A DNA stretch of 64,000 nt. Origin: Bacteroidia bacterium. Lineage in GTDB: Bacteria > Bacteroidota > Bacteroidia > J057. The stretch covers positions 372,001-436,000 of the forward strand of contig JALEFZ010000055.1 of the NCBI GenBank assembly GCA_022760475.1. The letters run 5' to 3'. How positions within the stretch are numbered: position 1 is the first letter of the stretch; every line of letters begins with the position of its first letter. Positions 1 through 64,000 of the stretch are shown piece by piece. The notes below the pieces were generated by a model. The model worked only from the letters and a program-made list of their open reading frames with translations, searched no databases and was not told the origin of the DNA. The position numbers and the translations under genes were made by a program.

Positions 1-137
1 GTTGTTCTTAGGATAATGTCCTCAAAGTTCATGAACTGGTAGATAGACAGACAAAGTGCGAGAAATACGAAGATCCAAGTAACGATGTGAAGGGCTATTT
101 CAAATCGCCTGGTTCTGCCTTGTTGAAATTCAGTCAT
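1..137 (-). CDS. N-terminus of a membrane protein, probably a LytS-type sensor kinase (partial)
   Basis: The minus strand has an ATG at 137 and an open frame of 45 codons that runs off the left edge. The peptide begins MTEFQQGRTRRFEIALHIV and continues into a hydrophobic stretch rich in Trp, Phe, Leu and Ile, then a short acidic loop (NFED). A short basic start followed by His-x-x-x-Trp in the first membrane helix is common in Bacteroidota LytS-type histidine kinases (for example the one at 52036). That identity is an inference, because no H-box or ATPase domain is inside the window. It is divergent from the lipoprotein gene at 402, with a 264-bp intergenic region between them. Confidence 0.5.
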   Translation of the reverse strand, partial: MTEFQQGRTRRFEIALHIVTWIFVFLALCLSIYQFMNFEDIILRT

Positions 138-401
138 AGGATAATATTACTGAATTCGATACCCATATTCAGTTGATTTCAACGAGTGTACTGCTTTTCT
201 CAATCAGCTGTTTTTACTTTTCAATCAATGGTAAATGCAGTTCTAAATCGGCTAAAACAAGGAGAACTACGGCTTTATTTACCATTGCTTGAAATTATCC
301 AACAGCTGGTTGATTATTTTTTTCCAAGTCCTGATTCTCTCCTTCCTTCGCTAATGTCAATCGACAACGAACATACATTAATCAATCAAAATGCTTTAAA
401 A

Positions 402-1136
402 ATGAAATTGAAAACGATCCTTTTGGCCCCTCTGCTGTTGACACTAAGCTCTCTGACTTTTTATTCTTGTGATTCTCAGGAAAATATTTCCCAACTGGAG
501 GCAGAAGAAGCTGTCGAATTGGTCCAAGCCTCCATGCAAGCTCAGACGGGTGGCTGGGAGGAACTAATTGAGTTGTTGATTGAAAAGGTAGACTCACTGG
601 ATATAGACATTACTTGCGATAGCCTTCATGCAGATACATTCAGTTACAGTTATCAAGGACCAAGGTTTCAATGTGATTACAATACAGATTGGACCATAAT
701 GTTGAGCTGCAACAGGTTTAGCGCTCCGCAGGAAGGTGATTTTACCTTTTACTCTACGGGTACTTATTCCACGTCAAAAATATCTTCGGAGGATGAAGTC
801 ACATTCACCGGGAATATGGCGGGATTGGAGTTCACAAAACCCAATTTTATACTGGAAGGCAGTTATCAGAGAGATGGTAGCCAGGTAATCACCAGGCAAA
901 GATCTGGCAACCCAAGTACAACAACTTCCATCAATAGCCTGCTTGATATTCAATTGGATAGCCTCTCCATCAACAAATACACCAACCAAGGAATTGCATC
1001 CGGCATAGGGATTATCTCCCTTACCGGGGATGTTTCGGGCAGTACTTTCTCTTATACAGGGGACATCGTGTTTCATGGTAATAAAACCGCAAGCCTGACG
1101 CTCAATGGAACTTCCTATTCGATAGACTGGAACTAG
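402..1136 (+). CDS. Hypothetical lipoprotein, 244 aa
   Basis: The open frame reaches back to 186, but the ATG at 402 is the likely start. From there the protein opens with Met-Lys-Leu-Lys, a hydrophobic core and a lipobox ending Phe-Tyr-Ser-Cys23, then Asp-Ser-Gln, so it should be exported and lipid-anchored. The upstream 72 codons would bury the signal peptide. The mature part has a short acidic helix (about residues 28-60) and then a long region of alternating beta-type sequence rich in Ser, Thr and Gly (thrice 'FTFY/TFSY/STFSY'-like strands), as in small beta-sandwich proteins. I do not recognise the family. A strong terminator follows 28 bp after the stop, so it looks monocistronic. Confidence 0.75.
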   Translation: MKLKTILLAPLLLTLSSLTFYSCDSQENISQLEAEEAVELVQASMQAQTGGWEELIELLIEKVDSLDIDITCDSLHADTFSYSYQGPRFQCDYNTDWTIMLSCNRFSAPQEGDFTFYSTGTYSTSKISSEDEVTFTGNMAGLEFTKPNFILEGSYQRDGSQVITRQRSGNPSTTTSINSLLDIQLDSLSINKYTNQGIASGIGIISLTGDVSGSTFSYTGDIVFHGNKTASLTLNGTSYSIDWN

Positions 1137-1163
1137 ATTACATTCATTCCTATTTCTTATTGC

Positions 1164-1193
1164 AGGAAGCTTTCGTGAGAAAGCTTCCTTTTA
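1164..1193 (+). terminator. Rho-independent terminator
   Basis: An 11-bp perfect stem, AGGAAGCTTTC against GAAAGCTTCCT, with a GTGA loop is followed by TTTT. It lies between the lipoprotein stop (1136) and the next start (1213), so it ends the lipoprotein transcript. Confidence 0.8.
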
Positions 1194-1212
1194 CCAAACT
1201 CTGAAAATACAT

Positions 1213-2037
1213 ATGGAAAATTCAATCAAATTTTTTCTCCCCTTCTTGGTCAATGTTGTTCGTTTTGCCGTTTTGGCAGGCGTCCCATTTTTGATCTTCT
1301 ATCTGATCTCTCCTCAGAAGTTTTCTCGCCAAAAAATTCAAGAACGCTTCAGCAAGAAAAAAGATTGGCTCATGGAACTGAAACACTCAGCGCAAACGCT
1401 GGTAGTTTTTAGCTTGATCAGTTTGTTGATCATTTATTCTCCTTTCAGAGAATATACCTCGATCTACAAAGATATAAATGCCTATCCTCTGTGGTGGATT
1501 CCGCTTAGTATGTTGCTTGCAATAGTCTTACAGGATACCTATTTCTATTGGATGCACAGGACAATCCATCATCCACGCTTTTTTCGAAAGGTACATTTGG
1601 TGCATCACAAATCTACGAATCCGACCCCATTGGCCTCACATTCATTTAACATCTCCGAGAGCATCCTGGAAGCCTTGGTGATACCTATCATATTGTTGAT
1701 TGTTCCTATGCATCCTTTGGCGATCTTCGGTTTTGTCTTTATTGGAATATGTTTCAATGTATATGGGCATTTGGGATATGAGATTGCTCCCAGTTGGTTC
1801 AGGCATTCATTTTTATTTGAAATCTTGAATACCTCTGTCCATCACAACCTTCACCACGAAAAATTCAAGGGGAATTATGGCTACTATTTCAGGATTTGGG
1901 ACAGGATCATGGGTACGGAAAATCCGAATTATGTGAAGAAATACGATGAGATTCAGGCAAAACGCTTTCCTCATGATGCGATAAAGAAGCAGAGCAAGAA
2001 GATTGATTCCTCAAACTACTCACATCAAATCTCATGA
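1213..2037 (+). CDS. Sterol desaturase / fatty acid hydroxylase family protein, 274 aa
   Basis: This is an integral membrane di-iron enzyme of the fatty-acid-hydroxylase superfamily. It has the expected histidine boxes: HRTIHH (115-120), HLVHH (128-132), and HHNLHH (210-215) followed by the family's Gly-Asn-Tyr-Gly...Trp-Asp-Arg...Gly-Thr signature near 220-235. Hydrophobic segments lie at about 5-32, 60-77, 93-112 and 150-185. The histidine clusters would face the cytoplasm and hold two irons. Known relatives hydroxylate or desaturate lipid chains or sterols using O2; the substrate here cannot be read from sequence. The stop overlaps the next start (ATGATAA), so the 122-aa secreted protein downstream is translationally coupled. 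Confidence 0.9.
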   Translation: MENSIKFFLPFLVNVVRFAVLAGVPFLIFYLISPQKFSRQKIQERFSKKKDWLMELKHSAQTLVVFSLISLLIIYSPFREYTSIYKDINAYPLWWIPLSMLLAIVLQDTYFYWMHRTIHHPRFFRKVHLVHHKSTNPTPLASHSFNISESILEALVIPIILLIVPMHPLAIFGFVFIGICFNVYGHLGYEIAPSWFRHSFLFEILNTSVHHNLHHEKFKGNYGYYFRIWDRIMGTENPNYVKKYDEIQAKRFPHDAIKKQSKKIDSSNYSHQIS

Positions 2038-2402
2038 TAAAGCAGACCATATTTCCAATATTTTTGTTAATGGCCAGCGCACTTTCAGCCCAAACAATGG
2101 AGAATCCAGGCACGCCTGAAGAAAGGGCAACCCGTATGACCCAGGAAATGACAAGGGTGCTTGCGCTTGAAACTCATCAGCTAAAGTCCGTTTATGAACT
2201 AAACCTGAAGTATGCCCAAATAGGTCAAAAAGAGATCATTGATAAGAAATTGAATATGTGGTCTGCCTTCATGAAAGGCTACAATTTGAACTCAAAAAAG
2301 GAGAAAGAACTCAAATCCATGTTGTCAGCATCACAGTGGAAGAGGTATTTGAAGGAAAAACCGGGCTACCAAAAAAAGATTCTAAAGGCGTTTTTTGACT
2401 AG
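2034..2402 (+). CDS. Small secreted helical protein, Spy/CpxP-like, 122 aa
   Basis: It starts inside the stop of the upstream hydroxylase gene (4-bp overlap), so the two are translationally coupled. Residues 1-20 form a Sec signal peptide ending Ala-Leu-Ser-Ala-Gln. The mature 100 residues are charged and helical, with Glu-Glu-Arg-Ala-x-Arg-Met-Thr and a Leu-x(6)-Gln-x(3)-Val-Tyr-x-Leu-Asn spacing. This resembles small periplasmic proteins of the Spy/CpxP type that are common in Bacteroidota. That resemblance is visual only. The role may be periplasmic chaperoning, or something specific to the coupled lipid enzyme. No Cys is present. Confidence 0.7.
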   Translation: MIKQTIFPIFLLMASALSAQTMENPGTPEERATRMTQEMTRVLALETHQLKSVYELNLKYAQIGQKEIIDKKLNMWSAFMKGYNLNSKKEKELKSMLSASQWKRYLKEKPGYQKKILKAFFD

Positions 2403-2587
2403 GGAGATCCACTACATTGTTAAGGTCTCCACTTCACATTGAAGTGCTGGCTCCGAAGACGGGCATAGGAAGCGTAGGAAATCAGTTTCAACTGGATACC
2501 TTTGCAGAGTTTTACGACCTATATGCGAAAAGCAAGGTAAATTTGGAGTGAGATAATCTGTTTGTTTAGTTGAACTTTCCTTAATCA

Positions 2588-3775
2588 ATGAGCAATAAAG
2601 AATTTCGCCGATGGTGGCAGAGGCCGAGGCGAGCAAGTGAAAGGATACATGATCGAAAGGTTTCATTTTTGGAACTGTTTTACGATTTGGTCTATGTCGC
2701 CCTCATAGCCCAATTGTCTCATGACCTTTCTGAAAACCTGACAGAGCCCGAAGGAATTTTTGGCTTTATTGGGCTATACCTCCTGGTATGGTGGGCATGG
2801 GTGAATGGGACATTCTATCACGACCTGCATGGCAACAACGACATCAAAACGAGGGTTTTGACCTTTGTGCAGATGGTAGCCCTGATTGTGATGGCCATAT
2901 TCTCCCACGATGTCTTTGGAGAGAACTTTGGCGGTTTTTCGATTACCTACGGTTTTTTTCTTTTGATATTGAGCTTCCTTTGGTGGCGAACCGGGGTGCA
3001 TGATCCTGATCACAGGCCATTGTCGAACCCATATTCCATTTCATTTGTCATCAGCAGTATACTATTTATTTCAGCTGCATTCGTAGAAAGGGAAATTGCT
3101 TTGATCTTATGGCTCGTTGCACTCTTCTTGACCACGATTTTTCCGATTATAAATATATTTATATCCAGGAAAAATGAGGCTACTGATGCCTACCTGGAAG
3201 AATCTTTCAAGGTAAGTGCTTCACTCGTTGAACGAATTGGACTCCTGACAATCATTGTCCTTGGGGAGGTAGTAGTGGCGATTGTCTCTGCTTCTGGAGG
3301 GCAAGAATTAGAGATAGAATTAGGGTTTAAAATTCTTTGTTCTATCCTGCTTGCTATAGGAATATGGTGGCTATATTTTGACATGGTTTCTGATCGGCAT
3401 CCCCGTGCTGGAATGTGGAGTTTTTCCTCATGGCTGTATTCTCATTTACCCATTACCCTGTCTATCATATTCATAGGAGCTGCGGTTAAACACATCCTTT
3501 TGAATGATGTTCAGCACATTCAGGAAGTCAAAGCAGTACTGTTAAGCTCTTTCGCGCTGCTATTAGCCTTTATTTCCCTCGTGGTCCATAGTCTTGAAAA
3601 ATCTGAGAGGTTTCAGAAGATCACAAGGAAGACGCAACCGCTGATCTGGCTATCGGTAGTACTTCTTTTGGGGATGATTTTTGTTCCTTTATCCAATTTA
3701 ATGTTATTGGGGGGAGTGGTGCTGTTTTTGTTTTTGCCAATACTTGTGGGCCTATTTATCTGGATCAGGATATAG
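2588..3775 (+). CDS. ltrA: Low temperature requirement A (LtrA) family membrane protein, 395 aa
   Basis: The N-terminus carries the LtrA signature: a basic start, Arg-Lys-Val-Ser-x-Leu-Glu-Leu-Phe-Tyr-Asp-Leu-Val-Tyr-Val near residues 24-38, then Ala-Gln-Leu-Ser. It is followed by about ten to eleven hydrophobic helices and a conserved 'GLLTIIVLGE' helix near 215-225. The length matches the family (about 370-410 aa). LtrA was named from a Listeria mutant defective in growth at low temperature; its biochemical role is not settled. The gene stands alone, 185 bp after the previous gene and 129 bp before the EAD operon. Confidence 0.9.
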   Translation: MSNKEFRRWWQRPRRASERIHDRKVSFLELFYDLVYVALIAQLSHDLSENLTEPEGIFGFIGLYLLVWWAWVNGTFYHDLHGNNDIKTRVLTFVQMVALIVMAIFSHDVFGENFGGFSITYGFFLLILSFLWWRTGVHDPDHRPLSNPYSISFVISSILFISAAFVEREIALILWLVALFLTTIFPIINIFISRKNEATDAYLEESFKVSASLVERIGLLTIIVLGEVVVAIVSASGGQELEIELGFKILCSILLAIGIWWLYFDMVSDRHPRAGMWSFSSWLYSHLPITLSIIFIGAAVKHILLNDVQHIQEVKAVLLSSFALLLAFISLVVHSLEKSERFQKITRKTQPLIWLSVVLLLGMIFVPLSNLMLLGGVVLFLFLPILVGLFIWIRI

Positions 3776-3829
3776 AAAGTTGATGAACTGGACGAATTCC
3801 GCTTTCTCTGATTTTTTGATAATTTGAAC

Positions 3830-3857
3830 TTGAATCAAAATCAATGCTTTATATTTA
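3830..3857 (+). promoter_or_regulatory. Candidate Bacteroidota promoter for the EAD/caspase operon
   Basis: TTG at 3830-3832, a 17-bp spacer, and TATATTTA at 3850-3857, which matches the TAnnTTTG -7 element at 7 of 8 positions. The ATG of the EAD gene lies 47 bp further on. Confidence 0.45.
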
Positions 3858-3904
3858 ATCCTTTTCAAGCATTAAATAATACTGCTATTGGCAAGAAAAA
3901 ATAG

Positions 3905-4957
3905 ATGAAAGGCATAGAGGAATTACAACAGATGATTGCAGAGGATCGCCTTGAAGAGGTCTTCAATCATCTGTCAACCCAAGAGAAGGTCTCAAACTCC
4001 AGGAAGTTAAGCAAAAGCCTCACCAACCTTTCGGGGCGCTACCACAATCTGAGAAACAGGCTGAATTCCAGTGTAGTAAGCAATGAAAACTACTTGCTGG
4101 AATTGTCCCAAATTCGAATGGCAACCATAGATTTGGTCAATGATGTTGAGGACGAAGGAGAGAGCCCCGTCCTTAAAAATAATTTCAAGCAATGGATTCT
4201 CGCTGGACTTATCCTGGTTGTATTGATTCCTGCCGGAATCATCATAGGCAATGAGATCATAAACGGAGATGAGAAGGGAGAAGTGAAGAAAGAAACGGCA
4301 GAAAAAAATCCTGGCGCTCAACTTTCAGATGTAGAAGAAAAGAAAGGGCCTGAAACGATTTCCACGAAGGAGACAAAAGGGGACAAGTCTACTGACACAG
4401 CTGAAAATCAACATACTGGAAATAATTCAGCTAATAATTCAAAACCCAATAATAGGTCTATCACTGAGACCAAGCAAAATAGTTCTGATACTGGCGGACA
4501 GTCAAGCCAGGATGAAGCCAGAACTGATACAGCCAAATCAATCCCTCTGGAACTTGGCCTGAAGACCAACAAGGGTTTAAAAGATGTATCCATTACCCCG
4601 GAGGAAATTCTGAGGGTCTATGTACAAGTAAACCAAAGCTGTTACATAAGGGTGATTTATAAATTGGCTGATGGTCAGTTGGTCTTGTTGAATGACGACT
4701 TACAAATTCCGGAAAATAAAACAGGCAAATTTATCCAAATCGGAGATGGCTTTATTCCTGACGAGCCATTTGGGCAGGAGACGATGTATATCTTTGCACA
4801 AAACTCCAAGTTTACCCCCTTGACTACGAAAGTGGAAAACGGTTATGAAATCATAACTGAAGGATTATCTGCTTCTATCAAGAAAACCACATCCAAGGGC
4901 CTTCGAAAAAATGTCAAACTGGCGAAAGGTCAGTTAGAGATACTTACAGCTGAATAA
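3905..4957 (+). CDS. Effector-associated-domain (EAD11-like) / TM / DUF4384-like protein, 350 aa
   Basis: Three parts are visible. Residues 1-85 are all-helical with the pattern of EAD11-type effector-associated domains: 'EELQQMIAEDRLEEVFNHL', then Leu-Ser-x-Arg-Tyr-x-x-Leu near 42-49 and a final Ile-Arg-x-Ala-x-x-Asp-Leu helix. Residues 97-118 form one membrane helix. Residues 120-210 are a Lys/Glu/Ser/Asn-rich linker, and 213-325 form a beta-rich domain resembling DUF4384 (Val-Tyr-Val-x-Val-Asn-x-x-Cys-Tyr, Tyr-x-x-Ala-Asp-Gly, Leu-Leu-Asn-Asp), which is often fused to bacterial caspases. The likely topology is EAD inside the cell and DUF4384 in the periplasm. It sits 13 bp before the caspase gene in the same operon. 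EADs are adaptor domains that recruit effectors in predicted conflict systems; the link to this caspase is inferred. Confidence 0.75.
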   Translation: MKGIEELQQMIAEDRLEEVFNHLSTQEKVSNSRKLSKSLTNLSGRYHNLRNRLNSSVVSNENYLLELSQIRMATIDLVNDVEDEGESPVLKNNFKQWILAGLILVVLIPAGIIIGNEIINGDEKGEVKKETAEKNPGAQLSDVEEKKGPETISTKETKGDKSTDTAENQHTGNNSANNSKPNNRSITETKQNSSDTGGQSSQDEARTDTAKSIPLELGLKTNKGLKDVSITPEEILRVYVQVNQSCYIRVIYKLADGQLVLLNDDLQIPENKTGKFIQIGDGFIPDEPFGQETMYIFAQNSKFTPLTTKVENGYEIITEGLSASIKKTTSKGLRKNVKLAKGQLEILTAE

Positions 4958-4970
4958 GCACCCAATTCTT

Positions 4971-7900
4971 ATGAATAAAAAGCATATACCCCTGGTATGG
5001 CTGCTGGTTCTTCTTTCTGGAGCAGGTCAGGCACAAGAAAAATGGAGGGGGAAGCATGAGAGGTATTCAGAAGGCCTGGCAGTTTTTTATAAAAAGAATC
5101 GTGCGGGATATATCAATGAGAAACGAGAGATTGTTATACCTGCACAATATGATGCAGCTTATTATTTTTCGGAAGGACTTGCCGCGGTAAGCGTTTCGGG
5201 TAAGGTGGGCTTTATTGATACCAAGGGTGAAATGGTTCTGGGCCCGGATGAAAAGTATTGCCTGGGAGCCTTTAGAAATGGCTATGCCCACATTTGTAAT
5301 GGCCAGAAAATAGGTCTGATGAATGTAAGGGGAGATACCATTATTCCACCTGATTATGATGGTATCAGCGAAGTTAATAATGGATTTGTTCAGGTCGCCA
5401 GGCAAGGAGAAAATTACCAGAGATACACTGCTCTACTGAATCTTAAGAATGAAGTGATCTTTCCATTTACTTTGAATGTAGACATACATTTATATGAGAA
5501 CCAGGACTTCCTTGTGAGCAAGAAAAACCCTGATTGCGAACAAGTTTCTTGTAGGAAAAAGAGTTATTACTGGTATGCCCTTGAGAAAGGTGAGTATCAT
5601 GAGAAGCAGGTCTATAGCCCTTATTGTTATATAAGTGAGGAGAAAAATGGCTTCACCATAGTTGGAGTAAACGCTAACTTCAACACGGATTCCTGGTATG
5701 GAAAGGCGTCGCCTCCCTCTTATTTTGGCCTCGTAGATAAAGAAAGGAATGAGGTCTTACCCCCAGTTTTTGAGAAAATTCAAATTGAAGAAAAGTACAT
5801 AGAGCTTAGCCTCCCAAGAAAACGAGTTGAATATTTTCGAATAGATAAAAAGAGTGAAGGATACCTGGTTTTTGATCAACAAGAAAAAATAAATGAGCTG
5901 AAAGGCCGTACATTCCGATATGAATATGACTCTTCGGCTTTGATTATACCAAGCGCAGAAAAGTTGGTCCCAGCCTACATGGACCTTGAGAATTCGAACT
6001 TCTTCCTTAGAGATCCCTATTTTGGTTATGTCTCTCCTGATGATAATGCACTGGTTCTTCCATTTATGTATAAAAAGGCATATCCCTTTGTAGGTGATTT
6101 AGCTGTCGTAGAAAAGCTTGAAGGAGACTATTTACCTGGCAACATAAACGACAAGGAATATTCTCATCAGCCTTGTCATTCAGCAGAAAAGCAATACTTG
6201 AATATTCGAAGGGATGGCCAAGCAGTTGAAGGAGAGGCATTTGATTTCATTGAAGAGGCTACCGCCCAAAGTAGCATCGGTATCATTGGTTTTGTCGATG
6301 GCAGGGGTAAAATGAGAAAGGGTATTCACCCGGTTGCTGATGGCGGAATGGGGACAGAGACCCTCTATGACGATATTTGTTACCTTGAGAATGGCTTATT
6401 CAAGCTCATGAAAGACCAGAAATTTTGGCTTTTCCATGAGAACAAGGGCATGCTCTTTTCGGAAGGGATAGCAGAAATAAACCGAAGGGGCTATTTGAGA
6501 AATGGTTTCATGATATACCAGCTACCAGATAGTACCTACAGATTCATAGATAGTACAGGGAAGTTACTTCCTGGTGCATTTGACCAAGCATCTCCATTTC
6601 AAAATAATGAGATGGCTCGGGTGGTGAAAGGGGGAAAGTCATTTATGATTGACAAGGAAGGAAAAGAAATTCTGCCTTATAAGCCTTCAGTTGAAAAACG
6701 GGATGATAGTGAATATCGCTTACTAATTTCCAGTAATAGCTTCCACGATAATCAATCCAGTTTCAATAGCCGCATGGACATCAGTCCGAATGGAAAATAT
6801 ATACTGAGTTGTTTTATTTCGGGGGAAAAGTCCAGGCTTAACATATGGAATTCATATACTGGGGAGTTGGTGAACTCATTTGGATTGGAAATCGAAAACT
6901 CATCCAGTACCGAGATCATAAGCAGATTTGTAGATCATGAATCCTTTGTCCTCGCAACTCCGCAAAAGATAGAGGTATATAACCTACTGACAGGTGAAAA
7001 AAGGAAACTGATTCTCAAGGATAACCCAATTTATTTTGACGGTCTTTCAGGTAAAAGCATCCTGATCCAGGATATCCTTCATTCAGGTGATCGCTCCAAA
7101 ATTGCCATTGCAGGTTGGGCGTCGAGCAGGAAGAAGGTGATCCTTCTCGACCTTGACGATTTCTCTCAAACGGTACTTAACAACGATTTTGAACGTATCC
7201 GATATCTACTCAATGTCCGAGACAATATCGTCATATCTGCCCTAGAGGGAGAGAACGATAAATGGCAGATAAATGTGTTTGATTGGAAAAAGAACGAAAG
7301 GCTAAACTCCTTGGAGCTTGACCTTTTCCCAGAGGAAGCAGAGTATGCTTCCGGCTTTCTCTTTTTTAGGCATAGGGATGAAGGAGAGTGGAAAATAACT
7401 GCTCTTCGTATTCGCGACCAGAAGAAGTTTATTGTCAATGAAGAGATGACAATACTTGGGACATATCCTGAGAATGGAAAGGTCTTCTTTAAAAATGAGA
7501 GAGGGATCAGTTATTTCGACCTCAATGAAGAAAAATTTTATAAGGATTTTTGGTCATGGGGTGATGATAGCAATGACATTAACATCCCTCCTAACCCAAT
7601 GCAAATTGACAGGAATGGACGGATTTTTTCCCTATTGCAAAGTGGCATTGCCATGCATAGCCTTGAGCAGAGGCGATTGATTGGTTATAACTTAAATGAA
7701 TTTCAAATCAGCTTTATACATTCTTCATCGAACGGGAAAATTCAGATCATTAATGATGATTATGACAAAATCACCTTTGACCTGAAGCGGTTGGAAATTG
7801 ACACCATCAGCAAGGCTGGAAATCCCCTGGATTTGGAGACCTTTAGTCCCAGGAAGAAGTTTGTTTCCCGCTTTGGGAAGTTAGGGATAACGGGTTATTC

Positions 7901-9869
7901 ATACTTGGTAGGTCTTGAGAATAACAAAAAACTCCTTCAAAGTAGAAATGGGGGTATGAAAGGTTTTTTCTCTAAGGACGGGAACAGGTACCTATTCTTT
8001 AACAAGGCGAAGTCTCTGGATAGTATTCCACTTGTTCTCTTTGACTTGAATAGTTTGAATCCCATCTCTGAATTTTACTTGAAGGAGAAGGTATCCAAAT
8101 ATATTTCATTTTTAGATTATCGCATACCATTTAGCACCAACTCATCCTTAAGCCACGCATTTTATATCCATGCAGAAAAAGACAAAATTATTAAAGTTGC
8201 GCTTGAAACGGGGGAATCTGAAGACCTCTTATTGGCAGAGGAATACGAAAGCTGGTTAAAAGAAGAGTTTTATTCATTGGAATGTATTGGTGAAGACCGA
8301 CTGGTATATATAAGCCCTAATGAAGAGGTAGAGGAAAGATTAAAAATTTACAATTGGAAGAAGAAAAAGCTCGAGAAAGAGTTGTTGATTCCTGCATTTG
8401 GGTTGGATCACCTACATTATAATGACTCTCTACAACTATTAGTCCTGGCGTCAGACAATGGGCTAATCAGGTTTTACGATACCAAACATGACTCCTTATT
8501 GGGGCTTACCTTGCTCATAAAAGAGAAAAGCTATCTGGCCTTCGACCAGGAGAAGAAATTCTATTTCGGGGACAAAGAGCTTTTCAAAGAAATCCGCTTT
8601 GCAAAGGCTGGGAGGGTGGAGGCCTCTGCTAGCTTTGAGCTTAGCTATAACCGACCTGATTCCTTGATGGCCCTTTATTCATTTACAGATTCTGTTTATG
8701 CCCAAAAACTAGGGAAATTGATTTCCCTCAGGAAGGTCAACCAAGGGATCGGTGCCCAGTCTAATGGCTTGATTTGTTCTATTGAAAACAACTCCCCGAC
8801 TTACTTTCAGGAAACGAAGGAGTTCAACTTGGATTATAAGCTCGTGAATTTTAATAAACCGATCCAATCTAAGGTCTATATCAAAGTCAATGGGGTGATT
8901 GTTGGGGAGGAAGACCTTCTGGTCGATAAGGAATTTCGAGATTCTCGCAAACTGAGCCTACAAGAAGGCCTCAATCGAATAGAACTATTTGCAAAGTCTG
9001 GGCAAGACTCCATGTCCAACATTGATGTCATTGAAGTTAATTCTATTGCGCCTTTAGGAAAAAGAAAACTTTACTTTTTAGGCCTTGGGATAGAAAACTA
9101 CGACAACTGGGGCAAGTTGACGTATTCAGTTGACGATATCAGAAAGGCTGCAAATACGTTTCAAAATAGTCCCTTGTTTGATGAAGTGGTGATAGATACA
9201 TTTTTTAATGAAAATGTAGATCAAAGCATTCTCAAGAAGTTATCAGGTCAAATTTCCGAGCTTAAACCTGACGATTATGTCATCATTTATCTTTCTGGCC
9301 ATGGCAAAACAGATCTTGGAAATGGAGAGTTTTACTTCATTGGTAAAGAAGCAGAAACGGAGAAATATGCCAATGAAAGCATTCCCTACAAAAAGTTTGA
9401 GGAACTACTGCGCAATACCCCTTCCCGAAATAGGATCATGTTTATCGATGCCTGTGAGAGTGGAAATGTAGATCAGTCGAAGATTGGCAAAGATTCTGTC
9501 AGGCAGAATGGAGAAATTATTGGCAAAGGATTACGCCCAAGAGATTCGAAAAATAATTCTACCCAAAAGGAATTTGAGTTGATGGAGAGCCTTTTTAACA
9601 ACTATAACAATTCTTTTGGTGGGGTTACGATTGCTGCTTCCTCGGGCTATGAATTCGCCAATGAGCATGAAGATTTAAAGAATGGGGTATTCACCTATTT
9701 TCTGGTGGAATCTTTGACTACAAAAGAGGCTGATCTGGATAAGGATGGAGAAATTTACCTGAGCGAACTACTCACGCATTTGAAAGAACAGATAGCCAAG
9801 TCCTCTTACAGTAAACAGACGGTTTCAGCTCGCAACTGGAATTTGGAGTATGACTACAGGATTTGGTAA
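4971..9869 (+). CDS. Exported WG-repeat / beta-propeller / caspase-family (C14) protein, 1632 aa
   Basis: A Sec signal (residues 1-22, ending Gly-Gln-Ala-Gln) leads into WG-type repeats to about residue 580, with units such as 'FSEGLAAV...GKVGFIDTKG'. A WD40-like beta-propeller follows to about 1240, with Asp-Ile-Ser-Pro-Asn-Gly-Lys-Tyr and Leu-x-Ile-Trp-Asn blades. Next come the Tyr-Asn-Arg-Pro-Asp motif that usually joins propeller to caspase, an Ig-like segment (about 1285-1355), and a caspase domain from about 1362. The catalytic dyad is intact: His1444 in LSGHG and Cys1495 in IDACESG. The C-terminus has an Asp-Leu-Asp-Lys-Asp-Gly-Glu loop and a Lys-Gln-Thr segment typical of these proteins. 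It should be a cysteine protease acting outside the cytoplasm. The partner is the EAD/DUF4384 protein just upstream. Substrate and trigger are unknown. Confidence 0.85.
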   Translation: MNKKHIPLVWLLVLLSGAGQAQEKWRGKHERYSEGLAVFYKKNRAGYINEKREIVIPAQYDAAYYFSEGLAAVSVSGKVGFIDTKGEMVLGPDEKYCLGAFRNGYAHICNGQKIGLMNVRGDTIIPPDYDGISEVNNGFVQVARQGENYQRYTALLNLKNEVIFPFTLNVDIHLYENQDFLVSKKNPDCEQVSCRKKSYYWYALEKGEYHEKQVYSPYCYISEEKNGFTIVGVNANFNTDSWYGKASPPSYFGLVDKERNEVLPPVFEKIQIEEKYIELSLPRKRVEYFRIDKKSEGYLVFDQQEKINELKGRTFRYEYDSSALIIPSAEKLVPAYMDLENSNFFLRDPYFGYVSPDDNALVLPFMYKKAYPFVGDLAVVEKLEGDYLPGNINDKEYSHQPCHSAEKQYLNIRRDGQAVEGEAFDFIEEATAQSSIGIIGFVDGRGKMRKGIHPVADGGMGTETLYDDICYLENGLFKLMKDQKFWLFHENKGMLFSEGIAEINRRGYLRNGFMIYQLPDSTYRFIDSTGKLLPGAFDQASPFQNNEMARVVKGGKSFMIDKEGKEILPYKPSVEKRDDSEYRLLISSNSFHDNQSSFNSRMDISPNGKYILSCFISGEKSRLNIWNSYTGELVNSFGLEIENSSSTEIISRFVDHESFVLATPQKIEVYNLLTGEKRKLILKDNPIYFDGLSGKSILIQDILHSGDRSKIAIAGWASSRKKVILLDLDDFSQTVLNNDFERIRYLLNVRDNIVISALEGENDKWQINVFDWKKNERLNSLELDLFPEEAEYASGFLFFRHRDEGEWKITALRIRDQKKFIVNEEMTILGTYPENGKVFFKNERGISYFDLNEEKFYKDFWSWGDDSNDINIPPNPMQIDRNGRIFSLLQSGIAMHSLEQRRLIGYNLNEFQISFIHSSSNGKIQIINDDYDKITFDLKRLEIDTISKAGNPLDLETFSPRKKFVSRFGKLGITGYSYLVGLENNKKLLQSRNGGMKGFFSKDGNRYLFFNKAKSLDSIPLVLFDLNSLNPISEFYLKEKVSKYISFLDYRIPFSTNSSLSHAFYIHAEKDKIIKVALETGESEDLLLAEEYESWLKEEFYSLECIGEDRLVYISPNEEVEERLKIYNWKKKKLEKELLIPAFGLDHLHYNDSLQLLVLASDNGLIRFYDTKHDSLLGLTLLIKEKSYLAFDQEKKFYFGDKELFKEIRFAKAGRVEASASFELSYNRPDSLMALYSFTDSVYAQKLGKLISLRKVNQGIGAQSNGLICSIENNSPTYFQETKEFNLDYKLVNFNKPIQSKVYIKVNGVIVGEEDLLVDKEFRDSRKLSLQEGLNRIELFAKSGQDSMSNIDVIEVNSIAPLGKRKLYFLGLGIENYDNWGKLTYSVDDIRKAANTFQNSPLFDEVVIDTFFNENVDQSILKKLSGQISELKPDDYVIIYLSGHGKTDLGNGEFYFIGKEAETEKYANESIPYKKFEELLRNTPSRNRIMFIDACESGNVDQSKIGKDSVRQNGEIIGKGLRPRDSKNNSTQKEFELMESLFNNYNNSFGGVTIAASSGYEFANEHEDLKNGVFTYFLVESLTTKEADLDKDGEIYLSELLTHLKEQIAKSSYSKQTVSARNWNLEYDYRIW

Positions 9870-9882
9870 ATCATCTTAATTC

Positions 9883-9922
9883 AAATAAGCCATCTTTATT
9901 ATCGAATAAGGATGGCTTATTT
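9883..9922. terminator. Bidirectional terminator between convergent genes
   Basis: A perfect 12-bp stem, AAATAAGCCATC against GATGGCTTATTT, whose loop can itself pair (TTATT/AATAA). T-rich tracts occur on both sides. It separates the caspase gene (+) from the EF-hand lipoprotein gene (-). Confidence 0.8.
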
Positions 9923-9962
9923 CTTTTCAGTCTTTGAAGTCCAGGGTAGATCCTGGTTTTAT

Positions 9963-10280
9963 TTATTTGCGGTTATTACGTGGTGGACGTTCCCCCCTTT
10001 CAGGTTTGGGTGCCTTGGCAAACTCTTCTTTGGTGATGAGACCATCTTCATTCAGGTCAATTTTGACAAACTCTCTTTGTAAAGGTCCTTGTACCTCACT
10101 TTTGGAAAGCATTCCGTCTTTGTTTGCATCCATTTTATCCAATAACTGCTCGAAGCTCGGTGGACGATCTGGTTGGCCTTGCTTTCCCCGGCTTTCGGTA
10201 GGCTGATTTTTCTGTGAAGTACAGGCCAGCATTATCAAGGCGATGCCTGAAAGGGCAATTTTCTGCAATGTCTTGCTCAT
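9963..10280 (-). CDS. EF-hand lipoprotein, 105 aa
   Basis: The signal peptide ends in a lipobox (Leu-Met-Leu-Ala-Cys20). Two EF-hand-type calcium loops follow. The first is Asp-Ala-Asn-Lys-Asp-Gly-Met-Leu-Ser-Lys-Ser-Glu (about residues 51-62); the second is Asp-Leu-Asn-Glu-Asp-Gly-Leu-Ile-Thr-Lys-Glu-Glu (about 74-85). Both have the Asp-x-Asn/Asp-x-Asp-Gly-x-(Ile/Leu)-x-x-x-Glu pattern. The tail is Pro/Arg-rich and disordered. Such small EF-hand lipoproteins are common in Bacteroidota and bind Ca2+; no specific role is known. It is divergent from the outer-membrane receptor gene at 10499. Confidence 0.85.
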   Translation of the reverse strand: MSKTLQKIALSGIALIMLACTSQKNQPTESRGKQGQPDRPPSFEQLLDKMDANKDGMLSKSEVQGPLQREFVKIDLNEDGLITKEEFAKAPKPERGERPPRNNRK

Positions 10281-10460
10281 TTGTTTATTTTTTAGAATTA
10301 GACATAGGCATGAGTTAATTCCTTCGAATAGGAATGGGTTTTAACGTTTTTTTTAGTTTCTGTATCAAATGGCAGCATGTATGTACATATGAGAAGTAGT
10401 AATGGAGGATGATTGCCATTTATGCAATTCTACACAATGATGATTCAACAAAGTTTCCCG

Positions 10461-10468
10461 TATGTTTG
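10461..10468 (+). promoter_or_regulatory. Possible -7 element upstream of the outer-membrane receptor
   Basis: TATGTTTG fits TAnnTTTG exactly and lies 30 bp before the ATG at 10499. No TTG occurs at the usual -33 spacing, so support is partial. Confidence 0.3.
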
Positions 10469-10498
10469 CGGTCAAGATCTCATCAATGATCAAATAAT

Positions 10499-12922
10499 AT
10501 GTGGAAATACTCCTTTATTTTTTTCCTCCTGCTTCTTTTGGGGTTTGGGAAACTGATGGCTCAGCAAGGCGCAAGCATTTCCTTTCAACTCTTTGATACT
10601 GAAAGCCGAGAGCCTCTGGAGGCTGGGACAGTTAGGATCTTTCGTCTTCCTGATAGCAGCCTGCTGGCTGGCGTATTGACAGATTCGTCAGGTAATGGAG
10701 CTTTCTACGGCTTATCGAATGGGGAATATCAAATTGAAGCTTCATTCATAGGCTATGAAAGCCAAAAAAAGCAGATCTTGGTGGGGCGGCTGAACAAGTT
10801 TTATGATCTGGGTAAATGGTATTTAATTCCTTCGGGGGCAGAATTGGGCGAGATCAATATAGAAGGGCAAAAGAGCTTGGCTTCGACTTCGTTGGACCGG
10901 AAGAGCTTTACTTTGGACGAAAACATCTCCCAGGCGGGCTCCTCTACGCTGGATGCCATGCGAAATCTTCCAGGGATCACCGTTGATGCAGAAGGTAAAG
11001 TATTGCTAAGGGGCAGTGATCAGGTAGCTATTTTGATAGATGGAAAACAGTCTAGCCTGACAGGTTTCGGTAACCAGCAGGGCTTGGAGAATATCCCCGC
11101 CTCCAATATCGAACGGATAGAGATCATCAATAATCCCTCAGCAAAGTATGACGCATCCGGGATGGCAGGGATCATCAATATTGTCTACAAAACAGAAAAG
11201 GAAGAAGGGCTGAAAGTTGATTTGGGGTTTACTTATGGGCTCGGAGAGTTGACCACCCGCCGAGAAGATTTGCCTACAGAATTGGGCCGCTTTTCCCTCA
11301 ATCCCAAATACCTCCCCAGCCTCAGATTGAATTATATCAAGTCAAATTGGAATGCTTTTTTGAGGGCTGAAGTTTTGAGGCAAAAAAAATTGCCCAACAA
11401 TGAATTCAATATTCGTAGCTACGAAGACGGGAGGATCATTGCTTCACAGGTTCCAGAAAACCGGACTCAAACCCAATATATTGTCAATGCAGGTTTTGAT
11501 TGGCAGATGAATGGTAGCAATCGACTGGGTTTTTCTGCCCTCATGGATTATGAAAATCATGTAGATACTGCCCAAGTCCCTTATATCAACCTACTGAGCG
11601 ATGCCAGAAACAGGTATTGGCATTGGTCAGAAAGAGAGACCACTGGCTATTTGAATTTTCAATCTACCTATGAGCATCAGTTTCGCCAAGCTGGCCATAA
11701 GTTGGAGACTTCCCTCCAATATACCCGTGGCATCGAAGATGAGCAATATTTCCTAACAGACAGCTCTGAGTTTCGCCAGGGGCAGGATACCACCCATATC
11801 ATCGCGGTAGAGCATACAGGCGTATTCCTCCTCAATTATACCAAGCCTCTGAGCAGTGGCCGTTTGGAGGCAGGGAGTAAGATTCAACTGCGCCGCATTC
11901 CAATTACCTACGAAATAGGCCAGGGAGAAGCCTCCGTCCTTTATCCTGAGGTGGGCAATTCTTCTCGATGGGGAGAAAGCGTCTATGCGGCTTACCTGAA
12001 TTACATTTGGGAGAAAAAACGCTATGAAGTTGAAGCGGGCTTGAGGGCTGAACAGACCTTTGTATTTTATGACCTGGATAGCACCAATATTTATTACCCT
12101 CAAAACGATGCCTACCAATATTTTGAATTGTATCCCAATGTACGTTTTACCCTCAAACTTCATCCAAGGCATGGGATCTCTGTATTTTACAATCGAAGGG
12201 TGGATCGTCCAGGAGAACCTGAATTAAGGGTATTTCCCAAGTTTGACGATCCGGAACTCCTGAAAGTTGGCAACCCATATTTGAGGCCTCAGTTTACGCA
12301 GACCTTTGAACTGGCTTATCGATTCAGTTGGGAGAAGGGTTCTCTCTATTTTTCGGGCTACCATAGGTTGATTAACAATCCCTTTACTCGCGTATACAGC
12401 ATTGATACCACAAGCACTCAGTTTGATATCGTAAACCGGATCTATCAAAACGTAGGGCGTGGTTCTCAAACAGGGATTGAAGTGCTTGTCTCGCAGCAGG
12501 TCAGCAACTCATGGAAGCTCAGTGCAAGTTTTAACCTGTATCAAAATACCATTCAGGCGTTTTCGGGAGAATTGTTGTTCCCATATGTCCGGCCATTTTC
12601 CATTCCCAATACCCAAAGCACCACCTGGGATGTAAAAATCAACAATCAATTTGAGCTTTCGCAAAGATGGCAGCTTCAATTGACGGGCTTGTACTATGCC
12701 CCATTCAATATTCCACAAGGGCGGCAGCTATCAAGGGCTTCAATAGATTTGGGCGTGAAACGAGTTTTATGGGAAGGTAAGGGCGAAATCTTGCTTTCTG
12801 TAACCGACATGTTCAATCAGTTTGGTATTCGTCAGGAGATTGTGGGGCTAGGTTTTACAAATGAGTATGAAAACTTATATGAGACACAGGTTTTCAGGCT
12901 TGGGTTCCGTTATAAGTTTTAA
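10499..12922 (+). CDS. Outer membrane beta-barrel (TonB-receptor-like) protein, 807 aa
   Basis: The signal peptide covers residues 1-22. Residues about 25-110 form a carboxypeptidase-like regulatory domain (Ala-Gly-Thr-Val-Arg-Ile-Phe; Asp-Ser-Ser-Gly-Asn-Gly; Ala-Ser-Phe-Ile-Gly-Tyr). A plug-like region follows at about 130-240 with 'DAMRNLPGITVDAEGKVLLR' and Asp-Gly-Lys, Glu-Arg-Ile-Glu-Ile-Ile-Asn-Asn-Pro-Ser-Ala-Lys-Tyr-Asp, Gly-Ile-Ile-Asn-Ile-Val. The rest is a beta-barrel ending Phe-Arg-Leu-Gly-Phe-Arg-Tyr-Lys-Phe, with a terminal aromatic as expected for barrel insertion. The family (outer membrane beta-barrel family, OMP_b-brl_3 type) is frequent in Bacteroidota and does not necessarily have a SusD partner; none is present here. 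The ligand is unknown. Confidence 0.9.
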   Translation: MWKYSFIFFLLLLLGFGKLMAQQGASISFQLFDTESREPLEAGTVRIFRLPDSSLLAGVLTDSSGNGAFYGLSNGEYQIEASFIGYESQKKQILVGRLNKFYDLGKWYLIPSGAELGEINIEGQKSLASTSLDRKSFTLDENISQAGSSTLDAMRNLPGITVDAEGKVLLRGSDQVAILIDGKQSSLTGFGNQQGLENIPASNIERIEIINNPSAKYDASGMAGIINIVYKTEKEEGLKVDLGFTYGLGELTTRREDLPTELGRFSLNPKYLPSLRLNYIKSNWNAFLRAEVLRQKKLPNNEFNIRSYEDGRIIASQVPENRTQTQYIVNAGFDWQMNGSNRLGFSALMDYENHVDTAQVPYINLLSDARNRYWHWSERETTGYLNFQSTYEHQFRQAGHKLETSLQYTRGIEDEQYFLTDSSEFRQGQDTTHIIAVEHTGVFLLNYTKPLSSGRLEAGSKIQLRRIPITYEIGQGEASVLYPEVGNSSRWGESVYAAYLNYIWEKKRYEVEAGLRAEQTFVFYDLDSTNIYYPQNDAYQYFELYPNVRFTLKLHPRHGISVFYNRRVDRPGEPELRVFPKFDDPELLKVGNPYLRPQFTQTFELAYRFSWEKGSLYFSGYHRLINNPFTRVYSIDTTSTQFDIVNRIYQNVGRGSQTGIEVLVSQQVSNSWKLSASFNLYQNTIQAFSGELLFPYVRPFSIPNTQSTTWDVKINNQFELSQRWQLQLTGLYYAPFNIPQGRQLSRASIDLGVKRVLWEGKGEILLSVTDMFNQFGIRQEIVGLGFTNEYENLYETQVFRLGFRYKF

Positions 12923-13058
12923 TTGGCTCCTATTGCTTGATAAATGGGACTAGTTTGTTTTTTACTGATTTTGACGGAGATGGGAGTTTTTCGCTAAGCC
13001 CTGGGGATTAAAAAAATGTATCAACAGTGAATGGGCAAAGTTTGCACTTTCTGTCCCA

Positions 13059-14045
13059 TTAAGGAAGCTGATCTTTGGCGAGAAGGTGCTGAACAAAAAT
13101 ATTTTTCAAATCCTCCTTCTGCAATTTCTTCCCAATGATTACCACTTTGCTGATTTTAGGCTCATCTTCTGGCCAGACAAGGCCATCAGTTAGAACAAAG
13201 GAGTTATAAACTGATTGGAGTATTATTTGGACCGGGTAGTCATGTGCATTTAGAATTGCTTTGATTCTGTAGATCTGATGGCGGCTGTTGTTCAGCAATT
13301 TCATCAAATCCCTGGCGAGGCCTCGTACATTGAGTGGCTGATCAAAGGTAAAACTAAAGGTGCTGATGCCATGATTGTTGGCCTGCTTTTCTTCGGTAAT
13401 GTGGTGGTATTGTTCTACAGCTCCTGCTCCTTCAAAATGATTCACTGATTTTAGTTTGTCTACAGGAAATCTTCCATGTTCAGCCTTCCAAACTTTGGCT
13501 TGGGGATTGATTTCACTTAGAACAGTTTCGAGCTTTGCCAGATCTGTTTCTTCAAGGGTATCAATTTTATTTACCAATAAGGCATCTGCAAAAGCCACTT
13601 GTCTTTTTGCTTCAGCTGCCTGTGTCAGCCAATGCTCAAAATTTCCTGCGTCTACCAGACATAGAATGCTTTGTAGCTTGAAATGCTGCTCCAGGTAGCT
13701 CCTGGATAAGAATGGCAGGGCTAAAGATTCCGGATCTGCAACCCCTGTGGTCTCTATCACCAGGAGGTCGAAGGTATCTCTTTGTCTGCTAAGGGTTTCT
13801 AACAACTCGATCAACTCGTCATGCAAAGAACAGCAAAGACATCCCGCAGTTAGAGGGACTGGTGTAATATCGGTCCCTACCAACCACTGACTATCAAGAT
13901 TCTCTGCCCCAACTTCATTTTCTATGACCATGATCCGCTCATCAGGAGTATGTTGAATCCAGTGATTGAGGAAGCTGGTTTTTCCGGCACCCAAAAAACC
14001 GGTTACGATGAATACAGGAGTTGGTGATGAGGCCATTGAAAGCAA
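13059..14045 (-). CDS. COG0523 (CobW/YjiA/ZNG1-type) metal-chaperone GTPase, 328 aa
   Basis: The N-terminus has the Walker A sequence GFLGAGKT (16-23) and the family's metal motif Cys-Leu-Cys-Cys (69-72, a CxCC site). A Glu-Thr-Thr-Gly-x-Ala-Asp-Pro switch follows, then Asn-Lys-Ile-Asp for guanine recognition, and a CobW C-terminal domain (about 225-320). These GTPases deliver metals, most often zinc, to client proteins. Zinc is favoured by the neighbours: DUF1826, a His-rich lipoprotein and a Cys-motif secreted protein lie upstream on the same strand. An alternative start is Met4 (14036). It is the last gene of the run, 36 bp after DUF1826. Confidence 0.88.
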   Translation of the reverse strand: MLSMASSPTPVFIVTGFLGAGKTSFLNHWIQHTPDERIMVIENEVGAENLDSQWLVGTDITPVPLTAGCLCCSLHDELIELLETLSRQRDTFDLLVIETTGVADPESLALPFLSRSYLEQHFKLQSILCLVDAGNFEHWLTQAAEAKRQVAFADALLVNKIDTLEETDLAKLETVLSEINPQAKVWKAEHGRFPVDKLKSVNHFEGAGAVEQYHHITEEKQANNHGISTFSFTFDQPLNVRGLARDLMKLLNNSRHQIYRIKAILNAHDYPVQIILQSVYNSFVLTDGLVWPEDEPKISKVVIIGKKLQKEDLKNIFVQHLLAKDQLP

Positions 14046-14081
14046 TAATTTTAAAGGGACAAAAAGTAGAGGTTTTTGGTT

Positions 14082-14747
14082 TTACCAAGCGAGTTGGCTA
14101 TCCAGTCGCAGCAAGACACGAATGGCTCCAGCTTCTCCAATGCTTGGACTTCGGTGTAAAACGGCAGGGCCATCATTGGAATCATACATGGCTCCCTTCA
14201 AAATTCCTATTTCAGAAGGAGCAAATTGGCGTACTTTACTCAGATCGCTAACCCTCGCTTCATTGCTAGGTTCCCTGATGTTGTCCCAATTGACGTATTG
14301 ATCTGGTACCCAAAGGGTACCCTGTCCTATGTAGGTACATAACAACCTAAGTTCGATGGCATCTGTATGAAACAGCTTGCACATATCATTTTGGATGAAG
14401 GCAAATGAGGTTTGGAGCCTGGGAGATGAGGCAAGGCCTGCAAAAGAGCTTGCCAATTCGCCTACGTCTGAACATAAACGTTCAAAACCTTCTTCCTGTC
14501 CCTTGGAATAAGGGGCAAGGTGGTCTCTCAGCCGATTTTCTACCTGGGTAGCTAATAAACTGTCCCTGAATAAAGTTGGTAATGACTCCCTCTTTGTCAA
14601 TGACTCCAGGAATTCTGTGATGCGCTGGTCTTGTGGGCGAGGCCAATGAACAATGTTATGTTGAGGCTCACGAATGGCTGTCATTTCAGCCCAATTGTTA
14701 CAGAGTAGGTCTCTGGTTGTATGTGAGGAAGGAGTTATTGATTTCAT
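14082..14747 (-). CDS. DUF1826 domain-containing protein, 221 aa
   Basis: Recognised from the core 'CKLFHTDAIELRLLCTYIG' followed by Gly-Thr-Leu-Trp-Val-Pro (about 127-155), and from the late Leu-His-Arg-Ser-Pro near 197-201. The His-x-Asp followed about 70 residues later by His and Arg resembles the metal-binding triad of cupin-fold oxygenases; that reading is inference, and the catalytic role of DUF1826 is not established. There is no signal peptide, so it is cytoplasmic. DUF1826 genes commonly sit beside COG0523 GTPases in putative zinc-starvation loci, as here. The gap to the next upstream gene is 92 bp. Confidence 0.8.
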   Translation of the reverse strand: MKSITPSSHTTRDLLCNNWAEMTAIREPQHNIVHWPRPQDQRITEFLESLTKRESLPTLFRDSLLATQVENRLRDHLAPYSKGQEEGFERLCSDVGELASSFAGLASSPRLQTSFAFIQNDMCKLFHTDAIELRLLCTYIGQGTLWVPDQYVNWDNIREPSNEARVSDLSKVRQFAPSEIGILKGAMYDSNDGPAVLHRSPSIGEAGAIRVLLRLDSQLAW

Positions 14748-14839
14748 TTTAATTCAAAGTATTGTTTGAAAAGCACTAAACTTCAACGAGGCCTTTGGAA
14801 AGGCCATTTAAAATTGGAATTATCAATAGCTGGCTGGGT

Positions 14840-15268
14840 TTATTTTACTACTTCTGCCTGTTCGAGCAGGTATATCAAACCATCTCCACTTGGATTGAGG
14901 CGTAATTTACCTTTGAGTGTGACTCGTTGATCCAGCTTAAATTGCTGACCATCTTTGAGAAACCAAATTTCGATTACAGACTCCAGACCTGCTCCCCCAC
15001 AGAAAAAACAGGCCGAATAAGGATATCGAGATAGGGCATAGGCTTCACCTTTCAGGTCGATGGGAAGCATGTAACCACTGATTTCAATTCGCTTATTTTC
15101 CAGACTCTTGATCCTTTTGCTGAACCTTGGACGATCTACCAGGTAACCCGTACTCAAGTCCATTCCTCGGGAAAAACGAACCTCACTAAGCTGCACCCAG
15201 TTTACAGGAGTCTGCGCTATGAGGTTATTTGCAAAAAGTCCAAGAATACACAACAACAAATACTTCAT
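14840..15268 (-). CDS. Secreted OB-fold-like protein with Cys-Phe-Phe-Cys motif (DUF3299-like), 142 aa
   Basis: The Sec signal peptide ends near Ala-Gln (residue 19). The mature protein has Ile-Ser-Gly-Tyr-Met-Leu-Pro-Ile-Asp near 62-70 and Ser-Ala-Cys-Phe-Phe-Cys-Gly-Gly-Ala-Gly near 83-92. The C-terminal half looks like a small beta-barrel (Val-Thr-Leu-Lys-Gly-Lys-Leu-Arg-Leu). The 'Gly-Tyr-x-(Leu/Ile)-Pro ... Cys-x-x-Cys' arrangement resembles DUF3299-type periplasmic proteins. The Cys pair could bind zinc. Only 3 bp separate it from the His-rich lipoprotein gene, so they are co-transcribed. A metal-handling role is inferred from context. Confidence 0.6.
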   Translation of the reverse strand: MKYLLLCILGLFANNLIAQTPVNWVQLSEVRFSRGMDLSTGYLVDRPRFSKRIKSLENKRIEISGYMLPIDLKGEAYALSRYPYSACFFCGGAGLESVIEIWFLKDGQQFKLDQRVTLKGKLRLNPSGDGLIYLLEQAEVVK

Positions 15269-15271
15269 GTT

Positions 15272-15721
15272 CTAGTCATTTAATGAGGCAGTATTGGGAT
15301 ACTTTACTGCTAATTGACGAAATTCATCAAGTAGACGTTGCGCCTCATCCACCAAAGCCTGTTGGAGCTTAAGGATTTCTGACGGAGGCAAGTCTTTAAG
15401 ATTAGTTGAAGCATGGTCATGGTGGTGGTCATGGTCATGGCCTTCATGATCGTGTCCTTCTTCATGCTCATGCTCAAAGCCTGGTACTTCAACTACGCTT
15501 TCTTCCCAATTGGTACTGGCCTTCTTGAGCTCAGTCAATTTTTGTTGTCCTTCTGCACTAAGGCTTTGGGGATCCAAGGCTGTAAGCTCATTCTCCAAAG
15601 AATCGTGCTTTTGAATAGCGATCTCATGGAGTTCGAAAGCCTGCTTAAGTTGTGGGTCAGGCTCACCACTTTTGCAAGCAATAAACAAACACAAAAGGAC
15701 TGCAGGAAAGTAATACTTCAT
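15272..15721 (-). CDS. His-rich metal-binding lipoprotein, 149 aa
   Basis: The signal peptide ends in a lipobox at Cys16 (Leu-Phe-Ile-Ala-Cys). A helical, charged mature region contains a striking His/Asp/Glu/Gly tract (about residues 82-103), with ten or more His in about 20 positions. This is the kind of cluster that buffers Zn2+ or Ni2+ in periplasmic and surface proteins. The flanking helices contain Leu-x-x-Leu-Asp-Pro and Glu-Ile-Leu-Lys-Leu-Gln-Gln. It is first in the putative zinc operon, with a Fur-like inverted repeat 23-37 bp before its ATG. The metal is inferred, not seen. Confidence 0.8.
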   Translation of the reverse strand: MKYYFPAVLLCLFIACKSGEPDPQLKQAFELHEIAIQKHDSLENELTALDPQSLSAEGQQKLTELKKASTNWEESVVEVPGFEHEHEEGHDHEGHDHDHHHDHASTNLKDLPPSEILKLQQALVDEAQRLLDEFRQLAVKYPNTASLND

Positions 15722-15743
15722 AAGACGAAATAAGAGTTAAGCA

Positions 15744-15758
15744 AAATAATTATTATTG
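15744..15758 (-). promoter_or_regulatory. Fur-family-like 7-1-7 inverted repeat (candidate Zur box)
   Basis: AAATAATTATTATTG has arms that match at 6 of 7 positions around one central base, and it contains the core ATAAT-N-ATTAT seen in Fur/Zur boxes. It lies 23-37 bp before the first gene of the putative zinc operon. It is AT-rich, so chance is a real alternative. Confidence 0.4.
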
Positions 15759-15809
15759 AATAGGCTATCAGTCGTCTAATTACCTAAGCCTCAAAATCTT
15801 GATTAGAAC

Positions 15810-16307
15810 TTAGTTTAAACTCAATTTTTCCCTAAAGAATACCTCTGAATGGATGGGTTGAAACACATCTTGTTGCCTGTGATAAATCTTTCCCAAAATC
15901 CTGAGCTCACCATCAAACCAGTTGTCAAGATTGGGTTGTAATTCACTGATTCTCATGTTTAAATAATATGAAAGGAGAAAAATAGATAAATCACAGCTAT
16001 TCAATACCTCCTTAAAACGTTTGGCCTGGCTTGAGAGGTCGCTATAAAGCTTGTGTAAACTCCATATATGAGGGAATTTCTGGTTCTGAAATGCATCTAA
16101 AACAATTTGATTATCATCCGAAAGGATAAAAGAGATATTTCTGATGTCATTGACTGTTAGGAACCCTTTGATCTCCAGTAGGATATCTCTATCCAGACTC
16201 AAAGAATTGCCCAAAGAAGTAAAAAAGTAATGTTTCCCTTTCATTTGCCGAGTGATGGTGGACTCGAGGTAATCAGTAGGGCAAATGAAGTTTAGCTGCC
16301 TTGGCAT
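15810..16307 (-). CDS. Uncharacterised 165-aa protein linked to the carbonic anhydrase gene
   Basis: No family recognised. It opens Met-Pro-Arg-Gln-Leu-Asn-Phe-Ile-Cys-Pro-Thr-Asp-Tyr-Leu-Glu and has 'HYFFTSLGNSLSLDR' near 26-40, then Ile-Ser-Phe-Ile-Leu-Ser-Asp-Asp-Asn-Gln-Ile-Val-Leu-Asp-Ala near 60-72. There is no signal peptide and only moderately hydrophobic helices, so it is probably cytoplasmic. The Ser-Asp-Asp-Asn-Gln segment after a beta-strand has the look of a Rossmann-type or carbonic-anhydrase-like core, but I cannot support more. It begins 17 bp after the LCIB-type carbonic anhydrase gene on the same strand and probably shares its transcript, so a role in inorganic-carbon handling is plausible. 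Confidence 0.65.
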   Translation of the reverse strand: MPRQLNFICPTDYLESTITRQMKGKHYFFTSLGNSLSLDRDILLEIKGFLTVNDIRNISFILSDDNQIVLDAFQNQKFPHIWSLHKLYSDLSSQAKRFKEVLNSCDLSIFLLSYYLNMRISELQPNLDNWFDGELRILGKIYHRQQDVFQPIHSEVFFREKLSLN

Positions 16308-16324
16308 CAGAAATATCTCTATGA

Positions 16325-17038
16325 TTAAAGATTCCTCACATCTACTACTTCGAAGTTTCTGGCGTCAAAGTAGTCATCCAGACCATAATCCGTGTTGATA
16401 ATGATTCCTCCCAGGAGAACAACTGTGTCGACTTTGAATTCATCTTTACATGTCTTCAGGTGATCGTGAATCTTTTTGTCAATGATTTCATAGGTTGCTT
16501 CTGTAATGGCCTGTGCAGGATTTTTGCTCCCGAGAATCTGATCCCTGTAAGGAATTAAAGACTCTTCCAACTTCATTTGCTGGTAGTCATCCTCATTTAT
16601 TACAGGCTTGTAGTTGCTGTCCCCGAATCTGCTCAATGCCAGCATCAAGGCACCACAAGAGTTTCCGGTTTGTTCCTGGCGTGGCCTGTACATTTTACCA
16701 AGGTCTCCTTCAAGGGTGACTCCAATGTGCGGACCGTAGAAAATGAATGCACTTCCTTCATCAGGAATGTGGTGGGCAAAGGCCGTCATCCCCGTTTGAC
16801 CAGCGAAGGGTAAGCCTCCTAAACCACCCATGATAAATGGACCAAATAGCACATTGAAAAAGGTTGTGGAAGGAACATTGATGTCATCTGAACATACCGA
16901 AGTCGCCATCAGTACCTTGGAAATATTGATTTTGTGGTCAATTTGCATCTTGCCGAGGTAATGAATAGAAGTGTCCTTCGCATCCATGGCATTGGGGAAA
17001 AAGCCCTTTACAACCTGATCGAATTTTCTTTGTAGCAT
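16325..17038 (-). CDS. LCIB-type (theta/beta-like) carbonic anhydrase, 237 aa
   Basis: It resembles the LCIB_C_CA family, named from Chlamydomonas LCIB/LCIC. Matching features are 'ATSVCSDDIN' (Cys49, Asp51, Asp52), Gly-Gln-Thr-Gly-Met-Thr-Ala-Phe-Ala-His-His near 80-90, Phe-Tyr-Gly-Pro-His104-Ile-Gly, and Ser-Cys128-Gly-Ala. Cys49, His104 and Cys128 fit the three zinc ligands, with Asp51 and Arg118 or Arg120 as the usual Asp/Arg pair. Length is close to bacterial members (about 220-250 aa). Expected activity is interconversion of CO2 and bicarbonate in the cytoplasm. It is followed by the 165-aa gene. Its promoter overlaps a perfect 15-bp palindrome, so it looks specifically regulated. Confidence 0.85.
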   Translation of the reverse strand: MLQRKFDQVVKGFFPNAMDAKDTSIHYLGKMQIDHKINISKVLMATSVCSDDINVPSTTFFNVLFGPFIMGGLGGLPFAGQTGMTAFAHHIPDEGSAFIFYGPHIGVTLEGDLGKMYRPRQEQTGNSCGALMLALSRFGDSNYKPVINEDDYQQMKLEESLIPYRDQILGSKNPAQAITEATYEIIDKKIHDHLKTCKDEFKVDTVVLLGGIIINTDYGLDDYFDARNFEVVDVRNL

Positions 17039-17089
17039 GACAGTAGGTTATTTTTAAATATGCGGGTAAGTAGATCTGTTTGTTCGTTG

Positions 17090-17119
17090 TAAATATAATA
17101 TAAAGGACTTCAATTGCAA
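17090..17119 (-). promoter_or_regulatory. Candidate promoter of the carbonic anhydrase operon
   Basis: On the minus strand, TTG (17119-17117), a 19-bp spacer and TATATTTA (17097-17090) fit the Bacteroidota consensus except for the last base of the -7 box. The ATG at 17038 is about 45 bp beyond the expected start of transcription. Confidence 0.45.
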
Positions 17120-17129
17120 CATTGTTGCA
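17115..17129. promoter_or_regulatory. Perfect 15-bp palindrome (operator candidate)
   Basis: TGCAACATTGTTGCA is a perfect 7-1-7 inverted repeat. It covers the -33 TTG of the candidate carbonic anhydrase promoter, a position suited to repression. The 7-1-7 geometry is typical of Fur-family sites, but the regulator is not known. Confidence 0.5.
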
Positions 17130-17416
17130 TTATGCTTTGCCTGTAGATCTTTTTTTCTAGAAATTTGGTGTTTTAAAATCCCAACTCATTATTGCTACCA
17201 GAGGTTTTGGCTGAGGTATAAGTATCCTTCGTGGTTCATCTTTCAGATTCGTTTCTCAAGAGGAAAACTTCGTTTTGGATGTGTTCGTGCTGGCAGCACG
17301 TAAAATAGAAGTTCTACTTGTTTTGCTGGGCGACTTTGAAGCATCTTTGCCAAGCCTACTGCTCACTGACTTTGATAGCCTTACTAATTGGAAACTTGAA
17401 TTAATTAATTGTTCAA
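17130..17416. other. Intergenic region between divergent carbonic anhydrase and phosphoesterase genes
   Basis: No open frame or RNA gene seen. A weak promoter for the phosphoesterase may be TTG at about 17317-17319 with CATCTTTG near 17340-17347 (7 of 8 to the -7 box). No hairpin of note. Confidence 0.4.
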
Positions 17417-18181
17417 ATGAAAATAGCTCTTTTTAGCGATGTGCATGGAAATATTCCAGCTTTAATGGCTGTGTTGGAGGACATGAAAAAGCAGCATGTG
17501 GATCAAATCTATTGTTTGGGAGATCTGGTGAGTTATGCTCCTTTTCCGAATGAGGTTGTGGAAGAAATCCGTAGGAGGTATATCCCGACCATTGCAGGAA
17601 ATCATGATGAAGCCATTGGCTTTGACCCTGAGGATGATGGCATTCGATATAAAATCAGTGAAGGGATGAAAAGTGGGGCTGTTTCGCGATTTCTTACCAA
17701 TCAGTTAATCTCCACAGAGAATCGAGCTTACCTCAAAGGCTTGCCCAGGCACATGCATATTGAATTCAGGCATGGGGAAGAGCAAATAAATCTGTTGTTG
17801 GTTCATGGGAGTCCCAGGAGGATCAATGAGTATCTTTTTGAAGCGCATGATGAGAAGGATTTGGTGGAATTAATGAGGAGTAGAAACGCCCACATCATGG
17901 CATTTGGGCATACCCATAAGCCTTTTCACCGAATCCTGAATGATGGAAAAGGAACCTTCTTACATGCAATCAACACAGGTTCAGTAGGCAAACCCAAGGA
18001 TGGAAATCCGGATGCCTGCTATGTCATTGTTGAACTAGGGGATGATGTAAGCTTGTTAAATCCTGAAGGGCTGAGGGTAGAATTCATTAGGGTTCCTTAT
18101 GACATAGAATCAGTTGCTAAGGCTATCGAGGAAGGTCAGTTTCCTGACGAATATGCTGATATGCTTAGGAAGGCTTATTAG
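17417..18181 (+). CDS. Calcineurin-like metallophosphoesterase, 254 aa
   Basis: All motifs of the family are present in order: Phe-Ser-Asp-Val-His-Gly-Asn (6-12), Leu-Gly-Asp-Leu-Val (35-39), Ala-Gly-Asn-His-Asp-Glu-Ala (60-66), His-Gly-Ser-Pro (about 136-139) and Phe-Gly-His-Thr-His (about 167-171), with Asn-Thr-Gly-Ser-Val-Gly after it. This is the YfcE/diadenosine-tetraphosphatase-like branch, a two-metal cytoplasmic phosphoesterase. The natural substrate cannot be told. It is monocistronic, with convergent TetR on the other side. Confidence 0.9.
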   Translation: MKIALFSDVHGNIPALMAVLEDMKKQHVDQIYCLGDLVSYAPFPNEVVEEIRRRYIPTIAGNHDEAIGFDPEDDGIRYKISEGMKSGAVSRFLTNQLISTENRAYLKGLPRHMHIEFRHGEEQINLLLVHGSPRRINEYLFEAHDEKDLVELMRSRNAHIMAFGHTHKPFHRILNDGKGTFLHAINTGSVGKPKDGNPDACYVIVELGDDVSLLNPEGLRVEFIRVPYDIESVAKAIEEGQFPDEYADMLRKAY

Positions 18182-18283
18182 GTTATATCCCTTTAAGAAA
18201 ATTAACAAAGGATAATAAATGGAGATGAGGTAAATTTACATCCCCCCTCAAAAATTATTAAGATATAGTACGATTCTCACTAT

Positions 18284-18922
18284 CTATTTCCCTACATCTT
18301 CCTGCTTTTCCAGAAAAGCATTTATCTGGGCATATTCCTCCCGCCCTTTTGCTGTCAGATAGGGTAAAATCAAATACCAGGTCATGTCCAGCAAATCCAT
18401 AGGTTTCGCAAAGATTTGGTCGGAACTGAGGATTTTTCCCTGGATATTCCAGAAAGCACCAATCATCCAGACATTATGTGTCAAATAGTTGTAGTTTATC
18501 CCCTCCTCTTCTGGGATCATGCGTCCTGTCTCAATATAGTAGTCAAATAACATTCTGCCCTGTTTGAATCTCCTCAGGTTGGATTGTTCATACAGCTTAC
18601 CTACTTCTGGATAATTTCTAAGGATGAATACAAGGTCCTGGAAAAAGAAACTGTGTTTGTCTATGAAATCCCGGAATTTCATCATGCTTTTCCTAAAGTC
18701 ATTGAGGGTCAAGTAGCCTTCCGGATTGATAAAGTCTGCACTATCTTCATGCATTTTTTCATATACCTTCTTCACCAGTACGGCCTTGGTCTTATAATGG
18801 TAAGTTAAATTGCCTGTACTGATATTCAGCTCAGCAGCAATCTGATTGGGGGATGTCGATGAGATTCCCCTTTCATTAAACAGATCAATGGCCTTATTTA
18901 TAATTCTCTCTTTTAGCTTCAT
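18284..18922 (-). CDS. TetR/AcrR family transcriptional regulator, 212 aa
   Basis: The start is placed at the second Met of the open frame (18922). The region 'MKLKERIINKAIDLFNERG' begins the TetR DNA-binding domain, with a helix-turn-helix at about 24-46 (Asn-Gln-Ile-Ala-Ala-Glu-Leu-Asn-Ile-Ser-Thr-Gly-Asn-Leu-Thr-Tyr-His-Tyr). The C-terminal part is all-helical and would bind the inducer. A near-perfect 21-bp palindrome lies 37 bp upstream in the gap to the divergent five-gene run, so it probably represses itself and perhaps those genes. The inducer may be a lipid or acyl-CoA-like compound, given the acyl-CoA dehydrogenase in the run. Confidence 0.88.
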   Translation of the reverse strand: MKLKERIINKAIDLFNERGISSTSPNQIAAELNISTGNLTYHYKTKAVLVKKVYEKMHEDSADFINPEGYLTLNDFRKSMMKFRDFIDKHSFFFQDLVFILRNYPEVGKLYEQSNLRRFKQGRMLFDYYIETGRMIPEEEGINYNYLTHNVWMIGAFWNIQGKILSSDQIFAKPMDLLDMTWYLILPYLTAKGREEYAQINAFLEKQEDVGK

Positions 18923-18958
18923 AATTGGAATTAGCACTCTTGTACTAAAAAATTTTGA

Positions 18959-18979
18959 TTAGTAGTATAATAATACTAA
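18959..18979. promoter_or_regulatory. TetR operator candidate
   Basis: A 21-bp inverted repeat: left arm TTAGTAGTAT, one central A, right arm ATAATACTAA. Arms agree at 9 of 10 positions. A further half-like TGTACTAA lies at 18941-18948. The site is between the TetR gene and the divergent run starting at 19145. Confidence 0.6.
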
Positions 18980-19144
18980 CTTAGAATTAAATCAAATAAA
19001 TATTCACAAATTCTCCCTTTTGAGCGATAGGGCTACTGGAAAATTTCTTAATACAGAGATTTCGCATTTTAATGTTTGATCGTGCCCCTTGATTAAGCTC
19101 CAAAATGGAGACAAATCTTATTTAGCCTAACTTATTCCAACGTC

Positions 19145-20371
19145 ATGAAAAGATTCATCCTCATAACTGCTGTAATTGAGTTGTTGGCAGGGTTTGTTTT
19201 GTTTTTTGTTCCCCAGTTGGTGCCTGACCTTGCAAACGGTCCGGGCAGTCATATGGCTTTAGGTAGAATGTATGGGGCAGCAGCTATTGGACTAGGGATT
19301 TTTGCCTTTCAAGTTTGGAGAAACTTTGATAATGACGCCTTGGTCAAAACGTTTCTTTCCACCTTTGTGGTGTTTCACTTGGGGGCCTTCATTTCGATTA
19401 CAGCCAGTTTTGTTGCAGGTGTATTTGCCAATCCTGCAGCAGCAGTTTTACATCTGGTATTGGCCATTGTTACTTCCATTTACTTGTTTAGAAACAACTT
19501 CGCAGCAGTTCCAAGAGGCAGAAGAATATTAATTGGGGCTGGTATTACGGTAGGAACCCTTGTAGTTCTCTTTTCATTGTTGCCAAATATCCTCAATCAG
19601 GCTGGCTTGCATCCAGACTATGCAGATTCGAAGGAGTACAAGCTACCTGGAAAAAAGGCCTTGATCATTACCACCAGTCATGCTGTATTAAGTACTGAGG
19701 GAAAAACGAGTGGGCTTCCAACGGGAGTTTTTGGCTCAGAAATGACTGTTCCCTACTACGAATTTCAGGACGCTGGAATGGAAGTAGAACTCGCTAGTAT
19801 AAAAGGCGGGCAGATTCCGATAGATCCATCATCTTTTCTTGGCATTCTCAAAACGAAAGCGGACAATCGATACCTGAAAGACAAGGAATTCCAGGAAAAA
19901 GTTAAAAACTCCCTAAAAATCGATGATGTCGATTTTACCCAGTACGATGCCATCTGGTTGGCTGGTGGTTGGGGGGCAGCCTATGATTTGGGCAATTCTG
20001 AAGTTCTTGGGAAGAAAATAAGTGAGGCATACTATGCTGAGGAGCCGGTGATTGGAAGCGTTTGCCATGGAGCATTGGGCTTAATCCAGGCCAAGGATAC
20101 CATGGGTAATTATCTGATCACGGGAAGGACCATATCGGGGGTATCCGACAAGCAGATCGAAGAATTTGGGATCAAGTTTACACCCTATCATCCTGAAACA
20201 GAGCTTCGCAAATTGGGTGTTGATTATAAGGCTACCACAGGGCATTTAGATTTTCTTCAGACCCTCACAGTGGTGGATAAGGAAAGAAGGTTTGTAACTG
20301 GACAAAACCAGAATTCAGGACATGAGACAGCACAGACCATCCTGTCTATTCTGGCTGAGAAGTCCAAATAG
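19145..20371 (+). CDS. Membrane domain fused to DJ-1/PfpI-family domain, 408 aa
   Basis: Residues 1-150 hold four or five hydrophobic helices (a DUF4345-like membrane module by appearance). From about residue 165 a DJ-1/PfpI domain begins: Lys-Lys-Ala-Leu-Ile-Ile-Thr-Thr-Ser, Ala-Gly-Gly-Trp-Gly-Ala-Ala-Tyr-Asp near 275-283, and the nucleophile elbow Gly-Ser-Val-Cys307-His-Gly-Ala. This is closest to the Hsp31/type-1 glutamine-amidotransferase-like branch (glyoxalase III, deglycase or chaperone activities are reported in the superfamily). The membrane fusion is unusual. It is the first gene after the TetR operator, and the following genes are all on the same strand. Confidence 0.8.
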   Translation: MKRFILITAVIELLAGFVLFFVPQLVPDLANGPGSHMALGRMYGAAAIGLGIFAFQVWRNFDNDALVKTFLSTFVVFHLGAFISITASFVAGVFANPAAAVLHLVLAIVTSIYLFRNNFAAVPRGRRILIGAGITVGTLVVLFSLLPNILNQAGLHPDYADSKEYKLPGKKALIITTSHAVLSTEGKTSGLPTGVFGSEMTVPYYEFQDAGMEVELASIKGGQIPIDPSSFLGILKTKADNRYLKDKEFQEKVKNSLKIDDVDFTQYDAIWLAGGWGAAYDLGNSEVLGKKISEAYYAEEPVIGSVCHGALGLIQAKDTMGNYLITGRTISGVSDKQIEEFGIKFTPYHPETELRKLGVDYKATTGHLDFLQTLTVVDKERRFVTGQNQNSGHETAQTILSILAEKSK

Positions 20372-20438
20372 ACAGGATAGAGATGGAATTCACATTACTG
20401 CATCATTAGAACTATTACTACTCTTCATCATCACAAAT

Positions 20439-21224
20439 ATGTTGATTGTCGATACCATTTCTGATTCTAATAAATTTGGTCAAACCTGGAATCATTCTTT
20501 CAATTGGGCCCTTTCCAATATAAAAAGAAAGGCTATTCTGGCCCGTCTTCCGATTATTTCTTCTCTCATTCCTCGAAGCTACATTTCTTATGTAGGAAAA
20601 GGCTTACCAGTTAATGGTCTCCTTCTACATGGTGGAGGCCCAATGCATGTAGGTGGGACAATTGAAGATAAATACTGTCAAAATCCACTAAAGCTGGAGC
20701 CCGATGATCCCGATTTCATCGAAAAGACTTCCGGAGGATTGAAAATGATTGGCGATGGAAAGTTTGAGACTTATTATCCCAATAAGATTATTGGTAATTT
20801 TGCTTCTGTAAATCGCGTCCTGACCAATATATCTTCAGACTTTATTGCAGCCTCCCTTGATCGTTTGATATTTCCTGCAAAGAATCATAAGCAAAAAATA
20901 GATGCCTATTTAACAGCTGCCAGGGAATGTGACAATCTCGATGGGAAAGTTATCCTTGAACAGACGGCAACCTTTGCCTTCAGGTCTGCCAAGAATCCCA
21001 AAGAGTGGTACGAACCAACGACAGATACCATCCATGGCATCATGTTTTTTGAGTGGGGGATAAGGGGGCAAAAGTTCAAAGGTGCTATCCTTGGTGGGAC
21101 AGGAAAATATGCGGGTGCAAGCGGAGAATTTTATCGGGAAAGGCTATTGGCGCCAAACTTCGCCGGAGCGGAGACCTTCAGAATTACCTTCCCAGACCTG
21201 CCAAAGCCTGATTATTGGCCATAA
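20439..21224 (+). CDS. Hypothetical protein with allene-oxide-cyclase-like barrel segment, 261 aa
   Basis: The ATG at 20439 is preferred over earlier in-frame starts, which would overlap the DJ-1 gene. There is no clear signal peptide. The C-terminal part has Phe-Lys-Gly-Ala-Ile-Leu-Gly-Gly-Thr-Gly-Lys-Tyr-Ala-Gly-Ala-Ser-Gly-Glu-Phe (about 216-234), the glycine-rich strand pair typical of allene oxide cyclase/dirigent-type beta-barrels. Upstream it has Gly-Pro-Met-His-Val-Gly-Gly and Phe-Glu-Trp-Gly-Ile. AOC-like barrels bind hydrophobic or oxylipin-like ligands in plants, but a function here is not established. It lies 67 bp after the DJ-1 fusion gene and 25 bp before the sulfatase. Confidence 0.6.
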   Translation: MLIVDTISDSNKFGQTWNHSFNWALSNIKRKAILARLPIISSLIPRSYISYVGKGLPVNGLLLHGGGPMHVGGTIEDKYCQNPLKLEPDDPDFIEKTSGGLKMIGDGKFETYYPNKIIGNFASVNRVLTNISSDFIAASLDRLIFPAKNHKQKIDAYLTAARECDNLDGKVILEQTATFAFRSAKNPKEWYEPTTDTIHGIMFFEWGIRGQKFKGAILGGTGKYAGASGEFYRERLLAPNFAGAETFRITFPDLPKPDYWP

Positions 21225-21249
21225 CAAGAAAAGTTTGAAGGAGATTATT

Positions 21250-23001
21250 ATGAAGAAGCTCGCAATTCTCATATGGTTTTGTCTATGTTCTGGCTTGATT
21301 GTAGCACAGGGAGATTCTGCATTCAAGGCTCCTAATATTGTCATTATCCTGCTTGATGATGCTGGAATAATGGACTTAGGGGTGTATGGAGGAGAGGCAG
21401 CCACTCCTCATATTGATGCCTTGGCACAGCAAGGGATGATGTTTACCAACTATCACAGTTCGCCAGTTTGTGCGCCTTCTCGGGCGATGCTCCTGACGGG
21501 ATCAGATAGCCATTTGACTGGCATTCCAAACATCCCCGAGTTCCTCTCCGAGGATCAACAGCGCCTACCAGGCTACCAGGGGATTTTGAATGACAAAGTC
21601 AAAACCATAGCCACTCGCTTGAAAGGAGTCGGGTACAATACCTATATGACTGGAAAGTGGCACCTGGGCCATACCGAGAATACCTTGCCAAGCAAAAGGG
21701 GCTTTGACAGAACCTTTATCCTGGATGCTTCAGGCGCAGACAACTACGAAGCCAAAGGCTACCTTCCTATCAATTCCAGTGCTCAATGGCATCAGGATGG
21801 CAAAACCGTGGATTTACCTGAAGATTTTTATTCTTCAAAAGCCTATGTGGACAAGATGATTGGCTTCATGGATGAGGAAAAGGAGAAAGAGAATCCATTT
21901 TTTGCCTTTTTGTCTTTCCAGGCGGTTCATATTCCTGTCCAGGCACCCAAAGAATTTGTAGCAAAGTATAGCGAAGTTTACAAAGATGGTTGGTTTGCAT
22001 TGAGACAGGCTCGTTTTGAAAAAGCCAAACAATTAAAATTAATTCCGCAGGCTGCAGCCTTGGGAGATATGCTTCCGGTATTTAGAAAATGGGAAAAACT
22101 TTCGGAAGCAGAACAACGAGAAGCGGCAAATGACATGGCCGTTCACGCAGCCATGTTGGAAGCCATGGACTTTCACCTGGGACGCTTCATTGAATATTTG
22201 AAGGGCAGAGGTTTTTATGACAACACCCTCTTTGTTATTACCTCGGATAACGGCCCTGAGGGGGGTTACCCCCAGGGCTTGAATCTTGTCAAAGCATGGA
22301 TGAAGTTTCAAGGCTATCACAGAGATGAAAAGCGACTGGGCGAAAAAGGATATTATGGAGCCATTGGAACTGAGTTTGCAAGTGCGACGGCTTCACCTTT
22401 TGCATTTTTTAAGACTTACACTGGAGAGGGAGGTTTGCGTGTGCCCTTGATCATGACTGGGAAGAACATTCCCCAAGGGCAAAAGGACGCATTCACCATG
22501 GTTACTGACATCGTACCGACCTTATTGGAGAGAGCTGGACTCGATCTTGCCAAACTTAATTCAGAAGTTCCCATTACAGGAAGAAGTATAAATCCTTTGC
22601 TTGAAGGTAAGGCCGATAGCATTTATTCTAATAAGGATGCCATTGGAATCGAATCTGCCGGGAGTGCGGCCTTGTTCAAAGGGGATTGGAAAATCATGAG
22701 GAATTCCAAGCCTCATGGGGATGTAACATGGCGGCTTTATAATCTCAAAAATGATCCTGGGGAGACAATAGATTTGTCTAGGCAGGAGCCTGAAATTTTT
22801 GCGGATCTGATAAGTGATTATGCCGATTATGCCCAAAGGGTAGGTGTACAGGAAATGGGAGTTCATTATGAGGCTCACAAGGTGGTGCTGGCTAAGGCAA
22901 TCAAGAAGTTGGGTGGGGCATTTATTAAGTGGTTATTGGTTGTGCTATGTTTAATAGTATGTGCCAGACAAGTTAAACGCTTCATTACCAGGAGAAATTA
23001 A
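21250..23001 (+). CDS. Arylsulfatase (sulfatase family), 583 aa
   Basis: The start at 21250 gives a Sec signal peptide (residues 1-20). Asp36-Asp37 provide metal ligands, and the sulfatase signature Cys74-Ala-Pro-Ser-Arg...Leu-Leu-Thr-Gly follows. Cys74 would become formylglycine, which needs a formylglycine-generating enzyme (not in this window). Other typical motifs: Thr-Gly-Lys-Trp-His-Leu-Gly-His (about 134-141) and Ser-Asp-Asn-Gly-Pro-Glu-Gly-Gly (about 332-339). A hydrophobic helix near residues 557-575 plus a basic tail could anchor the C-terminus. It is expected in the periplasm or on the envelope. The substrate is unknown. It sits in a run with an AOC-like protein, a nitronate monooxygenase and an acyl-CoA dehydrogenase rather than in a polysaccharide locus. 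Confidence 0.9.
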   Translation: MKKLAILIWFCLCSGLIVAQGDSAFKAPNIVIILLDDAGIMDLGVYGGEAATPHIDALAQQGMMFTNYHSSPVCAPSRAMLLTGSDSHLTGIPNIPEFLSEDQQRLPGYQGILNDKVKTIATRLKGVGYNTYMTGKWHLGHTENTLPSKRGFDRTFILDASGADNYEAKGYLPINSSAQWHQDGKTVDLPEDFYSSKAYVDKMIGFMDEEKEKENPFFAFLSFQAVHIPVQAPKEFVAKYSEVYKDGWFALRQARFEKAKQLKLIPQAAALGDMLPVFRKWEKLSEAEQREAANDMAVHAAMLEAMDFHLGRFIEYLKGRGFYDNTLFVITSDNGPEGGYPQGLNLVKAWMKFQGYHRDEKRLGEKGYYGAIGTEFASATASPFAFFKTYTGEGGLRVPLIMTGKNIPQGQKDAFTMVTDIVPTLLERAGLDLAKLNSEVPITGRSINPLLEGKADSIYSNKDAIGIESAGSAALFKGDWKIMRNSKPHGDVTWRLYNLKNDPGETIDLSRQEPEIFADLISDYADYAQRVGVQEMGVHYEAHKVVLAKAIKKLGGAFIKWLLVVLCLIVCARQVKRFITRRN

Positions 23002-23081
23002 ACTAAAAATCCTGAAATGGGGGGCAAATGATTCTTATTGTCCCCAAAAATGATTTATCAAAAAATATTAGGAAACAACAT

Positions 23082-24056
23082 ATGAAATCGACGACTCAAC
23101 AATTCCTGAACGATACAGGAGCACAAGTTCCCATAATTTGTGGGCCTATGTATCCCGGCTCAAATCCTGAATTGATTGCAGCAGTTTCTGATGCTGGAGG
23201 TTTTGGAGTGGTTCAACCTGTGTCCATGACCTCGCTTTATGGACATGATTTTAGGGAAGGTTTGCGGTTGATAAAGGAATTGACTGACAAACCATTCGGA
23301 GTCAACTTCACCATCTTTGGAGGGGCGAACAAAAAATACCATGAGCAAATGCAGAAATGGATGGAAATTGCCATTGAGGAAGGGATAAAGTTTTTCCTGA
23401 CTTCTCTGGGCAAGCCCCATGCTGTGGTAAAGATCGCCAAGGAACATGGGATCAAGGTCTATCACGACGTCCCGAACAAAAAAGTTGCCCTTGCCATGCG
23501 TGATGCAGGCGTGGATGGGGTGAATTGCATCAATTGGAGGGGAGGAGGCCAGACAGGTATCCAGTCGGCTGAAAAGTTCATGGAAGAACTTCATGACATT
23601 GGTATTCCATTGATCTGTGCAGGAGGAATTGGAGATACAGAGGATTACCAAAAAGCCCTGGATATGGGATATGCGGGTGTACAGATGGGTACTCGATTTT
23701 TGGCTACGCATGAATGCAGGATCACAGACAGCTATAAGCAAGCGATTGTAGATGCGGTCGAGGATGACATTGTTTGGACCAATAAAATTGCAGGAAATAA
23801 CTCTTCAGTCATCAAGACGGCCGATATCATGAGGGGTGGTTTGAGGACTGGACCTGTGATCAATTTTATGTTGAGAAGGCCAAAGCTAAAAAAGTATGCC
23901 CGCATGTATTTGATGAGTCGGGGACTTAAAAATTACAGCAAAACTGCATTTGACGACAATGTCAAATTCTGGCAAGCCGGGAAGGGTGTCGGCAGCATTA
24001 AATCTGTAAAATCTGCTGCTGAAGTGGTAAAGGAATTTGCAGGCGTAAGTGTATGA
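23082..24056 (+). CDS. Nitronate monooxygenase family flavoprotein, 324 aa
   Basis: The start at 23082 (Met-Lys-Ser-Thr-Thr) is favoured because the family begins close to 'Val-Pro-Ile-Ile-Cys-Gly-Pro-Met'. It is a TIM-barrel FMN protein: Val-Ser-Asp-Ala-Gly-Gly-Phe-Gly-Val near 32-40, Phe-Gly-Val-Asn-Phe-Thr near 76-81, then the late FMN-phosphate loops Cys-Ala-Gly-Gly-Ile-Gly-Asp and Gly-Val-Gln-Met-Gly-Thr-Arg-Phe. Members oxidise alkyl nitronates, but many paralogues are FMN enzymes of unknown substrate. It lies 80 bp after the sulfatase and 46 bp before the acyl-CoA dehydrogenase. Confidence 0.88.
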   Translation: MKSTTQQFLNDTGAQVPIICGPMYPGSNPELIAAVSDAGGFGVVQPVSMTSLYGHDFREGLRLIKELTDKPFGVNFTIFGGANKKYHEQMQKWMEIAIEEGIKFFLTSLGKPHAVVKIAKEHGIKVYHDVPNKKVALAMRDAGVDGVNCINWRGGGQTGIQSAEKFMEELHDIGIPLICAGGIGDTEDYQKALDMGYAGVQMGTRFLATHECRITDSYKQAIVDAVEDDIVWTNKIAGNNSSVIKTADIMRGGLRTGPVINFMLRRPKLKKYARMYLMSRGLKNYSKTAFDDNVKFWQAGKGVGSIKSVKSAAEVVKEFAGVSV

Positions 24057-24102
24057 CTTAAACAGACATTCATTCAATTTGTAGAAAAATAAAAGTAATA
24101 AC

Positions 24103-25263
24103 ATGGAACATCTATTCTTTACTGAGGAACACGGCTTATTTAGGGAATCACTCAGGGATTTCTTTAAAGCAGAGGTAATTCCAAATCTTGATGAATGGGA
24201 AGCTCAAGGCAAAGTAGACAGGGCGATATTCAGGAAAATGGGAGAGATGGGATACCTTGGGCTGGAGGTAGATGAGGCCTTTGGAGGCATGGGGCTGGAT
24301 TTCCTATATACCACTGTTTTTTGTGAGGAAATGGGGCGTACGGGCTCCTATGGATTTAGTACTGTAATAAGTGGGCATGTTTATTTGGCGATGAACTACC
24401 TCATTCATGCAGGTTCACCCTTTATAAAGGAGAAGTACCTCATGCCAAGTGTAAGAGGGGAACTGGTAGGTTCATTGGCAATGACTGAACCTGGGGCTGG
24501 ATCAGATGTAAAGGGCATCCGCACGGCTGCAAGACTGGATGGAGATCACTATGTAGTCAATGGCTCGAAAACCTTCATTTCCAATGGGTTCTATGGAGAT
24601 TATGCCGTAACTGCTGTTGGTACAGAAAATGGTTTGTCCATGATGGTGATTGACCTGGATGCCGAAGGGGTAACAAAAACCAAGTTGGACAAGGTGGGGA
24701 TTCGCTGTTCGGATACGGCAGAACTTGCTTTTGACAACGTACGAGTACCCAGGGAAAACTTATTGGGGGAAGAAGGCAAAGGCTTTTATTACATGATGGA
24801 AAGCCTTCAAGTGGAGCGATTGACCGGGGCTAACTTTTCGATTGGCCTGATGGATTATGTCCTGGAAATTACCTTGAACTACATCGCAGAAAGGAAGGCA
24901 TTTGGTCAATCCATCAACAAATTTCAGGTCTTGAGGCATCAAATCGCTGAAATCGCCACCGAACTGGAAGCTTATAAATCATTTAACTACCAGACCAGTT
25001 ATCGATTATCGAGGGGAGAAAATGTGGTAAAGGAATGTTCGATGTTGAAATACAGGGTGGCTGACTTATTGAATGAGGCAGTCTACAAGTGTTTACAAAT
25101 GTTTGGCGGTTATGGTTTTATGGAAGAATATCCCATTGGAAGGATTTACCGCGATGTACGGGTAGGACCGATTTATGGAGGGACGTCGGAGATCATGAAG
25201 GAAGTAATCGCTAAGATGGTGATAGACAAGGTGGCTTATAAGTCTGTGTATAAGAAGAGCTAG
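24103..25263 (+). CDS. Acyl-CoA dehydrogenase, long-chain/isovaleryl-like catalytic placement, 386 aa
   Basis: Full-length enzyme with the FAD loops Ala-Met-Thr-Glu-Pro-Gly-Ala-Gly-Ser-Asp (126-135) and Lys-Thr-Phe-Ile-Ser-Asn-Gly, and the C-terminal Gly-Gly-Tyr-Gly-Phe. Where medium-chain enzymes carry the catalytic Glu (Tyr-Glu-Gly-Thr), this protein has Tyr-Gly-Gly-Thr-Ser-Glu-Ile. Glu238 in Leu-Gln-Val-Glu-Arg-Leu falls where long-chain and isovaleryl enzymes hold their base. It would desaturate an acyl-CoA, probably long or branched, and pass electrons to ETF. It is the last gene of the TetR-linked run, with a terminator 87 bp after the stop. Confidence 0.92.
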   Translation: MEHLFFTEEHGLFRESLRDFFKAEVIPNLDEWEAQGKVDRAIFRKMGEMGYLGLEVDEAFGGMGLDFLYTTVFCEEMGRTGSYGFSTVISGHVYLAMNYLIHAGSPFIKEKYLMPSVRGELVGSLAMTEPGAGSDVKGIRTAARLDGDHYVVNGSKTFISNGFYGDYAVTAVGTENGLSMMVIDLDAEGVTKTKLDKVGIRCSDTAELAFDNVRVPRENLLGEEGKGFYYMMESLQVERLTGANFSIGLMDYVLEITLNYIAERKAFGQSINKFQVLRHQIAEIATELEAYKSFNYQTSYRLSRGENVVKECSMLKYRVADLLNEAVYKCLQMFGGYGFMEEYPIGRIYRDVRVGPIYGGTSEIMKEVIAKMVIDKVAYKSVYKKS

Positions 25264-25349
25264 GGTAAAGGCTTTTGTTCCTTCACATGGTAATAAAAAT
25301 CGGGCAATGCCAGACTAAATTCTGCTGGTATCTTTCTCATGATGAGCTT

Positions 25350-25377
25350 GGGGGCTTTAATTCAAGTCCCCTTTTTT
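25350..25377 (+). terminator. Rho-independent terminator of the acyl-CoA dehydrogenase run
   Basis: Stem GGGGGCTT against AAGTCCCC (one G-T pair), six-base loop, then TTTTTT at 25372-25377. Confidence 0.75.
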
Positions 25378-25407
25378 GTTACGAGTTCCATCACCCAAAA
25401 GAAATTT

Positions 25408-25436
25408 TTGAAATTGCCCAAAGGCTCGTATCTTTG
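25408..25436 (+). promoter_or_regulatory. tRNA-Ser promoter
   Basis: TTG (25408-25410), an 18-bp spacer and TATCTTTG (25429-25436) match the Bacteroidota TTG/TAnnTTTG consensus exactly. Transcription should start about 20 bp before the mature tRNA. Confidence 0.75.
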
Positions 25437-25465
25437 CAGTCCTCAATTTATTGACCGAGTCAAAC

Positions 25466-25552
25466 AGAGAGTTGCCAGAGCGGTCGATTGGGCACGCCTG
25501 GAAAGCGTGTGTACCTGCGAGGGTACCGAGGGTTCGAATCCCTCACTCTCTG
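25466..25552 (+). tRNA. tRNA-Ser (GGA anticodon)
   Basis: The acceptor stem AGAGAGT pairs with ACTCTCT (25545-25551), with G as discriminator. The anticodon stem CACGC/GCGTG holds the loop CTGGAAA, giving GGA, which reads UCC and UCU. A long variable arm and the T-arm AGGGTTCGAATCCCT follow, as expected for class II serine tRNA. Its last 17 bases plus one are repeated downstream at 25723-25739. Confidence 0.95.
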
Positions 25553-25553
25553 C
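25537..25553 (+). repeat. 17-bp direct repeat, copy 1 (tRNA-Ser 3' end)
   Basis: AATCCCTCACTCTCTGC covers the T-arm 3' strand, acceptor 3' strand and discriminator of the tRNA. It recurs exactly at 25723-25739. Confidence 0.9.
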
Positions 25554-25739
25554 AAGCAAAGAAAGTCTCCTGCGAGCGTAAGCGAGCAGGAGTTTTTGCG
25601 TTTCGAGGGAGTGTTGAAAGCCGAAGGTTTTCAAAAGCGAGGGAGAAATGCAAAAATCTGACCGCAGGGAAGAGACTTTTCTTTGCTTGTGCCTCCTCTC
25701 CCCCTTCGGGGATCACTTTAGTAATCCCTCACTCTCTGC
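25554..25739 (+). mobile_element. Palindromic element flanked by a duplicated tRNA 3' end
   Basis: A 169-bp segment plus the second copy of the 17-bp tRNA end. It appears to have split the tRNA from its terminator. Outer inverted repeats CAAGCAAAGAAAGTCTC (25553-25569) and GAGACTTTTCTTTGCTTG (25672-25689) pair with one bulged base. Inside lie three hairpins: CTCCTGC/GCAGGAG (25567-25573 and 25586-25592), TTTTTGCGTTTC/GAAATGCAAAAA (25593-25604 and 25645-25656, one mismatch), and nested within the latter TTGAAAGCC/GGTTTTCAA (25614-25622 and 25626-25634). No protein is encoded inside. The reading as an inserted element is inference from the duplication and the fold. A GIY-YIG nuclease gene lies immediately beyond the terminator. 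Confidence 0.6.
25723..25739 (+). repeat. 17-bp direct repeat, copy 2
   Basis: Exact copy of the tRNA-Ser 3' end, 186 bp downstream of copy 1 and 5 bp before the terminator stem. The restored order (tRNA, TTACC, terminator) is what an uninterrupted locus would look like. Confidence 0.9.
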
Positions 25740-25744
25740 TTACC

Positions 25745-25786
25745 AAACTACCCATTTTCCTTGTTTTCAAGGATGGGTAGTTTTTT
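25745..25786 (+). terminator. tRNA-Ser terminator
   Basis: Outer stem AAACTACCCAT/ATGGGTAGTTT (25745-25755 and 25773-25783) encloses TCCTTG/CAAGGA, followed by a T run (25781-25786). Confidence 0.8.
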
Positions 25787-25798
25787 ATTAAATGAAGC

Positions 25799-26035
25799 AT
25801 TACAACCATTTACTACACCTACATCCTCAAATCTGAGGCTTCGGGTAAGCACTACTACGGATATACCCAAGACCTCGAAGAACGCCTCATTCGCCACAAC
25901 GAAAACCGTGAGAGAGCCACGAAGAATCGTGGTCCCTGGAAGTTGATCTATCGTGAAGCCTTTCTTAGCCGGTCGGAAGCGATGCACCGAGAGAGGTATT
26001 TCAAGACCTTTGCATGGAGGAAATGGCTTAGATAA
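25799..26035 (+). CDS. GIY-YIG nuclease-like protein without a standard start codon, about 78 aa
   Basis: The frame reads Ile-Tyr-Tyr-Thr-Tyr-Ile-Leu-Lys-Ser, then His-Tyr-Tyr-Gly-Tyr-Thr-Gln-Asp-Leu-Glu-Glu-Arg-Leu-Ile-Arg-His-Asn, Gly-Pro-Trp-Lys-Leu-Ile-Tyr-Arg-Glu, and Ser-Glu-Ala-Met-x-Arg-Glu. This is the small stand-alone GIY-YIG family (UPF0213/YhbQ-like) with its Tyr, Gly, Arg, His, Glu and Asn positions kept. A TGA at 25793 blocks the frame upstream, and no ATG, GTG or TTG occurs before the conserved Tyr residues. An ATG at 25792 is in the wrong frame by one base. Either ATT at 25799 is used, or one extra A near 25804 makes it a fresh pseudogene. It lies just after the duplicated tRNA end and terminator. 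Confidence 0.65.
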   Translation: MTTIYYTYILKSEASGKHYYGYTQDLEERLIRHNENRERATKNRGPWKLIYREAFLSRSEAMHRERYFKTFAWRKWLR

Positions 26036-26101
26036 TGTTTGGCCTTTAAAAAGAATTTAGATAATGAAAATCGGCATCAATAAAATGTCGTTCTTGTACT
26101 C

Positions 26102-26262
26102 ATGAGAAATGTACTTCTTGTTATACTTCTAATTTTTGGAGGTCGAGTTTTCTGCCAAGTAGATAGCCTGGAAATGGTATTCAGAAATAGCTATAACGTT
26201 TTCGAACTACAGCGTAATGAACTAGGTATCTATAGGGATTCAAAACTTTTCGATCCTAATGC
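26102..26262 (+). pseudogene. 5' fragment of a secreted-protein gene
   Basis: ATG at 26102 opens a good signal peptide (Leu-Leu-Val-Ile-Leu-Leu-Ile-Phe-Gly-Gly, ending Phe-Cys-Gln) and about 35 mature residues with Asn-Glu-Leu-Gly-Ile-Tyr-Arg-Asp-Ser. Homology then breaks at about 26262, where sequence from an S74-type chaperone tail begins in a different frame. The open frame runs on to 26407 as a Pro/Arg/Ser-rich out-of-frame tail, which is not a plausible protein. The original family is not recognised. Confidence 0.5.
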
Positions 26263-26727
26263 TTCAGACCCGCCTGCGCGACACCCTTGCCCATTGCCCA
26301 GCAAGTCGCTGAGGTCTATTCCCAAGCCGTTACCAAGACCCTCACCGAGGTCGTACAGAATATCTACCAACGCGTGGAGGTACAAGAGGGTTGGATCATG
26401 CTGGTGATTGATCTCCAGGTCGGGGAGCGGGTGAAACTGATTACAGAAACGGCAAGTAAAGTTTACGAAGTATCGGCAGTAGAGAAAGACCACTTTCAGG
26501 TCATGGGACTTAATACTAATTCAGCAAATGTCTTTGTCTACGGCCGCGAAGTGGACGACTTCCATACCGTGGATTACGAGGCCATCTCCATGCTCAATGT
26601 GAGTGCGACGCAGGAGCAGCAGCACCGTATTGAAGCTTTAGAGGCAGAAAACAACCTCCTCAAAACCAAAAATGCAGCTTTTGAAGCCCGCCTTCAAGCC
26701 CTGGAATCTTTCTTGATAAAGCCATGA
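26263..26727 (+). pseudogene. Broken copy of an S74-protein C-terminus
   Basis: Arg-Leu-Arg-Asp-Thr-Leu-Ala is in one frame (from 26271). After a loss of about eight codons and a frame change, Ile-Ala-Gln-Gln-Val-Ala-Glu-Val-Tyr continues in another (from about 26290) to the stop at 26727. The sequence matches the tail of the S74 protein encoded at 31102-34482, including the almost identical stretch around Val-Tyr-Gly-Arg-Glu-Val-Asp-Asp-Phe-His-Thr-Val-Asp-Tyr and the coiled-coil end. It lacks the adhesin head and most of the chaperone domain. It is a relic of a paralogous adhesin gene. Confidence 0.75.
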
Positions 26728-26757
26728 ATGTCAGTTATTTGACAGATTTTGATCGGG

Positions 26758-26784
26758 TCCCCTACCCTCGGGTAGGGGATTTTT
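26758..26784 (+). terminator. Rho-independent terminator
   Basis: Stem TCCCCTACCC/GGGTAGGGGA (26758-26767 and 26770-26779; in practice 9 bp with a CTCG loop) followed by TTTTT. It lies between the relic and the HTCS gene. Confidence 0.85.
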
Positions 26785-26892
26785 GGGGTAGTAGGAGAGC
26801 TTTTTTTACCTTATTCCTTGGTAAACGTTACCTAACAGTTGGGGAAGAGATATATATCATTTATTTTTATTGGGTTGTGCTCAACACTGGTT

Positions 26893-29800
26893 ATGAAGCG
26901 TATCCATTTCCTGCTTTCCTTACTCCTGCTAATTTCCCTGGCCAACGGCCTCTGGGCACAGCCCTCATATACCTCCCGAGAATTCGGCCGCCGTCTCGGA
27001 CACTTCTATTCTGCAAAAAAAATAGGCGGACAGTTCCGAAGTTTTACTGTCCTTCAGGATGAGCGGGGGTTAATCTACATAGGGAATAGCCGAATCCTGG
27101 AGTATGACGGGGTGATAACCAGGGACATTCCACTGCCCAAGCCAACCACGATCTCCGATTTGGTGCTGGGAGAGCAAAACCGAATCTATGTAGCCGGATA
27201 CAATGAGATGGGCTATTTAACGCCAGATTCTACTGGAGAATTACGCTTCCAATCTCTAACATCCCTGGTCCCGGATAGCCTGCAGAAAGAAGACCTCCAT
27301 TGGAGGACAAAAGCATTGGGGAGAGAGGTGTTTTTCTGGACAAATTCATTCATCCTTCAAGTAGACCAGCAAAACCACCAGCTGAAAAAGATTTGGACCC
27401 ATGTCAGGGGGCTGCGCCTGTATGTAATAGGTCAATACGCATACATCTGGCGAATGGGCATAGGGCCTGGACGGATTGAGGGGGATCGTTTGCTCAACTT
27501 GCCTACTTCTCTTTCAGAAGAGGAGGATGTATACCTAACCGCATCATTTCAAGCATCTGATGCTGAATCCTCGATTGAGTCAGATGTAATCGCCTATGTG
27601 CCTACAAGCCCAAAGGCAGAGCAAATCCCTTCCCGCACAGGCTTAAAGCCAGTACCTGTTTCTTGGAAACCAGAAATTGCTTCCCTTTGGGAGAGTGGTA
27701 AGGTTACAGATTTACAAAAACTTGGAGAACATGGACATGTACTGACTACGAAGGGAGGAGACTTGCTCTTGCTGGACCCTCAAGGGAATTTTATTGAGCC
27801 GCTGAATAAAGCAACAGGACTATTTGGCGTTCAGTCAGCACACCCTAACATTTGGTTGGATGATGCCCAATCACTCTGGGTCGTGCCTGGGGATGAGGGA
27901 ATAGCCAGGATAGAGCCTTTTTCTCCTTTCTCTGAATTTGGGCAAGAGGAATTTGGAATTGTAACTGCCATTATTCGACATCAGGGCTATATATACATCG
28001 GAACCCGTAAACATATTTTTCGACTCTTAGCTGCTGATAGACTGGAAGCTGCGGCACGCTGGGAGAAAATCTGTGACCTTGAAAATGTCTTTGGTTTTCA
28101 TTCAGATGGCGAAAACTTGTATGCTTCAGCAGTTTATGGGGTGTATCTGATCAATCCAGAAGCTAAGAATCCTGCACAGGTCAAATACCAAAGTATGGGG
28201 GATTACTTATTTATCAAATCTTCCACTTATGATCCAACTCTCTTATATGCGGGTTCTAATTCTTCCATAAAAATTCTGAAGAAAGAAAAAGGAGGCTTTT
28301 CTCTAAAAGGAGAAATCCAGACTGGAAACCAAACAGAGACGTTGGTAGAAACAACTCCTGATACCATCTGGTTGGGATCTTTTAACGGTGGACTAAAGAG
28401 ATTTGTATTTCCGGATAGTATGCCCAAGGTAATAAAAGACCTAACAGGAGAGGTCTCTATCCCAGGTGAATTGAAAAGCTTTCAGGAGGAAGAGGGAATG
28501 CCAGCAGGCATAGCCCTGACCTATTCCGTAGGGGGGGAACTGTTGGTGACAAGCAGTCAGGGGTATCGGAGATATGATCCCAGTAGCGATGCTATGATTC
28601 CGGAAACCCGCTTTGGCCCCCAAATGGCTGATGCGAATACCTTTACCTTTCTTACAGCAGAGGATGCCAAAGGCCGTGTGTATACCCTGCTTGATTTCAC
28701 CGAGCTTGCCCCTACCCAGCGAGCAGGAATCAGTTGTCTGACCCCTGATGGAAAGGGGAAATATACCTTGGAGAACAAGTTGTTTCACCGCCTGCCTCAA
28801 ATTCAACTTTTTGGTGCCACAGCTTTATATCCTGATCCTGAAAACCCTGATATATTGTGGGTGATAGGCAAAGGGGTCACGCGATTTGATGCTGCTAAAG
28901 CAAAAGCACCGGCCGATTCATTCAGGGTCTATGTGCGGCGGATCAGATCTGTGGGAGACTCGATTATTTACCACAATGATGGCGGCTCTCCTGCCTACAA
29001 GCAGGTAGACTTTTCGTTGAATAGCTTGCGTTTCGAGTTTGCCGCACCATTTTTTCAAAATGAGGAAGAAACCCGCTATAGGGTGATGTTAGAAGGCTTT
29101 GATGAGAAATGGTCCTCCTGGAAGGATGAGACCTATGCAGTCTATACAAACCTGTCCGAAGGAACCTACTATTTTCGTGTTCAGGCCCGAAATAATTCGC
29201 GCATAATCAGTGAGTCCGCCCCCATGAAAGTGGTCATACTCCCTCCTTGGTACCGGAGTGCCTGGGCCTATGCACTATATGGACTTTTGGCTCTCCTGTT
29301 CGTTGCAGCCTTGGTCTACTTCTACAATCGCTGGCAAACCCGGCAGTTACAAGCTCGAAACCAGGAGCTTTCTCAGGTAGTAGAAGAGCGTACCGCTGAG
29401 CTAAAAGTCAAAAATGAACGTCTCAAAGAATTAGACGACTTCAAATCTCAATTCTTTACCAACATCTCCCACGAATTCCGTACCCCTCTTACCGTCATAG
29501 GTGGTATGATGGATCAGGTCATAACCCAACCCGATCGCTGGCTGGAAAAAGGAGGGCAGTTGATCAAAAGAAATGTTGGCAACCTGCTTAACCTGATCAA
29601 CCAAATTCTGGATTTGAGGAAACTCGAGTCAGGTAATCTCCAGCTTCAACTTATTCAGGAGGATGTAATTCCTTTTCTCCGTTACGGAACAGAATCTTTT
29701 GAGTCCTATGCCAGCAGTAGGTCCCTGGATCTTCAATTTCAAACTGATCTGGACAGCCAATTCATGGACCACGACCCTGACAAGCTGCTACTCATCCAAA

Positions 29801-30978
29801 CCAACCTCCTCTCCAATGCCATCAAGTTTACCCCAGAGGGAGGAAAAGTCATGGTGTCGGTCGAAAAAACAAATGGAAATACCCTTCAACTTCAGGTTTC
29901 AGACACTGGAAGGGGCATTCCGCCTTCCAAGCTATCCATGATCTTTGACCGTTTTTATCAGGTGGACCAAAGCGATACCCGGGAAGGCGAAGGTACAGGA
30001 ATCGGCCTTTCGCTTACGAAGGCCCTGGTGGAATTGATGGAAGGAGAAATTCAGGTAAAAAGTGAAATGGGAAAAGGCTCTGTCTTTACTGTATTTCTGC
30101 CTATTCAACATAATGCACCTCTTCAAAGTGCCCCTTCCCCTCAGCTGGAAATTCCGCCCCTTCCACAGGAGGGGACCCTTATTCCAACCCCCTCAACTGT
30201 GGAAGGGGAGCGGCCCAGCCTGCTGATCATCGAAGACAATCCCGACATTGTATCCTATCTCTATGCCTGCCTTGATGGGCAATACGAACTTTCCTCCGCT
30301 CCAGATGGACAAGCTGGTATTGAGGCTGCTTTGGAACAGGTGCCAGACCTTATCCTCACAGATGTGATGATGCCATATAAGAACGGCTATGAAGTAACGG
30401 AGACCCTCAAACTGGATGAGCGCACCAGTCACATTCCCATCGTGATGCTCACCGCCAAGGCTGACCATGACTCACGTATGGAGGGCTACAAACGCGGAGC
30501 TGATGCCTATTTGGCCAAACCTTTCAACGAAGAGGAGCTTCATATCCGCTTGCAGAAACTGCACGAACTCCGCACCAAGTTACAGGCACGCTATCAAGGC
30601 AGCACCCCACCTACTCCTAGCGAAGACCCTGCTATCCAGCAAGAGGATGCTTTCGTGATTAGGGTACGAGAGCTAATCCTGGCCAACCTGGATGACTCCA
30701 CTTATAAAGGAGAGGCCTTGATGAAGGACCTGGGCATAGGCCGTACCAACCTGCACAGAAAGATCAAGGCTTTGACTGGACTACCGATCAGCCGCTTCAT
30801 TCATGGGGTTCGCATCGAACAAGCCCGAAAGCTGCTACGGGCGGGCGAACTGCATGTAGCAGAGGTAGCCTATGCCGTAGGCTACAACGATCCAACCTAC
30901 TTTAATCGGATGTTTCGCGAGGCGGAAGGCCAGTCTCCAGGTGAGTGGCGCGAACAGGAATTGGGGAATAAATCCTAA
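26893..30978 (+). CDS. Hybrid two-component system (HTCS) regulator, 1361 aa
   Basis: The start is placed at 26893, where Met-Lys-Arg-Ile-His begins a signal peptide. The order is: periplasmic sensor with two-component-regulator propeller blades (about 25-690), a Y_Y_Y domain (about 700-785), one membrane helix near 795-817, HisKA with Asn-Ile-Ser-His860-Glu-Phe-Arg-Thr-Pro, HATPase_c with Gly-x-Gly boxes (Asp-Thr-Gly-Arg-Gly-Ile, Gly-Glu-Gly-Thr-Gly-Ile-Gly-Leu), a receiver domain with Asp1157 in Leu-Thr-Asp-Val-Met-Met-Pro, and a C-terminal AraC-type helix-turn-helix. Sensing, phosphorelay and DNA binding are thus in one protein. HTCS proteins usually control glycan loci; here no susCD pair is present and the next gene encodes a surface adhesin-like protein, 123 bp downstream. 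Confidence 0.92.
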   Translation: MKRIHFLLSLLLLISLANGLWAQPSYTSREFGRRLGHFYSAKKIGGQFRSFTVLQDERGLIYIGNSRILEYDGVITRDIPLPKPTTISDLVLGEQNRIYVAGYNEMGYLTPDSTGELRFQSLTSLVPDSLQKEDLHWRTKALGREVFFWTNSFILQVDQQNHQLKKIWTHVRGLRLYVIGQYAYIWRMGIGPGRIEGDRLLNLPTSLSEEEDVYLTASFQASDAESSIESDVIAYVPTSPKAEQIPSRTGLKPVPVSWKPEIASLWESGKVTDLQKLGEHGHVLTTKGGDLLLLDPQGNFIEPLNKATGLFGVQSAHPNIWLDDAQSLWVVPGDEGIARIEPFSPFSEFGQEEFGIVTAIIRHQGYIYIGTRKHIFRLLAADRLEAAARWEKICDLENVFGFHSDGENLYASAVYGVYLINPEAKNPAQVKYQSMGDYLFIKSSTYDPTLLYAGSNSSIKILKKEKGGFSLKGEIQTGNQTETLVETTPDTIWLGSFNGGLKRFVFPDSMPKVIKDLTGEVSIPGELKSFQEEEGMPAGIALTYSVGGELLVTSSQGYRRYDPSSDAMIPETRFGPQMADANTFTFLTAEDAKGRVYTLLDFTELAPTQRAGISCLTPDGKGKYTLENKLFHRLPQIQLFGATALYPDPENPDILWVIGKGVTRFDAAKAKAPADSFRVYVRRIRSVGDSIIYHNDGGSPAYKQVDFSLNSLRFEFAAPFFQNEEETRYRVMLEGFDEKWSSWKDETYAVYTNLSEGTYYFRVQARNNSRIISESAPMKVVILPPWYRSAWAYALYGLLALLFVAALVYFYNRWQTRQLQARNQELSQVVEERTAELKVKNERLKELDDFKSQFFTNISHEFRTPLTVIGGMMDQVITQPDRWLEKGGQLIKRNVGNLLNLINQILDLRKLESGNLQLQLIQEDVIPFLRYGTESFESYASSRSLDLQFQTDLDSQFMDHDPDKLLLIQTNLLSNAIKFTPEGGKVMVSVEKTNGNTLQLQVSDTGRGIPPSKLSMIFDRFYQVDQSDTREGEGTGIGLSLTKALVELMEGEIQVKSEMGKGSVFTVFLPIQHNAPLQSAPSPQLEIPPLPQEGTLIPTPSTVEGERPSLLIIEDNPDIVSYLYACLDGQYELSSAPDGQAGIEAALEQVPDLILTDVMMPYKNGYEVTETLKLDERTSHIPIVMLTAKADHDSRMEGYKRGADAYLAKPFNEEELHIRLQKLHELRTKLQARYQGSTPPTPSEDPAIQQEDAFVIRVRELILANLDDSTYKGEALMKDLGIGRTNLHRKIKALTGLPISRFIHGVRIEQARKLLRAGELHVAEVAYAVGYNDPTYFNRMFREAEGQSPGEWREQELGNKS

Positions 30979-31101
30979 AGAATCCACTCTCAGAAGCTCT
31001 AATTAGGGGTGTGAACATATGTCCAAGGATTGGGAACAATGTTTCAATCCGGTTAATCGGTCGATCCAGACCTTTGGGTCAACGATCAAAACGGATTAAC
31101 A

Positions 31102-34100
31102 ATGAAACGGATATTCATCACCTTATTGGGACTTTTATGTGTCTCATTTCTCTTCGCCCAGACAGAGGGCATCAGCATCAACACTACCGGAAATAAACCC
31201 GATTCCAGCGCCATGCTGGACATCCAAAGTACAACCAAGGGCATGCTCATTCCCCGCATGGACTCCACCCAACGAAAGGACATCAACAATGCCGCTAAAG
31301 GCTTGATGGTCTTCGACAACACCACCAGTTCCTTCTGGTTTTACAATGGTGCAGCCTGGGTAGAATTGGGAAGTGGGTCTAGCCGCAAACTTAGCGACGC
31401 CGACGAGGACACCCGCATAGAGGTAGAGGCTACAGCCGACGAGGACATCATTCGTTTTACCGTAGGCGATTCAGAGCGCTTCCAAGTAAGTCCTTATGGC
31501 ATATTATCAAAAGGGAAGGCGCAGACTAATTATAATGGTGCCATTCCCGATAGCGGAGCTGGTAATCGCTTGATGTGGGTTCCAAAAAGAAGCGCTTTCC
31601 GCGTAGGGATTGTAAGTGGAACGGGATGGAACGTAAGTCAATTGGGGCTTGCTTCAGCAGTAGTTGGAGGCATTAACAATATCGCCTCTGGAAGTCTATC
31701 CTTCATCGGAGGAGGTATTGACAATAGCGCTTTAGGCGACCGCTCTTTTATAGCGGGTGGTAGATTCAACGTAGCTTCAGAACTTAACACTTTCGTAGCA
31801 GGGGGGTATAAGGACACAGCCTCAGGAGATTACGCTTTCGTGGGGGGAGGCCAGTTTAATAAAGCCTCCGGTGGAGGAGCCTTTATTGGGGGGGGAGTAA
31901 GCAACGTTTCCTCCGCCCTTCTTGCCTTTGTGGGAGGCGGCCAAGAAAATACTGCTACGGGGCGCTCTTCTTTTGTTGGGGGGGGGATTTACAATAGGAC
32001 TTCGGGCGAACTTTCATTTATCGGAGGTGGAAGAAATAATGCAGCTCCCTCCAGAAGTGAAGCGGTCTTTGGAGAATATACAGAAACCTATACACCAAGT
32101 AGTGCCACTGCTTTTGATCCCAATGACCGTCTTTTCGTAATAGGCAATGGAACCAGCAATTCCAACCGTTCCAATGCCCTTACGCTCCTCAAAAATGGCA
32201 ACCTGGGACTAGGCGAGTCAATCCCTGACCATACACTCGACATTGTAGGAGACATGCAGGTGAGCGGGCTTAGCGGCACAGGTACACGCGTGGTAGTCGC
32301 GGATTCACTTGGGGTGCTGAGCACACAGACTCTTCCTACTGGTGCCACGTTTTCAGACGATGACCAGGATACCCGCATAGAGGTAGAGGCTACACCGGAT
32401 GAGGATGTCATTCGCTTTTCCGTTGCTGATTCAGAAATCTTTAAGCTGAGTCCTGAGGGGCTTGTGTCGTCAGGGACGTTTCAGTCCTCTTTTAATGTAT
32501 CTCTTCCCGATAGTGGAGCAGGTACGCGTATGATGTGGATTCCCCAACTAGCTGCTTTTCGGGTAGGTCGTATCTATGGAACACAGTGGAACTTAAGTCA
32601 AGTAGGCTATTATTCTAGCGTAGTTGGAGGGGTTAATAATATTACCTCCGGGAACAATTCTTTCATTGGAGGTGGGGTAAACAATGTCATTACCGGTCGG
32701 TCTTCCTTTGTAGGGGCGGGGGAAGATAACCAGGTATCTGGAAACTATTCTTTTTTGGGAGGCGGCTTGTTTAATGATGTCTCAGGAATTTTTTCTTTTG
32801 TAGGGGGGGGCAGTCAAAACAGTGTCTCAGGTGATCGCTCTTTTGTAGGAGGGGGAACTAACAATACCATCTCGGGTTTTGATTCATTCATGGGAGGGGG
32901 AACTAACAATACGATCTCGAATTATGGTCAAGGCGCTTTTGTGGGAGGGGGTAATTCAAACACCAATTCAGGGCTCTACTCTTTTATAGGAGGGGGGCGA
33001 AGAAATACGGTCTCAGGGGCTAACTCCTTTGTCGGGGGAGGATTCCTAAATACTGTCTCTGGTAATTATGCTTTTGTTGGAGGCGGGAATAAGGATACGG
33101 CCTCAGGAGTCTACTCGTTCATTGGAGGAGGTAGAGAAAATAAAGCCTCAGGAGAGACTTCATTTTTAGGCGGAGGAAGAAATAATGAAGCTCCCTCTAG
33201 AAGCGAAGCAGTATTTGGGGAATTTGCCGAAACCTACACCCCAAATAGTGCGACTGCGTTTGATTTAGATGACCGCCTCTTTGTAGTAGGTAATGGAACC
33301 AGCACCTCCAATCGCTCCAATGCCATGACCATCCTGAAAAACGGCCACGTCGGCATTGGCACCGCTAGTCCTCAACATTTGGTAGACCTCGGACAATCCA
33401 TTGGTCGGAAACTGGCGGTGTATCAGAATGCAAGTGGCACCAGCTTTCATGGATTCGCAATGTCCTCCAACACCCTGGAATTGCATGCTGGCAGCAATGT
33501 AGGGGGTGCTCCCCTAATGGCTTTGAAAAAGTCCGGAAGAGTGGGCATCGGCACCACAGATCCTCAAAGCAAGCTGGATGTCTCAGGTGGAATCACCATT
33601 GGAGCTAGTTATGCGGGCACCACAGCCGCTCCCACCAATGGCGTCATCATAGAAGGAAACGTAGGAATCGGGACCGACACGCCTACCAAAGCAAAATTAC
33701 AAATCGAAGGGACCGTCTCCAGTTCTATCGGTTCGCATGCCTACCTGATAAATAATTCAAATCCATTTGGTTCAGTTACGGGCAGAAGTAACTCAGGGCG
33801 TACGACGAACTATTCCTTGTGGGCGAATGGAAGAATTGCCGCTAGTGAGTTTCATGCCTTCTCAGATGCCAGAATCAAACACATCCAGGGGATTTCTGAC
33901 AGCAAAACGGACCTGTCTACCCTCATGCAGATTGAGGTAACCGACTACCGACTGCGCGACAGCATTGCCAAAGGCAACAAAGCCATCAAAAAGGTCATCG
34001 CCCAGCAAGTAGCCGAGGTTTATCCCCAGGCCGTAAGCAGGAACCTGACTGAGGTCGTGCCTGACATCTACCAGCGTGCCGAGCTGCGGGAAGGTTGGAT

Positions 34101-34482
34101 CATGTTGGCTACTGATTTGAAAGCAGGAGAGCGTGTCAAACTGATCACCGAAAAAGCAAGCGAGGTCTACAAAGTAACCGCTGTAGAAAAAGATCGCTTC
34201 CAGGTCTCTAATCTGACTTCTGATAGCACTAGCGGTCTCACCTCTCAAGTCTTCGTCTATGGCCGCGAAGTGGATGACTTCCACACTGTGGACTACGAAG
34301 CCATCTCCATGCTGAACGTGAGTGCCACGCAGGAGCAGCAACGCCGTATCGAAGCCCTCGAAGCCGCCAATGAAGCCATACAGTTGCAAAACGCGGAGCT
34401 CAAAGCGCAGATGCAGGCGTTAAGGAACCTTGAAGCGCGTCTTCAGGCACTTGAAACCCAAAGCAAGACTATGCTAAAGTGA
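31102..34482 (+). CDS. Surface protein with YadA-head-like repeats and C-terminal S74 (endosialidase-type) chaperone, 1126 aa
   Basis: The signal peptide is residues 1-20. Two homologous modules follow. Each starts Asp-Thr-Arg-Ile-Glu-Val-Glu-Ala-Thr and leads into 14-to-16-residue repeats of the Ser-Phe-Val/Ile-Gly-Gly-Gly-x-x-Asn-x-x-Ser-Gly type (about 184-315 and 505-700), as in the beta-roll heads of YadA-like trimeric adhesins. Each module ends Arg-Ser-Glu-Ala-Val-Phe-Gly-Glu. After 'IGTASPQ'-type tail-fibre motifs comes a peptidase S74 chaperone domain from about residue 919 (Ala-Phe-Ser-Asp-Ala-Arg-Ile-Lys) with Gln-Val-Ala-Glu-Val-Tyr-Pro-Gln-Ala. It ends in a coiled coil (about 1075-1125). 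S74 domains help trimeric fibres fold and often cut themselves off. The product is likely a secreted trimeric fibre. Confidence 0.8.
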   Translation: MKRIFITLLGLLCVSFLFAQTEGISINTTGNKPDSSAMLDIQSTTKGMLIPRMDSTQRKDINNAAKGLMVFDNTTSSFWFYNGAAWVELGSGSSRKLSDADEDTRIEVEATADEDIIRFTVGDSERFQVSPYGILSKGKAQTNYNGAIPDSGAGNRLMWVPKRSAFRVGIVSGTGWNVSQLGLASAVVGGINNIASGSLSFIGGGIDNSALGDRSFIAGGRFNVASELNTFVAGGYKDTASGDYAFVGGGQFNKASGGGAFIGGGVSNVSSALLAFVGGGQENTATGRSSFVGGGIYNRTSGELSFIGGGRNNAAPSRSEAVFGEYTETYTPSSATAFDPNDRLFVIGNGTSNSNRSNALTLLKNGNLGLGESIPDHTLDIVGDMQVSGLSGTGTRVVVADSLGVLSTQTLPTGATFSDDDQDTRIEVEATPDEDVIRFSVADSEIFKLSPEGLVSSGTFQSSFNVSLPDSGAGTRMMWIPQLAAFRVGRIYGTQWNLSQVGYYSSVVGGVNNITSGNNSFIGGGVNNVITGRSSFVGAGEDNQVSGNYSFLGGGLFNDVSGIFSFVGGGSQNSVSGDRSFVGGGTNNTISGFDSFMGGGTNNTISNYGQGAFVGGGNSNTNSGLYSFIGGGRRNTVSGANSFVGGGFLNTVSGNYAFVGGGNKDTASGVYSFIGGGRENKASGETSFLGGGRNNEAPSRSEAVFGEFAETYTPNSATAFDLDDRLFVVGNGTSTSNRSNAMTILKNGHVGIGTASPQHLVDLGQSIGRKLAVYQNASGTSFHGFAMSSNTLELHAGSNVGGAPLMALKKSGRVGIGTTDPQSKLDVSGGITIGASYAGTTAAPTNGVIIEGNVGIGTDTPTKAKLQIEGTVSSSIGSHAYLINNSNPFGSVTGRSNSGRTTNYSLWANGRIAASEFHAFSDARIKHIQGISDSKTDLSTLMQIEVTDYRLRDSIAKGNKAIKKVIAQQVAEVYPQAVSRNLTEVVPDIYQRAELREGWIMLATDLKAGERVKLITEKASEVYKVTAVEKDRFQVSNLTSDSTSGLTSQVFVYGREVDDFHTVDYEAISMLNVSATQEQQRRIEALEAANEAIQLQNAELKAQMQALRNLEARLQALETQSKTMLK

Positions 34483-34556
34483 GCAAAGCTCTCAAGCCCA
34501 CACTCATTTTTAATTCCTTTTTATTCTACTATTCAACCACTTAAACAAGTAAACAA

Positions 34557-35501
34557 ATGTCTCAAGGAAATAACATCCATACCAATACAGAGAAACTAAG
34601 CACAGGTCTTTCTCTTTTAAAAAAAGGCCTCAGCCTATCGACCCGTATCTCAAAGAAATTGACCATCAAAATCGTTACAAGCCTGTTTTGTAAGCCTTCT
34701 CGCCAGAAAATGAAGCAGAAGCACCACGCTTTTTACCAGCAGGGATGCACCGATGTCCTATCGATTAGAGGTTTTGAGGTAAAAGTACTTCGACTTGGGG
34801 AAGGGATACCCGTTTATGTATCTCATGGCTGGGGAAGTTTGGGGTACAATATGCGCCCATTGGTGGAGGCCTTGGTAAAAGCAGGACACGAAGTAATCTT
34901 GCCTGACCTGCCATGTCATGGCCGTTCTTCGGGGACCTTTATCAATCAGATCGAAATGTCAAAGGTGGTTCAGGAACTACTCTTGCATTACAATGCTGAA
35001 AGGCCTGTGGGACATATAGTTACCCATTCATGGGGTGGGACGGCTACCCTCCTGGCCATGGACGGCATCCGAAGAATGGACAATGAAACATTTAGGATCA
35101 AAAGCATGGTCTCTGTTTCTATGCCCTCCTCTCCCGAGGCAATCATGGATATATTCTGTGAGATATTGGGCTTGTCAGGAGAAGTGAGAAAAGGATTGTA
35201 TCAAAACATTGAGGCAATGGCCAGAAAAGATGGTCGTTCTCTTGAGGAGGCCTTTCCAATTGGTTTGAAAGACTTGCTTGAACATCCTGAATTTGAGTAT
35301 TCCCTAATTCATGGGATGGAGGATAAGGCTATTCCATTCACCAACAGCATTGAGCTCGCTGCTAAGTATCCAGAAATCTCCACGGTTTTCTTAGAGGAAT
35401 TGGGGCACATAGACATCCTCAAAAATAAGGAGGTCCATCAGACAGTTTTAACTCGGCTGGCAGCCCACAAAAATTTACCCACAGAAATCCAACACATCTA
35501 A
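34557..35501 (+). CDS. Alpha/beta hydrolase, 314 aa
   Basis: Core motifs: His-Gly-Trp-Gly-Ser (90-94, oxyanion region), Asp-Leu-Pro-Cys-His-Gly-Arg-Ser (117-124), nucleophile elbow Thr-His-Ser158-Trp-Gly-Gly, His-Gly-Met-Glu-Asp-Lys-Ala near 262-268 with the acidic residue, and Leu-Gly-His-Ile-Asp near 292-296 with the catalytic His. The first Gly of the usual Gly-x-Ser-x-Gly is replaced by Thr. The N-terminal 60 residues are a basic, amphipathic extension without a signal sequence. It is probably an esterase or lipase-like enzyme in the cytoplasm. It is 74 bp after the S74 gene and followed by a terminator. Confidence 0.85.
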   Translation: MSQGNNIHTNTEKLSTGLSLLKKGLSLSTRISKKLTIKIVTSLFCKPSRQKMKQKHHAFYQQGCTDVLSIRGFEVKVLRLGEGIPVYVSHGWGSLGYNMRPLVEALVKAGHEVILPDLPCHGRSSGTFINQIEMSKVVQELLLHYNAERPVGHIVTHSWGGTATLLAMDGIRRMDNETFRIKSMVSVSMPSSPEAIMDIFCEILGLSGEVRKGLYQNIEAMARKDGRSLEEAFPIGLKDLLEHPEFEYSLIHGMEDKAIPFTNSIELAAKYPEISTVFLEELGHIDILKNKEVHQTVLTRLAAHKNLPTEIQHI

Positions 35502-35536
35502 AATGTTGGAACTGTTTTAGGTAATGTTGATTTTGA

Positions 35537-35561
35537 CCCCTCTTCCATGACGGAATAGGGG
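35537..35561 (+). terminator. Terminator of the alpha/beta hydrolase gene
   Basis: CCCCTCTTCC (35537-35546) pairs with GGAATAGGGG (35552-35561) at 9 of 10 positions around ATGAC. A moderately T-rich stretch follows. Confidence 0.65.
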
Positions 35562-35874
35562 CTTATTTACTTCTATTAATTAACCCCTTCTAAGATAATC
35601 CTGATAAAATGAACTCAAAGAACGACATAAAAAGGTTTTGCTGCGCCTTTTTGAATCTGGTCCAGAGGGATATCACGGTGGTAGATCCATAGTAATCTTC
35701 CTGAATGGAAAAGTTCATCGTTTAAAAATGTGAGTGTGCATGAAAACCTTCCATATAGAAAAACTCAGAAATATTATAATTGCCTTTTAGCAGCAATTTA
35801 TTTGCAAACTTCACTTGATAGTTATGTATATAATAACTCACAACAGGCTTAGTAAGCTCCCTTAAGTTTTATAT
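35562..35874. other. Intergenic region
   Basis: No supported gene. A small AAAAAGG/CCTTTTT hairpin is at 35629-35652. A 27-codon frame beginning ATG at 35609 has no recognisable features. The segment before 35875 is AT-rich and may hold the MarR-fragment promoter. Confidence 0.4.
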
Positions 35875-36231
35875 ATGGATTATGATTTTTTTGCTAGAAC
35901 TCCTATGTTTAATCTTATTGATTGGTTCATCTTTTCAATAGTGAAATATACAGACATCCTGGTAAGCATTCGACAGATAATCCGGTCAATTAATCTGGAA
36001 AGCAAGAGAATTGAGAAGGAGCATGGAATAATTATTCCACAACTTCTCTGTCTGAACTACCTGAACGAAAAAGAGAGTTTCCAGGCTGCACAAAAGGAAA
36101 TAAAGGAATTTCTTCAGCTTAATGCCAATACGGTTACGGGAATAATTAATGGGATAGGCAATATATTGTCATTGGCAGTTGAGGGAGTAAGGAGAGCCCC
36201 AGGCCACAATAAGCTATCCTATGTATCATAA
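35875..36231 (+). CDS. MarR-family regulator, C-terminally truncated, 118 aa
   Basis: Residues about 30-95 match the MarR fold: Ile-Arg-Gln-Ile-Ile-Arg-Ser-Ile-Asn-Leu-Glu-Ser-Lys-Arg, Ile-Pro-Gln-Leu-Leu-Cys-Leu-Asn-Tyr-Leu and the recognition helix Leu-Asn-Ala-Asn-Thr-Val-Thr-Gly-Ile-Ile-Asn. Where the winged arm (Arg-Leu-x-x-x-Gly-Leu-Val-x-Arg) and the dimerising C-terminal helix should follow, the sequence is unrelated and stops after 25 residues. Intact family members have about 140-155 aa. It is either a 3'-deleted pseudogene or a short HTH protein. It lies 43 bp before a Crp/Fnr-type gene. Confidence 0.6.
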   Translation: MDYDFFARTPMFNLIDWFIFSIVKYTDILVSIRQIIRSINLESKRIEKEHGIIIPQLLCLNYLNEKESFQAAQKEIKEFLQLNANTVTGIINGIGNILSLAVEGVRRAPGHNKLSYVS

Positions 36232-36274
36232 ACAGTGCTGAGTGCTTTGAGTTAATCAAAAAAAGACCCTTGGT

Positions 36275-36850
36275 ATGGAAATAAATGACTTGATCAAGAA
36301 TTATCTGGGAAATGATACTGTTCTCTCTCCCAGTTTCCTGGCGGAAATGTCAGAAGCTGCGGTAGTCCTGTCCTTCAAAAAGGGAGAGATTATCATCAAA
36401 GAAGGAGAATTCCATCCATATTTTTATTTCCTCCAGCAAGGCGGAATAAGGAGCTATTATTTGGCTAATGGACTTGAAATCATCAATTGGTTTGCTTTTG
36501 AAAATGAGTGGGTGGGTTCCATACAAAGTACCCAGGGGGCTGCTTCCAGGGATTCTTTTGAATGTATGGAAGACTGTAAGTGCATCAGGTTCGACATTCA
36601 AAAATTCAAGAGCCTGCAAAAGGAAGATATTGTTGTGGCGAATGTCGTTAATTTTTTTATTGAGGAGTTTGCCATTTTTTTGGAAGATCGACTTCGACAA
36701 CTTCAGCACCGAGAAGCCATGGACCGTTACCTCTACGTCGTCGAGCATGAGCCTGAATACCTTCAAAGAGTTCCCTTGACCTACCTCGCTTCTTATTTGG
36801 GAATATCCAGAGAAACCTTGAGTCGAATTAGGAGGCGGATAATTTCGTGA
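36275..36850 (+). CDS. Crp/Fnr-family transcriptional regulator, 191 aa
   Basis: A cyclic-nucleotide-binding fold lies at about 25-115 (Phe-Lys-Lys-Gly-Glu-Ile-Ile-Ile-Lys-Glu-Gly; Gly-Gly-Ile-Arg-Ser-Tyr-Tyr). A long helix follows, then a C-terminal helix-turn-helix with Leu-Thr-Tyr-Leu-Ala-Ser-Tyr-Leu-Gly-Ile-Ser-Arg-Glu-Thr-Leu-Ser-Arg-Ile-Arg-Arg. There are no Fe-S cysteines in the N-terminus, so it is not an Fnr oxygen sensor. This short Crp-like type is abundant in Bacteroidota, and its ligand is normally unknown. Targets may be nearby genes such as the DUF1269 gene, but nothing in the sequence proves this. Confidence 0.88.
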   Translation: MEINDLIKNYLGNDTVLSPSFLAEMSEAAVVLSFKKGEIIIKEGEFHPYFYFLQQGGIRSYYLANGLEIINWFAFENEWVGSIQSTQGAASRDSFECMEDCKCIRFDIQKFKSLQKEDIVVANVVNFFIEEFAIFLEDRLRQLQHREAMDRYLYVVEHEPEYLQRVPLTYLASYLGISRETLSRIRRRIIS

Positions 36851-37120
36851 CATATGTCAAAGGATTTGATGCCGCAAAGCTGGATGTTTGTTTTAGAAAT
36901 TGTGAGATAACGAAATAAACCTAAGCAGGTTTTTGGATTATTCGAGCTGCCCTCCTCGAGTCCATTTTCTCATTTCCCCTTGGAGGAAATGGGACAGGAG
37001 CCGAATGGGCAAATGTTAGGATAGGTTTTAGTCGGGATTTCCAATGCGTTCTTCCTGATAGGCGTGTATTGTTTCAAATAATCAAACAGAGAGTAGATTA
37101 TTATAGATAAAACCTAAACC

Positions 37121-37288
37121 ATGTCAGCATTTACTGCACAAATCTTCGCCAATACAAAGACAAGCCTTGACAAGGCTTTGGATGCAGTTGATAGCTTGGC
37201 TGTGCCCTCTCCGAAATTTATGCACGGAAGGTGGAAGCCCATGGGAAGGGAATTTCATTACCTGTACATCAAACAATCAATTATATAA
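37121..37288 (+). CDS. Small open frame upstream of the DUF1269 gene, 55 aa
   Basis: ATG at 37121 opens Met-Ser-Ala-Phe-Thr-Ala-Gln-Ile-Phe and a helix Leu-Asp-Lys-Ala-Leu-Asp-Ala-Val-Asp-Ser-Leu, and stops one base before the DUF1269 start. No family is recognised. The second half (Gly-Arg-Trp-Lys-Pro-Met-Gly-Arg) is unlike the first and may show it is a remnant of a longer gene. Close spacing would permit coupling. Confidence 0.35.
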   Translation: MSAFTAQIFANTKTSLDKALDAVDSLAVPSPKFMHGRWKPMGREFHYLYIKQSII

Positions 37289-37289
37289 C

Positions 37290-38093
37290 ATGAATCGAAT
37301 CATTGTATCCGTCTTCGACAACGAAGAAAAGGCCTTTAGTGGCCAGACTGCATTAAAAGACTTGCACCTGAATGGAGACATTAGCCTCTATGCCACGGCA
37401 GTAGTCAGTAAAAATGACCAGGGAGAAGTAGAAACAAAAAGCATTTCAGAAAAAGGGCCTTTGGGAACAAGGGTAGGTATGATATCAGGTGCTTTTGTGG
37501 GTTTGGTTGGTGGTCCAATTGGAATGGCTTTGGGAGCATCGGTAGGGGCACTTGGTGGAATGGTATTTGATTCTACCAAAAAAGCCTTCGGTAGAAACAT
37601 CATTGATGAAGTAGCTAAGGAATTGGAGAATGGCAAAACAGCGGTAATTGCTGAAGTAGAGGAAGGTTGGAAAACTCCGGTAGATACGAAGATGGCAGAG
37701 CTGAATGCGATGGTCTTTAGGTTCAACCATTCAGAAAAAATGGAAGAACAGATAAATAGAGAATGGGAAACCACCGAAGCAGAACTTAAGGAGTTGAGGG
37801 AAGAACTTTCATTGGCTTCAAATGATGCAAAAGCAGGAATTGAAGCCCAAATTGCCACCCTACAGAACAAAATGTCTGCCCTCAAAGAGTTGGCAGAAAA
37901 GGAACTTGACCAGTTTTTGGCATCTACGGAGGCTAAGGTAAATGAATTGGAAAAACAGTTTGAGACAGCGGGCGAAAAAGCAAAAACAAAACTCGAGAAA
38001 AGACTGAAAGAGGCAAAGGATACACTTGAATCTGGTAGGAAAACCCTTGAGGATACCATTGATAATTTTGCCAAAGAAATTAAGTCCCTTTAA
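37290..38093 (+). CDS. DUF1269-type protein with glycine-zipper and coiled coil, 267 aa
   Basis: The start at 37290 begins 'MNRIIVSVFDNEEKAFSGQ', the usual DUF1269 opening (short beta-strand, then Glu-x-Ala). Residues 66-92 form a Gly/Ala-rich hydrophobic segment (Gly-Ala-Phe-Val-Gly-Leu-Val-Gly-Gly-Pro-Ile-Gly) of the glycine-zipper kind. A ferredoxin-like tail follows to about 150, and then about 115 residues of Lys/Glu/Ala-rich coiled coil that most DUF1269 proteins lack. The protein may associate with membranes and oligomerise. Function is unknown. The long serine-rich frame on the opposite strand is a shadow. Confidence 0.8.
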   Translation: MNRIIVSVFDNEEKAFSGQTALKDLHLNGDISLYATAVVSKNDQGEVETKSISEKGPLGTRVGMISGAFVGLVGGPIGMALGASVGALGGMVFDSTKKAFGRNIIDEVAKELENGKTAVIAEVEEGWKTPVDTKMAELNAMVFRFNHSEKMEEQINREWETTEAELKELREELSLASNDAKAGIEAQIATLQNKMSALKELAEKELDQFLASTEAKVNELEKQFETAGEKAKTKLEKRLKEAKDTLESGRKTLEDTIDNFAKEIKSL

Positions 38094-38145
38094 GAAATTA
38101 GCGGAACTGAGCCTGCCCTTGGCTTTTTAGAGCTGGGGTAGTAGA

Positions 38146-38177
38146 GCAAATAGGGTTTCATCACGAGCCCTATTTGC
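38146..38177 (+). terminator. Hairpin after the DUF1269 gene
   Basis: Perfect stem GCAAATAGGG/CCCTATTTGC (38146-38155 and 38168-38177) with a 12-base loop. There is no T run, so it may instead be an RNA-stabilising hairpin. Confidence 0.5.
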
Positions 38178-38259
38178 ACATATCCATATAATTTATGCTT
38201 GGAAAGTATTGTGATCCTGGCATCTATAAAACCCTCATCTGATCTGGTGGTTCAAGCCT

Positions 38260-38718
38260 ATGTATGGCAAGCATTGCGCTTTTTATGATCACCCTCAAAC
38301 CACATTTCAAGAGATGAAAAGCATAGGCAACTATATTTATGAGATTACCTTCGCTTCAGACCAGAAGATTACAGAAGAATTACTAGACTACTACGAGAAA
38401 AATCCAGCTGAACTTGATTTGATAATAGAAGAAGAAGATTTTCAATTGGGTTTCCTTATGGTCTTTTTCATTATCGGTTTTCTGGTAATGCTAGCTACCA
38501 AATCATTGCAACTTTTTTCCCAGGATCAACTTCCTGATTTTGTTACAGTAGTCGTGCTAGAAATCCTCCTGGAAATCGGAAAAGCACTGTTGGGAGGTAC
38601 CATTGTGGCCTACTTTATTGAGTTTTTGAGGCACAAGCAATTTACCCACAACAAAGCATTCAGAGCAGAAATCAAGCGCAGAATTGAAGAGCGGGCCAAG
38701 TCCAGCAACCAGCCTTAA
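38260..38718 (+). CDS. Two-helix membrane protein, 152 aa
   Basis: Family not recognised. Hydrophobic helices lie at about 64-85 (Phe-Leu-Met-Val-Phe-Phe-Ile-Ile-Gly-Phe-Leu-Val) and 98-125. An acidic N-terminal domain precedes them (Glu-Glu-Leu-Leu-Asp-Tyr-Tyr-Glu-Lys-Asn-Pro) and a basic C-terminal tail follows. The ATG at 38314 (Met-Lys-Ser-Ile-Gly) gives a more typical N-terminus and may be the real start. It is followed 36 bp later by the amine oxidase gene. Confidence 0.65.
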   Translation: MYGKHCAFYDHPQTTFQEMKSIGNYIYEITFASDQKITEELLDYYEKNPAELDLIIEEEDFQLGFLMVFFIIGFLVMLATKSLQLFSQDQLPDFVTVVVLEILLEIGKALLGGTIVAYFIEFLRHKQFTHNKAFRAEIKRRIEERAKSSNQP

Positions 38719-38754
38719 TATGTCTAAGAAATTGAGAATCAAATAAAATCAAAA

Positions 38755-39969
38755 ATGAACCGAGAAGAGTTTTTAAAGAAATTTACCGTTTTGGGATTGG
38801 CTTCCCCATTTATGGCAAACCTGCTTTCCTCAGTTTCAAATGAGGAATTTTTTGGTAGTGAAGAGAGCTTCGAAGGGAAAGTTATCATTGTTGGGGCAGG
38901 AGTTGCCGGGATAAGCGCAGGCCATATTTTGAGTCAGAAGAAAATAGATTTTGAAATTTTAGAGGCCAGTTCTGTTCATGGGGGACGAGTAAAAAAAATA
39001 GACGATTTTGCAGACTTCCCAATAGACCTGGGTGCAGAATGGGTTCATAAATTCATCAAGGCAAGGCCTCCCATCCTAAAAAGCCTGTTTGATGGTGAAA
39101 ATCCAGACTATCCAATTTTCAGGTATTTTCCGGAGACTTATTCTTTGTGGAAGGATGGCGAATTAAAAGAGAAGAATGCCAGCAAGCATTGGTACATCTG
39201 GAATGATTGGAAGTTCACTCAAACTACCTGGTATGATTTTTTTGATGAATTGGTAACTCCAGCCATTAAAGAGAGAATCAATTACAACAGCCCTGTCAAA
39301 GAAATAGACTACAGCAGCGAAAAAGTAGTCCTGAAAACCGCTACGGGCAAAGAATATACTGCAGATAAGGTATTGGTAACGGTACCCATCAAGATTTTGC
39401 AGAATCGTTACATCAAGTTTATTCCGGCACTTCCCGAGAAGCAAACAAAAGAGATAGACAAAGAATGGATGCCAAATGGCTTGAAGGTATTCATCGAATT
39501 TTCTGAGAAGTTTTACCCAGAGGTGCTGGTATTGGACAATTTGGTTGAAAGGATAGTTGTCGGCAATTATGTCTACTATGATGCCACCCTCGGAAAAAAG
39601 ACTGCTAAAAACATATTGGGATTGTTGGCAGATGGGCATGAATCGGAGAAATACGTTTCCCTGAAATCTGACGAAGCGATCATCAAGTTTGTCATGAAGG
39701 AATTGGACGAGATTTTTGATGGGAAGGCGTCGAAGTACTATGTAAAACACATTGTTCAAAACTGGACGGCAGAGCCTTTCATCCAGGGGACATATTCACA
39801 TAGAAAAGCCTCTGCCAAAAAGCTCTCGGCTCCACTAGATGATAAAGTCTACTTCGCAGGGGAAGCGATGCATCCCAAAGGTCGTACGATTGCCGTGCAG
39901 GGTGCCAGCGAGTCTTCTTATCTGGCGCTGGAAAAAATGTTTGAGGCTGCTGCTAAAAAGGGTAGATAA
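38755..39969 (+). CDS. FAD-dependent amine oxidase family protein, 404 aa
   Basis: After a short leader (Asn-Arg-Glu-Glu-Phe-Leu-Lys-Lys-Phe...Gly-Leu-Ala-Ser-Pro-Phe, like a degenerate export leader without twin Arg) comes the dinucleotide fold Val-Gly-Ala-Gly-Val-Ala-Gly (46-52), Glu72 for ribose, Gly-Gly-Arg-Val (about 78-81), and Asp-Leu-Gly-Ala-Glu-Trp-Val-His (about 93-100). The C-terminal FAD motif is Val-Tyr-Phe-Ala-Gly-Glu-Ala-Met-His-Pro-Lys-Gly followed by Val-Gln-Gly-Ala. This is the flavin monoamine oxidase/polyamine oxidase superfamily. The substrate is not predictable, and desaturases share the fold. Confidence 0.88.
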   Translation: MNREEFLKKFTVLGLASPFMANLLSSVSNEEFFGSEESFEGKVIIVGAGVAGISAGHILSQKKIDFEILEASSVHGGRVKKIDDFADFPIDLGAEWVHKFIKARPPILKSLFDGENPDYPIFRYFPETYSLWKDGELKEKNASKHWYIWNDWKFTQTTWYDFFDELVTPAIKERINYNSPVKEIDYSSEKVVLKTATGKEYTADKVLVTVPIKILQNRYIKFIPALPEKQTKEIDKEWMPNGLKVFIEFSEKFYPEVLVLDNLVERIVVGNYVYYDATLGKKTAKNILGLLADGHESEKYVSLKSDEAIIKFVMKELDEIFDGKASKYYVKHIVQNWTAEPFIQGTYSHRKASAKKLSAPLDDKVYFAGEAMHPKGRTIAVQGASESSYLALEKMFEAAAKKGR

Positions 39970-40050
39970 TTGCGGGAACACCTTTTCCATTGTGTAACAA
40001 ATGAATCTAAGCCCAGTCTAGGAAATTTATTTCGGGCTGGAGCTTTGGAC

Positions 40051-40725
40051 CTACAGCCTTACAATCCACCTTGCCTTTTTCATTACATCTTCTTCGATTT
40101 CAAGGATTTGGGCTTGGACACTTTCCCCACCTTTGCTCTCCAATAATTGAAGGGTATGCTTCCATACGGACTTTCTCCAGTTGCTGATCATGCCCGCGAT
40201 CAATTTCTCATCCAGGCGGCCCATGAGTTTGTCTATGATGTCCATTCCTGGAGCATGCTTCTCTACCACCTCGTCCTGTACCTTGTCGATGGTCTCCGCA
40301 ATGATGGTATTGACCAGTAAATGATCCTTGTAGCGATTTTCCCTTTTTGAGTCTGGTAGCATATACCACTCTGGCCGCAGGATTTCATAGAGGGTAAGCA
40401 CAAGGTCATAGTTGATGTGGGCATTCACTCCCAGGAATAGGTGTTGCAAGACATGAAGGTCTTCCTGTTCGGCAGCTTCGTGAACGTATTTCCATGCATT
40501 AGGAACTTCTTCTCCGCAGTCAAAACAAGCCAGGGCGTCGAAATAATATTCTGCAAATCGCCCTAGCATGTGCCTGACCCATTCCTCATCCTGGAAGCGT
40601 TTTGCATCCAAGGCTACGACCATGTTTTGGGTCATCATGCAGTAACAACGAAGGAAGATCGCACGATTGTCATTTAGATTTTCCCATTCCTTCGCAAGGC
40701 TGTCCATCCTGTTCACTATATCCAT
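40051..40725 (-). CDS. DUF5995-type protein, 224 aa
   Basis: Recognised from the helical body with 'Phe-Leu-Gly-Val-Asn-Ala-His-Ile-Asn-Tyr-Asp-Leu' near 92-103, which is the family hallmark, and from Asp-x-x-x-Leu-x-x-x-Tyr near the N-terminus. There is no signal peptide. His98 in an Asn-x-His-x-Asn arrangement could ligand a metal, but function is not known. It is a single gene on the minus strand, convergent with the amine oxidase gene. Confidence 0.75.
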   Translation of the reverse strand: MDIVNRMDSLAKEWENLNDNRAIFLRCYCMMTQNMVVALDAKRFQDEEWVRHMLGRFAEYYFDALACFDCGEEVPNAWKYVHEAAEQEDLHVLQHLFLGVNAHINYDLVLTLYEILRPEWYMLPDSKRENRYKDHLLVNTIIAETIDKVQDEVVEKHAPGMDIIDKLMGRLDEKLIAGMISNWRKSVWKHTLQLLESKGGESVQAQILEIEEDVMKKARWIVRL

Positions 40726-41042
40726 TTGGCTCGAATCTGGTCATTTACTAGCGAATATAAGGAAAAATGGATATGACAAATTAGCCCTGAACAATTAATA
40801 GTTCAGCTTTCCCCCACTAAAACTCAAAAAATGGAACAGCCAGTATCCTAACATCTAATTTATGATTACTTTTTGGGCTTGTGAGAGGTAAAAAACACCT
40901 TCCCTGGATAGGGAACTATGTATATGGCTTGCTTGAAAACCTTCCATTATACCTGTTTCCTCCCATCAACCAGGCCCCTGTTCTGAGCCTGGGAGTTGAC
41001 GAACTGATACTCGCTGCTGATTTGTTGTTGGATGTTTGGCTT
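40726..41042. other. Intergenic region
   Basis: No supported gene. A CCAGGC/GCCTGG hairpin (40970-40975 and 40987-40992) lies just beyond the end of the minus-strand gene at 41043 and may be a weak terminator. The open plus-strand frame at 40881-41138 looks non-coding. Confidence 0.4.
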
Positions 41043-42194
41043 CTACTCAATCACCAGAGGCTCATAATACCTCTGATTCTCAGTGACTACCACGATAAAG
41101 TACTTCCCTATTGGCAGGGGCTTGCTGTAACTGATTAGGTTTTGCTTTTCCGCTTCTACATCATCATCATACAAGAATGCGAGTTCTCTCAATTCTTCAT
41201 CCAGCAATTTTATTCGTACGGATTGTCTTTGTTTGGAAGCAAAGCGGACATTGATGGAAGGAGCAGAACCGCCATCGCCACGAATGATTTCAAATGAAAA
41301 ACCTGATGGATTGTCATCTGTTCTGACTTTTGCCATTGGGGAATGGATTACCTCGCCGAATTTATCGTAATGTGTTACTCGGTAAAAATATACCCTGTCC
41401 CTGTCTACCTTGGTATCGTAGAATTCATATGTTTTGGCTTCATCACCTTCTCTGCGACCTGGAACCTTCTCCAGCAACTTGAAGTTTTTGCCATCGAGGC
41501 TCCGCTCTACATAGTGAAAAAAGCAATCCAATTCGAACATGGTCTGCCAACTCAGCGTAACGAAGCCGTCTTTGTATTCCTTGATTTGGATGGCTCGGTA
41601 GTTGGTGGCGGGAAAAAAGTTGGTCGTCCTGGAATTTGCCCTCCAACTTCCGTTTATTTTTACAAATGCCACTACAGGGTCAACCTCATTTCTCAAATAT
41701 GACCATGACTCGTCCCCTTCTTCCTTCATCATCTTTTTTCCCTCACCATTTGGGAGGTCGACTATGGCTGGTAAAAATGAAACGCTGGATTTTTTACTGA
41801 AATAAAAAGCGTCCACCAATTCCTTGTTGCGATCAAGGATAACCACATAGTCTCCTTCAAAAGGGTCTTTGACAGAATTTTTTTTGTAGGCCGCCTGTTG
41901 GGGCATCACAAGATCCAGCTTGTTGATGGCTCCTCCTGTCAATCCAAAACTGAAATTACTGAAGGGGCGGATATACGTATCATCAGGAATTTGAAAGCTA
42001 TAATACCTGGTCAGCAGGAAATAGCCGGAGATGTCCGCAAAGTTGTTGGACTCGTTGAACAATTCAATTCTGTGTGCTACATCATTGTCTTTGCCAGGGA
42101 AACCAGGGGCTACCCTTGATAAGTAGACATTTTGCGAAAAAAGCGAGGAAAAAATTCCCGAAAGAATAACGGTAATGAGAGTTATCGTTCGCAT
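41043..42194 (-). CDS. Secreted protein with lamin-tail-like and fibronectin-like domains, 383 aa
   Basis: The start is placed at 42194 (Met-Arg-Thr-Ile-Thr), which begins a signal peptide ending Leu-Phe-Ser-Gln. The N-terminal domain (about 22-190) reads like a lamin-tail-type beta-sandwich: Arg-Ile-Glu-Leu-Phe-Asn-Glu-Ser, Asp-Ile-Ser-Gly-Tyr-Phe-Leu, Asp-Tyr-Val-Val-Ile-Leu-Asp. A fibronectin-III-like domain follows (about 210-295; Val-Thr-Leu-Ser-Trp-Gln-Thr-Met, Phe-Tyr-Arg-Val-Thr-His-Tyr-Asp). The C-terminal about 75 residues resemble a type IX secretion sorting domain but lack a clear consensus end. A secreted or surface adhesive role is likely. Confidence 0.65.
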   Translation of the reverse strand: MRTITLITVILSGIFSSLFSQNVYLSRVAPGFPGKDNDVAHRIELFNESNNFADISGYFLLTRYYSFQIPDDTYIRPFSNFSFGLTGGAINKLDLVMPQQAAYKKNSVKDPFEGDYVVILDRNKELVDAFYFSKKSSVSFLPAIVDLPNGEGKKMMKEEGDESWSYLRNEVDPVVAFVKINGSWRANSRTTNFFPATNYRAIQIKEYKDGFVTLSWQTMFELDCFFHYVERSLDGKNFKLLEKVPGRREGDEAKTYEFYDTKVDRDRVYFYRVTHYDKFGEVIHSPMAKVRTDDNPSGFSFEIIRGDGGSAPSINVRFASKQRQSVRIKLLDEELRELAFLYDDDVEAEKQNLISYSKPLPIGKYFIVVVTENQRYYEPLVIE

Positions 42195-42258
42195 GAAGTT
42201 GTGTATGCAGGGTTTGTTTGGGTGGTTCGGTGTTTTGCTTCGGGAATATTCAAAAAAT

Positions 42259-42293
42259 ATGCCCGAATTCAAGATCAATTTGAATTCGGGCAT
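42259..42293 (-). terminator. tyrS terminator
   Basis: A perfect 14-bp stem (42259-42272 against 42280-42293; the right arm is TTGAATTCGGGCAT) is followed on the minus strand by ATTTTTT. It sits 26 bp after the tyrS stop. Confidence 0.9.
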
Positions 42294-42318
42294 CAAAGAC
42301 TGTAAAAGATGCTTGATT

Positions 42319-43620
42319 CTAGTCGGTTAATTCAACTATGAATTTGTTCTTTTTGCCTTTCTGAAGCTGGAAATACGTATCGTAGAATGCAATTTCAAGC
42401 TTTGCTTCAAAATTGATGTCTTCGCATCTTTCTGTATTGATTCTGATGGATTTATCTTTGTCAATGGCACGGCGGGCTTCTCCATTTGACTTGGTGATTC
42501 CCAAATCGGTAAGCAATTCCAGGATGCCCACGCCATTTTTTAGTTTTTCTCTGGAATAGAGTTTTTTGTCAGATACAGCTGTAATTGCCTTCCAGTCCTG
42601 CAGGGACAAGGCTGCCAGTGCCTCAGAACTTGTATTTCTTCCAAACAAAAACTCGGTCAATTTAAGGGCACTTTCCAGTCCTTCTTTGCCATGGACACGC
42701 TTTGTGATGTCCTCAGCAAGGGCTTTTTGAAGGCCGCGAAGGTGGGTAGCTTCCTGATGCTTCTCAACCAGTTCTTCAATTTCTTCCCTCTCTTTCAGGG
42801 TGAAAATCTTAATGTAGGTTTCAGCGTCTTTGTCTGAAACGTTCATCCAGTACTGGTAAAACTCGTAAGGAGAAGTTTTCTCGGGATCAAGCCAAACGCT
42901 TTTTCCTTCAGCTGACTTACCGAATTTGGAACCATCCTCCCTTGTCATCAAAGGACACACGATGGCGTATGCTTTTTCTTCGGATCCAAGTTTTCTCCTG
43001 ATCAGCTCTGTTCCTGTGGTGATATTTCCCCATTGATCAGAACCTCCTACTTGGATTCTCACTCCCTTATTCTCATACAAGTGAAGGAAATCGTATCCCT
43101 GTAGCAATTGGTAGGCAAATTCTGTGTAGGAAATTCCAGCATCTCCTTCCATTCTCTTCTTCACAGACTCCTTGCCCATCATGTAGGAAATGGTAATGTG
43201 CTTACCTACATCTCTTAGGAAGTCGATAAATCCGATTTTCTCGAACCAATCGTAATTGTTGACGATTTCTGCTGCATTGTCTTTGGCTTCAAAGTCTACA
43301 AACTGAGCCAATTGCTTTCTGATGCAGGCTACGTTGTGGGCGATTTGTTCTGCGGAAAGGAGTTGACGCTCCTTATCTTTTCCGGAAGGATCACCTACGC
43401 GCCCGGTGGCACCCCCTACAAGCATGATGGGCTTATGGCCTGCACGCTGGAGGTGTACCATCATCATGACGGGAACAAGGTTTCCTATGTGAATAGAATC
43501 TCCCGTAGGATCTACGCCTAGATAACCGGCAACCTGATTTTCAAGTAGGTATTCTTCCACACCGGGAATCATCTCATGAATAAGGCCTCGCCAGCGCAGT
43601 TCTTCTACGTAGTTCTTCAT
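42319..43620 (-). CDS. tyrS: Tyrosyl-tRNA synthetase, 433 aa
   Basis: Class I synthetase with the HIGH-type motif His44-Ile-Gly-Asn and the KMSKS-type motif Lys230-Phe-Gly-Lys-Ser234. The tyrosine site has Gly-Tyr-Asp-Phe-Leu-His-Leu-Tyr (173-180) and Gln-Val-Gly-Gly-Ser-Asp-Gln-Trp-Gly-Asn (188-197). A C-terminal S4 RNA-binding domain (about 360-430) completes it, and the length is normal. It charges tRNA-Tyr in the cytoplasm. It is a single gene with its own terminator, divergent from the TPR gene. A weak promoter may be TTG-N20-TAATTTTA just upstream on the minus strand. Confidence 0.97.
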   Translation of the reverse strand: MKNYVEELRWRGLIHEMIPGVEEYLLENQVAGYLGVDPTGDSIHIGNLVPVMMMVHLQRAGHKPIMLVGGATGRVGDPSGKDKERQLLSAEQIAHNVACIRKQLAQFVDFEAKDNAAEIVNNYDWFEKIGFIDFLRDVGKHITISYMMGKESVKKRMEGDAGISYTEFAYQLLQGYDFLHLYENKGVRIQVGGSDQWGNITTGTELIRRKLGSEEKAYAIVCPLMTREDGSKFGKSAEGKSVWLDPEKTSPYEFYQYWMNVSDKDAETYIKIFTLKEREEIEELVEKHQEATHLRGLQKALAEDITKRVHGKEGLESALKLTEFLFGRNTSSEALAALSLQDWKAITAVSDKKLYSREKLKNGVGILELLTDLGITKSNGEARRAIDKDKSIRINTERCEDINFEAKLEIAFYDTYFQLQKGKKNKFIVELTD

Positions 43621-43831
43621 TTTTTATTTAGTTGAATGTTGGAGGTAAAATTAGAAATACCTCATAGATCTTGCAATCCGTATTTTTGAATTGTGAAAAA
43701 GCAAGAAATTGAAGATTTCACAAAAATAAGTTGATATCACTTGAGGGTATTTTTCGTTAATTTGATTAAATAAGTGTAAGAGGTATCATATCTCCATTTT
43801 TTCCAAGTAGCAGGCCTCAAAAATTATTCAA

Positions 43832-45154
43832 ATGAAACAATACATACAAAACAGCTTCCTTGTACTGGCATTATTATTTTTCCTGGGGCAATCATCCATT
43901 TTTGCGCAGGGAAAGAATGCTTATCAGCAAGCAGAAATCTATAGAAAAGAAAATAAGCATGCACAGGCGATTAAGAAGTACAACGAGGCCATTTCCAAAG
44001 AATCGGATAACTACAAATACTATTTTCAGAGGGGGAGGAGTGAGTTTGCTTTGAGAAAATACGCTTATGCAAGGGTTTCGTTTCAAAAGACGGTAGACCT
44101 TCGTTCAAACTTTTCTTCAGGCTACGCCTGGATTGCAAAGACAGCCAAAAAGCTGAAAAAGACAGATGAAGCTATAGCTAACTATGAATTGGCTGCAGAA
44201 TACGAGACCAACAAACCTGTTCAACTTCAATATTATCTACTCTTGATTAACCTGTTGGTTGAGGAAAATAAAATCGATAAAGCAAAGGAGGTCTTGATTG
44301 ATGCACGGGCACTTTCTTCAAGTAATGAAAATATCCTCTATTTCGAAGGGAAGATTGCTGAAAAGGAAAAGAGATGGAAAGACGCACAGAAATTTTACCA
44401 GACTGCTCTTACGTCCAAGGGCCTTCAAGGTGCTTCTGATGGGGCCAAGGCAAAGTTTTATTATGGCTTGGGATTGGCAAAGAAGGAATTGGGAGACGAT
44501 AAGGGTGCCAAGGAAGCCTGGGACAAGGCACAATTTGGGCCATATCAAAAGTTGATTGCCAAGCAGAATGAGCAAACCGGACCTGCATTTAACTATAGGG
44601 CTGCTCTTTCCTACTATTTCAATGAGGAATATGAGTCCAGCAAGAAATATGCAAAGATGGTTCTGGAGACTAAGAAAGATTACAGTGGGGCATACATCTT
44701 ACTGGGGAAAATCGAAGATAAGCTGGGCAATAGCCAGGGCGCCATCAAATATTATAGCCAGGCCATTAACCTGGAAAAAGATCCTGTAAAAAAGGCCAAT
44801 GCCCAAATGGATCTTGCCAACCTTCATTTGAAAGGAAATCGTCCTGGATCTGCCTTGACGACCATCAAGCAGGCGAAGGCTACGGAAGCAAGGTTAATGA
44901 AAAGCTCTAAATTCCTGGCCATCCAGGCGAGGGCAGAATACAAGTCTGGGAAGTTTGACGATGCCATCAAGTCCCTGGAAATGCTCCTGCAAGGCAACCT
45001 TGATTCCAAGCAGAAGGCCAAATATTCATTCCTTTTGGGGATGGCAGCCAAGAAAGCTGGAGAAATGGAGAAAGCCAAGACTGCCTTCAAAAATGCCATG
45101 TACGGACCGTATAAGCCTGCGGCCGAGCTTGAGTTGAAGGAGTTGGAGGGGTAG
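43832..45154 (+). CDS. Tetratricopeptide-repeat exported protein, 440 aa
   Basis: Signal peptide (residues 1-26, ending Ile-Phe-Ala-Gln), then at least nine TPR units with the Trp/Leu-Gly-Tyr-Ala-Phe-Ala-Pro pattern, for example 'Ala-Ile-Lys-Lys-Tyr-Asn-Glu-Ala-Ile-Ser-Lys', 'Ala-Ile-Ala-Asn-Tyr-Glu-Leu-Ala' and 'Ala-Ile-Lys-Tyr-Tyr-Ser-Gln-Ala-Ile-Asn'. The whole mature protein is TPR, with no enzymatic domain. It probably scaffolds an envelope complex. It has a good terminator. Confidence 0.85.
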   Translation: MKQYIQNSFLVLALLFFLGQSSIFAQGKNAYQQAEIYRKENKHAQAIKKYNEAISKESDNYKYYFQRGRSEFALRKYAYARVSFQKTVDLRSNFSSGYAWIAKTAKKLKKTDEAIANYELAAEYETNKPVQLQYYLLLINLLVEENKIDKAKEVLIDARALSSSNENILYFEGKIAEKEKRWKDAQKFYQTALTSKGLQGASDGAKAKFYYGLGLAKKELGDDKGAKEAWDKAQFGPYQKLIAKQNEQTGPAFNYRAALSYYFNEEYESSKKYAKMVLETKKDYSGAYILLGKIEDKLGNSQGAIKYYSQAINLEKDPVKKANAQMDLANLHLKGNRPGSALTTIKQAKATEARLMKSSKFLAIQARAEYKSGKFDDAIKSLEMLLQGNLDSKQKAKYSFLLGMAAKKAGEMEKAKTAFKNAMYGPYKPAAELELKELEG

Positions 45155-45171
45155 ATGCCACAGACAAAATG

Positions 45172-45198
45172 GGAACAGGCTCATGGGCTTGTTCCTTT
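45172..45198 (+). terminator. Terminator of the TPR gene
   Basis: GGAACA (45172-45177) pairs with TGTTCC (45190-45195), extended by two more pairs beyond one mismatch, followed by TTT. Its last base overlaps the comM remnant. Confidence 0.6.
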
Positions 45199-45285
45199 CC
45201 ACATAGCTCTGTCCAGGCTGTGATATTGAATGGCCTCTGCAATATGGATTGAGCTGAAGTGGTTCAGGCCACTTTGAAAATTTCT
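45198..45285 (-). pseudogene. Remnant of the 3' end of a comM-like gene
   Basis: Read on the minus strand it gives His-Ile-Ala-Glu-Ala-Ile-Gln-Tyr-His-Ser-Leu-Asp-Arg-Ala-Met-Trp-Lys, matching the last residues of the full comM at 46320-47858 except Arg to His. Most base differences are silent third positions. Before it, Ile-Phe-Lys-Val-Ala is followed by a stop and a loss of about eight codons relative to comM. It is therefore the decayed tail of a second comM copy. Confidence 0.75.
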
Positions 45286-45529
45286 TAGACGTAAAAAAAG
45301 TTCCTGAGTACATGACAAAAAATCAGTGGGTTAGTTCAGGGTTGCTATGTTGAATTAACCACAACAAAATGTTTCGACTTTTTATCACCCACTGATGAAA
45401 GATGCTCAGGGTTCCAATGAAGATTAATATTCGTTCTTTGCTTTGATGTAGTGGTAAATTCTAGCTCTGTTAATCGAATTATCGAACGTTTTTTATCGAA
45501 TGTTATTTTTCCTTTTGATCCATCTGTCC

Positions 45530-46195
45530 TTATTTTTTCCCTCCAAACCTATACTCATAGGCCAAACTCAGGTTTCTACTCCAATTCTTAGAAACATTTT
45601 CATATTCCGCATCAACCAAGCCTAGGTACTGCCTCCAAGTAACTAGCAAGATACCCTTTCCAAGCTGGGTACCTATGCTTAAGCCACCATTTATGCCATG
45701 ATCAAACCGCCTAAAAAAGCCCCAACCTGGACCAATGCCAGGTCGTTCACTACTAATGGCCTCACCCGTTTCCAGGTCATAAATTTCTTGGACGATTGAC
45801 CTTAGGTAGGATACACTGTAACCTACTTTAGCCATTATCAACAACCTCTCATTTAGGATAGACTTTTCATGCCTCACAAATAGGGGTATTTCATAATAGG
45901 TCAAAAAGTTGCGTACATCCTGGGGTCTGGGAATGAAGAAACTTCCAGGTACGCAACTGGCTCCCCTTTCTATGATACCTGGTTCTAGCCCTATACTCCA
46001 AGAAGAATTAATGCTATAATTGAAAATGAAAGAGCCATTTACCCCGTTGACATAGGGGTTGATGGGATCAGGAACTGGTTCACCATAGAATTGGCGAGAG
46101 CGCGTTTGACCAAACTGCATGCCGAGGCTTACCTGACACTCTGAGTAGCAGTATGAAATCAAAAAGATCACTAGAAAACAGGAAAATCTTTTCAT
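45530..46195 (-). CDS. Outer membrane beta-barrel protein (PorT-like), 221 aa
   Basis: A signal peptide (about 1-21) precedes alternating beta-strand sequence: Val-Ser-Leu-Gly-Met-Gln-Phe-Gly-Gln, Ser-Ile-Gly-Leu-Glu-Pro-Gly-Ile, Leu-Leu-Ile-Met-Ala-Lys-Val-Gly-Tyr, Gly-Gly-Leu-Ser-Ile-Gly-Thr-Gln-Leu-Gly. It ends Leu-Ala-Tyr-Glu-Tyr-Arg-Phe-Gly. This fits the eight-stranded 'outer membrane beta-barrel' family of Bacteroidota. No specific function. It lies between the comM remnant and the intact comM. Confidence 0.75.
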   Translation of the reverse strand: MKRFSCFLVIFLISYCYSECQVSLGMQFGQTRSRQFYGEPVPDPINPYVNGVNGSFIFNYSINSSWSIGLEPGIIERGASCVPGSFFIPRPQDVRNFLTYYEIPLFVRHEKSILNERLLIMAKVGYSVSYLRSIVQEIYDLETGEAISSERPGIGPGWGFFRRFDHGINGGLSIGTQLGKGILLVTWRQYLGLVDAEYENVSKNWSRNLSLAYEYRFGGKK

Positions 46196-46319
46196 GCTTG
46201 TAGGGAATTAAAAGTATTTTGTGCTTGTTTTCGATTTAAACAAATCTCCTTTAAGTAGAAGGGTCAAAATGAATACCTCTTTTCCTTAATTTAGGCTTAT
46301 GAAGTAGCATGCAAAATCT

Positions 46320-47858
46320 CTACTTCCACATAGCTCTGTCCAGGCTGCGATATTGGATGGCTTCCGCGATGTGATGTGGCTGTGTATCTACAGAGGCTTC
46401 CAGGTCGGCAATGGTTCGGGCTACCTTCAGAATGCGATCATAAGCCCTTGCCGAGAGATCCAGTTTTTTCATAGCTGTTTTAAGTAAACTCTCTCCTTCT
46501 GTATCCAGAGGGCTTAAGCTCCTGATTAACCTTGAAGGCATCATAGCATTTGAGTACAAAGTCGGGAAATCTGAAAATCTTTTTCGCTGGATTTCCCTTG
46601 CCTTGATTACCCTTGTCCTTATGATGTTGCTGGATTCTCCCGCTTCCTTGGATGCCAATTCTTCAAATGGAACCGGAGTTACCTCAATGTGTAGGTCAAT
46701 CCTATCCATCAAAGGCCCCGAAATCTTATTGAAATACCTCTGAACTTGTTGGGGGGAGCAGTGACATTCCTTTATGGGGTCATTAAAAAAACCACACATA
46801 CATGGATTGGCGGCAGCCACCAGGATCAGGCTGGAAGGGTAACAAACGGTAGTCTTCGCCCGAGAAACAGTAATCTTCCGCTCTTCCAGTGGCTGTCGAA
46901 GAACTTCAAGGACGGAACGTTTAAACTCTGGCAATTCATCCAGGAACAAAACCCCATTGTGTGCGAGGCTGATTTCTCCCGGCTGGGGAGAAGAGCCACC
47001 CCCAACCAGGGCGACATCACTGACGGTATGGTGAGGAGATCTGAATGGCCTCTGGGCAAGTAAGGAAGTGTTTTCTGGGAGTAGTCCCACGACGGAATGG
47101 ATCTTGGTGGTTTCTAAAGATTCTTCCAATGTCATAGGTGGAAGGATGCTGGGAATTCGTTTGGCAAGCATGGTCTTGCCCGAGCCCGGGGGTCCAATCA
47201 GGATGACGTTATGGCCTCCGGCAGCTGCGATTTCAAGTGCTCTTTTTACATTTTCCTGCCCTTTTACATCTGAGAAATCTTCTGCAAAAATTTCTTGCTG
47301 TTTGGAGAAGATTTCGCGGGTATCACGCTTCATAGGTAGGATCTTTTTCTCGCCGTTCAGAAATTCGGCACCATCCAAAAAGTGATCCAGGGGAATGACT
47401 TCCAACTGATTGACGATCGCTGCCTCACTGGCATTCCTGCGTGGAAGCATGATGCCTTTGAAACCTCGTTTTCTGGCTTCTATGGCCATGGGAAGGACGC
47501 CTCTTACAGGCTGTAGACTCCCATCAAGAGAAAGTTCGCCCATAATCAGATAATCCTGGATTTGCTCTGCTGAAATAACTTTGTCAGCTGCCAGAAGGCC
47601 TAATGCAATGGGAAGGTCATAGGCTGATCCCACCTTTTTGACATCGGCTGGGGCCATATTTACAACGACCTTCTTTCGCGGAAGTTGATGCCCATTGTTT
47701 TGAAAAGCGGTTTTGATTCTGGCCCAGGATTCCTTGACGGCATTGTCAGGCAGACCCACAATGACAAGGCCAAATTCTCCTTTGGCGACGTTTACTTCTA
47801 TGGTGATGAGGGACGCGTGAATACCCTCGACGGCTGAGCCGTAGGCTTTGACTAGCAT
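46320..47858 (-). CDS. comM: YifB/ComM-family Mg-chelatase-like AAA ATPase, 512 aa
   Basis: The N-terminal ChlI-like domain opens with Ala-x(8)-Val-x-Val-Glu and contains Gly-Leu-Pro-Asp-Asn-Ala-Val-Lys-Glu-Ser. The AAA core has Walker A Gly-Pro-Pro-Gly-Ser-Gly-Lys-Thr (about 219-226), Walker B Leu-Phe-Leu-Asp-Glu-Leu-Pro-Glu, and the Arg-Pro-Phe-Arg-Ser-Pro-His-His and Cys-x-Cys-Gly motifs. A C-terminal Mg_chelatase_C domain ends Tyr-Arg-Ser-Leu-Asp-Arg-Ala-Met-Trp. ComM is a hexameric helicase that promotes branch migration during natural transformation. A degraded second tail lies 1.1 kb downstream. Confidence 0.93.
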   Translation of the reverse strand: MLVKAYGSAVEGIHASLITIEVNVAKGEFGLVIVGLPDNAVKESWARIKTAFQNNGHQLPRKKVVVNMAPADVKKVGSAYDLPIALGLLAADKVISAEQIQDYLIMGELSLDGSLQPVRGVLPMAIEARKRGFKGIMLPRRNASEAAIVNQLEVIPLDHFLDGAEFLNGEKKILPMKRDTREIFSKQQEIFAEDFSDVKGQENVKRALEIAAAGGHNVILIGPPGSGKTMLAKRIPSILPPMTLEESLETTKIHSVVGLLPENTSLLAQRPFRSPHHTVSDVALVGGGSSPQPGEISLAHNGVLFLDELPEFKRSVLEVLRQPLEERKITVSRAKTTVCYPSSLILVAAANPCMCGFFNDPIKECHCSPQQVQRYFNKISGPLMDRIDLHIEVTPVPFEELASKEAGESSNIIRTRVIKAREIQRKRFSDFPTLYSNAMMPSRLIRSLSPLDTEGESLLKTAMKKLDLSARAYDRILKVARTIADLEASVDTQPHHIAEAIQYRSLDRAMWK

Positions 47859-47978
47859 GTTCGTAGGCTTGTGCTGTTGATAGGGGGTAAATTATGTAAA
47901 GCCCACTGGAAAGGAAATGAGTTGAGGTAGATATGTATATTTTGACATAAATTTTATCAGCCGAAATCAAAAAAATGC

Positions 47979-48013
47979 CCTTTGCTGACCTTGAAGTTAA
48001 GGTCAAACAAAGG
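47979..48013 (-). terminator. Minus-strand terminator with no visible gene feeding it
   Basis: CCTTTG...CAAAGG (47979-47984 and 48008-48013) encloses TGACCTT/AAGGTCA (47986-47992 and 47999-48005). On the minus strand a run of T follows the hairpin. It lies 121 bp upstream of comM, but no minus-strand gene ends here. Confidence 0.6.
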
Positions 48014-48075
48014 ACTAAAGGGAAGCAACCTAAAGGGTTGGAGTTTGAGCAGGGAGGGAACTGACAATTAGTACT

Positions 48076-48177
48076 ATGATGAAAGCGAATAAAACTTGGA
48101 GTGATCCCTTAGCTTTGAGCGCATGGGTCTTGTTCGTCCTTTCTTGGCTAGCGATAGGGGATTTTGCGAGGTGGTGA
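48076..48177 (+). CDS. Possible 33-aa single-helix membrane peptide
   Basis: ATG-ATG-AAA start, basic N-terminus (Lys-Ala-Asn-Lys), then 'Ala-Leu-Ser-Ala-Trp-Val-Leu-Phe-Val-Leu-Ser-Trp-Leu-Ala-Ile-Gly', then Asp-Phe-Ala-Arg-Trp. It has the shape of a small membrane protein. There is no homology evidence, and chance is possible. Confidence 0.25.
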   Translation: MMKANKTWSDPLALSAWVLFVLSWLAIGDFARW

Positions 48178-48921
48178 TTAGTCTTATTTTTCATTGTAAA
48201 TCTTTAATATGTGATTGAGTAGTTTTTGAAAAAGAACGGCTGATTAATAGCGAGTATCTTGGGTATAGGTCATCCATTCCGAAAAGAAGCTTATCGGTTT
48301 TGGGACTAGGTTAGTAATTCAGATTTAAAGGTAGGAGAGGGCCCTCCCTTCAAGGACCCAGCTCCAAGGAGCAACTCCATTACCAAAGGAATGCACCAGA
48401 TCGTCTTATAGAGTTGGAAAAAGTATCGAAATCAATTTTCCAGGATATGTAAATGACACATTCTTGTAGGGCCATAGTCCTTTTCATAGATATCGGAACT
48501 ACAAAGCCATACCCTTTGATTGACAAAAAAATGTCGCATAAAGGCTTTTTTTGTACTGAAACAAAGCTTTAACCAGCAAAGCCAGGTTTCAGATACCAGC
48601 TCATAGGTGCTCTTTTACAGAGAACCAAACTGCTTTCCCAATTGGGAATCATACTTTTTTGGCGACTATTGCAGCAGGTGTTGGAAGGGATTAACCTGTT
48701 GCAAACTCTTCTTGGTAATGGAGTTTTAAAAGATGGGGAGGGCTTTTTCTATTTAATTGCTGATTTAGAATTCAAGAAATCTGCTGTTAAGGTAAAACAG
48801 ATTATTGTGAAGTTTTTTTATGTAAAACAGTTGATTTTTAGTTTGGCCGAATAGCCAGGAAGCAGACCGATGGTACGGGCAGATGAAATAGTTTCCATAA
48901 GTTTGTAGTTAGTCCTGATAA

Positions 48922-48948
48922 TTGGTTGACCAAAAATTGGTTAACCAA
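48922..48948. promoter_or_regulatory. Tandem TTGGTT-NACCAA palindromes (GntR-like operators)
   Basis: TTGGTTGACCAA (48922-48933) and TTGGTTAACCAA (48937-48948) have centres 15 bp apart. The second extends to the 16-bp perfect palindrome AATTGGTTAACCAATT (48935-48950). The TGGT-NN-ACCA core is typical of FadR-type GntR sites. No plus-strand gene follows before the convergent VOC gene. Confidence 0.5.
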
Positions 48949-49137
48949 TTATAGTGATTTTTTTTAATATGCCAAAGGATATATTGAATTTATTTTAGCG
49001 ATCTGCATATTTAATTATCCTCCAATTGATCGAAAATAGAGAAGGTCCAATTCCTTTAAATGTTAAGGCTTTTTGAGAATTAGAATGTGACTTTTCTGAA
49101 AAGGAATAAGGCCAGAATGAATTGCATATTTCTGCTT

Positions 49138-49566
49138 TTATTTCGCAAATAGCTGTCCCATATCCTTAAATGCTTTGAACTCCAGTGCATTTCCAGATGG
49201 ATCAAGGAAAAACATGGTGGCTTGTTCCCCGGGCTGCCCTTCAAATCGAATGTAGGGTTCGATGACGAAGGCTACCTTATGCGCCAATAGCCTGTCTCTC
49301 AAATATTCCCAATCTGCCCATTCCAGGACTACTCCATAGTGAGGCACGGGTACATCGTGTCCATCCACCGGATTGTGGTGTGTTCCTTCCTGAACTTCAG
49401 GCCGAGGCTTCATATGAAGTACAAATTGATGGCCGAAGAAATTGAGGTCAACCCATTGGTCGGAAGACCTTCCCTCTTCGCACTGCAAGATATCTCGGTA
49501 GAAGGCACGAGTTTCGACCAGGTCGAAGACCGGGATGGCAACATGGAATGGAGTTAGTTTTGACAT
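49138..49566 (-). CDS. VOC-family (glyoxalase-like) protein, 142 aa
   Basis: One vicinal-oxygen-chelate unit: [11 protein letters not shown] near residues 5-15 with the first metal ligand His8, Ala-Phe-Tyr-Arg-Asp-Ile-Leu, Leu-His-Met-Lys near 50-53, and [12 protein letters not shown] near 120-131 with the distal Glu. The family includes glyoxalases, dioxygenases and resistance proteins; the substrate here is unknown. It is 33 bp after the esterase gene on the same strand. Confidence 0.85.
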
Positions 49567-49599
49567 ATTAGTTTCTTTGTTTGGCTAATCCAATGAATA

Positions 49600-50517
49600 T
49601 TATTTTTCTAATCTGACGACTTTATACTTCCTATCAATCACCACATCTTTCAGAAAGCCAAATATCAAATCCAATTGCTCAAAAGGAATCTGTGCAATAT
49701 CGTGCTTCTCCCCTCTAACTGTGTAAAGTAGGAAGGACTCTTGTAGTTCAGTCAGTTTTTCTGCAATGGTTTTTGAGCCATCTAACCACAGATAGCCCGC
49801 CTCCTCTGGATTACAATAGTGATGAGGGGCAGTCCCGTAGGGAACAAGGTCGTCATCCGTGCCGTGAAACATGACCGTTGGAACAGCATTTTCTCCAGTC
49901 AGATACCTGACGTCAGCGAGGGCACCTGCCAGGGAAATGACAGCTGAGAATTCTATCTTCGGTAATGAACTTCTTTCAGGAAAAAGGAAGTCTTTCATAA
50001 AGGCTGCACTTAAAACGGTTTCTGCCCCTGCACTACTTCCTCCAAGGATAATTCGCTTGGGGTTGATCCCAAGTTCTTTTTGTTTTTCTAACAAGAAGTC
50101 CCCGGCATCCAGCAAGTCTCTGGCGGCCTCTCGGAAAATCATAATTTTGTCTTCGGCCGGGCAATCACAGCCAAATTTTTCTTCCGTACCCTTTTTCAAA
50201 AGGCGGTAGGAGATAGAAGCAGCTATGTAGCCCTTTCTCGCAAAAGCCTTCATGAGCCTTACTTCCTTGGGATTGTCGCGCGTTCCCTCATAAAAGCCCC
50301 CTCCATGTACCCAGATTAGAAGTGGCTTTTCGCTAAGGCTATCTCCCTCAGCTTGATATAGATCCAACATCAAACTATCCCCTTCCTTTACACTATATAA
50401 ATGGGTACTTACTGCTACCTTTTCAAAGAGGTCGTCTGTATAACGGGTCTGCCCAAAAATAAGATTTGGAAGAATAATCAATGTGAAAATTAGAGGGGAG
50501 AAGAATGATTTGAACAT
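49600..50517 (-). CDS. Secreted alpha/beta-hydrolase (carboxylesterase-like), 305 aa
   Basis: The start is set at 50517 so that the signal peptide (Met-Phe-Lys-Ser-Phe-Phe...Ile-Phe-Gly-Gln) is terminal. It has the hormone-sensitive-lipase-type motif Trp-Val-His-Gly-Gly-Gly-Phe (about 71-77), nucleophile Gly-Gly-Ser-Ser-Ala-Gly, acid Asp in His-Gly-Thr-Asp-Asp-Asp-Leu-Val, and His in Gly-Glu-Lys-His-Asp. It is an esterase or lipase, probably periplasmic or lipid-facing. The first 22 codons of the longer frame overlap the divergent gene's leader and are not expected. Confidence 0.87.
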   Translation of the reverse strand: MFKSFFSPLIFTLIILPNLIFGQTRYTDDLFEKVAVSTHLYSVKEGDSLMLDLYQAEGDSLSEKPLLIWVHGGGFYEGTRDNPKEVRLMKAFARKGYIAASISYRLLKKGTEEKFGCDCPAEDKIMIFREAARDLLDAGDFLLEKQKELGINPKRIILGGSSAGAETVLSAAFMKDFLFPERSSLPKIEFSAVISLAGALADVRYLTGENAVPTVMFHGTDDDLVPYGTAPHHYCNPEEAGYLWLDGSKTIAEKLTELQESFLLYTVRGEKHDIAQIPFEQLDLIFGFLKDVVIDRKYKVVRLEK

Positions 50518-50687
50518 TAGGCAAACACTTATTGGAGTCGATAGAGAAAGACAAATTAGTAAATATTCCTTTTTGTAAACCACATAATTCTACCCTTTCA
50601 CCACAAAGTTTCAATCATAGGACACATCTTTTTGAAGGCCTCCCACAAATTGAATTCATTTGGGCATCACTTAAAAATACAGCACGG

Positions 50688-51464
50688 ATGATCAAGTTTA
50701 AATCAATCGCCCTAATCCTATTCCTGTTTCCTGCTCTCGTTGGAGCACAGGTTCTAAAACAGAAAAATGACCTCAGCCAGACCTTAAATAATCCGGATGA
50801 CTATCCTTTCAGCGTTTACCTGGTACTCGGAATACCTGGGGGAAGTATTTCATACGACCTTGGCTATCAAAATCTTTATTCTTCGATGAGGGAAAGAGAT
50901 ATACTGTTGCCAAACCTGAGTGCTATTGCAAATTTTGCAGTTGGAGCGCGTTATAAGCGTTTATGGGCAGAGGTACTTATTGGAACCAATTTCTCCTTTA
51001 TGGATCTCCCACCCTTCGAATCGAGAAGGTTTGATATAATATCAGGTCAGGATATGACCTCTTTCAGCATTGGTTATTCAATTTTTCAGGATCGAAATAC
51101 CAGTCTTGTTTTAAGGGCAGGCTTTGGCCAAACCCTAACTGGCCACTCGATCACTCCAAGGGTAGAAGATGCCTTCATTGATTTTGACATTTTGGATCCC
51201 AATGCTGGTCCCAATTCTTTCCCCGTAATTTATCATCAAAGCGAATTTGTAGACTTAAGCATGGAATGGAGAATAGGCAGGGAAAAGACCAGGATCGGTT
51301 TGGCCGAGTCCATCAGATTAGGTTATAGGTATGGATTGGAGAAAAAGCCATGGGAGGTAGTAAATGCCACAGCAATAAATACCCCTCTTGATCGATTAAG
51401 CCAGGTGTTTTTCCAAGTCTCATTTAACATCACACATAATTTTCCAAGAAAAGATAAGAAATAA
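50688..51464 (+). CDS. Secreted beta-barrel-like protein, 258 aa
   Basis: The start at 50688 gives Met-Ile-Lys-Phe-Lys and a signal peptide ending Val-Gly-Ala-Gln. The mature protein has repeated amphipathic strands (Phe-Ala-Val-Gly-Ala-Arg-Tyr-Lys-Arg-Leu; Leu-Val-Leu-Arg-Ala-Gly-Phe-Gly; Ile-Arg-Leu-Gly-Tyr-Arg-Tyr-Gly) and ends Phe-Gln-Val-Ser-Phe-Asn-Ile-Thr-His-Asn-Phe. It is probably an outer-membrane barrel. No family recognised. It is first of a plus-strand group with a small membrane protein and a LytS/LytTR pair. Confidence 0.65.
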   Translation: MIKFKSIALILFLFPALVGAQVLKQKNDLSQTLNNPDDYPFSVYLVLGIPGGSISYDLGYQNLYSSMRERDILLPNLSAIANFAVGARYKRLWAEVLIGTNFSFMDLPPFESRRFDIISGQDMTSFSIGYSIFQDRNTSLVLRAGFGQTLTGHSITPRVEDAFIDFDILDPNAGPNSFPVIYHQSEFVDLSMEWRIGREKTRIGLAESIRLGYRYGLEKKPWEVVNATAINTPLDRLSQVFFQVSFNITHNFPRKDKK

Positions 51465-51515
51465 AGAATTACTCAAACCCTACAGCACAATTTTCACAAC
51501 CCGTAGCGAGCATTT

Positions 51516-52058
51516 ATGGAAACCTTTCTTTCAATCTTGGATATATTTTTTCGAAATCTGAATGGGAAAAAAATGGAAACTAGGAGCAGGGTGAATAGCC
51601 ATCGCTTTATAAAAAGATCTCGATATCTATATCAGATAGGACTAATTGTAGGATTATTTGGCTTTCTCTTCGGTTTAGCCAATAACCCTCAACCCGAGCC
51701 ATCCGGCTTTGCTACCCTGAGGGTCTATCAAAAAGGGACTTATTTTCGCAATGGATTTGGCCTTCACGTCAATGGAAAAAGGGTTGTGAAGCGCCTAAGG
51801 CCTAGAACCTGGTTTGATATTCAGGTCCCTGTGGGAGAACTTACCCTTGAAACCTTGCCAGAGTTTAAATATCCCTCTATGGAGGCAAAGACCTTTTACT
51901 TTGAAGCGAAAGAGGGCGAGCTTTATTACATTGAGGCATTGATGGACTATGAATTTATGGTAAACAGGATGTATCTGATTCAAAGAGATTCTGTGAGGGC
52001 AGCAAAAGATTTGAAGCGCCTAAAGGAAGATACAAATGCTAGAAAAAAATTGGAATAA
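51516..52058 (+). CDS. Membrane-anchored DUF2846-like protein, 180 aa
   Basis: An N-terminal membrane helix (about 40-55) is followed by a beta-rich domain: Thr-Leu-Arg-Val-Tyr-Gln-Lys-Gly, Leu-His-Val-Asn-Gly-Lys-Arg-Val-Val-Lys, Arg-Thr-Trp-Phe-Asp-Ile-Gln-Val-Pro-Val-Gly-Glu-Leu. The 'Asn-Gly-Lys-x-Val ... Pro-Gly-x(2)-Leu' cadence resembles DUF2846 lipoprotein-type domains. The true start may be Met20 (51573). The end overlaps the histidine-kinase gene by 23 bp, so the two are translationally coupled and may work together. Confidence 0.6.
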   Translation: METFLSILDIFFRNLNGKKMETRSRVNSHRFIKRSRYLYQIGLIVGLFGFLFGLANNPQPEPSGFATLRVYQKGTYFRNGFGLHVNGKRVVKRLRPRTWFDIQVPVGELTLETLPEFKYPSMEAKTFYFEAKEGELYYIEALMDYEFMVNRMYLIQRDSVRAAKDLKRLKEDTNARKKLE

Positions 52059-53049
52059 GATTGGGATAGGGGCTTTCGTGGCCTTTTTCCTTGCACTAGT
52101 CGCTTATTTTACCTGGCAACTGAAAGTAAGTCTCACCTTGCAATATGGGGGAGAATGGGAACGACTTGGAGGTTTTTTTAGGTGGATTCTTGGCTATGTT
52201 CTCATTCTTGTAGTCATACTTGTCCTGGGACTTCTCAATTTTCTGGGGCCGTACCGATGGTGGCGAATCAACAAGGACAGAAAATGGCTTTACCGTTGCT
52301 GGATTCTCATATTATTTTCCTTTCTGTATTTGTTTCTGTATCAATGGACATACTTCAGGGAGGATCTCGTAGAAGAAAATCTCTTATTATCCATTTTGGC
52401 TTTATTGTTCATCCTTGGATTTACCTCCATTGCAGCCCTGATCAGGAGTAGGAACGAACAGACCAAATTGCTTCAACAACAAACTGCTGCTGAATTGAAA
52501 GCCTTAAGGGGGCAATTGAATCCTCACTTTTTGTTCAACGCCCTGAATACCCTATATGGTCAGGCGGTGCCATTGGAGGATCAAAGCCTCGCCGACCGCA
52601 TTCAGGAACTATCGGGTATCCTTAGGTTTACCCTTCAGCAAGCCCAAAAGGAGTATGTACCCTTCCATGAAGAGTACACCTTCCTTCAAAGATACATTGC
52701 TCTACAAAAGTCACGTCTTGCAAATCCTGAACAGGTAAAGGTAGATTTGTATTGGGATGACGTTCCTGCACAGATTCCGCCTTTGTTGTTGTTGCCCTTC
52801 GTCGAAAACCTTTTTAAACATGGGCTTTCTTCCAGGGGAAGTGATCAGGCCAGGATAGAATTGACTTTTGAAGATGGGAAGTTGTTCTTTTATACTGAAA
52901 ATGACCTTAGCCCAAGAAAAGTACCTGGAACTGGAAAGGGAATTGAACAAACCAAGCGCAGGTTAGCCATTAGATATCCTGGAAGCCATTCCCTGGCTTA
53001 CGGACCTTCCAACGGCAAATTCAAAGTTTCACTGAGCCTGATGTTATAA
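52036..53049 (+). CDS. LytS-type sensor histidine kinase, 337 aa
   Basis: Four membrane helices in residues 1-140, then the His_kinase domain: Leu-Lys-Ala-Leu-Arg-Gly-Gln-Leu-Asn-Pro-His164-Phe-Leu-Phe-Asn-Ala-Leu-Asn, and an ATPase domain with Val-Pro-Phe-His-Glu-Glu-Tyr, Pro-Pro-Leu-Leu-Leu-Leu-Pro-Phe-Val-Glu-Asn-Leu, and a Gly-Thr-Gly-Lys-Gly loop. The LytTR gene follows 31 bp later, so they form a two-component pair. The small overlapping protein upstream may be an accessory. Confidence 0.92.
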   Translation: MLEKNWNKIGIGAFVAFFLALVAYFTWQLKVSLTLQYGGEWERLGGFFRWILGYVLILVVILVLGLLNFLGPYRWWRINKDRKWLYRCWILILFSFLYLFLYQWTYFREDLVEENLLLSILALLFILGFTSIAALIRSRNEQTKLLQQQTAAELKALRGQLNPHFLFNALNTLYGQAVPLEDQSLADRIQELSGILRFTLQQAQKEYVPFHEEYTFLQRYIALQKSRLANPEQVKVDLYWDDVPAQIPPLLLLPFVENLFKHGLSSRGSDQARIELTFEDGKLFFYTENDLSPRKVPGTGKGIEQTKRRLAIRYPGSHSLAYGPSNGKFKVSLSLML

Positions 53050-53080
53050 TTTTTCATACACTCACTCTCAATAGCCACAG

Positions 53081-53764
53081 ATGCTCCTACAAGCCATTGC
53101 CATAGATGATGAACCCGCGGCCCTAAAGGTTATAGAAAGCCATGCTTCAAAAATCCCTTTTCTAAACTTGAAAGAGACTTTTTTGCACCCTACCGATGGC
53201 CTCGCATACCTTCAAAAGAATCAGGTAGACCTTGTTTTTCTGGATGTGCAGATGCCTGACTTGATGGGGACAGAGCTGGCAGAACTGCTACGCAGCCTGG
53301 ACATCCAGTTGGTCTTTATAACGGCATATGCAGACTATGCAGTAAAAGGTTTTCAGCTCCAAGCCCTGGATTACCTCCTAAAACCAGTGCCTTTAACCCG
53401 CTTTTTGGAAGCTTGTAACCGGGCGCTTCAGGGGCGACAGAAGCGCTTGAAGCAATCTCCGAGCCTCTTCATCAAGGATGGCTATGATTGGGTGCGTATA
53501 GAACTTGAGAAGGTTCTGTATATCCGTTCTGATACCAATCTGCTGTTCTTTCATCAGGAGGGGAAGACGGTCAGTACCCGTATGACCATTTCAAAGGCAC
53601 TAGAACTCTTGCCTCAGGGGGCTTTTGTGAGGGTACACAAATCCTACATTGTGGCTATCAGTGCCATAAAGAAAATCGAACGCCATCAATTGACCGTGGG
53701 CAATGAGCAAATTCCCATGGCTAGTAGCTATAAAGAGCACTTGCAGCGCTTGTTGCTGCCCTAG
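53081..53764 (+). CDS. LytTR-family response regulator, 227 aa
   Basis: The receiver domain has the acidic pair Asp9-Asp10, phospho-acceptor Asp55 in Leu-Asp-Val-Gln-Met-Pro, Thr in Ile-Thr-Ala-Tyr and Lys in Leu-Lys-Pro-Val. The LytTR DNA-binding domain (about 132-227) includes Ile-Lys-Asp-Gly-Tyr, Tyr-Ile-Arg-Ser-Asp and Phe-Val-Arg-Val-His-Lys-Ser-Tyr. It is partnered with the kinase at 52036. Its stop shares the bases CTAG with the stop of the convergent regulator gene at 53761. Confidence 0.93.
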   Translation: MLLQAIAIDDEPAALKVIESHASKIPFLNLKETFLHPTDGLAYLQKNQVDLVFLDVQMPDLMGTELAELLRSLDIQLVFITAYADYAVKGFQLQALDYLLKPVPLTRFLEACNRALQGRQKRLKQSPSLFIKDGYDWVRIELEKVLYIRSDTNLLFFHQEGKTVSTRMTISKALELLPQGAFVRVHKSYIVAISAIKKIERHQLTVGNEQIPMASSYKEHLQRLLLP

Positions 53765-54507
53765 ATTTTGCTAATCAAACGCATGAATTCTTCCTTCCTC
53801 CGCCTTGAAATGTCAACTTTTGAGCCATTGTCCATGATTACATACCCTCCATCTCCCTTGATATATTTTTTGACATGGTTGAGGTTGATCAAGGAAGAAT
53901 GGTGTACTCGGCAATAGTTGGAGGGATCTAGCATCTGTTCGAAATCTTTGAGGCTTCTGGAAACCAGCATGGGAGTAGCTTGTGAAAGGTAGACTGTGGT
54001 ATAACTACCTTCTGCTTCACAGAAAATGATTTCGGAGACATTTATAAAAGCCATGCCTTCCAAGGTAGGAACTGCCAATCGACCTTTGGTTCCCATTCTA
54101 TTTTTGAGATTATGAAAAAGGTTTTTGTAAGCTGAAGTATGTTTTCCTTCCATTTTTTGAATAGCTCGCTGCACAGCCTTTACCAACTCTTCAATGTCCA
54201 CAGGTTTTAACAAGTAGTCCAATGCCGAAAAACGAATGGCTTTGATGGCATATTTATCGTGAGCAGTAACAAAAATGACCTGAAAGTCCGGTTCTCCTAC
54301 TTGTTCTAGCAGGTCGAACCCGCTCATGGAAGGCATCTGAATATCGAGAAAAACCAAGTCCGGTTTGAGTTCAGATAATTTGGCCAATCCTTCATGAGGT
54401 CCATCGCAGAGGGAGAGAATTTCTACTTCTTTGCAAAATTTCTCCAAGCTGAGCCGCAAACTCTCTCTTGCATCTTCTTCATCATCTATGATTAATGCTT
54501 TGATCAT
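53761..54507 (-). CDS. LytTR-family response regulator, 248 aa
   Basis: The start is chosen at 54507 (Met-Ile-Lys-Ala-Leu-Ile-Ile-Asp-Asp-Glu), the normal beginning of a receiver. Phospho-acceptor Asp55 is in Leu-Asp-Ile-Gln-Met-Pro; Lys in Leu-Lys-Pro-Val. The LytTR domain contains Cys-Glu-Ala-Glu-Gly-Ser-Tyr and Cys-Arg-Val-His-His-Ser-Ser-Leu-Ile-Asn. It has no adjacent kinase; the TPR/LytS kinase at 56411 on the same strand, beyond the kelch lipoprotein gene, is the best partner. Its 3' end overlaps the convergent LytTR gene by 4 bp. Confidence 0.93.
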   Translation of the reverse strand: MIKALIIDDEEDARESLRLSLEKFCKEVEILSLCDGPHEGLAKLSELKPDLVFLDIQMPSMSGFDLLEQVGEPDFQVIFVTAHDKYAIKAIRFSALDYLLKPVDIEELVKAVQRAIQKMEGKHTSAYKNLFHNLKNRMGTKGRLAVPTLEGMAFINVSEIIFCEAEGSYTTVYLSQATPMLVSRSLKDFEQMLDPSNYCRVHHSSLINLNHVKKYIKGDGGYVIMDNGSKVDISRRRKEEFMRLISKI

Positions 54508-54789
54508 AATTGAAGGACTACTTGAGCAATTATTCCCATTTATCTCTGGTACTACCAATATTCCTCATTTCTAAGTTAATGAGTCCACTTATGAAAGCAA
54601 AGCTCTCATTTTTTGATCTCTGGTAAAATCTGCCTGGGTTTTGGTATTTCTAGTCTATTCCTTCCAACTGTTTCATCATTTCTGCCACTTATCTCAATTT
54701 ATACTCCAGATATAAAAGGATGCTATTGAGTGAGAGTTGAATTTCAAAACTTCATACTGCAATCGCTTCTATTGACCTTTTATCTCAAA

Positions 54790-56337
54790 ATGATGACAAC
54801 TCAAAATTCAATTCCTAAGCATACCCTTTTGGGAACGGTTCTATGCTTTTTATTATTTACATTAAGTTTGATTTCCTGTAAGAAGGAGAATCAGCCTCCT
54901 GAAACTTTCTCCGTTAGTACCGCAGTCAACCTGACTGAGACCACCATTTCATGGACAGCGGCGGTCGATCCTGAAGGTGAACCTGTTACCTATCAGTTGA
55001 TTCTTAATGGGAAGGTCGAGCTGGAGAATTCAAGCCAAACTTCCTATAAAGTTTCTGGCCTGGAATTTAATCAAAATTATCAAGGAACTGTTGTCGCCTC
55101 TGATCCAGAGGGCTTTATGACAAGTGTTGACTTTAACTTCTCAACCGGAGATGTTCCGAATGATGCCCCTCTCGATTTCCTACTAAAAGCACCTGAAAAT
55201 GCCAGTCAGTTTCAGGATACCTTCTTGACATTAAGCTGGGAAAGTGCTGTAGACCCCAATGGAGATCAAGTAAGTTACGACATCTACCTAGACAAGAATT
55301 CAAACCCGAATACTTTGCTTGCCCAGGACTTATCAGCATTAACTTATCAAATCGAAGGGCTGGAAGATGAAACTCCTTACTATTGGAAGGTGGTAGCCAA
55401 GGATAATAAAGGAGCTGAAACAGCTTCTAATACCTTTTCCTTCGAAACCAGAGCCCAGGTCAAGGCAAATTTAATCGGAACAGCAGCATGGGGGGGGCGT
55501 GCAGATCATCAGGCTGTAGTTTTCAAAGGGAAGATGTGGGTTTTAGGAGGAGTCGGATGCTGTGGGGCTTTTTATGGAGATGTATGGTCCAGCTCAGATG
55601 GAATTAACTGGCAAGAGGAAGTCAGCAATGCTCCTTGGGGACCTAGGGGCGGCTTTAATGCTGCAGTTCATCAAGGGAAGATTTGGATCGTTGGAGGACG
55701 TGCCAATTATTCCAAAGGAAATGAATACGGTGATGTATGGTCTAGTGAGGATGGGATAAATTGGGTGCTAGAGGCTGATTCCACTCCTTTTGCTGCACAT
55801 TATGGAGCGGAGATGGTGGCCTATGACAACAAACTATGGCTGATGGGAGGGAGAGACCAGGATGTAGACTTTTTTACTAGTATTTGGACTTCCTCTGATG
55901 GCAGAAATTGGACCCTTTTTACAGACTCGAATTCATTTGCTTTTTCAAGCTTGGGAGAATTATTTATCCATAATGATGAAATGTGGTATGTGGGTGGGTA
56001 TAATGACAATGCTAGTTCTTCCATGGATGGTCTGAATTGGACTAGGCACACCAATAGTGCTCCTTTTGGTGATCGGCTACAGCACAGCTGTGTGTCGCAT
56101 GACGGGCTCCTTTGGCTTATTTCAGGATCAGACAATTCCATCAATCAATTGACAGAGTTTCCTGATGTCTGGTATTCACCCGATGGCGTCAATTGGGTAG
56201 TTGCTGCCAGGAATGCAGGTTTTGATCCTGTGGCAGGGGCCAGTACACTTTCCTTTGATGGAAAACTTTGGCTGTTGGGAGGTGGTGGTGGATTCCAATC
56301 TAACTTCATAACCAGTAATGTATATATCATAGAGTGA
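54790..56337 (+). CDS. Lipoprotein with two fibronectin-III and kelch-like repeats, 515 aa
   Basis: The start at 54790 places the lipobox Leu-Ile-Ser-Cys near residue 30. Two FnIII domains (about 35-210) show Thr-Ile-Ser-Trp-Thr-Ala-Ala-Val-Asp-Pro-Glu-Gly and Tyr-Tyr-Trp-Lys-Val-Val-Ala-Lys-Asp. The rest is at least five kelch/Ser-Asp-Gly blades: Trp-Val-Leu-Gly-Gly-Val-Gly, 'Asp-Val-Trp-Ser-Ser-Ser-Asp-Gly-Ile-Asn-Trp'. It is probably a surface-exposed beta-propeller. The gene sits between the orphan LytTR regulator and the TPR kinase, on the opposite strand from both. Confidence 0.85.
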   Translation: MMTTQNSIPKHTLLGTVLCFLLFTLSLISCKKENQPPETFSVSTAVNLTETTISWTAAVDPEGEPVTYQLILNGKVELENSSQTSYKVSGLEFNQNYQGTVVASDPEGFMTSVDFNFSTGDVPNDAPLDFLLKAPENASQFQDTFLTLSWESAVDPNGDQVSYDIYLDKNSNPNTLLAQDLSALTYQIEGLEDETPYYWKVVAKDNKGAETASNTFSFETRAQVKANLIGTAAWGGRADHQAVVFKGKMWVLGGVGCCGAFYGDVWSSSDGINWQEEVSNAPWGPRGGFNAAVHQGKIWIVGGRANYSKGNEYGDVWSSEDGINWVLEADSTPFAAHYGAEMVAYDNKLWLMGGRDQDVDFFTSIWTSSDGRNWTLFTDSNSFAFSSLGELFIHNDEMWYVGGYNDNASSSMDGLNWTRHTNSAPFGDRLQHSCVSHDGLLWLISGSDNSINQLTEFPDVWYSPDGVNWVVAARNAGFDPVAGASTLSFDGKLWLLGGGGGFQSNFITSNVYIIE

Positions 56338-56346
56338 TAGAAGCGT

Positions 56347-56384
56347 GAAAGGGGGTAGGCCTATTTTGGGCCTCCTTCTCTTTC
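56347..56384. terminator. Imperfect hairpin between convergent genes
   Basis: AGGCC/GGCCT (56357-56361 and 56369-56373) at the tip and GAAAG/CTTTC (56347-56351 and 56380-56384) at the base. It probably ends both the kelch gene and the kinase gene. Confidence 0.4.
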
Positions 56385-56410
56385 CATGCTAAATCAATCT
56401 CTATTTTCAC

Positions 56411-58393
56411 TTATATGGGAATGCTAACTTCCACCCGAGTACCAATGGGTTGGTTGTTGGCATTTTTTAAATCTAGTATTTGGATAAACTTCTGTTTAAG
56501 GTGTTTATTAGCCAATAAGTTAAGCCTGGCTTCAGTAACTTTCATGGCCATCGAACTTTTTTCTATCCAGCTCTCTCCCTTTATTTCAAGGGCTTTTTCT
56601 CTTCCGACCCCATTGTCCTCAATGACACATTCCAGAAAATCCTCCTTCTCAGCTATCTCGATGAAAATCTTCCCCTCCCCATTCTCTTTATGCATGAGGC
56701 CATGCCAAATGGCATTCTCCACAAAGGGTTGGAGCAACATGGAAGGTACTTCGATCTCTTCGGTATCAACTTCTGGATCTATTTTTATGTCAAATGTTAT
56801 CTTATCCTTGAACCTTCGAGATTCTAGTCGGACGTAGGCCTGAAGCAATTCTAATTCATCCTTGAGGCTGATGGCCTCCTTTTCCGAAAATTCCAGGATC
56901 ATGCGCACCAGTTTGGCAAACTTGCTCAGGTTCAGGGAGGCCTGTTCATTTTTACCTTCCAGGATTAACCTATTTACCGAGTTCATCGAATTGAATATGA
57001 AATGCGGATTCATCTGGGATCTTAATGCTCGGAGTTCCAGGTCTTTCTTTTTTCGGTTGAAAACTTCCTTGTTCAGCTCCTCATTTTTTCTTGCCAAAAC
57101 ACGTTCATTTTGTAGTTTTCTTCTCTGACTTAGCCAGACAAAAAACCCAGCCATCCCCAATAGGATGAGGCCCAAAATTAATCCATACTGGATGTAGCGG
57201 TCGTTTTTAATGGTTGCAGCTTTGAGCTCATTCTCCAATTCTAACCTTAAAATGGAGGCTTCTTTTTTTTCCGTTTCTAGTTCTTGAGTCAGCTTTTGGA
57301 AGGCCTCCGCAGAGTTTTTGTTGAATATGCTGTCTTTTACGCTTTGTTGTTCATTCAAATAGGCATATGCCTTTTGGAAATCTTTTTTTGCGGCATACAA
57401 ACTACTGAGTTCATTAAGGTGGATACTCTCTTCCTCTCTTGCTTGGAGTTCTCTTGATAAGCTCAGTGCTTCCAGCAATAGGGATTCTGCATCTGCAAAC
57501 TTTCCCAATTGCTTGTAGGCATTTCCAAGAGCTGCCAGGGCAACTTGATATTCGAAAGGACCCACTTCCTTATGGTAAGCTGCCCTTTCCTTAAGAGGGG
57601 AAATGGCTTCCTTAATCCGTCCCATTTCCATTAATGTACTTGCGTGGTTTCCTTTGACTGAAATTTCGAATTTTTTGTGGCCTATTTCTTCGAATATTTT
57701 GATGGCTTCTTCTTCTACAGCAAGTGCGTTTTCAAATTTTTTTAATTCAATATAGAGGTTTCCGAGGTTCATATTTGCCATGCCTCGCCTCAGGCTACTC
57801 CTGTAATCATTGCCCTGTAACATAGAAATGGCCTGATGGTAATAGTCCTCCGACAAATCATACTCATTGATTTTCTTTTGAATCCCAGCCTGTCCTGTCA
57901 GAACAATACCCATGGTCAAGCTGTCTCTGAGTTTTTCCGCAATGCGATAAGAATTGTTGTAGGCTTCAAGGGCTTTTTCAAATTTCCCCTGACGAAGGTA
58001 AATAAGTGCCATCGCGTGCCAAGTGGTCATCACGCGCCTACGGTTGTCATTCTTTTCAAGATAGTATAAGGCTGAATCGCAAAAATCTAATGCTTCCTCA
58101 AACTTACCTTCATTAAAGTAAAAGCTTCCTTTCATTTCATAAGCTTTACCTATAAACTCAATTGAGCCAAGCAGGTAACTGAGATTAATTACCTCCTCTA
58201 CATATTTTTTAGCACTGTCGTCTTCAAAATTCAGATAATGAGATGCCGAAATGGCGAATAAGGTTTTCAGCGATGCACTATCCCTTCTGCTAAACTCAGG
58301 TAGTTGTTTAAGGCTGTCTACGTTCGATACCTGCGAATAAATGTTGCTCCAGATAAGAAGCGGAAGCAGTAGGAAGGTCAATTGGTTTTTCAT
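56411..58393 (-). CDS. TPR-sensor LytS-type histidine kinase, 660 aa
   Basis: The start at 58393 gives a signal peptide ending Ile-Tyr-Ser-Gln. About seven TPR units follow (about 60-340; Ala-Leu-Asp-Phe-Cys-Asp-Ser-Ala-Leu-Tyr-Tyr; Ala-Leu-Ala-Val-Glu-Glu-Glu-Ala-Ile), then a coiled coil, one membrane helix (about 400-420), and the kinase core with Ser-Gln-Met-Asn-Pro-His-Phe-Ile-Phe-Asn-Ser-Met-Asn-Ser and Leu-Gln-Pro-Phe-Val-Glu-Asn-Ala-Ile-Trp-His-Gly-Leu. The TPR part is periplasmic. The likely partner is the LytTR regulator at 53761. Confidence 0.92.
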   Translation of the reverse strand: MKNQLTFLLLPLLIWSNIYSQVSNVDSLKQLPEFSRRDSASLKTLFAISASHYLNFEDDSAKKYVEEVINLSYLLGSIEFIGKAYEMKGSFYFNEGKFEEALDFCDSALYYLEKNDNRRRVMTTWHAMALIYLRQGKFEKALEAYNNSYRIAEKLRDSLTMGIVLTGQAGIQKKINEYDLSEDYYHQAISMLQGNDYRSSLRRGMANMNLGNLYIELKKFENALAVEEEAIKIFEEIGHKKFEISVKGNHASTLMEMGRIKEAISPLKERAAYHKEVGPFEYQVALAALGNAYKQLGKFADAESLLLEALSLSRELQAREEESIHLNELSSLYAAKKDFQKAYAYLNEQQSVKDSIFNKNSAEAFQKLTQELETEKKEASILRLELENELKAATIKNDRYIQYGLILGLILLGMAGFFVWLSQRRKLQNERVLARKNEELNKEVFNRKKKDLELRALRSQMNPHFIFNSMNSVNRLILEGKNEQASLNLSKFAKLVRMILEFSEKEAISLKDELELLQAYVRLESRRFKDKITFDIKIDPEVDTEEIEVPSMLLQPFVENAIWHGLMHKENGEGKIFIEIAEKEDFLECVIEDNGVGREKALEIKGESWIEKSSMAMKVTEARLNLLANKHLKQKFIQILDLKNANNQPIGTRVEVSIPI

Positions 58394-58628
58394 TGATTTT
58401 TGGAATGAAAATAGTGTCAATAGCATCAGAAATACTTAAGCTCAGAATTCCAATGTCTTCATTAACAAGATAATGAAATGCATAAAAATGCAGCATTCAA
58501 TATGTGAATGATTCCATGAAAGAGTCCACGCTGTCATCCCTTTATGGGGCCAACTTTTTAGATGTTACCCCTTGAGTTTTCTGTTGAGTACCTATGAAAA
58601 ATTGATAAATTGCTCAAAACACTTAAGC

Positions 58629-60674
58629 ATGCCAGCCCTCAGAATTTTTCCTTTCTTTTTGAGTCTTCTTTTGTTGAATGCTTGTAGTCCCAGCCTTGAG
58701 AAACAACTATTCATGGCCGATTATGAGCTGGAAAAATCATTTTTATTGAGCGAAAACCAGGATGAAGCACTCGCTAAGTATGCTGATAAGTACCTGCCTG
58801 CTTTCTTATCCTATCTGGATCGGGTTTCGACTATCCAAATTATTGCGAATAAGCGCATCGACTCTCTGGAGAAGGTTGACACTTGGCCAAAGGAGGTTGA
58901 AGGTTTGGAAAATGATCCGAGGTTCAGAATCATTGCGAAGAGTCATTTTTCAGGAACGGGACAAGAAACTGGAATTCGTGTGGAAGTAGAATACCTGAAG
59001 GATGAGCTCATTATCAGTTCAAATGAACGTCTCCAATTGATGGAGGGCTTAGTGAATGTTCCTGGATTGATCCAAAACAGGATCATCCTAGGGAGATCCA
59101 AGTGGGTAAGGGTGCCAGTAAGCCTGAAACCGGACTCAGTTATTAATCTATTTGATTCAGAACTTCCCAGTATTTGGTCGTTCAAAAGCTATATTCTCAA
59201 GCATAAGTATCTTCCTGAGAATATGATTTCTGGCTCAAGGTCTTATTTCCTCAATAAGAAATATGACTTGGCATATCAAGGGAAATTCATCGAGGTTCCT
59301 GTCAGTTTTGGAAAAGCAAAGGTCTACAGTCAGGAAAATATTGCTAACATTTTCAAGTTCTATAAGAATTTCTCTGGGGGAAGGGAACTGCTAGCTGTAA
59401 AGGGAGAGTTCAGGCCTTTGGAGGGCGATTATTTGGTCATGTTTGCTGACGAGCCTTTGAATGTTATGTGGGTGATTGATATACCGGATCGCAATTCAGT
59501 GCCTCTTTCTCAGCCAACTTTTGAGGAATACATGTCCAGTAGGCCTTACGACAAAAGATTTCAGGACAGTGTAATTTTAATTTCATATAAAAAAGACCTT
59601 GATGGACTCATAAAATTATTTGAGCGCGGTCCTGAAAGGCCTATGGATAACAAAGAGTTTCAGGCTTCAAGAGCTCAAAGTCTGGCATATTTTTTAGACT
59701 TAAAAAAAGCCCTTGAAGACAATTCTGATAAATCAGATTACTTCCTGGCTCAAGCCAGATTGGAACAAATTCCTCCTGCTCAATCCATTGACTATCAGTT
59801 GGTATATAAAAAGCTGCAAAAGAGCCTTATTCATAATGAGAGAAACCTGGAGGCTTATAAGAATCTTGCCACACTTTTTAACCGAGGCTATCTGGGAAGA
59901 AATGTAGCTCTATCTTTAAATATTACCAGAGAGCAATTGGATTTTATCAAAAAAAACGATTTCAAGCCCGAAAAGAGACAAGAATGGTTAGATAAAATTT
60001 ACGCTTATGGAATAGACAGTGTATCTACTTACGAATTTTTAGTATTTGACCTTGCCATGGGTAGAGACCCCTTTGTGATTAGCGATTTAGCACCTGATTA
60101 CATTGAAAAGGGCATTGATCTATCTAATGAGGCAGTTGAAAGGTTCCCAAGGGATATCCGAGCGTACAATTCAAGGGCTGACTTTATTGCCACTCAAAAA
60201 TTTCCTGTATTACTAAGCCATGAGAGAAGATTGTGGAGGTATGAGCAAGACTTATTGAATGAATTGGGGGAAGCCGACTCTCTTATGCCCCTGCTTTTTG
60301 AGGAAATGGGATTCAAGATGCAAATATCAGAACTCGAGTATGAGGAAGATCCTGAAAGGAGGACTGAATTGAGGAAGGCTGTGATAGAAATACGGGAAAA
60401 AAGGGCTTTTATAAGGAGAGAGTTGGAATCAATGGCAAAACTAGCGAAGGCTGATGCCGAATTCTTGATCCAGCAGCAAGCAGGGGGGTGGAAAGGCTAT
60501 TGGTTAAGGGCTGTTGCACGATATTGGCTGAATGAAAGGGTGGAGGCGCAGGTAGATCACTGCATCGCACAGGATCTTTATGATAAAGATCCAACTTCCC
60601 TTCCGGGTAAACAGGCCCCTACCTATACTCAGCCATTTTATAAGTTTGAAAGCTGCCTCGATTCCAAGAGTTGA
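58629..60674 (+). CDS. Large hypothetical lipoprotein, 681 aa
   Basis: The start at 58629 gives a lipobox (Leu-Leu-Asn-Ala-Cys19-Ser). The long frame upstream would hide it. The mature protein is helical and charged, with no motif I recognise; a Tyr/Arg-rich C-terminal third includes Val-Tyr-Ala/Ile-Arg-Ala-Tyr-Asn-Ser-Arg-Ala and Ala-Arg-Tyr-Trp-Leu-Asn-Glu-Arg, a TPR-like cadence. It is envelope-located. Single gene, divergent from the TPR kinase. Confidence 0.7.
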   Translation: MPALRIFPFFLSLLLLNACSPSLEKQLFMADYELEKSFLLSENQDEALAKYADKYLPAFLSYLDRVSTIQIIANKRIDSLEKVDTWPKEVEGLENDPRFRIIAKSHFSGTGQETGIRVEVEYLKDELIISSNERLQLMEGLVNVPGLIQNRIILGRSKWVRVPVSLKPDSVINLFDSELPSIWSFKSYILKHKYLPENMISGSRSYFLNKKYDLAYQGKFIEVPVSFGKAKVYSQENIANIFKFYKNFSGGRELLAVKGEFRPLEGDYLVMFADEPLNVMWVIDIPDRNSVPLSQPTFEEYMSSRPYDKRFQDSVILISYKKDLDGLIKLFERGPERPMDNKEFQASRAQSLAYFLDLKKALEDNSDKSDYFLAQARLEQIPPAQSIDYQLVYKKLQKSLIHNERNLEAYKNLATLFNRGYLGRNVALSLNITREQLDFIKKNDFKPEKRQEWLDKIYAYGIDSVSTYEFLVFDLAMGRDPFVISDLAPDYIEKGIDLSNEAVERFPRDIRAYNSRADFIATQKFPVLLSHERRLWRYEQDLLNELGEADSLMPLLFEEMGFKMQISELEYEEDPERRTELRKAVIEIREKRAFIRRELESMAKLAKADAEFLIQQQAGGWKGYWLRAVARYWLNERVEAQVDHCIAQDLYDKDPTSLPGKQAPTYTQPFYKFESCLDSKS

Positions 60675-60731
60675 TGATCATTTTCAATTCTTGAGATCAA
60701 GGCTTTTAGGATGAATTAAAACAACTTCTTC

Positions 60732-61997
60732 CTAGAAGGTGTAGCCTAGGATGAGGTAATAACGATTAACCTGTGAGCCCAAATTCAAGGAGGCAGACAT
60801 TCCATCGGTCAATTCATATCGCCCTTCCAGTGAGAGTTTTTTGTACTCCAATCCAATTCCTCCATTTAACCCTAACTCATGGACACTTAAGGAGGAAATT
60901 GCGAGCCCTTCTCTTTCCCCTTCAACACCGAAAAAATAAAAGGATTCTTGTCTTTCATTTCTTGCATCAATTCGCAGGGAGTTGCTTATGCCAGCATTAA
61001 CAAAAGCCCTGGCACCCTCAGCTGGGAAGGTATATCGTAAGTTGGTGAATAGCTTAAAATAAGTAACTCCAAAATTGACATCATAATTTGTGTATTCACT
61101 AGAACTGATGGAGTCTTTGACCCTTCCGGTGAAATTATGGTTGGTAATGAATAATTCATTTCTGAGAGACCATCTTTGTCGACTTCTTGGGAAAATGATG
61201 TTGAGAGTAGCACCCAAAGTTGGGTCTGTGGAAATAGGAAATTCTTCACCTATGAGGTAATGGTCTGATGAACCTCTAAAGATTACCTGGCTGAGAACGG
61301 CTCCGAGGATTAAGGTTGAACTGAATTGGATTTTTTCTTTCGGAGCCTCAAGGCTTGGAGTTCTATTTGCACAGTCGTAGTAAAAATTGAATGACTTGAT
61401 TAGGCTCGTTTTTTTGTAGGCAGGCTTATTTTTTTGCAGGTATCTAAAGACGTTTCCACAATCATTCAGGTAATCATTCAATAGTGAAATGTAGCTGTCA
61501 TTTTGAGTTTTGAGGTATGCGCCATCTTCTTTTTCAAGCACATACTCTTTGTATACCAGTAACTTAAACTCTCCCTTATCTTTGATGAAGAAGTTTTCTT
61601 TTGAAGAGCTAATTTTATGGTGATAAAGACTTTTTTCACCTTCGATCAGAACCCGGAGGAAAACTGTTTCTTCGGATAGTTTGAGTTCGCTATTTCGGTC
61701 AAGCCTTGAAACGCTACCGACAGGGCTGATTTCCAGGGCCACTTTTGCAGAGATATATTTCTCTCCTTCGACCTGAAATTCTCTGATTTGAGTTGGGTTG
61801 TAATTTATTGTGGAAGCATTGGTGCTTTCTTTGAAAGAAATTTTATTTGGGGTGATTTCCCAATTTTGGAAATCGATATAGCCTTGAAGTTTCTTGCCCT
61901 TAAGGTCAATAATAAATCCAGGTTGGAAGTTTTTTTGGCTTATGGCAGAAAGACATAGGAGCGATACCAATAGCGTTAAAGCTACTTTTTTGTACAT
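60732..61997 (-). CDS. Outer-membrane beta-barrel-like protein, 421 aa
   Basis: The signal peptide ends near Ile-Ser-Gln (residue 21). An N-terminal domain begins Phe-Ile-Ile-Asp-Leu-Lys-Gly-Lys-Lys-Leu-Gln-Gly-Tyr-Ile-Asp (about 29-43). The C-terminal about 210 residues are beta-barrel: Phe-Lys-Leu-Phe-Thr-Asn-Leu-Arg-Tyr-Thr-Phe, Ala-Gly-Ile-Ser-Asn-Ser-Leu-Arg-Ile-Asp, and a last strand Tyr-Tyr-Leu-Ile-Leu-Gly-Tyr-Thr-Phe. Secreted or surface. No function assigned. Convergent with the lipoprotein gene. Confidence 0.75.
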   Translation of the reverse strand: MYKKVALTLLVSLLCLSAISQKNFQPGFIIDLKGKKLQGYIDFQNWEITPNKISFKESTNASTINYNPTQIREFQVEGEKYISAKVALEISPVGSVSRLDRNSELKLSEETVFLRVLIEGEKSLYHHKISSSKENFFIKDKGEFKLLVYKEYVLEKEDGAYLKTQNDSYISLLNDYLNDCGNVFRYLQKNKPAYKKTSLIKSFNFYYDCANRTPSLEAPKEKIQFSSTLILGAVLSQVIFRGSSDHYLIGEEFPISTDPTLGATLNIIFPRSRQRWSLRNELFITNHNFTGRVKDSISSSEYTNYDVNFGVTYFKLFTNLRYTFPAEGARAFVNAGISNSLRIDARNERQESFYFFGVEGEREGLAISSLSVHELGLNGGIGLEYKKLSLEGRYELTDGMSASLNLGSQVNRYYLILGYTF

Positions 61998-62160
61998 GAT
62001 TGTGTCATTTAGGTTGATAAATTTAAAAATATGAATTTTTCTTAAGAATTTTTTATTCTATTCAGATTAGAATAAAAATTATGTTTTGGAGAGATCAAAG
62101 GAAAATTGCTTGCTCCATAGCAATAGGGGCAAGCAATTCAAAAATATTTCGGCTTCCTTC

Positions 62161-62556
62161 TCAGGCAGCCGAAGCCTTCAAAGGATTTTTGATGTCGTTT
62201 CTGTGAAGAATTAGGACAATGATACAAGAAACAGCTACTGCCAAGGCGAGGAAAAATAAGGTTCCACCATCCCCTGCTACTTCAATACCTAATACAGTGA
62301 GGTGAGAAACAATCGCACCTGCCATGGTTCCCAGGGCAATTAGGGCTCCCATCCAAGCAGTACGTGGAATAAGCAGGAGGATACTGGCAATGAGTTCAAT
62401 GATTCCCGAACCGATTCTGCCCCAGGGTTCTGCTCCAAGGCTGCTGAAAATCTCGACACTTTCGGGTGCTCCGGTAAATTTGAAAAAGAGGGTTTGAAGC
62501 AGGACGACGGCTGCTGCCAGGCGGAAAAGCCAGGATAAAATTGTTTTGGACTTCAT
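62161..62556 (-). CDS. DoxX-family membrane protein, 131 aa
   Basis: Four membrane helices with the family sequence: Arg-Leu-Ala-Ala-Ala-Val-Val-Leu-Leu-Gln-Thr-Leu-Phe-Phe-Lys-Phe-Thr-Gly near 12-29, Gly-Ile-Ile-Glu-Leu-Ile-Ala-Ser-Ile-Leu-Leu-Leu-Ile-Pro near 51-64, and a third helix starting Gly-Ala-Leu-Ile-Ala-Leu-Gly-Thr-Met. DoxX-like proteins act in quinone or redox functions in some species; here the role is unknown. It is a single gene; the opposite-strand leader of the next gene begins 170 bp on. Confidence 0.85.
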   Translation of the reverse strand: MKSKTILSWLFRLAAAVVLLQTLFFKFTGAPESVEIFSSLGAEPWGRIGSGIIELIASILLLIPRTAWMGALIALGTMAGAIVSHLTVLGIEVAGDGGTLFFLALAVAVSCIIVLILHRNDIKNPLKASAA

Positions 62557-62647
62557 AGTATTTTAATAGGACAGGTGAAATGTCGTATGCAAGCAAATCA
62601 CTTGACTTACATTAATTTAGCAAATGAATGACAATTCAATTTTTTAG

Positions 62648-62675
62648 CCCTGACAGGGTTATAACCCTGACAGGG
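62648..62675. repeat. Tandem CCCTGACAGGG palindromes
   Basis: CCCTGACAGGG occurs at 62648-62658 and 62665-62675, separated by TTATAA. Each copy is a 5-1-5 inverted repeat; together they can pair as a longer hairpin. It resembles intergenic REP-like repeats. It lies 51 bp before the start at 62727. Confidence 0.7.
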
Positions 62676-62726
62676 TGTTCGAGCAAAAGGCCTAACTTGC
62701 GTTTAAAAATTCAAAGAAATCTCGTT

Positions 62727-63611
62727 ATGAGAAAATTCTTCAAATTACTTTTCCTAATTTGCATTTCGCAGACTTTGACTGCGCAAAATTCGGTTCCAAC
62801 AATGGGCTTTCTTGCAAGGAATTATGTAAGGAATGCTTCTGTGATCCGGCTTTATCCTTCCCTAAACCTTGGGACACATATCAATGAACTCTCTGCAAAC
62901 CTGACCATGAGCAGGGGTTTCAGGATTGGTAGTGGGCCTGAGCTCAGGCTTCAATGGCATAGTTCCCTTCGTGGAAACCTCAACTACCTAGGGCTTTCCG
63001 GAGCTTCAATTGGAGTGGTGAATAAGGCCTCGGTGATTTATTCTTTTGGAGCGAAAAAATTTCCCTGCATGTGGAAGCCTTTTTATTGGACTTCCAGGCA
63101 GCACAATATCGAATACTACTACATACACTATGCCTCAAGCGATGGAACCAATCAGTTTTCAGGCGGCTTGATCTACACCCTACTTTTGCGCTCAAACTTG
63201 ATCACCTTCAAATTTGAAAATGATTTTATGGCCTTTTTAGGTCTGGATGAATATAGGACCGGAGGTGGATCCCTGGATATCAGGCGACCGATGATGGGAA
63301 AAATGGTGGGCATAGGTGCCGGTGCCTTGCTATGGACAGGTTCTACCAAAGGCCTTTCCAATCTGGACTTTGGCCAGGAGTACGACATGTCCAATCAGTA
63401 TGGGGCAGATTATTCACATGGCATTGTTTACCTGAACCTTCATTATGGAGGATTGACACTTTCCCTGGGGTTTGACTCAGAGCCCATAAGAATGGGAATC
63501 CAGGATAACCTGCACAAATTGATTGATGATGGAACCATCCCCGGTGGCAGACTTAGCAGAAACAGGCTTTTTATACAGCTTAATCTCTACGATTTTGAGT
63601 TTTTGTATTGA
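62727..63611 (+). CDS. Secreted protein, possible beta-barrel, 294 aa
   Basis: The start at 62727 gives a signal peptide ending Thr-Leu-Thr-Ala-Gln. The mature part is rich in strands: Leu-Asn-Leu-Gly-Thr-His-Ile-Asn-Glu-Leu-Ser, Asn-Leu-Thr-Met-Ser-Arg-Gly-Phe-Arg-Ile-Gly, Thr-Leu-Ser-Leu-Gly-Phe-Asp. It ends Phe-Ile-Gln-Leu-Asn-Leu-Tyr-Asp-Phe-Glu-Phe-Leu-Tyr, a typical aromatic end of outer-membrane barrels. I do not recognise the family. Confidence 0.7.
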   Translation: MRKFFKLLFLICISQTLTAQNSVPTMGFLARNYVRNASVIRLYPSLNLGTHINELSANLTMSRGFRIGSGPELRLQWHSSLRGNLNYLGLSGASIGVVNKASVIYSFGAKKFPCMWKPFYWTSRQHNIEYYYIHYASSDGTNQFSGGLIYTLLLRSNLITFKFENDFMAFLGLDEYRTGGGSLDIRRPMMGKMVGIGAGALLWTGSTKGLSNLDFGQEYDMSNQYGADYSHGIVYLNLHYGGLTLSLGFDSEPIRMGIQDNLHKLIDDGTIPGGRLSRNRLFIQLNLYDFEFLY

Positions 63612-63627
63612 GAAACTCCTCCTCAAT

Positions 63628-63667
63628 TATCACAAGAATGTCTAACAAACGTGATCTTCTTGTGATA
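63628..63667. terminator. Hairpin after the last gene
   Basis: Perfect 11-bp stem TATCACAAGAA/TTCTTGTGATA with an 18-base loop. No T run follows, so termination is likely but unproven. Confidence 0.45.
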
Positions 63668-63975
63668 CCTCCTATTTACTTTTGTATCAGGGTTTTTTGA
63701 ATAGAATCTTTTTGTGAGATAAAAGTTCGCTGTTAGTTTTTGAGGCTTGGAGGGAAACCTCTGAGCTTCTTTTTTTATAGCTAGTCGGTGTCGATAGAAA
63801 AGTAACTCATTGTTGGTGCTATTTATTCCGAAAGGGGGGTAAATGAACTGCCCTTAAAGAGTTCAATAGGTCGTATGACCCGTTGTTGAATCTTCAAGGG
63901 CTGAGTTGACCAAAATTTGATTTTTGGATTTTCGGGGGTTACTTATCAAATTCCTATTTTTTAATTCATGGAATG
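63668..63975. other. Intergenic region at the right edge
   Basis: No open frame supported. TACTTTTG at 63677-63684 fits the -7 consensus, but the only TTG upstream has a 14-bp spacer, so no promoter is called. Confidence 0.4.
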
Positions 63976-63999
63976 ATGTAAAGTTGGCCAACTTTACAT
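63976..63999. repeat. Perfect 24-bp palindrome
   Basis: Left arm ATGTAAAGTTGG and right arm CCAACTTTACAT are exact reverse complements with no spacer. It could be a REP-type repeat, an operator or part of a terminator. It runs to one base from the window end. Confidence 0.8.
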
Positions 64000-64000
64000 T

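What the first reader, a model, noticed from the sequence alone, without database searches (positions are those of the whole stretch)
13059..15721. Four-gene zinc-type island
COG0523 GTPase, DUF1826, a Cys-x-x-Cys secreted protein and a lipoprotein with a dense His tract are in one minus-strand run. The mix of periplasmic capture proteins and a cytoplasmic metallochaperone suggests a coordinated zinc-scavenging route. The two secreted components are not part of well-known zinc regulons, to my knowledge.
Basis: partly seen in the sequence, partly recalled or inferred. Interest (0 to 1): 0.6.

Follow-up and report, generated by a model that had tools for sequence, protein, structure and literature searches.

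The report
Zinc-starvation operon in Bacteroidota bacteria
The four genes are the tail of a six-gene run, headed by two carbonic-anhydrase-like genes and a DNA switch site, that looks like one piece of a so far undescribed zinc-shortage programme shared by many Bacteroidota bacteria.

Summary
The four genes exist as described. They are the 3' part of a six-gene minus-strand run (17038 to 13059) that starts with an LCIB-class carbonic anhydrase gene and orf165, whose model has a beta-carbonic-anhydrase fold. A perfect inverted repeat, TGCAACAATGTTGCA, lies 76 nt upstream. It occurs exactly five times in the 6.86-Mb genome: before this run, a DUF5916 outer-membrane-type protein and a TonB-receptor run, and twice between a Fur-family gene and a CobW-MerC-CobW run. 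A one-mismatch copy precedes a MacB-type ABC operon ending in two CFFC paralogues. The same box core precedes DUF1826 runs of other genomes: 31 of 62 exact, against none for any of 179 permuted half-sites. The CFFC protein is a divergent relative of DUF3299 (ZrgE/PA4066 of Vibrio and Pseudomonas Zur operons), so it is not foreign to zinc regulons. The His-tract lipoprotein is a real, uncurated family. Best reading: a Zur-type metal-starvation regulon of Bacteroidota, a new variant of a known kind. Zinc itself, repressor binding and expression are inferred, not shown.

The parts
17115..17129 (.). Perfect 7-1-7 inverted repeat TGCAACA-N-TGTTGCA, candidate Zur-type operator, 76 nt upstream of the first gene
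   Evidence: 0 mismatches; five exact copies in the genome; core exact upstream of 31 of 62 DUF1826 operons, 0 for each of 179 permuted half-sites
16325..17038 (-). LCIB-class carbonic anhydrase gene, first gene of the run
   Evidence: PF18599 E 7.2e-50; solved relative 6kfs E 8.4e-35 with C-x-D, H and C positions kept
15810..16307 (-). orf165: beta-carbonic-anhydrase fold by model, His-x-x-Cys ligands apparently missing
   Evidence: Model pLDDT 70; Foldseek top 50 rows all beta-CAs; VIA Z 13.3, rmsd 3.7, 152 residues; homologues in 5 of 63 DUF1826 loci; alignment A5
15272..15721 (-). HisLP: lipoprotein with His-rich tract, uncurated conserved family
   Evidence: 11 homologues in DUF1826 loci, found also with the His tract masked; alignment A4
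14840..15268 (-). CFFC: secreted OB-fold protein, divergent relative of DUF3299 (ZrgE/PA4066)
   Evidence: Profile vs 4hsp E 1.5e-4; fold; 20 of 40 family members match PF11736 at E <= 0.1
14082..14747 (-). DUF1826 protein
   Evidence: PF08856 E 7.1e-42; COG0523 found in 46 of 63 DUF1826 loci
13059..14036 (-). COG0523 (CobW/YjiA-type) GTPase with CLCC motif, last gene of the run
   Evidence: PF02492 E 1.9e-45, CobW_C E 3.3e-13; closest solved chain YjiA 1nij E 4.2e-42

Best explanation
The run LCIB - orf165 - HisLP - CFFC - DUF1826 - COG0523 is one operon of a Zur-type metal-starvation regulon, most likely for zinc. Inferred: with enough zinc a Fur-family repressor (the gene beside two boxes at G000:C66) sits on TGCAACANTGTTGCA and blocks the promoter; when zinc is short it lets go. 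Shown by genome anatomy only: the other box sites of this genome precede a TonB-receptor run, a DUF5916 outer-membrane-type protein, a CobW-MerC-CobW run and a MacB-type ABC operon (ATPase, FtsX permease with a His-rich stretch, two CFFC proteins). Proposed division of labour, inferred: TonB and DUF5916 proteins bring metal across the outer membrane; the His-tract lipoprotein buffers it in the periplasm; the CFFC protein works with the ABC machine as DUF3299 does in ZrgABCDE; MerC-type or ZIP carriers let it in; the COG0523 GTPase with DUF1826 gives the scarce metal to priority enzymes, the LCIB carbonic anhydrase being the obvious client. Orf165, a carbonic-anhydrase fold that seems to lack two zinc ligands, is a partner subunit or a zinc-sparing stand-in.
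For: Box counts with controls: 5 exact in the genome, reversed pattern 0; 23 exact in 22 genomes of the order, reversed pattern 0; 31 of 62 DUF1826 operons exact, 179 permuted half-sites none. A Fur-family gene stands beside the boxes in the own genome, in G300 and in L058. The box precedes ABC-CFFC runs in L037, L131, L134, L142, L149. COG0523 and DUF1826 in Zur regulons of Proteobacteria are published, so are zrgE = DUF3299 and Zur-regulated carbonic anhydrases of other classes. LCIB and orf165 recur in DUF1826-CobW clusters.
Against: No expression, binding or metal data. The Fur-family protein could sense another metal. The gaps of 88, 92 and 45 nt could hold further promoters or terminators the scan does not see. 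Most LCIB genes of the phylum sample have no box. The window run itself holds no transporter. DUF1826 and CFFC also occur without the box or without each other.
Confidence: 0.72

Rival explanations
1. The regulon answers to another metal (cobalt, nickel, manganese or iron): the box binds a Fur-family sensor of that metal, and the secreted proteins and the MacB-type ABC handle or export that metal or a metallophore.
For: PA4063-PA4066, though Zur-controlled, has been assigned to export of pyochelin-cobalt (PMC11481552 passages). COG0523 includes cobalt chaperones. The box sequence alone does not name the metal.
Against: The set of partners is the one seen in published Zur regulons: COG0523, DUF1826, DUF3299-type with MacB-type ABC, carbonic anhydrase, TonB receptors. 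A ZIP-family gene (PF02535 E 1.1e-19) lies near a box in G308.
Confidence: 0.17
2. Two units side by side: LCIB-orf165 is a carbon-related pair with the box, and the reader's four genes form a separate unit with its own promoter that is not under the box.
For: The gap before the lipoprotein is 88 nt and could hold a promoter. LCIB families are known from CO2 metabolism (recalled), and 28 of 30 LCIB loci examined have no convincing box nearby.
Against: In other genomes the box stands directly before DUF1826, ABC-CFFC and CFFC-HisLP-CobW runs. LCIB or orf165 recur inside DUF1826-CobW clusters (8 of 63 loci hold one or both). No terminator-like site on the minus strand.
Confidence: 0.15
3. The unit is for metal detoxification or efflux: His-tract lipoprotein and MacB-type ABC sequester and expel excess metal.
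For: MacB-type ABC machines are exporters where studied (passage in PMC11481552). MerC is named after mercury resistance. His-rich lipoproteins also occur in resistance systems (recalled).
Against: COG0523 and DUF1826 belong to shortage responses where studied. The TonB receptors at the same boxes are import devices. The box-linked regulator is Fur-family, not MerR or ArsR.
Confidence: 0.07

Closest known systems
ZrgABCDE of Vibrio / PA4063-PA4066 of Pseudomonas aeruginosa (Zur-regulated)
   Same: MacB/FtsX-type permease and ATPase followed by a DUF3299-type OB-fold protein, with a His-rich secreted protein; own-genome permease finds the Phaeobacter copy of this layout
   Different: In the window the ABC pair is absent (it is on contig C89); the OB protein has the CFFC motif and fails Pfam's DUF3299 cut-off; the His-rich protein is an unrelated lipoprotein, not DUF2796
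Zur-regulated COG0523 clusters with DUF1826 (Haas et al. 2009, PMC2770081; Francisella, PMC5786701)
   Same: COG0523 GTPase and DUF1826 in one metal-starvation unit (passages)
   Different: Bacteroidota; a different operator; added CFFC, His-tract lipoprotein, LCIB and orf165
Carbonic anhydrases in Zur regulons (gamma-class in Proteobacteria; ytiB of Bacillus subtilis)
   Same: A carbonic anhydrase gene in a zinc-starvation regulon (PMC2770081 and PMC6103462 passages)
   Different: Here an LCIB-class enzyme that keeps its metal-site residues, beside a degenerate beta-CA fold

Membership tests
DUF3299 (PF11736; ZrgE/PA4066), for the CFFC protein | Window protein scores above Pfam's cut-off | tested here: not met
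   No Pfam match at E <= 1; genome scan with PF11736 gives only sub-threshold hits
DUF3299 (PF11736; ZrgE/PA4066), for the CFFC protein | Sequence relationship of the family to DUF3299 | tested here: met
   20 of 40 members match PF11736 at E <= 0.1, best 2.9e-10; profile hits 4hsp E 1.5e-4; hhalign with Phaeobacter DUF3299 E 1.2e-4, probability 55
DUF3299 (PF11736; ZrgE/PA4066), for the CFFC protein | OB fold of 4hsp | tested here: met
   Only Foldseek match at E <= 0.001 is 4hsp; VIA Z 9.4, rmsd 2.7, 100 residues, unrelated OB folds from 8.7
ZrgABCDE operon | MacB-type ABC genes next to the OB protein | tested here: not met
   Absent from the window run; present for CFFC paralogues in L037 of the same genome and in 17 of 32 phylum loci
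ZrgABCDE operon | DUF2796 His-rich protein (ZrgA) | tested here: not met
   The His-tract lipoprotein has no DUF2796 match
COG0523 | CobW nucleotide-binding and C-terminal domains, CxCC motif | tested here: met
   PF02492 and PF07683 above cut-off; GCLCC in the sequence
COG0523 | Zinc as the metal carried | not testable with these tools
   NCBIfam ZigA model far below its cut-off (124.7 of 600 bits), which does not exclude zinc
DUF1826 | Pfam match above cut-off | tested here: met
   PF08856 144 bits, cut-off 22
Zur regulon | Shared operator upstream of metal-acquisition genes with low background | tested here: met
Zur regulon | Fur-family regulator linked to the operator | tested here: met
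   PF01475 E 4.1e-9 for L140:5264-5653, next to two boxes
Zur regulon | Zinc-dependent binding and repression | not testable with these tools
   Needs EMSA and expression data
LCIB-class carbonic anhydrase | Domain and metal-site residues | tested here: met
   PF18599 169.8 bits; C-x-D, H and C aligned with 6kfs; that these bind the metal is recalled
Beta-carbonic anhydrase, for orf165 | Beta-CA fold | tested here: met
   model confidence only moderate (pLDDT 70)
Beta-carbonic anhydrase, for orf165 | Cys and His-x-x-Cys zinc ligands | tested here: not met
   Cys9 invariant, but no His-x-x-Cys after strand 3 in any of six members (position by strand order, by eye; motif recalled)

The most novel reading that the evidence does not exclude
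Bacteroidota own a distinct Zur regulon with its own operator (TGCAACANTGTTGCA) and its own parts: MerC-type carriers as inner-membrane zinc importers, TonB receptors with partner lipoproteins and DUF5916 proteins as the outer route, a His-tract lipoprotein and an OB-fold CFFC protein that hand zinc over in the periplasm, and a carbonic anhydrase pair (LCIB plus a beta-CA fold without its His-x-x-Cys) kept running by a dedicated COG0523-DUF1826 chaperone.
Probability: 0.4. Interest if true: 0.78.

Novelty: new variant of a known kind. Interest (0 to 1): 0.62.

Why it matters
In the searches listed here I found no description of a zinc-uptake operator or regulon for Bacteroidota, a major phylum of seas, soils and guts. 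A precise operator with very low background makes the regulon predictable from sequence. It gives a first functional setting to several families without a known role (CFFC, the His-tract lipoprotein, orf165, DUF1826). It also places an LCIB-class carbonic anhydrase under metal-starvation control, which makes the question of which enzyme a COG0523 chaperone serves directly testable.

Tried and rejected
An AT-rich 7-1-7 site just upstream of the lipoprotein gene looked Fur-like by eye; I dropped it once the TGCAACA box was found, and did not test it further. Membership of the window CFFC protein in Pfam DUF3299 was rejected, although the distant relationship stands. The His-tract lipoprotein as a homologue of DUF2796/ZrgA was rejected for lack of any match; its profile hits in the PDB are low-complexity, tag or designed-protein matches. 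DUF1826 against solved structures gave nothing meaningful, nor did orf165 by sequence. The box was not found convincingly at most LCIB genes, so LCIB is not generally part of this regulon. The one-mismatch site at C89:23027 lies inside a coding sequence and is taken as chance. Literature searches for a Bacteroidota Zur operator and for MerC with Zur showed none in their listings; only open-licence papers are held, and only the best-ranked rows were seen. The cyanobacterial ZepA paper and the ribosomal S4 paper did not bear on this.
Full report
What is there. Pfam supports the first two strongly. The other two have no curated match. Two more minus-strand genes stand directly upstream: orf165 (16307-15810) and a 237-aa LCIB-family carbonic anhydrase (17038-16325, PF18599 E 7.2e-50). 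The gaps between the six genes are 17, 88, 3, 92 and 45 nt (from the coordinates, with the COG0523 start at the ATG at 14036). No terminator-like site was found on the minus strand in 12900-17450. The genome has 6.86 Mb; that it is Bacteroidota is inferred from its relatives, two of whose contigs match named Bacteroidia contigs by length.

The box. Upstream regions of related operons showed a shared inverted repeat. TGCAACANTGTTGCA occurs once without mismatch in the window, at 17115-17129, 76 nt before the LCIB start; the two other matches have three mismatches. In the whole genome it occurs five times exactly: here, upstream of a DUF5916/CBM9 outer-membrane-type protein (C15), upstream of a run with a TonB receptor (C17), and twice between a Fur-family gene and a CobW-MerC-CobW run (C66). 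With one mismatch there are two more: upstream of the ABC-CFFC-CFFC operon on C89, and one inside a dehydrogenase-like coding sequence that I take as chance. With up to two mismatches there are 21 sites against 4 for the reversed pattern.

The box in relatives. In the 22 genomes of the order there are 23 exact sites in 10 genomes, against 0 for the reversed pattern. By my reading, 17 of the 23 precede genes of recognised type: DUF1826-CobW, Fur/CobW, ABC-CFFC, LCIB, TonB receptors, DUF5916. Five precede a 131-aa lipoprotein (G300, G306) and one an FAD oxidoreductase (G309). Upstream of 80 CFFC, ABC, CobW or DUF1826 operons, 10 have the core within one mismatch; so have 13 of 478 other upstream regions of the same loci, but 9 or more of those 13 share the very same sites as divergent partners (MerC, Fur-type genes).

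Named genomes. A scan of the genome-contig collection for DUF1826 gave 63 loci, mostly Bacteroidota (Saprospiraceae, Flavobacteriales, Cyclobacteriaceae, Cytophagales and others), with a few Acetobacter and other Proteobacteria; the Acetobacter loci show no box. Two of these contigs match the unnamed G298 and G308 by length, so those genomes appear twice in my material. In the 400 bp upstream of 62 DUF1826 operons (one locus had no called ORF) the core TGCAAC-N3-GTTGCA is exact in 31 and within one mismatch in 41; of 179 permutations of the half-site none has an exact match and the best has one match with one mismatch. Within the fetched flanks of the 63 loci, COG0523 is found in 46, CFFC in 20, MerC in 16, the His-tract lipoprotein in 11, a Fur-type gene in 11, the ABC permease in 6, LCIB in 5 and orf165 in 5. 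Flank lengths vary with the contig, so these are lower bounds.

The lipoprotein is a real family. A query with the whole His tract masked still finds all 11 lipoproteins, E 9e-12 to 6e-4, and four more in the order. Fourteen aligned members share the lipobox Cys, a VPG motif before the His tract and a conserved C-terminal stretch. In 8 of the 9 four-family loci CFFC is directly followed by the lipoprotein and then by CobW; in the window the lipoprotein comes first.

The CFFC protein. W24, G65, C87 and G120 are invariant in 40 aligned members. The own genome has six copies, and 34 of 296 Bacteroidota genomes have at least one. The profile's best hit in the PDB is 4hsp, PA4066 of Pseudomonas, E 1.5e-4, with the first Cys aligned. 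An AlphaFold2 model (pLDDT 93.5) has 4hsp as its only Foldseek match at E <= 0.001 and as the top VIA match (Z 9.4, rmsd 2.7, 100 residues), with generic OB folds from Z 8.7 down. Twenty of 40 members match DUF3299 at E <= 0.1, best 2.9e-10, but the window protein does not. CFFC genes sit within two genes of a MacB/FtsX-type permease in 17 of 32 phylum loci, 7 of 25 order loci and 1 of 5 own loci (permease and ATPase domains). The own-genome permease finds a Phaeobacter permease (E 9e-34) in the run Fur - DUF2796 - ATPase - permease - DUF3299. That is the gene set of zrgABCDE, in which zrgE is DUF3299 and zrgA DUF2796, strongly induced by zinc limitation in Vibrio parahaemolyticus (PMC9817125, passages), and of PA4063-PA4066 (PMC11481552 and PMC8561739, passages).

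The two carbonic-anhydrase-like genes. The LCIB protein aligns with solved LCIB-domain proteins (6kfs E 8.4e-35) with the C-x-D, H and C positions kept. Orf165 has no Pfam match, but the 50 best Foldseek rows of its model (pLDDT 70) are all beta-carbonic anhydrases, and VIA gives Z 13.3, rmsd 3.7 over 152 residues. Across six members Cys9 is invariant, but where beta-CAs have His-x-x-Cys after the third strand these have residues of the S-D-D-N-x kind (mapping by strand order, by eye; the motif is recalled). LCIB is directly followed by orf165 in L292 and L300, as in the window. Of 30 LCIB loci examined only the window's and one other (L236) have a convincing box nearby; LCIB is found in 31 of 296 Bacteroidota genomes.

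How it most likely works. Shown: gene order, families, folds, operator-like repeats and their placement. Inferred: that the Fur-family gene beside two boxes is the repressor, that its metal is zinc, and the division of labour given in the best explanation. Cobalt or another metal remains possible, since PA4064-PA4065 has been assigned to pyochelin-cobalt export while being Zur-controlled.

Known and new. COG0523 with DUF1826 under Zur is known (PMC2770081 and PMC5786701, passages), and so are Zur-regulated carbonic anhydrases of other classes (PMC2770081 and PMC6103462, passages). A link of COG0523 proteins with carbon-concentrating metabolism is published for Chlamydomonas (PMC13368412, passages), which is suggestive only. 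I saw no description of the box, of a Bacteroidota Zur regulon, of the lipoprotein family or of orf165 in the listings, a library without most subscription journals. RegPrecise and similar resources were not available.

Noticed in passing
G000:C66 (L140:5264-8500): Fur-family gene divergent from CobW-MerC-CobW with two perfect boxes between them; the MerC-type carrier (PF03203 E 1.5e-19) recurs near boxes and DUF1826 in 16 of 63 loci and might be a zinc importer.
   Followed up: partly
L180:5977-8253, L216:6010-8550, L044:8699-10933: DUF5916/CBM9 outer-membrane-type proteins recur at box sites or inside a box-headed DUF1826-CobW run.
   Followed up: partly
L208:5872-6264 and L210:6069-6464: A short lipoprotein without Pfam match behind three and two exact boxes in G300 and G306; the two look related by eye.
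   Followed up: no
window 14082-14747 (-): DUF1826: Cys, His-x-Asp, a later His and Arg residues are invariant in 8 aligned members; the pattern recalls a 2-His-1-carboxylate metal site (recalled, not tested).
   Followed up: no
L126 upstream of 7646: A short CobW-like coding fragment lies between the boxes and DUF1826 in G308, as if a CobW copy had decayed there (by eye).
   Followed up: no
window 9963-10280 (-): Small lipoprotein-like EF-hand protein (two EF-hand stretches).
   Followed up: no
L044:8181-15241 and L125:652-6028: DUF1826 or CobW share runs with an ABC-2 type transporter carrying DUF3526 permeases, a second transporter type in this neighbourhood.
   Followed up: no

Follow-up and report, generated by a model that had tools for sequence, protein, structure and literature searches.

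A palindromic unit behind a tRNA-Ser gene and its possible kinship with small GIY-YIG nuclease genes that adjoin tRNA genes

The tRNA-Ser(GGA) locus

The locus lies in a stretch of 64,000 nucleotides from a Bacteroidia bacterium (contig JALEFZ010000055.1, positions 372,001 to 436,000), which is called the window here; all coordinates are those of the window. It contains an intact tRNA-Ser(GGA) gene, a palindromic segment bounded by two copies of the tRNA 3' end, and an ORF for a small GIY-YIG protein, with the following features (evidence in parentheses).

25466..25553, + strand: intact tRNA-Ser(GGA) gene, the putative target (ARAGORN; Rfam RF00005)
25537..25553, + strand: direct repeat copy 1, reaching from the T loop (its 3' side) through to the 3' terminus of the tRNA (sequence repeat)
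25554..25569, + strand: outer arm A (sequence; DNA fold; complementary to its own arm A' in 20 elements)
25567..25597, + strand: terminator-like hairpin with a T run, inside the element (sequence; fold)
25593..25656, + strand: T-run/A-run helix (25593-25604 with 25645-25656) around a hairpin at 25614-25634 (DNA fold)
25672..25688, + strand: outer arm A' (sequence; arm pairing; DNA fold)
25698..25728, + strand: conserved right end CTCCC..GGGATCA..TAATCCC, a pseudo T-arm with an enlarged, hairpin-forming loop (motif search; hairpin folds)
25723..25739, + strand: direct repeat copy 2, the duplicated tRNA-Ser 3' end (sequence repeat)
25746..25786, + strand: terminator-like hairpin 3' of the second repeat copy (sequence)
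25799..26035, + strand: small GIY-YIG endonuclease ORF (PF01541; invariant residues; family start position 25808 is ATT)

A previous reading of the DNA letters, made without database searches (the sequence-only reading), had noticed the repeat and proposed that a unit was inserted into the tRNA end while restoring it. The 17-base 3' end of the tRNA-Ser(GGA) gene, AATCCCTCACTCTCTGC, is indeed present exactly at 25537-25553 and at 25723-25739, with a spacing of 186, and the terminator expected behind the second copy corresponds to the terminator-like hairpin at 25746-25786. No other piece of tRNA-Ser(GGA) of comparable length was found in the whole window. The 169 bases between the two copies are non-coding and palindromic, with exact 12-nt arms (25553-25564 and 25678-25689), and the outer arms surround the inner terminator-like hairpin and a second helix, in which a T run is paired with an A run. 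The RNA fold of this segment has an energy of -69.4 kcal/mol (z = -3.2), and none of 200 shuffled sequences was equally stable; for the DNA fold, z was -3.3 and 2 of the 200 shuffles were equally stable. When the palindromic element was searched against Rfam, the tRNA alone reached the threshold, and neither a known structured RNA nor a self-splicing intron was found. The search for the 169-bp segment elsewhere in its own genome, as the sequence-only reading had proposed, gave no further copy, and the segment is therefore present in a single copy.

The gene just beyond the repeat is a small GIY-YIG gene, as had been supposed: PF01541 (E = 2e-15) is the single Pfam domain and extends across nearly all of the 78 residues, and the residues that are invariant in 16 family members, the window ORF included (Y8, Y19, G21, R29, H33 and E65), are all kept. 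The tRNA-Ser gene lies about 250 bp upstream of this ORF. The ORF has no ATG, and ATT is found at 25808; ATG is located near the family start position in 89 of 98 relatives. No tRNA-Ser copy was found behind the ORF in the window. Because of the ATT start and the lack of a flanking tRNA copy, the gene may be in decay, or may have nothing to do with the palindrome found there now; from its sequence, we consider that it is probably decaying.

A family of palindromic elements at tRNA-Ser genes

The right end of the element forms a hairpin, GGGAT-C-A...T-A-ATCCC, which corresponds to a T-arm with an enlarged loop running into the tRNA 3' end; in one relative (L020), this end reads GGGTTCATGAAATAATCCC and the adjoining normal T-arm reads GGGTTCGAATCCC. 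We searched 395 genomes of the class for the right-end motif CTCCC-(4-7)-GGGATCA-(4-18)-AATCCC, with the reversed motif as a control, and obtained 29 matches in 21 genomes and none for the control. The location is nearly exclusive to tRNA-Ser: almost all matches are located 115-220 bp behind a tRNA-Ser gene (TGA, GGA or GCT) or behind a tRNA-Ser 3'-end remnant, at which the element begins in L098, L099 and L105, and at L101 and L106 no such tRNA was found in the DNA examined around the motif. Related elements are present behind tRNA-Ser in other genera and families (L019, L020, L094, L097, L102 and L109), and one genome that does not belong to the class also has the motif behind tRNA-Ser (L289). 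The repeat of these elements is often the 3' end of their own host tRNA, for example in L019, behind tRNA-Ser(TGA). Thus the elements which the sequence-only reading suggested looking for at other tRNA 3' ends do exist at other tRNA-Ser genes and isoacceptors, although "T loop of tRNA-Ser" is a more apt name for the target than "tRNA ends" at large. One locus, L008, had at first the look of a copy at a non-tRNA site, and this reading was dropped, since the locus is explained as the far end of an island in genome G005 that is inserted between tRNA-Ser and the element (see below).

The outer arms vary among genomes while their complementarity is kept. In 20 elements, the pairing of arm A with its own arm A' had a mean of -25.1 kcal/mol, compared with -14.2 kcal/mol for swapped arms, and none of 20,000 permutations was as good. 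Tandem tails were also observed, five of them in L107, and others in L108, L111 and elsewhere. As a separate observation, CATAAGCGCATTGCCATGCGTCGT-like units are repeated at length in tandem in L280 (G286:C12:370900-372100), and a repeat containing such units is also present behind the palindromic element in L094.

The distribution of the element is patchy (21/395 genomes) and involves differing tRNA-Ser isoacceptors. Within one genus, G286 has the element at two tRNA-Ser genes, and its congeners G048 and G307 have a tRNA-Ser(GGA) gene without it; at three loci of the family to which the window belongs (L007, L011 and L012), tRNA-Ser(GGA) is followed by a simple terminator-like hairpin. The empty sites to be sought in relatives were therefore found. 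The proposal of an inserted, tRNA-restoring unit gains from these sites and from the family at tRNA-Ser 3' ends. Taken at the level of sequence comparison, these results support the view that the palindromic unit belongs to a family of putative insertion elements at the 3' ends of tRNA-Ser genes, for which relatives have empty sites.

A phage origin was also considered and rejected: 37 viral stretches match the right-end motif, none of which has a tRNA T-arm within 260 bp upstream.

Small GIY-YIG genes and partial tRNA copies

The relatives of the GIY-YIG protein were gathered by protein similarity alone. Most members of the family have 75-95 residues and consist of the catalytic domain, with no evident DNA-binding or targeting domain besides. 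The nearest solved structures to the family profile are 1zg2 (E = 3.7e-15), 1ywl (5.6e-12) and SLX1 (1e-6), and no match was found in PHROGs, NCBIfam or PADLOC. The relatives included one viral contig and three phage records, and no plasmid.

These genes are tied to tRNA genes of many isotypes. Among the 98 GIY-YIG genes, 65 are within 300 bp of a same-strand tRNA gene and 2 of one on the opposite strand; in the validation set, the numbers were 15 of 18 and 0, respectively. Moreover, a partial copy of the same tRNA was present on the other side of the gene in 49 of the 65 cases, at a score reached by 1.6% of the other-locus controls and by none of the 65 reverse-complement controls. The layout is thus an intact tRNA gene, its trailer, the GIY-YIG gene and an incomplete copy of that tRNA, which a hairpin often breaks up. 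Many of the partial copies have a short hairpin (e.g. TCCGCC...GGCGGA or TCCCGA...TCGGGA) inside the D, anticodon or T arm or in place of it. The stems are individually only moderately unusual (24/52 at p < 0.05 against shuffles), but the recurrence of the hairpin sequence and its exact insertion weigh more than the single-stem statistics. In G113, for example, three tandem GIY-YIG units follow tRNA-Leu(TAA), every unit containing CCTGCCTGTTGCAGACAGG or a close variant, and the 19-bp hairpin sits exactly between the GGG and the TTC of the T-arm; its congener G279 has a bare site at tRNA-Leu(TAA) with no GIY-YIG units, that is, an empty allele (one case). In L123 (G126:C9:905000-913000), ten tandem units of a GIY-YIG gene and the 3' part of tRNA-Met, with a period of 457 bp, follow one tRNA-Met gene.

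Two loci bear on the relation of the GIY-YIG genes to the palindrome. At tRNA-Ser in L153, a GIY-YIG gene is accompanied by a hairpin in the T-arm, which is the layout of the palindrome with the gene as cargo, and in L071 the order is tRNA-Ser, palindrome and GIY-YIG gene, as in the window.

Some further observations concern these loci. In L135 (G027), a copy of tRNA-Arg(CCT) with hairpins in the D and T loops adjoins a GIY-YIG gene and the intact tRNA. In L240 (G144), behind tRNA-Leu(TAA), an ORF which on its sequence resembles a REP-associated (Y1) transposase lies between palindromes, in the place held by the GIY-YIG units in G113. The palindrome TCCGCCTNAGGCGGA, known from the partial tRNA copies, is dispersed in 29 of 198 genomes of the class, with up to 24 copies (its reversed control was present in one genome); a GIY-YIG match (E <= 1e-7) was obtained in 27 of these 29, which is suggestive as a raw count that ignores kinship.

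Interpretation and comparison with known systems

Our preferred explanation, to which we assign a probability of about one half, is that the unit at 25537-25739 is a non-autonomous element inserting into the T loop of tRNA-Ser, the gene-less counterpart of the tRNA-invading GIY-YIG elements, of which a probably decaying member would be its neighbour. The main argument for this pairing is the layout common to both, with an intact tRNA, a cargo and a broken copy of the same tRNA whose 3' part is intact. The unit would enter the T loop of the tRNA-Ser gene; since it brings its own tRNA 3' end together with a terminator-like hairpin, the tRNA gene would be restored on the left, and the right side would be left with a T-arm of broken (enlarged) loop and the tRNA 3' end that had been displaced. 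A small structure-specific GIY-YIG nuclease of the UPF0213/SLX1 type may cut the loop of the tRNA gene, perhaps in single-stranded and folded form, which the behaviour of the phage enzyme SegB (see below) and the nearest solved relatives, UPF0213 and SLX1, lead us to favour. Repair from an occupied copy would then insert the unit, and the hairpin in the leftover copy would destroy the cut site and so give protection. We infer the cutting, the repair route, the protection by hairpins and the movement of the palindrome by a GIY-YIG enzyme from these layouts and likenesses.

Several points count against this explanation. Four genomes (G001, G166, G172 and G195) carry the palindrome and have no GIY-YIG profile match at E <= 1e-7, and the idea that a GIY-YIG gene is a prerequisite for the palindrome is thus unsupported. 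The window gene lacks both an ATG and a flanking tRNA-Ser copy, the proteins consist of the catalytic domain with no evident targeting domain, and the intact tRNA stays uncut, for which the proposed protection gives no explanation. Finally, a tyrosine-recombinase island in G005 shares the T-loop core, so that an integrase could move the palindrome.

The last point leads to the strongest alternative, in which the palindrome is a minimal tyrosine-recombinase island, the 17-bp repeat being an att core served by an integrase in trans and the GIY-YIG gene an independent neighbour. Repeats that run from the T loop through the 3' end of the tRNA, as found here, are typical of integrase att cores. In G005 (L122 and L037; G005:C1, about 5652000-5692600), about 40 kb lie between an intact tRNA-Ser(GGA) and the palindrome, an ORF resembling a phage integrase is found on the tRNA side, and the same T-loop position marks the start of the remnant, an arrangement in which a tyrosine recombinase could move the palindrome in trans; the elements of L098 and L099 likewise start at a tRNA-Ser 3'-end remnant, and the four carriers without GIY-YIG matches also agree with this alternative. 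However, none of the examined elements has its own integrase gene, either inside it or next to it, and the 169-bp unit is too small for one, an att site needs neither a covarying folded body nor an enlarged T-arm loop, and the GIY-YIG elements repeat the same layout with hairpins at the D, anticodon and T arms. We regard this alternative as less probable than the preferred explanation, though as a serious rival.

The terminator-like hairpin, the strong fold and the compensating arms, together with the tandem tails in L107, L108 and L111, would also be expected of a functional and mostly vertically inherited tRNA-Ser trailer, acting as a structured RNA or as a terminator in both directions; its right end would then be what is left, after decay, of a partial tRNA that arose by tandem duplication. 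This is improbable in view of the patchy occurrence (21/395) at several tRNA-Ser isoacceptors, the congeners without the element at the same tRNA and the absence of Rfam matches at threshold other than tRNA; moreover, the T-arm is not plainly duplicated, its loop being replaced in a conserved manner. Hardly credible at all is a plain remnant of a tandem second tRNA-Ser gene, mostly deleted later, an alternative already named in the sequence-only reading: partial deletion would leave a bare tRNA 3'-end repeat, but independent deletions would not converge on the one right-end motif that stands behind tRNA-Ser in many genera and in at least one other class.

Returning to the T-loop-inserting element, a wider reading would join the palindromes and the GIY-YIG genes as minimal elements of tRNA genes: small structure-specific GIY-YIG nucleases and gene-less palindromes would invade at the D, anticodon or T loop, restore the tRNA with the half that they bring along and leave behind a copy broken by a hairpin and no longer open to cutting; the GIY-YIG enzymes may also spread the same short hairpins genome-wide. 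We put this forward tentatively, as falling short of even odds. The minimal tRNA-targeting system of nuclease and palindromic passenger, as first envisaged, is consistent with the small GIY-YIG genes tied to tRNAs and partial copies, but the four palindrome carriers without a GIY-YIG match speak against a simple dependence of the palindrome on the nuclease.

The element and its GIY-YIG neighbours point to tRNA-invading mobile DNA of a kind that has seldom been described. In the literature searched, phage and organelle cases were found, and there was no account of a chromosomal counterpart to the tRNA-homing phage GIY-YIG enzymes, of target-tRNA copies broken by hairpins next to a nuclease gene, or of a palindromic element that has no gene and is confined to the ends of tRNA-Ser; this novelty is provisional, since the search covered few subscription papers. 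If the interpretation is true, it would account for the incomplete tRNA copies and the odd small ORFs of GIY-YIG type that follow tRNA genes in many genomes, provide a model for an essential gene hosting a mobile element, and offer sharp sites for testing the recognition of folded DNA by tiny GIY-YIG proteins.

Among known systems, the nearest relative in behaviour is SegB, a free-standing GIY-YIG endonuclease of T-even phages, which cuts within tRNA genes at the preferred motif RAWTSGAAC and drives the tandem amplification of tRNA and segB (PMC13096335). Genes of SegB and other free-standing phage GIY-YIG homing endonucleases lie in tRNA clusters and are linked to many tRNA isotypes, and the 3' end of segB has microhomology with the tRNA 5' end (PMC13096335; PMC2988022). 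In our own comparison, the reverse complement of the SegB motif, GTTCSAWTY, coincides with the T-arm GTTCGAATC of the window tRNA-Ser, where the repeat begins. SegB and the small GIY-YIG family have in common the GIY-YIG catalytic domain, a gene in a tRNA region, and occupied and empty alleles (one case). In contrast, SegB is phage-borne and its nuclease activity is proven by experiment, whereas the small proteins, known from sequence, have 75-95 residues and no added DNA-binding domain, reside mostly on cellular contigs of several phyla, and are accompanied by hairpin-bearing partial copies of the same tRNA and by a gene-less palindromic counterpart.

The closest solved sequences to the family profile are the UPF0213 proteins and SLX1, both GIY-YIG proteins. 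SLX1 is a structure-specific nuclease, and we know of no description of UPF0213 or SLX1 proteins within tRNA-flanked repeat units. Tyrosine-recombinase islands at tRNA genes and their non-autonomous derivatives are alike in the 3'-end repeat that restores the tRNA, and the core is shared with the G005 island; the window unit differs from them in having no integrase inside, a conserved folded body and an enlarged T-arm loop at its right end. MITEs, and REP/BIME sequences with RAYT transposases, are likewise short, non-coding, palindromic and sometimes tandem. The window element has the terminal inverted repeats of a MITE, with its exact 12-nt arms and the complementary arms in 20 elements; unlike MITEs, which occur as many dispersed copies at non-specific targets, it is present once in its genome, behind tRNA-Ser, and the repeat that flanks it is the end of the tRNA, whereas MITEs and REP/BIME sequences are flanked by a short target duplication.
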